Origin: Planoprotostelium fungivorum
Lineage: Eukaryota; Evosea; Variosea; Cavosteliida; Cavosteliaceae
Direction: 5' to 3'
NCBI GenBank assembly: GCA_003024175.1
Contig: MDYQ01000333.1
Location: 1 to 20,075, forward strand
DNA: 20,075 nucleotides
Below are positions 1 to 20,075 of the stretch, piece after piece. The translations under genes and the position numbers were made by a program. Position 1 is the stretch's first letter; each line of letters starts with the position of its first letter. Below the pieces are notes generated by a model. It saw nothing but the letters and a program-made list of their open reading frames with translations, was not told the DNA's origin and did not search any database.

Positions 1-38
1 AAACATTTGTCTCGTTTTATTTGTACTGATGCGAGCAG

Positions 39-748
39 ATGTCGTACGTGACCAACAAAGGAGAAGTGAGGCACAGACGTCTGTACAAATTCAACAACGG
101 TTGGTCTTTCAAGGTACCCTCTTACGAGGGGTACACCGATATCCGAATCTATAAGACGATGACGGACATCATGAGATACAACACCGTCTTCTCACATCCT
201 CTCATCCACGTGGCTCCAAAGGAAACCGTGCAGGTGACACATCCTCATCTAAGACGTGTCGCTCATCATCACAGTCGGATGAGATTGATATCTATTGCAA
301 AAATCTGCCGCCTGCATCATCCATCATCCGATCTGTCGGAGCTCGATTAGCTCACAATGAGAGCGACAAGAAAGTAATGCACATCGGTGGTAACGTCTTC
401 CATCAGTGTTCCATCTCGGAGGAAGATCTCATCCACATCTTCGACTGTCTCTGCACCAACTCCACGGTGGACAGATTGCACATCGATCACACACCATTGG
501 GTGTAGAGGCATGTCAGGCCTGCTGCAAGATGCTGAGAGAGAACACTCATCTCAAGTGCCTGTCCCTCTTCCACTGCCGAATCGAACCCGGAGGACTGCC
601 CATCTTGATGGAGGCCATCCGAAATGGACATCTCATCCAGTTTGAGTTGCAAGGAAAGCCATATAATGCATCGTCACGGTGTATGATTCGAGGAAGAGAG
701 TTTGAATACAAGTGCATGCCGTGGACCTGTGCCACACGGCCCCGCTGA
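39..748 (+). CDS. LRR/RNI-like protein, 3' part
   Basis: Two exons, 39-233 and 275-748, are joined across a 41-nt intron (234-274) that starts GTGACAC and ends CACAG. They give 222 residues in one frame, ending in TGA at 746-748. The second exon has repeats of the ribonuclease-inhibitor-like LRR type, e.g. VDRLHIDHTPLGVEACQ followed by LKCLSLFHCRIEPGGLPILM. They have the leucine spacing and the xxGxxxL turn of RNI repeats, about residues 120-190. The N-terminal part (SYVTNKGEVRHRRLYKFNNG) matches no family I recognise. The ATG at 39 may be only the start of an exon: a branch-like ACTGAT and a GCAG acceptor lie directly before it, and an in-frame TGA lies at 27-29. The gene therefore probably begins left of the window. 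RNI repeats usually bind proteins, but no specific function can be assigned. Its stop is 42 bp from the HIRA stop on the other strand. Confidence 0.6.
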
Positions 749-790
749 AGATGCACATGATGTAAACGAAGTGTGATCTCTTTTCCAAAT
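749..790. other. 42-bp tail-to-tail gap
   Basis: Only 42 bp separate the LRR-gene stop from the HIRA stop. The 3' UTRs of the two convergent genes must overlap, or each must run into the coding sequence of the other. No AATAAA is visible for the plus-strand gene. Confidence 0.7.
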
Positions 791-795
791 TTATT
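790..795 (-). terminator. AATAAA overlapping the HIRA stop codon
   Basis: On the minus strand the sequence reads GAATAAAT, so a canonical poly(A) signal shares bases with the TAA stop of HIRA. Whether it is used is inference. It would give a very short 3' UTR, fitting the crowded convergent arrangement. Confidence 0.4.
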
Positions 796-3700
796 CCACA
801 CGATGGATGACTTCTCTGATGTTGTTACACAACCGCTGCAGAGACCGATTCTGGCTCACGATGCTCAACATTTCCTTCAATAGATCCCTTCGCGTCATGT
901 TCTATCCTCTATCAGTTTCCATTCCTCATGATGTGAAGTGATTGACCATCTCACCAAGATCTTGGCGTCCATGCTCTCAGAAGAGTTTGATAGGAAGAGT
1001 TCGTTGAGCTTGGCCTCTGCTCCTTCTGCTGTGAGACGTCTGACGTAGCTCTTGAGCCACTCTTTGTATTCGTTGGGTGACTCTAAGAGGATGGAGGAGG
1101 CCATCTGATGTTCGAGGTAGTAGATACTCTGACTGTTCTTCTCTTGGGAGCTATTGTCGCTGATTCTGGCGTGTCTCTGGCTGGTGGCCTGAAGAACATG
1201 AGATCGTGAAGAGATGAAGAGATGAAAGTATAAAAGGTGAGATGAGAGACGGTGTGATACCTGTATAGATGATAGGATGCCACGAGTTGCCATGGGAAGA
1301 GTCGTCCTGGTCTCTGCCTCACTAAACTTCTCATCCGATATCTATCCAAAGAGTGAGATCATCACCGCTGCAGGTGACATCACCATCATCCACGATCTCA
1401 TCATCAGGTGATAAACGAAAGATCTTCCATCAGTCAGAGTCACCACCGCCTTACCCTTCTCCGTGATTCTAGCCGCCCCTACGTTACTTTCAGTCACATG
1501 ACTCCATCTACAACGTTGTAGACTCACGTAAACCGGCGGACAAGAGACTGTGGGGCAGGGGAGCGTCGAATACACAAGCTTCACGAGATAGATCGTAGAG
1601 GTGACACTGTCCATCACATGTGATGACAAAGAGGAGATGTTCTTCAGATCTCTCCAAGAAGGCTATGCTGTCGCTCAGCTGGATGCTGGGAAGGATCTGA
1701 TGACGTCAGATGACGTCACTGTGACGTAGACTCACGTAACGACCGTTGTAGGAGTAGAGGTAGAGGAGTCCTCCTTCACATCCCGCAGCGATGAATCTGT
1801 CGTTTTCATTGGTACAAATAAAATTGTCACATTTGAATCTTCTCTTCACAAATGAATAAAAAATGATCGAAAAAACATGAAAGGTGAGAAAAAATGTAGA
1901 ATGTTTCTCACTTGAAATTTCCAACGAGGTGAGTGATCTTTTTCTTCAAAAAATCTTCCCACAGTTGTCTCCCAGCGTAAGCTGCAATTCTACCGGTGTG
2001 GTCTGCCTCCACCGTCACGACTTGGGACATCTGTCCCAGGGCAAACTTGGAAGTCCCAATTTCGATGGACAGACGATCTGGAGCGGTGGTGGGATTGATC
2101 TTTGGAGGTTGAGCTGTGTTCGTCTCTTCCTTCTTCTCTCTCGGCTTCTCCTTCTCTTTCCCCTTCTCCTTCGCCTTGTCTTTCACCTTGTCCTTCTTCT
2201 CCTTCGTCTACAACGCGTCACTTTGTGTCGTTGCGAAATTTCGAGGAGATTTCTCACCTTGGATTTCTTCGTGGGGGTCTCCGGAGTGTCATCGGAGATT
2301 TCGGTGAGTTTTCTCTTGGTCTTCTCTCTCTCTTCCACTACCATCCCGTCCCCTCCATCAGACGTGATGTTTCCGTGAGTTTTCTCCTTCACGGGTGAAC
2401 TCTTCTCTACGTTCACGACGGCGGGTGTCGCAAATGGATTTGGAACGGCAGTGGGGGATTTGGCAGGTTGTAGATGGGGTTTCTGTGACGTCATGGGGGT
2501 GGAGGGGGTGGGAGGGGCCGGAGCGGTGGAGGGCGTAAGCTTCGGAGTGACCGCGGAAGATTTCGGGGCTAAAGTGGGCGCGGGAGGGGATTTGTTCGCT
2601 GAACGGATCAGATCCATCTACAACGTTGTAGATGCTCACGCGACAGAAAAACGGGGACGATCCTCCGCTTACCCCCCTGGACGATTTCTCTCTGTTTCTT
2701 CATGTCTATCGAATGGTGAATCTTCACCATCTACAACGCGTCCACTCACTGTCGGTGTTGACGACGATGGTGGGACGATTGGGCTCTGCTGCCTTGGGCT
2801 CCGGGCTTTTTTCAGTTTCAAGTTGAAAAGGAGTCTCAGCGAGTTGAGGTCTCGCCGTGATGTTGTATCCACCGTACAATTTTCTCATCATCTCTTCTGT
2901 CTCTTTTGCTCCCATGGCCTGTCATTCAATCAATCGATGGAGATAATCGTCGATGTGATTCGAATCGATGATGTAGGAGACATCGTTGATGTGATGCGAC
3001 CCATGGATGTGATGTAAATGGTTGATGTAGGTGACGTCGAGTGATGGTGTGATGATTCACCTGACCGAGGAAATCATCGGGGAAGATCAAGACTGCCGCA
3101 GTTCCATCACTGGATACAGATACGAGATGCTTCCCATCGGGTGACCATGCAGAATCCAAAACCGGCTGGAGGAATTGTTTCTACCCCGATCAACGAAATT
3201 TCCACGAAATATCAACGACACACCTTGATGACTGCAGCAGCTCTCATCGTTGCAGTGGACCACACACTGATGCCACAGTCACTCGAACCCGCCGAACAGT
3301 ACAACACTTCCGCTCCTCCCTTGACAAATACTCTGTGATTGAATCTCTTTGTGGAATCAACGAAATGTCATCGAAATTTCGTGCGTATCCTCACCGTGCA
3401 TGTCACCGAGTTGGTGTGTCCGACGAACTCGACCTTCATGTCCCAACTACCACGGTTGAGTAGAATCGTGAAGCTACCGCTGCAGCAAGCAATGATACCT
3501 CCCTCGGGTGACCAACTGTACACGTCATCACACGTCATCACAAGTCATCACACGTCATACAAGTATACTCACGACATCCTCTGAAACATGACCGGCTGTT
3601 GTTTCGTTTTTTCGAATGGCTTATCGATGGAGGCCTCCAATTGCCAATCTGTCGTTCTCCACACTCTCACTTGTTTGTCTTCCGATTGGGATACAATGTA

Positions 3701-4603
3701 TCTACCTATGGGATCCCAACAGACACCCCTCACGAAACTCTGGTGGCCTTTCAAGATGGCCTCTTGTGCTATTCATAGATCAGTCGTGTTCGTCCTCTCT
3801 GTTCCTATTCAAACACAATCTTCTCACGAAAAATCGTCATTCTACGTCTCATGCTCAATCGAAGGGCAGCAGAGCGTAAGACATCGAATGGCGCGCAAGA
3901 TTTGAATGAAACGATCGAAAACTTTCTCACTCTTCGTGTTGAGATTCCACACGATGACATTGTTGTCAACCGAACCTGAGACGAGAAGATCGCTCGAAGG
4001 TGACCAACTCAAGTCTAAGACGTCTGCTGTGTGGCCCAGAAACTGAGCGCGAATCTGATGATGTTCATGAGATGAGGAGGAGAGAGGACGTATACCTTCC
4101 ACTGCTCATGTTGCTGCTCGTCGGATCCATAGACACGAAGAGAGTGTTGTGTTGACAGTTCGAAGACGAGAACTGATTTATCGTCTGATGCGGTGGCCAA
4201 ATACTTTCCATCAGGACTCCATCTGCACACGTTGACCGGTAACGTGTGGGATTCTGATCGATGTTACTTTGAGGTGAGAAAAGTCGAGAGGTGATCACCT
4301 ATGAGAGCGAGAAGAGTCGGTCCAGAATAATCCGGTTCGATAGCCGTAGAAACGAGTGCAGGGAAACTCCATATCTTGATCTTGTTATCTATTTCAAGAT
4401 GAATGACGAGTTTGTAAGTCTATAACGTTTCACCTCCACCAGCGGTCACAAATCTCTTTCCATCGGGGTGAATGTCGCACGAATAAATGGGTTCACCTGA
4501 TCATTACCATCAGTTGTCTCAACTACGGCAATCTATCATGTAGATGGATGGTCTCACCTGAATGCTTCACCCAAGGTGGCTTCGCAACCAATACCTTGCT
4601 CAT
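791..4603 (-). CDS. HIRA: Histone chaperone HIRA
   Basis: HIRA is the scaffold of the nuclear complex that deposits histone H3.3-H4 independently of replication. Exons in plus coordinates: 791-901, 955-1188, 1261-1341, 1384-1478, 1528-1696, 1736-1838, 1912-2207, 2258-2598, 2640-2705, 2750-2918, 3061-3165, 3224-3319, 3395-3515, 3573-3762, 3931-4042, 4096-4253, 4299-4388, 4434-4496, 4558-4603. They sum to 881 aa. The start gives [20 protein letters not shown], then [15 protein letters not shown], like other HIRA N-termini. WD40 repeats fill about residues 1-330 (e.g. [20 protein letters not shown]). A B-domain ([12 protein letters not shown], about 390-403) is the segment that binds ASF1 in animals. 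A K/P/T-rich linker follows, then the C-terminal Hira domain, ending [20 protein letters not shown]. The length lies between yeast Hir1 and human HIRA. The 3319/3395 junction is the least certain: a more natural acceptor near 3332 breaks the frame. It is divergent from the DUF1764 gene. Confidence 0.95.
1507..1522. repeat. 16-bp perfect palindrome in a HIRA intron
   Basis: TCTACAACGTTGTAGA lies in intron 1479-1527, directly after the donor (GTGAG then the palindrome, read on the minus strand). It is one of the two full-length copies of the intronic word described in the findings. Confidence 0.85.
2615..2634. repeat. 20-bp perfect palindrome in a HIRA intron
   Basis: CATCTACAACGTTGTAGATG is its own reverse complement over 20 bp. 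It occupies almost half of the 41-nt intron 2599-2639, starting just after the GTGAG donor. It is the longest copy of the recurring word in this window. Confidence 0.9.
2919..3060. repeat. GATG/CGATG-rich 142-nt HIRA intron
   Basis: This HIRA intron is about three times the usual length. It is made of degenerate GATG, TGATGTG and ATCGATG units, such as gatgtgattcgaatcgatga. Donor and acceptor join in phase 0 between the codons of LGQ and AMGAKE. It looks like a normal short intron expanded by replication slippage. Confidence 0.6.
3516..3572. repeat. CACGTCATCA tandem repeat inside a HIRA intron
   Basis: The 57-nt intron holds four near-identical 10-13 nt units (CACGTCATCA, with one copy reading CAAGTCATCA). 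Each contains the half-palindrome ACGTCA that also occurs in other introns here. Confidence 0.65.
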
Positions 4604-4689
4604 CTCGTGATGTTTGAATGAAAAGTGGGCGGGAAAATGTCATCGTTGTAGATGGTCACGAAAGAAAGAAGGACGAAAAGAGAGAAAGC
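4604..4689. promoter_or_regulatory. Divergent promoter between HIRA and the DUF1764 gene
   Basis: Only 86 bp separate the HIRA ATG from the chosen start of the DUF1764 gene (278 bp if that gene starts at 4882). The gap holds an E2F-like GGGCGGGAAAA at 4627-4637 and one CGTTGTAG at 4644-4651. There is no TATA box. The shared promoter is inferred from head-to-head spacing. Confidence 0.6.
4627..4637. promoter_or_regulatory. E2F-like site GGGCGGGAAAA
   Basis: On the other strand it reads TTTTCCCGCCC, matching the E2F/DP consensus TTTSSCGC. It lies 24 nt upstream of the HIRA start codon and 53 nt upstream of the DUF1764 ATG. Function is inference from the consensus and position. Confidence 0.5.
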
Positions 4690-5262
4690 ATGAGCGGAAA
4701 GGGTAAAGCAACGCCTGAGAAGAAGAAAAATGTCGTCACGACTGCCCCAAACAAAGCAAAGACAACACCGACAAAAGCAGTGACGAAAATCACATCAGCA
4801 AAGGTAGCACCAACGACGACACCTCCAAAGAAGAACAAGACGACAGAGGAGAACCCAAATGGTAATTGATTATGAGGGAGGATGGCTGAAGATGATGTGA
4901 TAGATAAGAAGCGAAAGGTGAACGATGATATCGACGACATCTTCAGTAAGACGCCGAAAGCATCAGCAGTCAAAGAACAAAAAGCACCCGTAAAGGTGAT
5001 GATTGATCCGACGATCATCAAATGCCATCGATCGATGATGCTGATGTATTATTAGAAAAGGAAAGAGAACGATATTTTCTCAGATTCTAGAGGCACCAAT
5101 TCTGATGGCCGTGAGTCATCCATCCATCCATCCTGACTCCCATTCACATTCCAATTAGGAAAAGTCATCGATGGCTACACCGTCTACTCATTCGATGAAC
5201 TCAAATTGGATCAAGGAAAGGACACACCAGATTGCCCCTTCGACTGCGACTGCTGTTTTTGA
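4690..5262 (+). CDS. DUF1764-family protein
   Basis: Four exons (4690-4861, 4892-4995, 5056-5110, 5159-5262) give 144 aa. The last exons carry the family signature: DDIDDIFSK, then DIFSDSRGTNSDGRKVIDGY, then the end TPDCPFDCDCCF at the stop. The cysteine-rich CPFDCDCCF terminus is the hallmark of DUF1764, a conserved eukaryotic family without a settled function. The five clustered cysteines suggest metal binding, but this is inference. The N-terminus is a basic, low-complexity K/T/P stretch. Two points are open. The first intron would be only 30 nt, the shortest here; translation could instead begin at 4882 (MAEDDVIDKK). An in-frame ATG at 4618 would put the E2F-like site inside the CDS, so I did not use it. 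It shares a promoter region with HIRA. Confidence 0.9.
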
Positions 5263-5515
5263 TTTCCTCCCTCATGCATCAGACACGAAGATTAAGACGA
5301 TGGAGGGTAGAGCTCACTCCTATCGGACGATATTCGAATTGATGAATAACAACACGGGATCGAAATGTTCGATGATTCACCATTTCTATTCCTCTTCATC
5401 ATCATCGTCTGTCGTATTATCATGCGCTTACGCCTCAACATTTGACTCTATAAGGAGAGAACCATCATATCATCTATGATGAATGATGCACGGAGCATAC
5501 TACACACAAACAACT
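5263..5515. other. Convergent 3' intergenic region
   Basis: These 253 bp lie between the stop of the DUF1764 gene (+) and the stop of the villin-like gene (-). They include a short tcatcatcatcg microsatellite around 5396-5411. I see no clear AATAAA and no gene. Confidence 0.5.
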
Positions 5516-8500
5516 TTATCTCCTTCCACCCCTTCGATTGCCCTTCTTCTTCTTGTTGTTCTTCTTTCCCTTCGAAGGTGAATTTTGGGACCGAGGTGAT
5601 GTCAGTGGCTGTTCTCGGTCAGACGAATTGGAAAGACACGATGATCCATCATCGATGAGAAGATGAGATGGAGAACAACTCACAGAGGCCAGAGGTGAAG
5701 AGGAGGGACTGTCGTCTGAGTAGTCGATAGAATCTGTCCTTTGAATGCCCAAGGGGGACTTTGTCTCTTCCTTCTGTTCGGACTAGATTTCTTTCAGCTT
5801 CCTTTCTACCCTCTCCATTCTTACCTCTTCTTTCTTCTCTTCCTTGTCCTCTTCTTTCTTTTCTTCCTTCCTCTCTTTTTTCTCCTCTTCTTCCTTCTCT
5901 TCCTTCTCTTCTTCTTTCTTCTCTTCCTTCTCCTCTACGGTTTCCGTCACTTCCGTTGTCTCTTTCTTATCCTCTATAACCTCCTTCTCCTCCTTCACTT
6001 CCTTATTCTCTACTTGTTCCTTCTCTTCCACTGCCTCTTCCTTCTCTTCTCGTACGATCTCCTTCTCTTGTTCCTTCCCTTCATTCTTCTCCTCGTTCTT
6101 CTCTTGTGTCTCCAGCTTCTCTTGTGTCTCTACCCTCTCTGTGTCTTCCTCTTCACTCTGGCTGATGACGTCATAGTCTTCCAGGTTCTCGGATGACATC
6201 TTCCTGGGTCGAATCTGTGATACGACTCTTCTCGTCACCCTGGTGATGACCGGTGAGAATTGTACGTTGGAGATGTCCTCCATGACCAGATCCTCTTCTT
6301 TCCCGCTCGATTCTTCCACGAAAGTTTTGGCGGGAAGAAGCTCTACCGGGGGTGTGGCCACCCGGGTGGAAGGATGATTGGATGAAATTTCCTCGATCTT
6401 CTCTTCTTCCTTGTCCCAGGAGAGGGGCTCGGCGGTTGCCACGGTGACGTGTGATGGAGAATCTGTGGAGTCTTCTGGATCCTCTGGGAAATCTTTGGAG
6501 CCGTAACGGTCTGCGACGGAGTATGCTGCGTACTCCTCTTCCTCTGAAGACACTTCTTCCTTGTCTGCCTTTGTCTCTTCCTTGTCTGTCTTTGTCTCTT
6601 CCTTCTCTGGCTCTGTTGTTACCTCTACTTCCTTTGTTTCTTCCTTCTCTGGTTGTGCTGTCTCCTCTGCTTCTTTCGTCTCAGTTTTCTCTTCTTTCGT
6701 TTCTTCTTCCACTGCCTCTATCTCCTCTTCTTCCTTCTCTGTCTCCTTTTCTTCTCCCTTCTCTGTCTCTTTCTCTTCTTCCTTCTCTGTCTCCCTCTCT
6801 TCTCCCTTCTTCTCCTCTTCTTCCTTCTTCTCTTCTTCCTTCTCTACTTCCTTCTCTACTTCCTTCTCTTCTTCTTCTTCGTCTGATGGCGGGAAATCCT
6901 TCGAGCCGTATCGATCAGCCACGGAGTATTCTTCCGGAACATCTTCCGATATCTCCGGGAGAGTTCCGATGGAGCTGGTGGCAAAGACAGGTGACGGAAT
7001 GTCATTCAGATGTCTCTCCATGGAGCTGCTGGCATCCATTGGCAGGTTGTAGTTTGACTTGACAGATCCCCTCCTCTCGTACATGGGTGAATCCTCCGTC
7101 TCTCCATCCTCCTCGTCCGTCCCTTCGGTCTGAAATTTCCGTTACATCCCGATGAAATTTCGGGGGAAACTCACCCTCTTGTTCGTTGTAGATTCGTATT
7201 CGGAATAAACTTGATCGCTGTCGTAAGAGACAGATTCAGCTCTTCGAGAGGTTTCCGGTGTGTTCATGCTGGCCTGTATCTCATTAATATTATATAATAA
7301 AATACATCGCATATCGTTGTAGACGACACTCACGTCACTATACGCTTCGAATTCCTGTCGTATGTCATTCATCGAAATTCCGTCGAAATTTCACCTCTTC
7401 CAGATCCTTCTCGATGTTGAGCAGCTCCTGCAGTAGACCCTGCTTGTATGTATCTCCCTCCGGTACAAACAACTGCAACACTTCTTCCTCCTACCAATGT
7501 CAGCAGAGGAGAAGGTCACGTGACTCACCTCGTTTGTATCTTGATCAACGACATCGATGAGAGATCCCCGGAGTGAAGCATCGCGTTCCTCGGAATCCGT
7601 ATCTTCCGTGGAAATTTCCTTGATGACGAGACGGTGAGGTGTCGTCGTTTTCTCTTGAATGGCGTCGGGGACTTCATCTTCCAATTCTTCCGGTACAGTC
7701 TGGTTGTAGATGAGAAATAGAGATAAAATGATGATTCACCTCTTCTTTGTCTGGGGTGGAGATGTCTTCGATAGTAGACGGTGGTTCTTCTTTCGTCGAA
7801 ATTTCGGTGGAGATTTCCTTCGGTGGCTCGGTCTCGACGGATTCTTCGGGCACAATGTTGTGGTCCGTTGTAGATGAGCTCTCCACCTTCAATTTCTGTT
7901 CCTCCAGAAAATTCTCCGAAATATCCGGAGCACTCCTGGGTGTATCCGGTATATAGATCTCCGCCTCGTCGAGTCTCAATTCGAGTCTCAAATTCTCCAA
8001 GGCCTGTTGGTTGAGCAGCTCCATCTCTGCCTCCCTCTCCATCCTCTCCTTCTCCTCCAACAATCTCAATCTCTCCAGCTCTCTCTGCTTCATGTCTTCG
8101 ATCCTCTTCTCTTCTTCGAAGCGTAAGAGACTTCTCGCTCTGGGGTCCATCGTCTACAACGTTGTAAATCGTCGGAAATTTCATCACGAAATTCTCTCAC
8201 GTTCTCCTTGTGATTCCAGGCGTGGAAATGTCGCGTGAATTCCCGAGGCTCTAGGGGTAGATCGGTCACCACGACAACGGGGACGGTTTCCATGCCACGC
8301 TGCTTGGCCGCCTCGATGGCGTATTTTTCGATGATCTCTCTACCCATCTTCTTTTCCGCCTCCGATGACCCAGTTCCCGCCCAAATGTACAGAGTACTGT
8401 GTGCGTCCTAATTTCCGTGAGTTTTCCATCCTCATCACAATAAAACTCACCAAGAAGAAGATCTCGTCTACGTTGAGATGGTTCTGAGTGTAGTTCAAGA

Positions 8501-11500
8501 TTTCCTTCACAGTAAAACTTCCAGATTTCGTAGAGCAGACGAACAGCCTGGCACCACCGCCCATGGACAAGTGAAAGCTGTCGTTCAGGTAGGCTGTTTT
8601 CCCGCCCAAAATTTCCCAGAATTCTTCCGGTTCTTTACCCTCCTGTATCCGGACGACTTTGGCCGGTTGTAGATTGAAGGTCTTCGATTTCGATACAAAG
8701 CGGGACAAGACGGGATCGACGAAATCTTCCGTACATAATTCTCCCTTCCACACGTACATCTGTCCCACGTGAATATTCCAGTATGTCTCCATCTACAACG
8801 GCCTCACCGTGCTACCCTCTCCCTTGTCAGCAGATTTCACGAGAAAAGTGTCGGCGGAATTCAATCTCGTCGGATCTACATCGATCTGTACGCATCGTAC
8901 GTTCTTCCCAAGTTTCCTGACGTGGTACATCTCCGCCTTCACGGCTTCCTTCTTGTAATCCTTCCTCTTACCCTGTATGACGTCATCACACGTCATCGTG
9001 ACGTCACCCCACCCTGTGTACGATGATGTGGTTCTCGAAGAGGGACATGAAGTGAGAGCCTTCCAATCGATCGATGACCCTCGCCTTGTTCGGAGCGTTT
9101 CCACCCGCCTCTAACAATTTCTTTTCGAGTGTGGGAAACCAACCGGAGCCCCACGTTGCGTACCTACCACCCGTCAGGTCACGTGATCGGTCACGTGACC
9201 ACCGTCTCACCACTTGGACGATGCGTCTTGACCCTGCCAGAAGTAGCACTGAGTGAATTGATTGTGATTTCCACCGTTGTAGATGAATAGAACCATGGAG
9301 GCGTCGCCCGACCAGAATAATCCACGATCATCTTCTTTCAATTTGATGAAAGTCGGTCCGATCATCTTGTCCAACACCCACAACTCGTAGTAACCAGTGA
9401 CACCTATTTTCCGTCAATCTTCCGTGGCTCGTTGTAGATGGATACGTACCCTCCAGTTCGTCGCCCTCGGGCATGACGAAGAATTTGGGACTGGTAAGTG
9501 GATCGATCAGATCGAGTGCCTCAATGATCTTCTCTTCCTTCACGATCTTCTTCTTTGCTGCAACGGTCGGGCGAGTCGTACCCACCGGAACGAACGAAAT
9601 CTACGCGAATTATCAACCGTTTTCCCGCCAAAATTCTCCTCACCTTTTCGTCGGGCCAGTCGCGGAATTTCGTCTTGAAATTGATTCTCTCGGCACCTTC
9701 TAAGACATGGTGGATCTGTACCCAATCGGGTCTCTCGTCTCTTGTCATGAGACCCTCGGCCACCACCTTTGCGATCCTCTTCTCTGCTTGTTTCGCCCTC
9801 TTGCCCATCCACACGAAGACCTGGAGGGTGAGAACTGAACGGAATCTCCGCGAAATTTCACCTCGGTCGTGGCGTCGATGACGTAACAGTGACGCGTGTC
9901 TAAGTCGGCTCGGAGTGGTTTCGTCTTCGTGTCTCTCTCGATGGGTGTCAATTGTAATTTACCGGTATCAGGGTTTAACCCGGTCCTACGATATCACATG
10001 AGACATCACATCGTATACATGATGACGTGTGATATATAGGTCACGTGACGTGTACGTACATGATGACGGTGTACTCTGGCTCCACGAAATCTGCGAAATC
10101 CGGTATGACCTCCGGTTTCCCGCCCAAAATTTCAAAGAATTTCTCCAAGTCCTCGTCCATGATGGGCTCTTTCGTGGCTATGACGTCATCATTACGTCAT
10201 TCCACGTCATCCAACTCACTGGACATGTCGATACACTGTGCCTCCAGATTTCTCTCCACCGTGTTGATGCCTAGAACAATGTTGTACGCGTAAAATCCGA
10301 GAATATTCTCCGCTTTTTCTCCCTTCCAGGAATAGATGAGGTCACCCAGATCCAATATGTAAGCGTCGTTCTGACTCAGAGATTCATAGTGGGGCTCCAC
10401 GTTGACCAGATTGACTCCGTTGCTAGGGTGACGTCAGTCGATTGTACAGATCGGACGACTACAACGCGCCTGGATTTGTTGGTTGAGGTCTCCCACTGTA
10501 CGCAGTACAGACGAGGTATGTCGAAGCGAGTGGCGTGGCAGGTTGTAATTGGCGTGTCCTTGTAATTTCTGAATTGATTTTCGGTACCTCCCTCCATCTT
10601 CTCCACTCCAAACGGAAAGTGTCCGTTGAACAGCACACTCTCCTCTCCCTCTTCCTACCCCCCGTCACCCGAAATTCCCGCGAGATTTCACCCACCTCTC
10701 GGTGTAGGGTCCCCCTGTCTTGCAGCAATTTGTTCAGTTCTACGGACCTCAGGGCGGCGATGGCAGTCTTGTCGGTAGATGATTGTGAACCCAGCCAAGT
10801 GTGGATGTGGATTCCCTTTCTCGACTTGTCCATATCGTTCTCGTCCGAGACGTTGAGAACGATGTAGGAGTCTCTCTTGTAGAAGGTACCCACGTCTTCT
10901 TTATCGATGGCTTCGGGTAATTTGTTGCGAATCATCCAGACGTACAGCCCACTGGTGGGTGTCAATGATTACGTCACGATATTTCGTGTGATATCGTGAC
11001 GCGGATGTGATACCGAGGGTGATGGTGGGTGATACGGTATGATATCGTGACTTTAACTTGAGATGTCACTCACGGGTCTTCACAGAAGCCAAACATCTCG
11101 TAGTAATCGGTATCTGCATTTGCGTAGTGGAACGGGTTGATCTTGTCCTTGTTCACCGCGGGTGCCGCGGGGGGTGGGGGAGCGGCAGGAGCGGCAGGGG
11201 GGTCGGGTACGACACCCTTCTTCTCTGACTGGTTCTTCTGAAGGGCACCGATGATACGGTTTCCTTGTTCTGCCATCTCCCGGTTCGAAGCGATGACTTC
11301 CTTGTAGTAGGCAGGCTCTTTCGCCTTCTTAGGCAGGTGGTTACTGAATTCTGCGAATGCGTCAGAGATCACGTGACCGATGACGTCATACCTTCCCAGC
11401 GGAGGGACAGTGAGTCTGCGAGTGCCTTGTCGAATTTGAGACCGCCCCGCTTCAGTTTGAGTAGATCGTCGGCAGATCCCAATCTCTTCAATCTACGTTT

Positions 11501-13542
11501 GATCTGCTCCATGTCGGGTAATACTTTGTGGACTCCACGCATGGACATCGTACGGGCAGATTGTAGATTGCGTCTGTCACGTGTGAGTCTCGGGGTTTTT
11601 AGTGACATTTCACTTTTCTGCCGCGGACAATTTCGATATATCGGGGGGTGCCTGCAGCTGCGACATGATGAACTCTCTCCTCTTCATTCTCGTGATCGTA
11701 TCCACGTTCGTCTACAACGAGTCAGGATCATCATAACATCTCGTGCGACGTCTCACCGAAGGTTGCCGTACAACGTTAGGATTGGACGTTCTCTTCCTCA
11801 TGGTGGCCGTGTTGGGGTCAGAAGCTGTTGCCACGTCATCATTACGTCACGTGACCTCCTCTCACCGCTCTTGCTCTCCGTATTCATGGACAATGGAACC
11901 TCTCCCTTCATCACGGCCTCGGATGGCATGGGCGGTGCGAATGTCTGCGAAACTTCACGATCGTGGCGCGTTGTAGACGGCCACTCACCACCGCATTCGG
12001 AGTTCTCCTGACGGACCCGATCGGCTGAGCCACCTGGGTCCTCTTTGTCGGTCTCGTCGGTCTGACAAAGTCTTTCGACTGTGCGTCCGCCGGTGGTGAA
12101 GATTTGGGGTTTTCCGCGGAAATTTCGGGAGATTTCGATTTCTCCGTCGACATTTTTTCACCCGAACCGGAACGCTCCAGTCCCTTCAACTCTGAAATTT
12201 CGAGTTTTCCGATACCCGAGGCCCTCTTTGGTCGCTCGATCTTCTCCTAGGCGTCCGTTGAGAACCTTCCGGGAAAATTCTGCTTCTCACCTCCTTCTCA
12301 CCGTATGGACTGACGAGTAAAACTTTATCGTCTAAATCGATGGCCTTCTCATCGCACTCTGGGTCATCGTGCATGACGACCGTGGGGACGCAGACGGGTG
12401 CGTGGTGCAGACACTTTCTATGCCCCAAGAAGAAACAATCCGTGCAGCGATAATACTCTGAGAGGGTCAATCTACAACGATGTAGATGGATCACCTTGGG
12501 GGGATAAGATGTCAGTGCGGCAGACCAGACAGGTGCGGGTGTCTGGGTGAGTTCTCTTCCTGAAAGGATGTGACTTGCAATCGATCTGATGGTAAAATGA
12601 GGAAATCATTGGCTCGTTGTAGACTCACTCCACCAGAATTTCTCGCTCCCCTGCTGTTACGCTTGAGGGTACCACCACTCAGCCTCTTCTCTTTCTCTCT
12701 CTCTTTCTCCCTCTCTTTCTCCCTCTCTTTCTCTTTCTCCTTCTCTGCAGCCATCTGCAGATGATATCAGCTCGTCTCTTCTCTTCTTGACTGACCTTGC
12801 TGTCTTCCGACCAATCGAAAAATTTCGTAGAGTTCTTCCTCTCCATTTTGGGTGATCCACTCGGGCTGCTCTTGTCCCTGGAGAATCAGAGAGGGAATAG
12901 AACAAAGAGGATGTCGTCTCACTTCGGGGCTTGAGAATTAGATAAGATGGAGACGGAAGCGACAGACTGGCCCGTCTGTGGTGGTTCCGCTTTACTCACG
13001 TACACGACACCGTGACCGATCAAGACATCCAGCCATGCCTTATGACGTACCATCAGAAGAGATCGTGGGAGATCGATGATGGATCACCTTGTAATCTTTC
13101 TGGCTGGAAGCTTGAAAGTATAAAAAGTAGGAAGCGTTGTTCGTCAGGTAGAAGACAAAATCTTTTCCAAAATGATCTGCCTTGATGGAAGACACACAAG
13201 CTTGGATGAGAGGATAAGCTCTGCCATGTTTCTCTTCACGGGCGAGTGCGCTCTAGTTCCGGTATCAGTGGACACATTGATTACAAGAGTGAGATGTGCC
13301 TCATAGGCAGGAGAGAGATCTCACCATTTTGATCGACTTGTCAAATAGCCATAGTACGTGCCTTTGGTCTTTTGGTAAAACTACATATCTGCAGACGACG
13401 TCACCGATATGTCCTTTAAAGAGTGGGCCGACTCACTTTTTCACCCATTTTTCAGAGTCTTGTGTTCTCATCTGAAGGTAACTGTCCTTCTCCTGCAGAA
13501 GATATCAATTGTCTTGTGACATCATTCCTTCTTCCTCACCAT
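5516..13542 (-). CDS. PH-C1-villin/gelsolin protein with acidic tail
   Basis: Exons in plus coordinates: 5516-5782, 5825-7129, 7175-7273, 7334-7354, 7395-7490, 7529-7699, 7740-8153, 8201-8407, 8451-8759, 8808-8972, 9013-9163, 9211-9403, 9450-9600, 9644-9820, 9862-9985, 10060-10177, 10220-10422, 10497-10654, 10696-10951, 11074-11350, 11392-11573, 11614-11711, 11757-11824, 11866-11944, 11989-12246, 12291-12457, 12495-12585, 12629-12754, 12796-12877, 12923-13038, 13088-13252, 13325-13388, 13437-13492, 13540-13542. They sum to 2138 aa in one frame. A PH domain (about 2-109) begins SYLQMRTQDSEKWVKKYVVL. A C1 zinc finger (about 210-257) has spacing H-x12-C-x2-C-x12-C-x2-C-x4-H-x2-C-x6-C. Six gelsolin repeats (about 611-1348) include GLYVWMIRNKLPEAI, YILDLGDLIYSWKGEKAE, YVIDATTEVFVWMGK and LYIWAGTGSSEAEKKMG. 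Then come a coiled coil and a roughly 435-aa E/K-rich exon. The tail is basic; no villin headpiece is seen. Likely an actin severing/capping/bundling factor recruited to membrane lipid by PH and C1 (inference). The start is an ATG-only exon. An in-frame 75-nt segment near 5608-5682 could be one more intron. Confidence 0.85.
6483..6930 (-). repeat. Duplicated peptide YSVADRYGSKDFP in the acidic tail
   Basis: The 13-residue peptide YSVADRYGSKDFP is encoded twice in the long exon, at about 6890-6928 and 6483-6522. The copies flank roughly 130 residues of E/K/T-rich sequence (units such as EKEEEKETEKGEEKETEKEE). The peptide is the only well-defined sequence in this disordered region. Confidence 0.85.
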
Positions 13543-14031
13543 CTTGACCTATTATCTGTGTCAAGAGAGAGCTTGTGTTGTTATCCTCCGTCTGAGGTGG
13601 ACCGATTAACAGATGTCCAGATGTTGCTCTAATGTGTGCCGATACACTCTCTTCACGACCGCAAGCCCAGACGTCCCTCTAAAGATGCCACTCTTCTCTT
13701 CTTCTCCTTCACGATGCAGGTAGTTCCTCGCGTGTGTCTCCGACTCGAATTTCGGACGACTATGTGTCAAGACTGTTTTTGAAACCCGCCTCCAGGAAGA
13801 CGATCAAATTCGATAGACCTCTTTATCTCTGTCCTCTCGGTGTTCGTTGGTTGTTACCTCAGAAAGAACGAAACGATAGGAACTGGGCCTGTGTGAGAAA
13901 ATACGAGTGGGTTGTAGTTGGTGCCAGATGTTGCCATGGATTCAACCGTTCTTCCGGAGCACACGCGTGTTCCTCTGATAGGCGTCTCTGCTGTACAATT
14001 CGATTCGGTTTATATACAAGGTTACAGATGT
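13543..14031. other. 489 bp between the pseudokinase and villin-like genes
   Basis: This is the 3' flank of the PH-pseudokinase gene and the upstream region of the villin-like gene. On the minus strand GTATATAAA (plus 14009-14017) resembles a TATA box but lies about 470 bp from the villin ATG. A 106-codon open frame on the plus strand (13734-14054) resembles nothing I know and runs into the pseudokinase CDS. No gene, repeat or RNA is recognisable. Upstream exons of the villin-like gene could be hidden here. Confidence 0.4.
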
Positions 14032-15501
14032 TTACTGCAGGGTACCATGTCTGAGAGCTAAGGTGACAAAACTGCTCTGGCTCATCACGGCGTGCAGCGT
14101 CTTCTTTACGATGGGAAGTTGAAGTGAGATTTGGGTCATGTCAGGTCGCATGCTGGCCTCAGACCTCCAACACTCAGAGATGATGTTCGTGATGACTTCG
14201 TCATCGTCTTCAGGGAGAGGGGGGCGGATTCCTCTCTGTATGGCCATTTGAATCTCCTTCACATTCTGTTCGTCGAAAACTCTCGAGCCGGTGAGGAGTT
14301 CGTAAGCTCTGAATCATCTCGTCAGTCGATACCCTACGACGCCCGGCTGACTCACATCATGGCGAAGGAGAACACGTCCGCCTTCTGCAACAGCGACTCT
14401 TCTCCATCCTCTAAGCTGCTATGTCCCAGCTCCGGTGCGGTATACCTCGCATTGCGAGTGCTGGTGCAACCTGCGACATGATGCAGCCCTCCCAATTTGA
14501 TGACGTTCAATTTTGGGTTCCACAAGATGCAGCTGGGCTCGATGTAACCGTGAGCCATGTCATTCCTGTGAAGGTGCGCGATGGCAGAGGCGATGGAGAT
14601 CATGGCATCCAGATGATGAATGGAATGATCTTGGTTCTTGACCATGACTTCTAAATTCGACCAATTCTTATTTTCCGTGACGAGGAATCTGGAGTTGCCA
14701 TCACGATGGAGGCCATGCTGGACGAGATCGATCAGTGAAGCTCTTTGGAAGAATATCGTGCTCACCACAGCCAAGATGTTTGGATGAGGTAGAGACGTGA
14801 ACTGCTCTACGCGATTCACAACGTCTGGGAGAGGGATGATGGATTCAATGTGGTAGAGTTGAACCTTCTTATCGTTCCATTTTCCTTGATGACGGCTCGA
14901 TTCTGTTTCCATCAATGACACGATCTCCAGTGAGACACCTCACCTGTTGGACTCGATGGTAGTCTTTGCACTTGGAGTTCCGCATTCTCTGTGTTGATGA
15001 ATACGCACGTATTCCTTTGTCTGGGTGTGACCACTGAGGCATCAATGGCCATAGCATTGAATCTTCGAATAAATTCGGACCTCTCTTGGGGTGATTTGGT
15101 GCTGAAGAGGTGAGCTGCATAGCTCGACTTGAGCTGAAAAGTGAAGTAATGGTCTCCCTCGTCCGACATAGATTCGACCTGGCCACATTAGACCATACGA
15201 TGGAAGTGCTACCCACGAGATACTCATGCAAGTTGAAGTATCGCTTCTTGCACTTCTCCTCCTGCACAGAAGATGAGCCACGGTGATTCGACATCCATCT
15301 TCTCACCGGGTGTCGATTGCGAAATAAGCTGAGCTCCATCTTGTTCATACAGAACCAATATCTCTTCCACCTCTTCAGGATACCTTCTTTCCTCCACAAC
15401 CAGCCCGTGTAGTTCTGCAAGACCCCCCCATCGAGAGCGATGCTTTTGGACATCGTGGACAGACTGAGGGAGCCTCGCTTCGAAGTCTGTTCTAACCTCA
15501 T
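14032..15501 (-). CDS. PH-domain pseudokinase
   Basis: Exons in plus coordinates: 14032-14308, 14356-14902, 14944-15178, 15217-15261, 15307-15501; 432 aa. A PH domain (about 30-130) starts YTGWLWRKEGILKRWKRYWF and ends in the helix SPQERSEFIRRFNAM. A kinase-like fold follows. It keeps the HPNI region, IASAIAHLHRNDMAHGY, YTAPELGH (APE motif), ADVFSFAMMAYELLTG and ECWRSEASMRPDM, the last typical of TKL/tyrosine-kinase-like C-lobes. The catalytic HRD is replaced (HGYIEPSCIL) and the DFG position reads LGGLHH, so phosphotransfer is unlikely. No glycine-rich loop is visible. Probably a membrane-recruited signalling scaffold (inference). The start is the first in-frame ATG; the frame is open about 130 nt further upstream without an ATG, so an upstream exon is possible. 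Confidence 0.82.
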
Positions 15502-15918
15502 CACACGCGCTCGTCTTGTGCTGGCTAGATTGTGTTGTGTTGCCGCGCTCTGGTAGAAGCTTTTCACCGTGGTAACGGCTGGCGGCACACCAACCTTAGG
15601 AGCGTGGAATCTCCTGCTGTTGGATTGCAATCCAACATGTCATTCGTCAGAAATTACACCAAAAAGTTTCCAGTCAGGAACGGAAATACGTTATTTCGAG
15701 CCTCTTTTCAGTCCTTAATGGTTCATCCTTCCAGCTAAGTGCTATTTTAGCTGCGTACACTAGTCAGCTGCAGGTGGATATGGAAACGCGACTATAAATA
15801 GCTGACGAACGAATTTGTGAAAGAGATAAAATGAAATTACGGTTTAAACAAAGCATGAACTACAATCAGACACATCAGTTGGTGACGATCTCAAGTTTGT
15901 GCCTGTAACGAAGACGTC
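15502..15918. other. Divergent upstream region, pseudokinase/RRF
   Basis: These 417 bp lie between two divergent genes. The part to about 15630 is open in the pseudokinase frame and may hold N-terminal coding sequence of that gene. The rest is AT-richer than its surroundings and holds a TATA-like box at 15793. I see no other gene. Confidence 0.45.
15793..15800 (+). promoter_or_regulatory. TATA-like box TATAAATA
   Basis: TATAAATA follows GCGAC and lies about 120 bp before the mitochondrial RRF start codon at 15919. It is in the right orientation and range for a core promoter with a short 5' UTR. Use is inferred. Confidence 0.4.
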
Positions 15919-17063
15919 ATGATGTTAAGAGGATTGAGAGTATGTGTATCTACGCAGAGAGGTGGTTATCATTGTTCCATCAGATTGAATCAGTTGACCA
16001 GTCATCAGCTCCCTCCTACGTTCGATCTGCTGCGATTGTTTCTCCTACCAAAACCACCACTCTCATCTCTGCATGTTTGGCCACATCAGCCATCACATCA
16101 CGCCCCATCTCATCCAGAATCTCTCCCATCTGCAACAATCCATGTCTGAGAAGAGGTACAACTCTATTTCCATCCTCTCTCATGATTTGGCAGGTGGTGG
16201 CAAGGAAGATAAGAAGGGAAAAGGAAAATCGAAGAAAGACGATGATGACGAAGAAGGAGGAGAGGAGTTTGATGTCTCTCAAGTCAAACCCCTATTCGAC
16301 GCCCCTCTTGCCGCTCTCAAGAGAGAATTGGATGCCATCCGAATCGCCAGAGCCAGTCCCTCTCTGTTGGATCAAATCTACGTGGATGGTACACCTCTAT
16401 CCGGTCTAGCTCAGGTGTCACATGATCTGATGATCCATCATCTGATTTCATCGATCAGATCATCATCAAGGATTCACAGACCATCCAAATCAGCCCCTTC
16501 GATTCTTCGGTGAGTTTCCCTCGCGTCTTCGTCTATAAAATTCTAATGACATCAGTCATTGAAAGACATCGAGAAGGCAATCAGAGAGGGTAACTTAACC
16601 CCCGTCATGAAAGGTGAAGTCATCACCGTCACTCCCCCAAAGTGAGCGTCTCGATGATGAAGATCATCATCTCGATGGACGTTGATCGACTGAATTCATT
16701 GTGAACAGGATCACGGCTGAGCACAGAGAGAATTTGAAGAAGTCAGCCGCTCAAGCCGGTGAAAGGATAAAGGGTAGTGTCAGAAATTCCAGGAAATCGG
16801 CCATGGACATCATCAAGAAGGCCAAGTTACCCAAAGACGACGAGAGAAGAGCCGAGACAGAGGTGCAATCTCCATCACATCATCTACGTCATCATCTTCT
16901 ACATCATCATCTTCTACATCATCATCTTCTACATCATCATCTTCTACTTCATCCTCTACTTCATCCTCTGAAAGAGTCTAAATAGGTGCAACACATTGTG
17001 GATGAAGCCACAAAGACCATCACCAACGCAGTCGAGGCGAAGACGAAAGAGTTGTCCTCCTGA
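15919..17063 (+). CDS. MRRF: Mitochondrial ribosome recycling factor
   Basis: Ribosome recycling factor acts with EF-G to split post-termination ribosomes, here in mitochondria. Exons 15919-15939, 15984-16155, 16194-16414, 16459-16509, 16556-16641, 16709-16862 and 16986-17063 give 260 aa, close to human MRRF. The N-terminus (MMLRGLR, then a long S/T/A/R stretch without acidic residues) looks like a mitochondrial targeting sequence. A K/D/E linker (GKGKSKKDDDDEEGGEEFD) precedes the RRF core. The first core helix has ALKRELDAIRIARASPSLLD; then come DGTPLSGLAQIIIKDSQTIQ, KAIREGNLTPVMKGEVITV, ITAEHRENLKKSAAQAGERI and the final helix ending EAKTKELSS. The helix-strand order and the arginine in the IRIARASP region match RRF. 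It converges with the kinesin gene 45 bp away. Confidence 0.92.
16863..16985. repeat. RRF intron with tandem CTTCTACATCATCAT units, flanked by AGGTGCAA
   Basis: The 123-nt last intron of the RRF gene is mostly four copies of a 15-nt unit CTTCTACATCATCAT (about 16895-16955) and two degenerate CTACTTCATCCT copies. The 8-bp word AGGTGCAA occurs at both junctions (16861-16868 and 16984-16991). Confidence 0.8.
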
Positions 17064-17064
17064 G

Positions 17065-17070
17065 AATAAA
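17065..17070 (+). terminator. AATAAA poly(A) signal of the RRF gene
   Basis: A canonical AATAAA begins two bases after the RRF stop codon, giving a very short 3' UTR. The stop codon of the convergent kinesin gene is about 40 bp further on. Confidence 0.5.
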
Positions 17071-17108
17071 ACAACAGTGAATCGTACATTTATACAGGAC
17101 AAACGATT

Positions 17109-19431
17109 TCACTTTTGACGCACGCGGCGCTTCTTAGTCAGAGTGCTCTTGTCTTCCTGGCTCGGTCTCTTCTTTGTCGTCTTCGTGGTGGCCGTGGTTG
17201 TGCTGGACGCTTGAACCGTGAAATTGGCCCTCTTCGGAAGCCCTCCTGTGACACGTCAGCATGCATCACTGACACCATCTCCATCATGTGTAGACGATGA
17301 AGGATGGATGTATACCTGTCGCGGCCAATCCGGTTCTCTTCGATAGAGTTCCGTTGACGGTCTCAGAGAGTCCACGGAAAGACTGTCCCTTGGGCATGGT
17401 CTGGTTCAGCCTGACCTCATGCACCTTCTTCGGGGCGCTGTTCTCCGAGGCTTGACGTTCGTTCTGTCTCTTCAGAGTGACCACCAACTTGTTGGCCGTA
17501 GCCAGCTCGTTCTTTAACATCTGAATCTCTGCCTCTTTGTCTTTGACGTAACGGTTGTGACGGTTCGAAGTGATCTTATTCGCGTTGTCCGACTTCTTCG
17601 CTCTCTCTTCTGCGGCGTGGAGTTGCATCTTTAGCTGCTTGAGGGCTTCGTCTTTGATTCTCATCTCTGCCTCGTGTTGTTTTGTCGCCTGGGAGGGTGA
17701 GAAATAAAATGAAATAAATGGTATACCTTGGTGCTGCGGCTGGGACCGCTGTCCACACCTAAGATGTTCTTCTGGGCCGCTCCCAGCTCGATGGAACAAG
17801 CTCTCGTGGCGAATTGTAGAGAGTTGACGGTCTCTTGACTGTCGCTCTCATCGGGCGACAGCTGCACCATCATGAGAACTTTAGAGTGTCCGCCTGTTAC
17901 GACATTCAGAATCTCGAGGAAAGAGAGAGGACGTACCGAAAGAGTCTTGTAGAAGGGCCGTCAACTTCGAGCTGCGGTATGGAATGTGACCCGAGCGGGA
18001 GTGGAGGGCACTCATGACATTGCCGAGGGCAGACAGGGACTTGTTGATGTGGCAAGATTCTCTCATGCGATCACCGGTGGCGTTCGTCTTCGATTGTCTC
18101 TCACACCTGTCGTACCTCTATCAGTCACCTGATGATGAGGGAGGTGATGGAGAGGACGAGGAGGTGATGATGGGGAGATGATCACCCTGCGAGATCGATG
18201 AGGAAAAATTTGGATCGAGTAGAGTGGTTGCTGATGAGATTGTGTTGGAAGATTTCGAAGCGAAAGACGCTGTGACTGCGACTGCTGTCCTGGTTGGCAT
18301 CAGTGGCACCCACGGAGCGATTCTTCTTGGCATCTTCCAGGAATTGGTACGTCTCATCGTACGTCTTCAGTTGTCTCTCTGTAGCCCCCTTCACGTTGAT
18401 CTTGTCTTCCGATTGTAAGACGGTGATCCTGATGGAGACATCAGAAGACGCCATCATCATCATGATGCTCACTTGGTCTTGGTGTCCGCCTCGGCCAGGA
18501 GGTCACGGTACGTTTCGTTGTAGATCTCGAAGGCGGTACCTGTGATTTCGAATCTGGCCGTTCCCGCGTGCGACCTGTTCTCGATCTCGTGGTAGAGGAG
18601 GGACAGGGCTCTCAAGTTGATGCCAGGGTCTTCCTCTGTTCCCTCCATAGTGTATGTCTTACCAGAGCCCGTCTGGCCTGCGATGACGTCAGGAGAGGTG
18701 CATGGAGAAAGGATGATTACCGTATGCAAAGATGCAGACGGAGTAGCCATCGATGAGAGAAGAGATGAGGGGTTCGACTTGTTTGAAGACGTCATCTGAA
18801 GAGGGTGAGTGATTGAACGAGAAGAGGATTCACCTTGAGAATTATCGGGGGTGAAGATGTGGTCCAGAGCGAATCGCTTGTGATCGACTTGAATGTTGCT
18901 AACTTGGTCGCCGTCCCTTCCATAGGTAACGGTACCCTCAGAATCTTCTTTCGATGGGCGGACACGACAGAAGACTCGGATGTTTCCTGCCCTCTGTCAG
19001 CATTGGACGTATTTCATCCGAAAGATCTCTTCACCTCTGAGCTCCTGCAGTTGGTTGAAGACATCCCTCTTCTCCTTTTGAACGCGTGTGTATTCGGCCT
19101 TGAGGAATTCATTGTCGGTCTCTAACTCTCTGATCTTCTCTTGAGCGTAGAAACCTCCATATTCGTTAGACTCCCAGTCTCCGTTGTCCTTCTCCTTCTC
19201 TTCTTCTTCCTCTTCAGGGACATCTTGTGTCTGTTCGTTCTTAATCTCCGCACTCTCACAGACCGTCTCTCTGTCGAGAATATCGACGTCTGATCCCTTC
19301 TCCTCTTCATACTCTATATCACTGTCTGGTCTACCCGTCTGACCAAAGTTGCTAATACCTTCCATAGATAGTCTATCTGGCTCGATCACGTTCTCCTCAT
19401 CATATTCATCGTCGAGACCGAAGCGAGTCAT
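17109..19431 (-). CDS. Kinesin-14-type motor protein
   Basis: A microtubule motor. Exons in plus coordinates: 17109-17245, 17316-17688, 17727-17893, 17937-18106, 18186-18428, 18473-18677, 18721-18795, 18834-18986, 19035-19431; 639 aa. An acidic N-terminus (about 1-95) leads to a short coil ending [17 protein letters not shown]. That neck-motor junction is the hallmark of minus-end-directed kinesin-14. The motor spans about 133-455: P-loop [32 protein letters not shown], switch [11 protein letters not shown], switch II DLAGCERQSKT, then [16 protein letters not shown]. It ends in [16 protein letters not shown]. After the motor come a coiled coil (about 471-560) and a basic tail, so the motor is central rather than terminal. 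The usual DLAGSE reads DLAGCE if the splice site at 18106 is right. Likely spindle or microtubule organisation (inference). Divergent from SRP68. Confidence 0.93.
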
Positions 19432-19555
19432 GTTGGCTGTTCGGTGGAGTTGATTTGAAAATCTGATTTGGCGCCAAAACAAACTCACCAAAATTGGGTG
19501 ATTCTACAACGAGATACTTTGGTGATGGGCATCTCGAGATCGCACGACGATAGTA
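19432..19555. promoter_or_regulatory. Divergent promoter between kinesin-14 and SRP68
   Basis: These 124 bp lie between two start codons on opposite strands. They contain a perfect E2F palindrome (19467-19478) and one CTACAACG (19504-19511). The minus strand also reads GTGAG...CAG across the palindrome, so a small 5'-UTR intron of the kinesin gene is possible. Confidence 0.6.
19467..19478. promoter_or_regulatory. Perfect E2F palindrome TTTGGCGCCAAA
   Basis: TTTGGCGCCAAA is the ideal two-half-site E2F/DP element. It lies 36 bp upstream of the kinesin-14 start and 78 bp upstream of the SRP68 start. E2F control of mitotic motors is well known in animals and plants; its use here is inferred. Confidence 0.6.
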
Positions 19556-20075
19556 ATGTCTGAACCAGTAAGCGATACACCCGTCACTGAGACGACAGAG
19601 CCCGTCGAATTGAAGACTCTCACCTTAGAGGGTGATTATTGCATCCAATTCGTGGAGATTGATCCAGATCAGTTCTCAGGGAAGCCAGGACCGCTCAAAA
19701 TCAACATGGACTCCGTAACAGTGATTACCAACGATACAGACAGTTCAGTTCTCGAAGAGTCAGAAAACTAAAGAAGGTGACGCCATTTCCAACGATGACA
19801 ATCTTGGAGACTGATCGACTCCAAGGCATTGAAGATCCAAAACAAAGGAAAGAAGTACGTCAAGGAAGAGGTACCAGATCCTCAGACCGTTAACGATAAT
19901 CGGTGGGTCTACTCTCTTCTCCGTCTCTTCTCTGATGATCTCCCTGCAGACACCTCCTCCTCTATCTCATGAGAGCGGAGACTGCATGGGCTTACGCCAT
20001 GGAGATGAAGGGTTCCGATGACCCTCGCGTTCTGATCCACATGAAGAAGCGTCTGGCCAAGTCAGTCAAGTGGTC
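19556..20075 (+). CDS. SRP68: Signal recognition particle subunit SRP68, N-terminal part
   Basis: SRP68 binds 7SL RNA and, with SRP72, forms part of the cytosolic particle that targets nascent secretory proteins to the ER. Exons 19556-19631, 19673-19776, 19827-19902 and 19950 to beyond the window are joined by introns of 41, 50 and 47 nt. The protein begins MSEPVSDTPVTETTEPVELK and continues LEVLREARTAQNQHGLRNSD, YQRYRQFSSRRVRKLKK (RNA-binding basic region), ALKIQNKGKKYVKEEVPDPQ and NDNRHLLLYLMRAETAWAYA. It follows human SRP68 closely from QHGLRHGDFQRYR to the AWSYAMQLK helix. About 127 residues are visible; the remaining three quarters lie to the right of the window. It is divergent from the kinesin gene. 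Confidence 0.93.

What the first reader, a model, noticed from the sequence alone, without database searches (positions are those of the whole stretch)
1479..12628. A recurring intronic word, CTACAACG/CGTTGTAG, concentrated in two genes
Seen directly: the 8-mer CTACAACG (either strand) starts at 1508, 1744, 2208, 2618, 2731, 4644, 7184, 7315, 7866, 8154, 8793, 9277, 9430, 10459, 11712, 11969, 12472, 12615, 18514 and 19504. That is about 20 sites, where chance predicts fewer than one in 20 kb. Thirteen are in introns, all in HIRA (4 of 18 introns) and the villin-like gene (9 of 33); the roughly 25 introns of the other genes have none. Nine of the 13 sit within about 20 nt of the donor (e.g. GTGAGTCTACAACG). 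In three the word forms the 3' splice site itself (CGTTGTAG at 2208, 8154, 11712). Two more are in divergent promoters. Candidates are an intronic splicing enhancer, a DNA-binding site in transcribed regions, or a footprint of a short intron-generating element.
Basis: partly seen in the sequence, partly recalled or inferred. Interest (0 to 1): 0.8.

Follow-up and report, generated by a model that had tools for sequence, protein, structure and literature searches.

The report
Recurring binding-site-like word in introns
Two neighbouring genes of an unidentified eukaryote carry many copies of a short DNA word, mostly inside their tiny introns, that look like landing sites for an unknown DNA-binding protein rather than splicing signals or mobile elements, although no experiment or whole-genome check backs this yet.

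Summary
CTACAACG occurs 22 times on either strand, at 20 places (0.31 expected). In my gene models it lies in 4 of 20 HIRA introns, 9 of 35 introns of a PH/gelsolin (villin-like) gene and 0 of 24 others. The 8-mer is the core of a longer motif, about CRTCTACAACG[AC]G[CT]C. In introns it takes both orientations; the exonic 7-mer uses three reading frames; two of three divergent intergenic stretches hold it. Introns carrying it show no end-to-end similarity, raised junction repeats, inverted ends or weak splice sites. A double-stranded-DNA recognition site therefore fits better than a splicing enhancer or an intron-generating element. GAAATTTC, TGACGTCA and CACGTGAC are nearly confined to the same two genes, and ACGT words within an intron repeat at about 10.5-bp steps. 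Best reading: an intragenic array of transcription-factor-type sites packed into ~45-nt introns. Protein, function and genome-wide distribution are unknown; no genome is held.

The parts
1479..1527 (-). HIRA intron with palindrome CTACAACGTTGTAG, offset 6 from the donor
2208..2257 (-). HIRA intron whose last 8 nt are CGTTGTAG (word forms the 3' splice site); also holds GAAATTTC
2599..2639 (-). HIRA intron with the 20-bp palindrome CATCTACAACGTTGTAGATG (2615-2634)
2706..2749 (-). HIRA intron with antisense word at 2731
7274..7333 (-). villin-like intron with sense word, offset 11 from the donor
8154..8200 (-). villin-like intron ending in TTTACAACGTTGTAG (word forms the 3' splice site); also GAAATTTC
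8760..8807 (-). villin-like intron with antisense word, offset 7 from the donor, and CACGTG
9404..9449 (-). villin-like intron with CCATCTACAACGAGCCA
10423..10496 (-). villin-like intron with CGCGTTGTAG and TGACGTCA
11712..11756 (-). villin-like intron whose last 8 nt are CGTTGTAG
11945..11988 (-). villin-like intron with CCGTCTACAACGCGCCA
12414..12494 (-). villin-like intron with near-palindrome CATCTACATCGTTGTAGAT
12543..12628 (-). villin-like intron beginning GTGAGTCTACAACGAGCCA
4604..4689 (.). divergent intergenic stretch HIRA / DUF1764 gene with GCGGGAAA (4629-4636) and CGTTGTAG (4644-4651)
19432..19555 (.). divergent intergenic stretch kinesin-14 / SRP68 with TTTGGCGCCAAA (19467-19478) and CTACAACG (19504-19511)
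2460..2473 (-). exonic variant CTACAACCTGCCAA in HIRA, read in frame as L-Q-P-A-K
8659..8672 (-). exonic variant CTACAACCGGCCAA in the villin-like gene, read as L-Q-P-A-K
7039..7052 (-). exonic variant CTACAACCTGCCAA in the villin-like gene, read as Y-N-L-P
7130..12628 (-). shortest run of villin-like introns (26 of 35) that contains all 19 introns holding CTACAACG, TGACGTCA, CACGTGAC, GAAATTTC or GCGGGAAA; permutation p = 0.0016 for so short a run
1479..3394 (-). shortest run of HIRA introns (9 of 20) that contains all 7 introns holding such a word; permutation p = 0.0043

Best explanation
CTACAACG is the core of a roughly 15-bp recognition motif (about CRTCTACAACG[AC]G[CT]C, sometimes two half-sites back to back) for an unidentified sequence-specific DNA-binding protein, used in some compact divergent promoters and, many times over, inside HIRA and the villin-like gene. 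Together with TGACGTCA, GTCACGTGAC and GAAATTTC words it makes an internal cis-regulatory array in each gene. The sites sit mostly in the ~45-nt introns because these are the freest DNA in a gene-dense genome, and some are merged with a splice site (GTGAG+TCTACAACG; CGTTG+TAG). Shown: the enrichment, the extended motif, orientation symmetry in introns, several reading frames in exons, intergenic occurrence, concentration in two genes, and helical spacing of the companion ACGT words. Inferred: that the intergenic stretches are promoters, that a protein binds, that it acts on transcription or chromatin, and that the companion words are bZIP-type and bHLH-type sites (names recalled).
For: 22 hits against 0.31 expected; 15 in introns against 0.18 in composition-preserving intron shuffles. 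Flank information beyond the 8-mer in 11 of the 17 non-coding sites (the other 6 are palindromic or nearly so and were dropped): 5.70 bits against 1.82 in random intron flanks, 0 of 5000 draws as high. Both orientations in introns: 6 sense and 9 antisense. CDS count of the 8-mer exceeds synonymous-codon shuffles: 5 against 1.35, 0 of 300 reach 5; exonic CTACAAC lies in frames 0, 1 and 2 (2, 2 and 4 of 8). Two of three divergent intergenic stretches hold it, one with GCGGGAA and one with GGCGCC. GAAATTTC 14 of 14, CACGTGAC 11 of 11 (7 places) and TGACGTCA 9 of 10 lie in the same two genes, which are 59% of the window. 15 of 17 same-intron ACGT pairs are in phase with 10.5 bp; 0 of 2000 shuffles reach 15.
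Against: One window only; no genome, transcript or useful relative could be consulted. The vocabulary words were chosen after looking. Helical spacing could come from tandem duplication of 10-bp units, which TRF sees at 1699-1718, 3520-3558 and 8978-9006. The five exonic exact copies lack the downstream G (0 of 5 at that column), and at least the kinesin one (EIYNE) looks like ordinary coding sequence. The excess of the 7-mer in coding sequence is modest (8 against 2.55, maximum 9 in 500 shuffles), and CACGTGAC is not raised there (0 against 0.66). The word is absent from the kinase/RRF divergent stretch. I had no motif database, so the motif was not matched to any factor.
Confidence: 0.55

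Rival explanations
1. Neutral propagation: short palindromic words spread inside these genes by local tandem duplication, slippage or copying between introns, without any binding function.
For: 10- to 12-bp spaced units in several introns. Two HIRA introns (1479 and 2599) share 28 bp at 93% from the donor through the palindrome; introns 3516 and 8973 share 18 bp and introns 10178 and 11825 share 17 bp at 100%.
Against: Outside the motif the CTACAACG introns share no common 6-mer in more than 2 of 13. The word occurs in two genes, in both orientations and in intergenic stretches. Coding copies exceed the synonymous expectation.
Confidence: 0.17
2. Footprint of an introner (a short intron-generating element) whose terminal repeats carry CTACAACG.
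For: The word often lies near the donor or forms the acceptor; TAG acceptors 7 of 13 in word introns against 18 of 66 in others (p = 0.10), and AG before the donor 2 of 13 against 25 of 66 (p = 0.20).
Against: All-against-all BLASTN of 79 introns gave 2 hits at E <= 1e-5 among 1352 at E <= 10, and both cover the palindrome and its neighbourhood without reaching both splice sites. Junction repeats average 1.0 nt in 13 word introns, 1.7 in 14 introns with another vocabulary word and 1.9 in 52 with none; inverted matches between intron ends 3.8, 4.9 and 4.2. The word also lies in exons and between genes.
Confidence: 0.1
3. RNA-level splicing signal (intronic splicing enhancer or aid to short-intron definition).
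For: Excess near donors (11 of 15 within 20 nt, p = 0.02) and at acceptors (3, p = 0.007). Coding copies of the 7-mer are all sense (8 of 8).
Against: No clear strand bias in introns (6 sense, 9 antisense); present in intergenic stretches; donors of word introns are not weaker (mean 2.8 against 1.9, p = 0.11) and pyrimidine content is similar (p = 0.23). 66 of 79 introns lack the 8-mer. Synonymous shuffles expect the antisense 7-mer only 0.25 times in coding sequence.
Confidence: 0.08
4. Chromosome-architecture or chromatin mark of long gene bodies (insulator, pairing or recombination site) rather than control of the host gene.
For: The first of the four main words lies 0.9 kb (villin-like) and 1.2 kb (HIRA) after the predicted start codon, and the last 0.65 and 0.7 kb before the stop codon.
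Against: Only two long genes are in view. The 2.3-kb kinesin gene holds only one CTACAACG and one TGACGTCA, and two intergenic stretches carry the motif.
Confidence: 0.1

Closest known systems
Human core-promoter motif M4, ACTAYRNNNCCCR (THAP11/HCF-1 binds the ACTAYR part; PMC5006282, passages read)
   Same: Shares a CTACA(A) core followed a few bases later by C-rich sequence; bipartite; a promoter element.
   Different: Base before CTACA is T in 16 of 17 non-coding sites here, not A; the downstream part is G[CT]C at another spacing; most copies are inside genes.
Introners (PMC9860276, passages read)
   Same: Short sequences associated with introns; the word sits at intron ends in several cases.
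   Different: No end-to-end intron similarity, no raised junction repeats or inverted ends, and the word is also in exons and between genes.
Intron-mediated enhancement and intronic factor sites, e.g. YY1 sites in the UbC 5'-UTR intron (PMC3680475, listing and start of abstract only)
   Same: DNA-binding-protein sites inside a transcribed intron.
   Different: That case is one 5'-UTR intron. Here the main words start 0.9 kb or more after the predicted start codon and are spread over many internal introns and some exons.
CRE (TGACGTCA), E-box (CACGTG) and E2F-type (GCGGGAAA, TTTGGCGCCAAA) sites (names recalled)
   Same: The companion words equal these consensus sites as recalled.
   Different: The ACGT words are packed into ~45-nt introns of two genes at helical spacing, rather than in a promoter or a long first intron.

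Membership tests
Introner | groups of introns with similarity reaching near both splice sites | tested here: not met
   79 introns all-against-all: 2 hits at E <= 1e-5, both on the palindrome and its neighbourhood, neither reaching both ends
Introner | target-site duplication at the junctions (found in a part of families) | tested here: not met
   mean junction repeat 1.0 nt in 13 word introns, 1.9 in 52 introns without any vocabulary word
Introner | terminal inverted repeats (found in a part of families) | tested here: not met
   longest inverted match between intron ends 3.8 nt on average against 4.2 nt
Introner | many copies genome-wide at new intron positions | not testable with these tools
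   no genome held
Intronic splicing enhancer | acts in RNA, so is strand-specific | tested here: not met
   6 sense and 9 antisense in introns
Intronic splicing enhancer | changes splicing when mutated | not testable with these tools
   needs experiment
M4/THAP11 motif | ACTAYR followed after three bases by CCCR | tested here: not met
   T, not A, before CTACA in 16 of 17 non-coding sites; downstream consensus is G[CT]C
Intron-mediated enhancement signal | concentrated near the transcription start (recalled) | tested here: not met
   first CTACAACG 927 bp (villin-like) and 1872 bp (HIRA) after the predicted start codon, used as a stand-in for the unknown transcription start
Transcription-factor binding site | orientation-independent in non-coding DNA | tested here: met
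   both strands in introns
Transcription-factor binding site | present in promoters | tested here: met
   2 of 3 divergent intergenic stretches, taken as promoters
Transcription-factor binding site | bound by a protein and regulatory | not testable with these tools
   needs pull-down, ChIP or a reporter

The most novel reading that the evidence does not exclude
In this eukaryote, tiny spliceosomal introns serve as docking cassettes: consecutive ~45-nt introns inside a gene each hold one word of a small vocabulary of DNA-binding sites, some phased with the helix and some fused with a splice site, so that one distributed enhancer is threaded through the gene body and removed from the mRNA by splicing.
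Probability: 0.3. Interest if true: 0.75.

Novelty: new variant of a known kind. Interest (0 to 1): 0.5.

Why it matters
If true, very short introns in a gene-dense genome are not free filler: they are a place to keep binding sites without disturbing coding sequence, which bears on why such introns persist and why their sequence is constrained. It would also give an unassigned ~15-bp motif and a testable link between intron position and gene control.

Tried and rejected
Introner, splicing enhancer, M4/THAP11 and intron-mediated enhancement were tested as above. A Myb-type site (CAACGG, recalled) was rejected because G follows the word in only 1 of 17 non-coding sites. A Pumilio-type RNA site (TGTANAT, recalled) was set aside because the word has no clear strand bias in introns. 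No Rfam family reached its gathering score. Codon usage alone does not explain the coding copies (5 against 1.35), though it may explain some. Branch-point use was set aside by inspection: the six sense copies in introns sit 6-12 nt from the donor, too close. Pairing of intron ends is not raised.

Searches for relatives led nowhere useful. The 20-bp palindrome has no exact match in viral contigs. Kinesin and gelsolin queries found no confirmed relative there. In genome contigs the whole kinesin found none, and its motor core gave one eukaryote-like kinesin fragment, L001, with one copy of the 8-mer. Literature: the 8-mer in its two orientations is held by 855 and 923 papers, of which 30 and 15 were listed; the listed titles are on unrelated topics and I take the matches for primers and other oligonucleotides, but I opened none. 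A search of CTACAAC with motif, MEME and intron terms (122 papers, 10 listed) and one on choanoflagellate regulation (2 papers) showed nothing relevant in the listings. CTACAA and TTGTAG do not occur in the main text of PMC2612703. In PMC2633312 I saw four passages on motifs and introns; the word is in none of them, but I did not search that text for it. I know of no report of the motif, and only these searches stand behind that.
Full report
What the window is. A gene-dense stretch of a eukaryote, GC 49%. I built gene models with my own splice-aware dynamic programme, hand-placed the five 5' introns of HIRA, and chose the RRF and SRP68 introns by hand from the alternative models. Pfam supports HIRA (-, 791-4603), a DUF1764 protein (+), a PH/gelsolin-repeat villin-like protein (-, 5516-13542; the first 1317 of about 2070 residues were scanned), a PH-domain kinase (-), a ribosome recycling factor (+), a kinesin (-) and the start of SRP68 (+); a gene at the left end has no Pfam match. 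The best solved relatives of the kinesin are KIFC3 and Ncd, so kinesin-14. There are 79 modelled introns; the median is 45 nt in the villin-like gene and 49.5 in HIRA. The models are predictions without transcripts; the tail of HIRA and a few odd introns (836-859, 11344-11372) are uncertain. The organism was not identified, and no genome is held for it.

The observation. CTACAACG occurs 22 times against 0.31 expected and ranks first among the 8-mers of the window by my over-representation score. 15 occurrences are in introns, 5 in coding sequence and 2 between genes. The word lies in 13 introns: 4 of 20 in HIRA, 9 of 35 in the villin-like gene, 0 of 24 elsewhere (p = 0.007). Shuffling intron interiors gives 0.18.

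The word is the core of a longer motif. In the 17 non-coding copies the three bases before it are C (13 of 17), A or G (16) and T (16). In the 11 left after dropping 6 palindromic or near-palindromic copies, the bases after it favour [AC] (10), G (8), [CT] (8) and C (7). These flanks carry 5.70 bits against 1.82 for random intron flanks, with none of 5000 draws as high. A matrix trained on the window finds 35 sites at 9.5 bits or more, 28 of them in the two genes, against a mean of 2.0 and at most 8 in 100 second-order Markov sequences; this comparison flatters the matrix because it was trained here. Five exonic sites with a slightly different core carry a GCC-type extension (starting at 2473, 7052, 8672, about 10547 and 11566 on the minus strand), whereas the five exonic copies of the exact word do not.

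DNA rather than RNA. In introns 6 copies are sense and 9 antisense. In exons the 7-mer CTACAAC is sense in 8 of 8, but synonymous shuffles expect the antisense form only 0.25 times; the sense count is 8 against 2.55, maximum 9 in 500 shuffles, so this part of the excess is modest. The eight lie in frames 0, 1 and 2 (2, 2, 4). The exact 8-mer in coding sequence is 5 against 1.35, with 0 of 300 shuffles as high. Two of three divergent intergenic stretches contain it: 86 bp between HIRA and DUF1764, which also has GCGGGAA, and 124 bp between kinesin and SRP68, which also has GGCGCC; the third, kinase/RRF (688 bp), does not. The 489 bp upstream of the villin-like gene hold only the 7-mer.

Not a mobile intron. 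Introners are recognised by intron similarity reaching both splice sites, and part of the families show TSDs or TIRs (PMC9860276, passages). Among 79 introns the only hits at E <= 1e-5 are two pairs that share the palindrome and its neighbourhood, one of them from the donor on for 28 bp. Junction repeats and inverted ends are not raised. Contact with splice sites is real but modest and has a simple reading: TCTACAACG can borrow the last T of GTGAGT, and CGTTGTAG ends in TAG.

A vocabulary, not one word. GAAATTTC (14 of 14), CACGTGAC (11 of 11 matches, at 7 places), TGACGTCA (9 of 10) and CTACAACG (19 of 22) lie in HIRA and the villin-like gene, which make up 59% of the window. Introns with at least one of five words are 7 of 20 in HIRA, 19 of 35 in the villin-like gene and 1 of 24 elsewhere (p = 1e-4); within each gene they fall in one internal run (9 of 20 and 26 of 35 introns; permutation p = 0.004 and 0.002). 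The words were picked after looking, so these p-values are optimistic. In coding sequence GAAATTTC (6 against 0.78), TGACGTCA (3 against 0.22) and GCGGGAAA (4 against 0.46) are raised over synonymous shuffles but CACGTGAC is not (0 against 0.66), so the feature belongs partly to the gene body as a whole, with introns as its preferred place. Palindromes of 8 bp are raised in introns (39 against 22.8, at most 34 in 300 shuffles) but hardly in coding sequence (49 against 45.5). Inside single introns ACGT words stand mostly 10-12, 20-21 or 30-32 bp apart: 15 of 17 pairs are in phase with 10.5 bp (the exceptions are 5 and 16 bp), from 7 introns, where shuffles give 3.9 pairs, a third of them in phase; of 12 exonic pairs within 35 bp about half are in phase by my count. 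AATT words show no such clear spacing. Helical spacing is what sites on one face of the helix look like, but tandem duplication of 10-bp units would give the same.

Mechanism. Most likely an unidentified sequence-specific protein recognises the motif in double-stranded DNA, and the run of sites in each gene is an internal regulatory array. Binding and effect are inferred. Rivals and the results that would separate them are given in their sections. The closest published motif that I tested, M4/THAP11 (PMC5006282, passages), fails on the base before CTACA and on the downstream half; no motif database was at hand. The class (intragenic binding sites) is known; the packing into consecutive ~45-nt introns is the unusual part.

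Noticed in passing
1479-1527, 1697-1735, 3516-3572, 8973-9012, 9164-9210, 10178-10219, 11825-11865: Introns with ACGT-core words (TGACGTCA, GTCACGTGAC and variants) repeated at about 10.5-bp steps; 15 of 17 ACGT pairs over these 7 introns are in helical phase.
   Followed up: partly
1914-12820: AAATTTC: all 31 either-strand matches of the window (17 places) lie in HIRA and the villin-like gene, several as CGAAATTTCG, in introns and exons.
   Followed up: partly
10952-11073: 122-nt villin-like intron with several TCACGATATC-type words, perhaps a further member of the vocabulary.
   Followed up: no
4604-4689 and 19432-19555: Very short divergent intergenic stretches pairing an E2F-like site (name recalled) with CTACAACG.
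   Followed up: partly
5516-13542: Villin-like protein model of about 2070 residues: N-terminal PH domain, gelsolin repeats (first 1317 residues) and a long K/E-rich tail encoded by CTTCTC-type repeats.
   Followed up: no
8598-8615 and 10116-10133: Two exons share GAAATTTTGGGCGGGAAA on the minus strand (coding E-I-L-G-G-K), and the intron 9601-9643 holds the similar GAATTTTGGCGGGAAAA.
   Followed up: no
L001:19-174: A 3.7-kb contig filed in a Planctomycetia MAG encodes a kinesin motor fragment 56% identical to the query, probably eukaryotic contamination.
   Followed up: no
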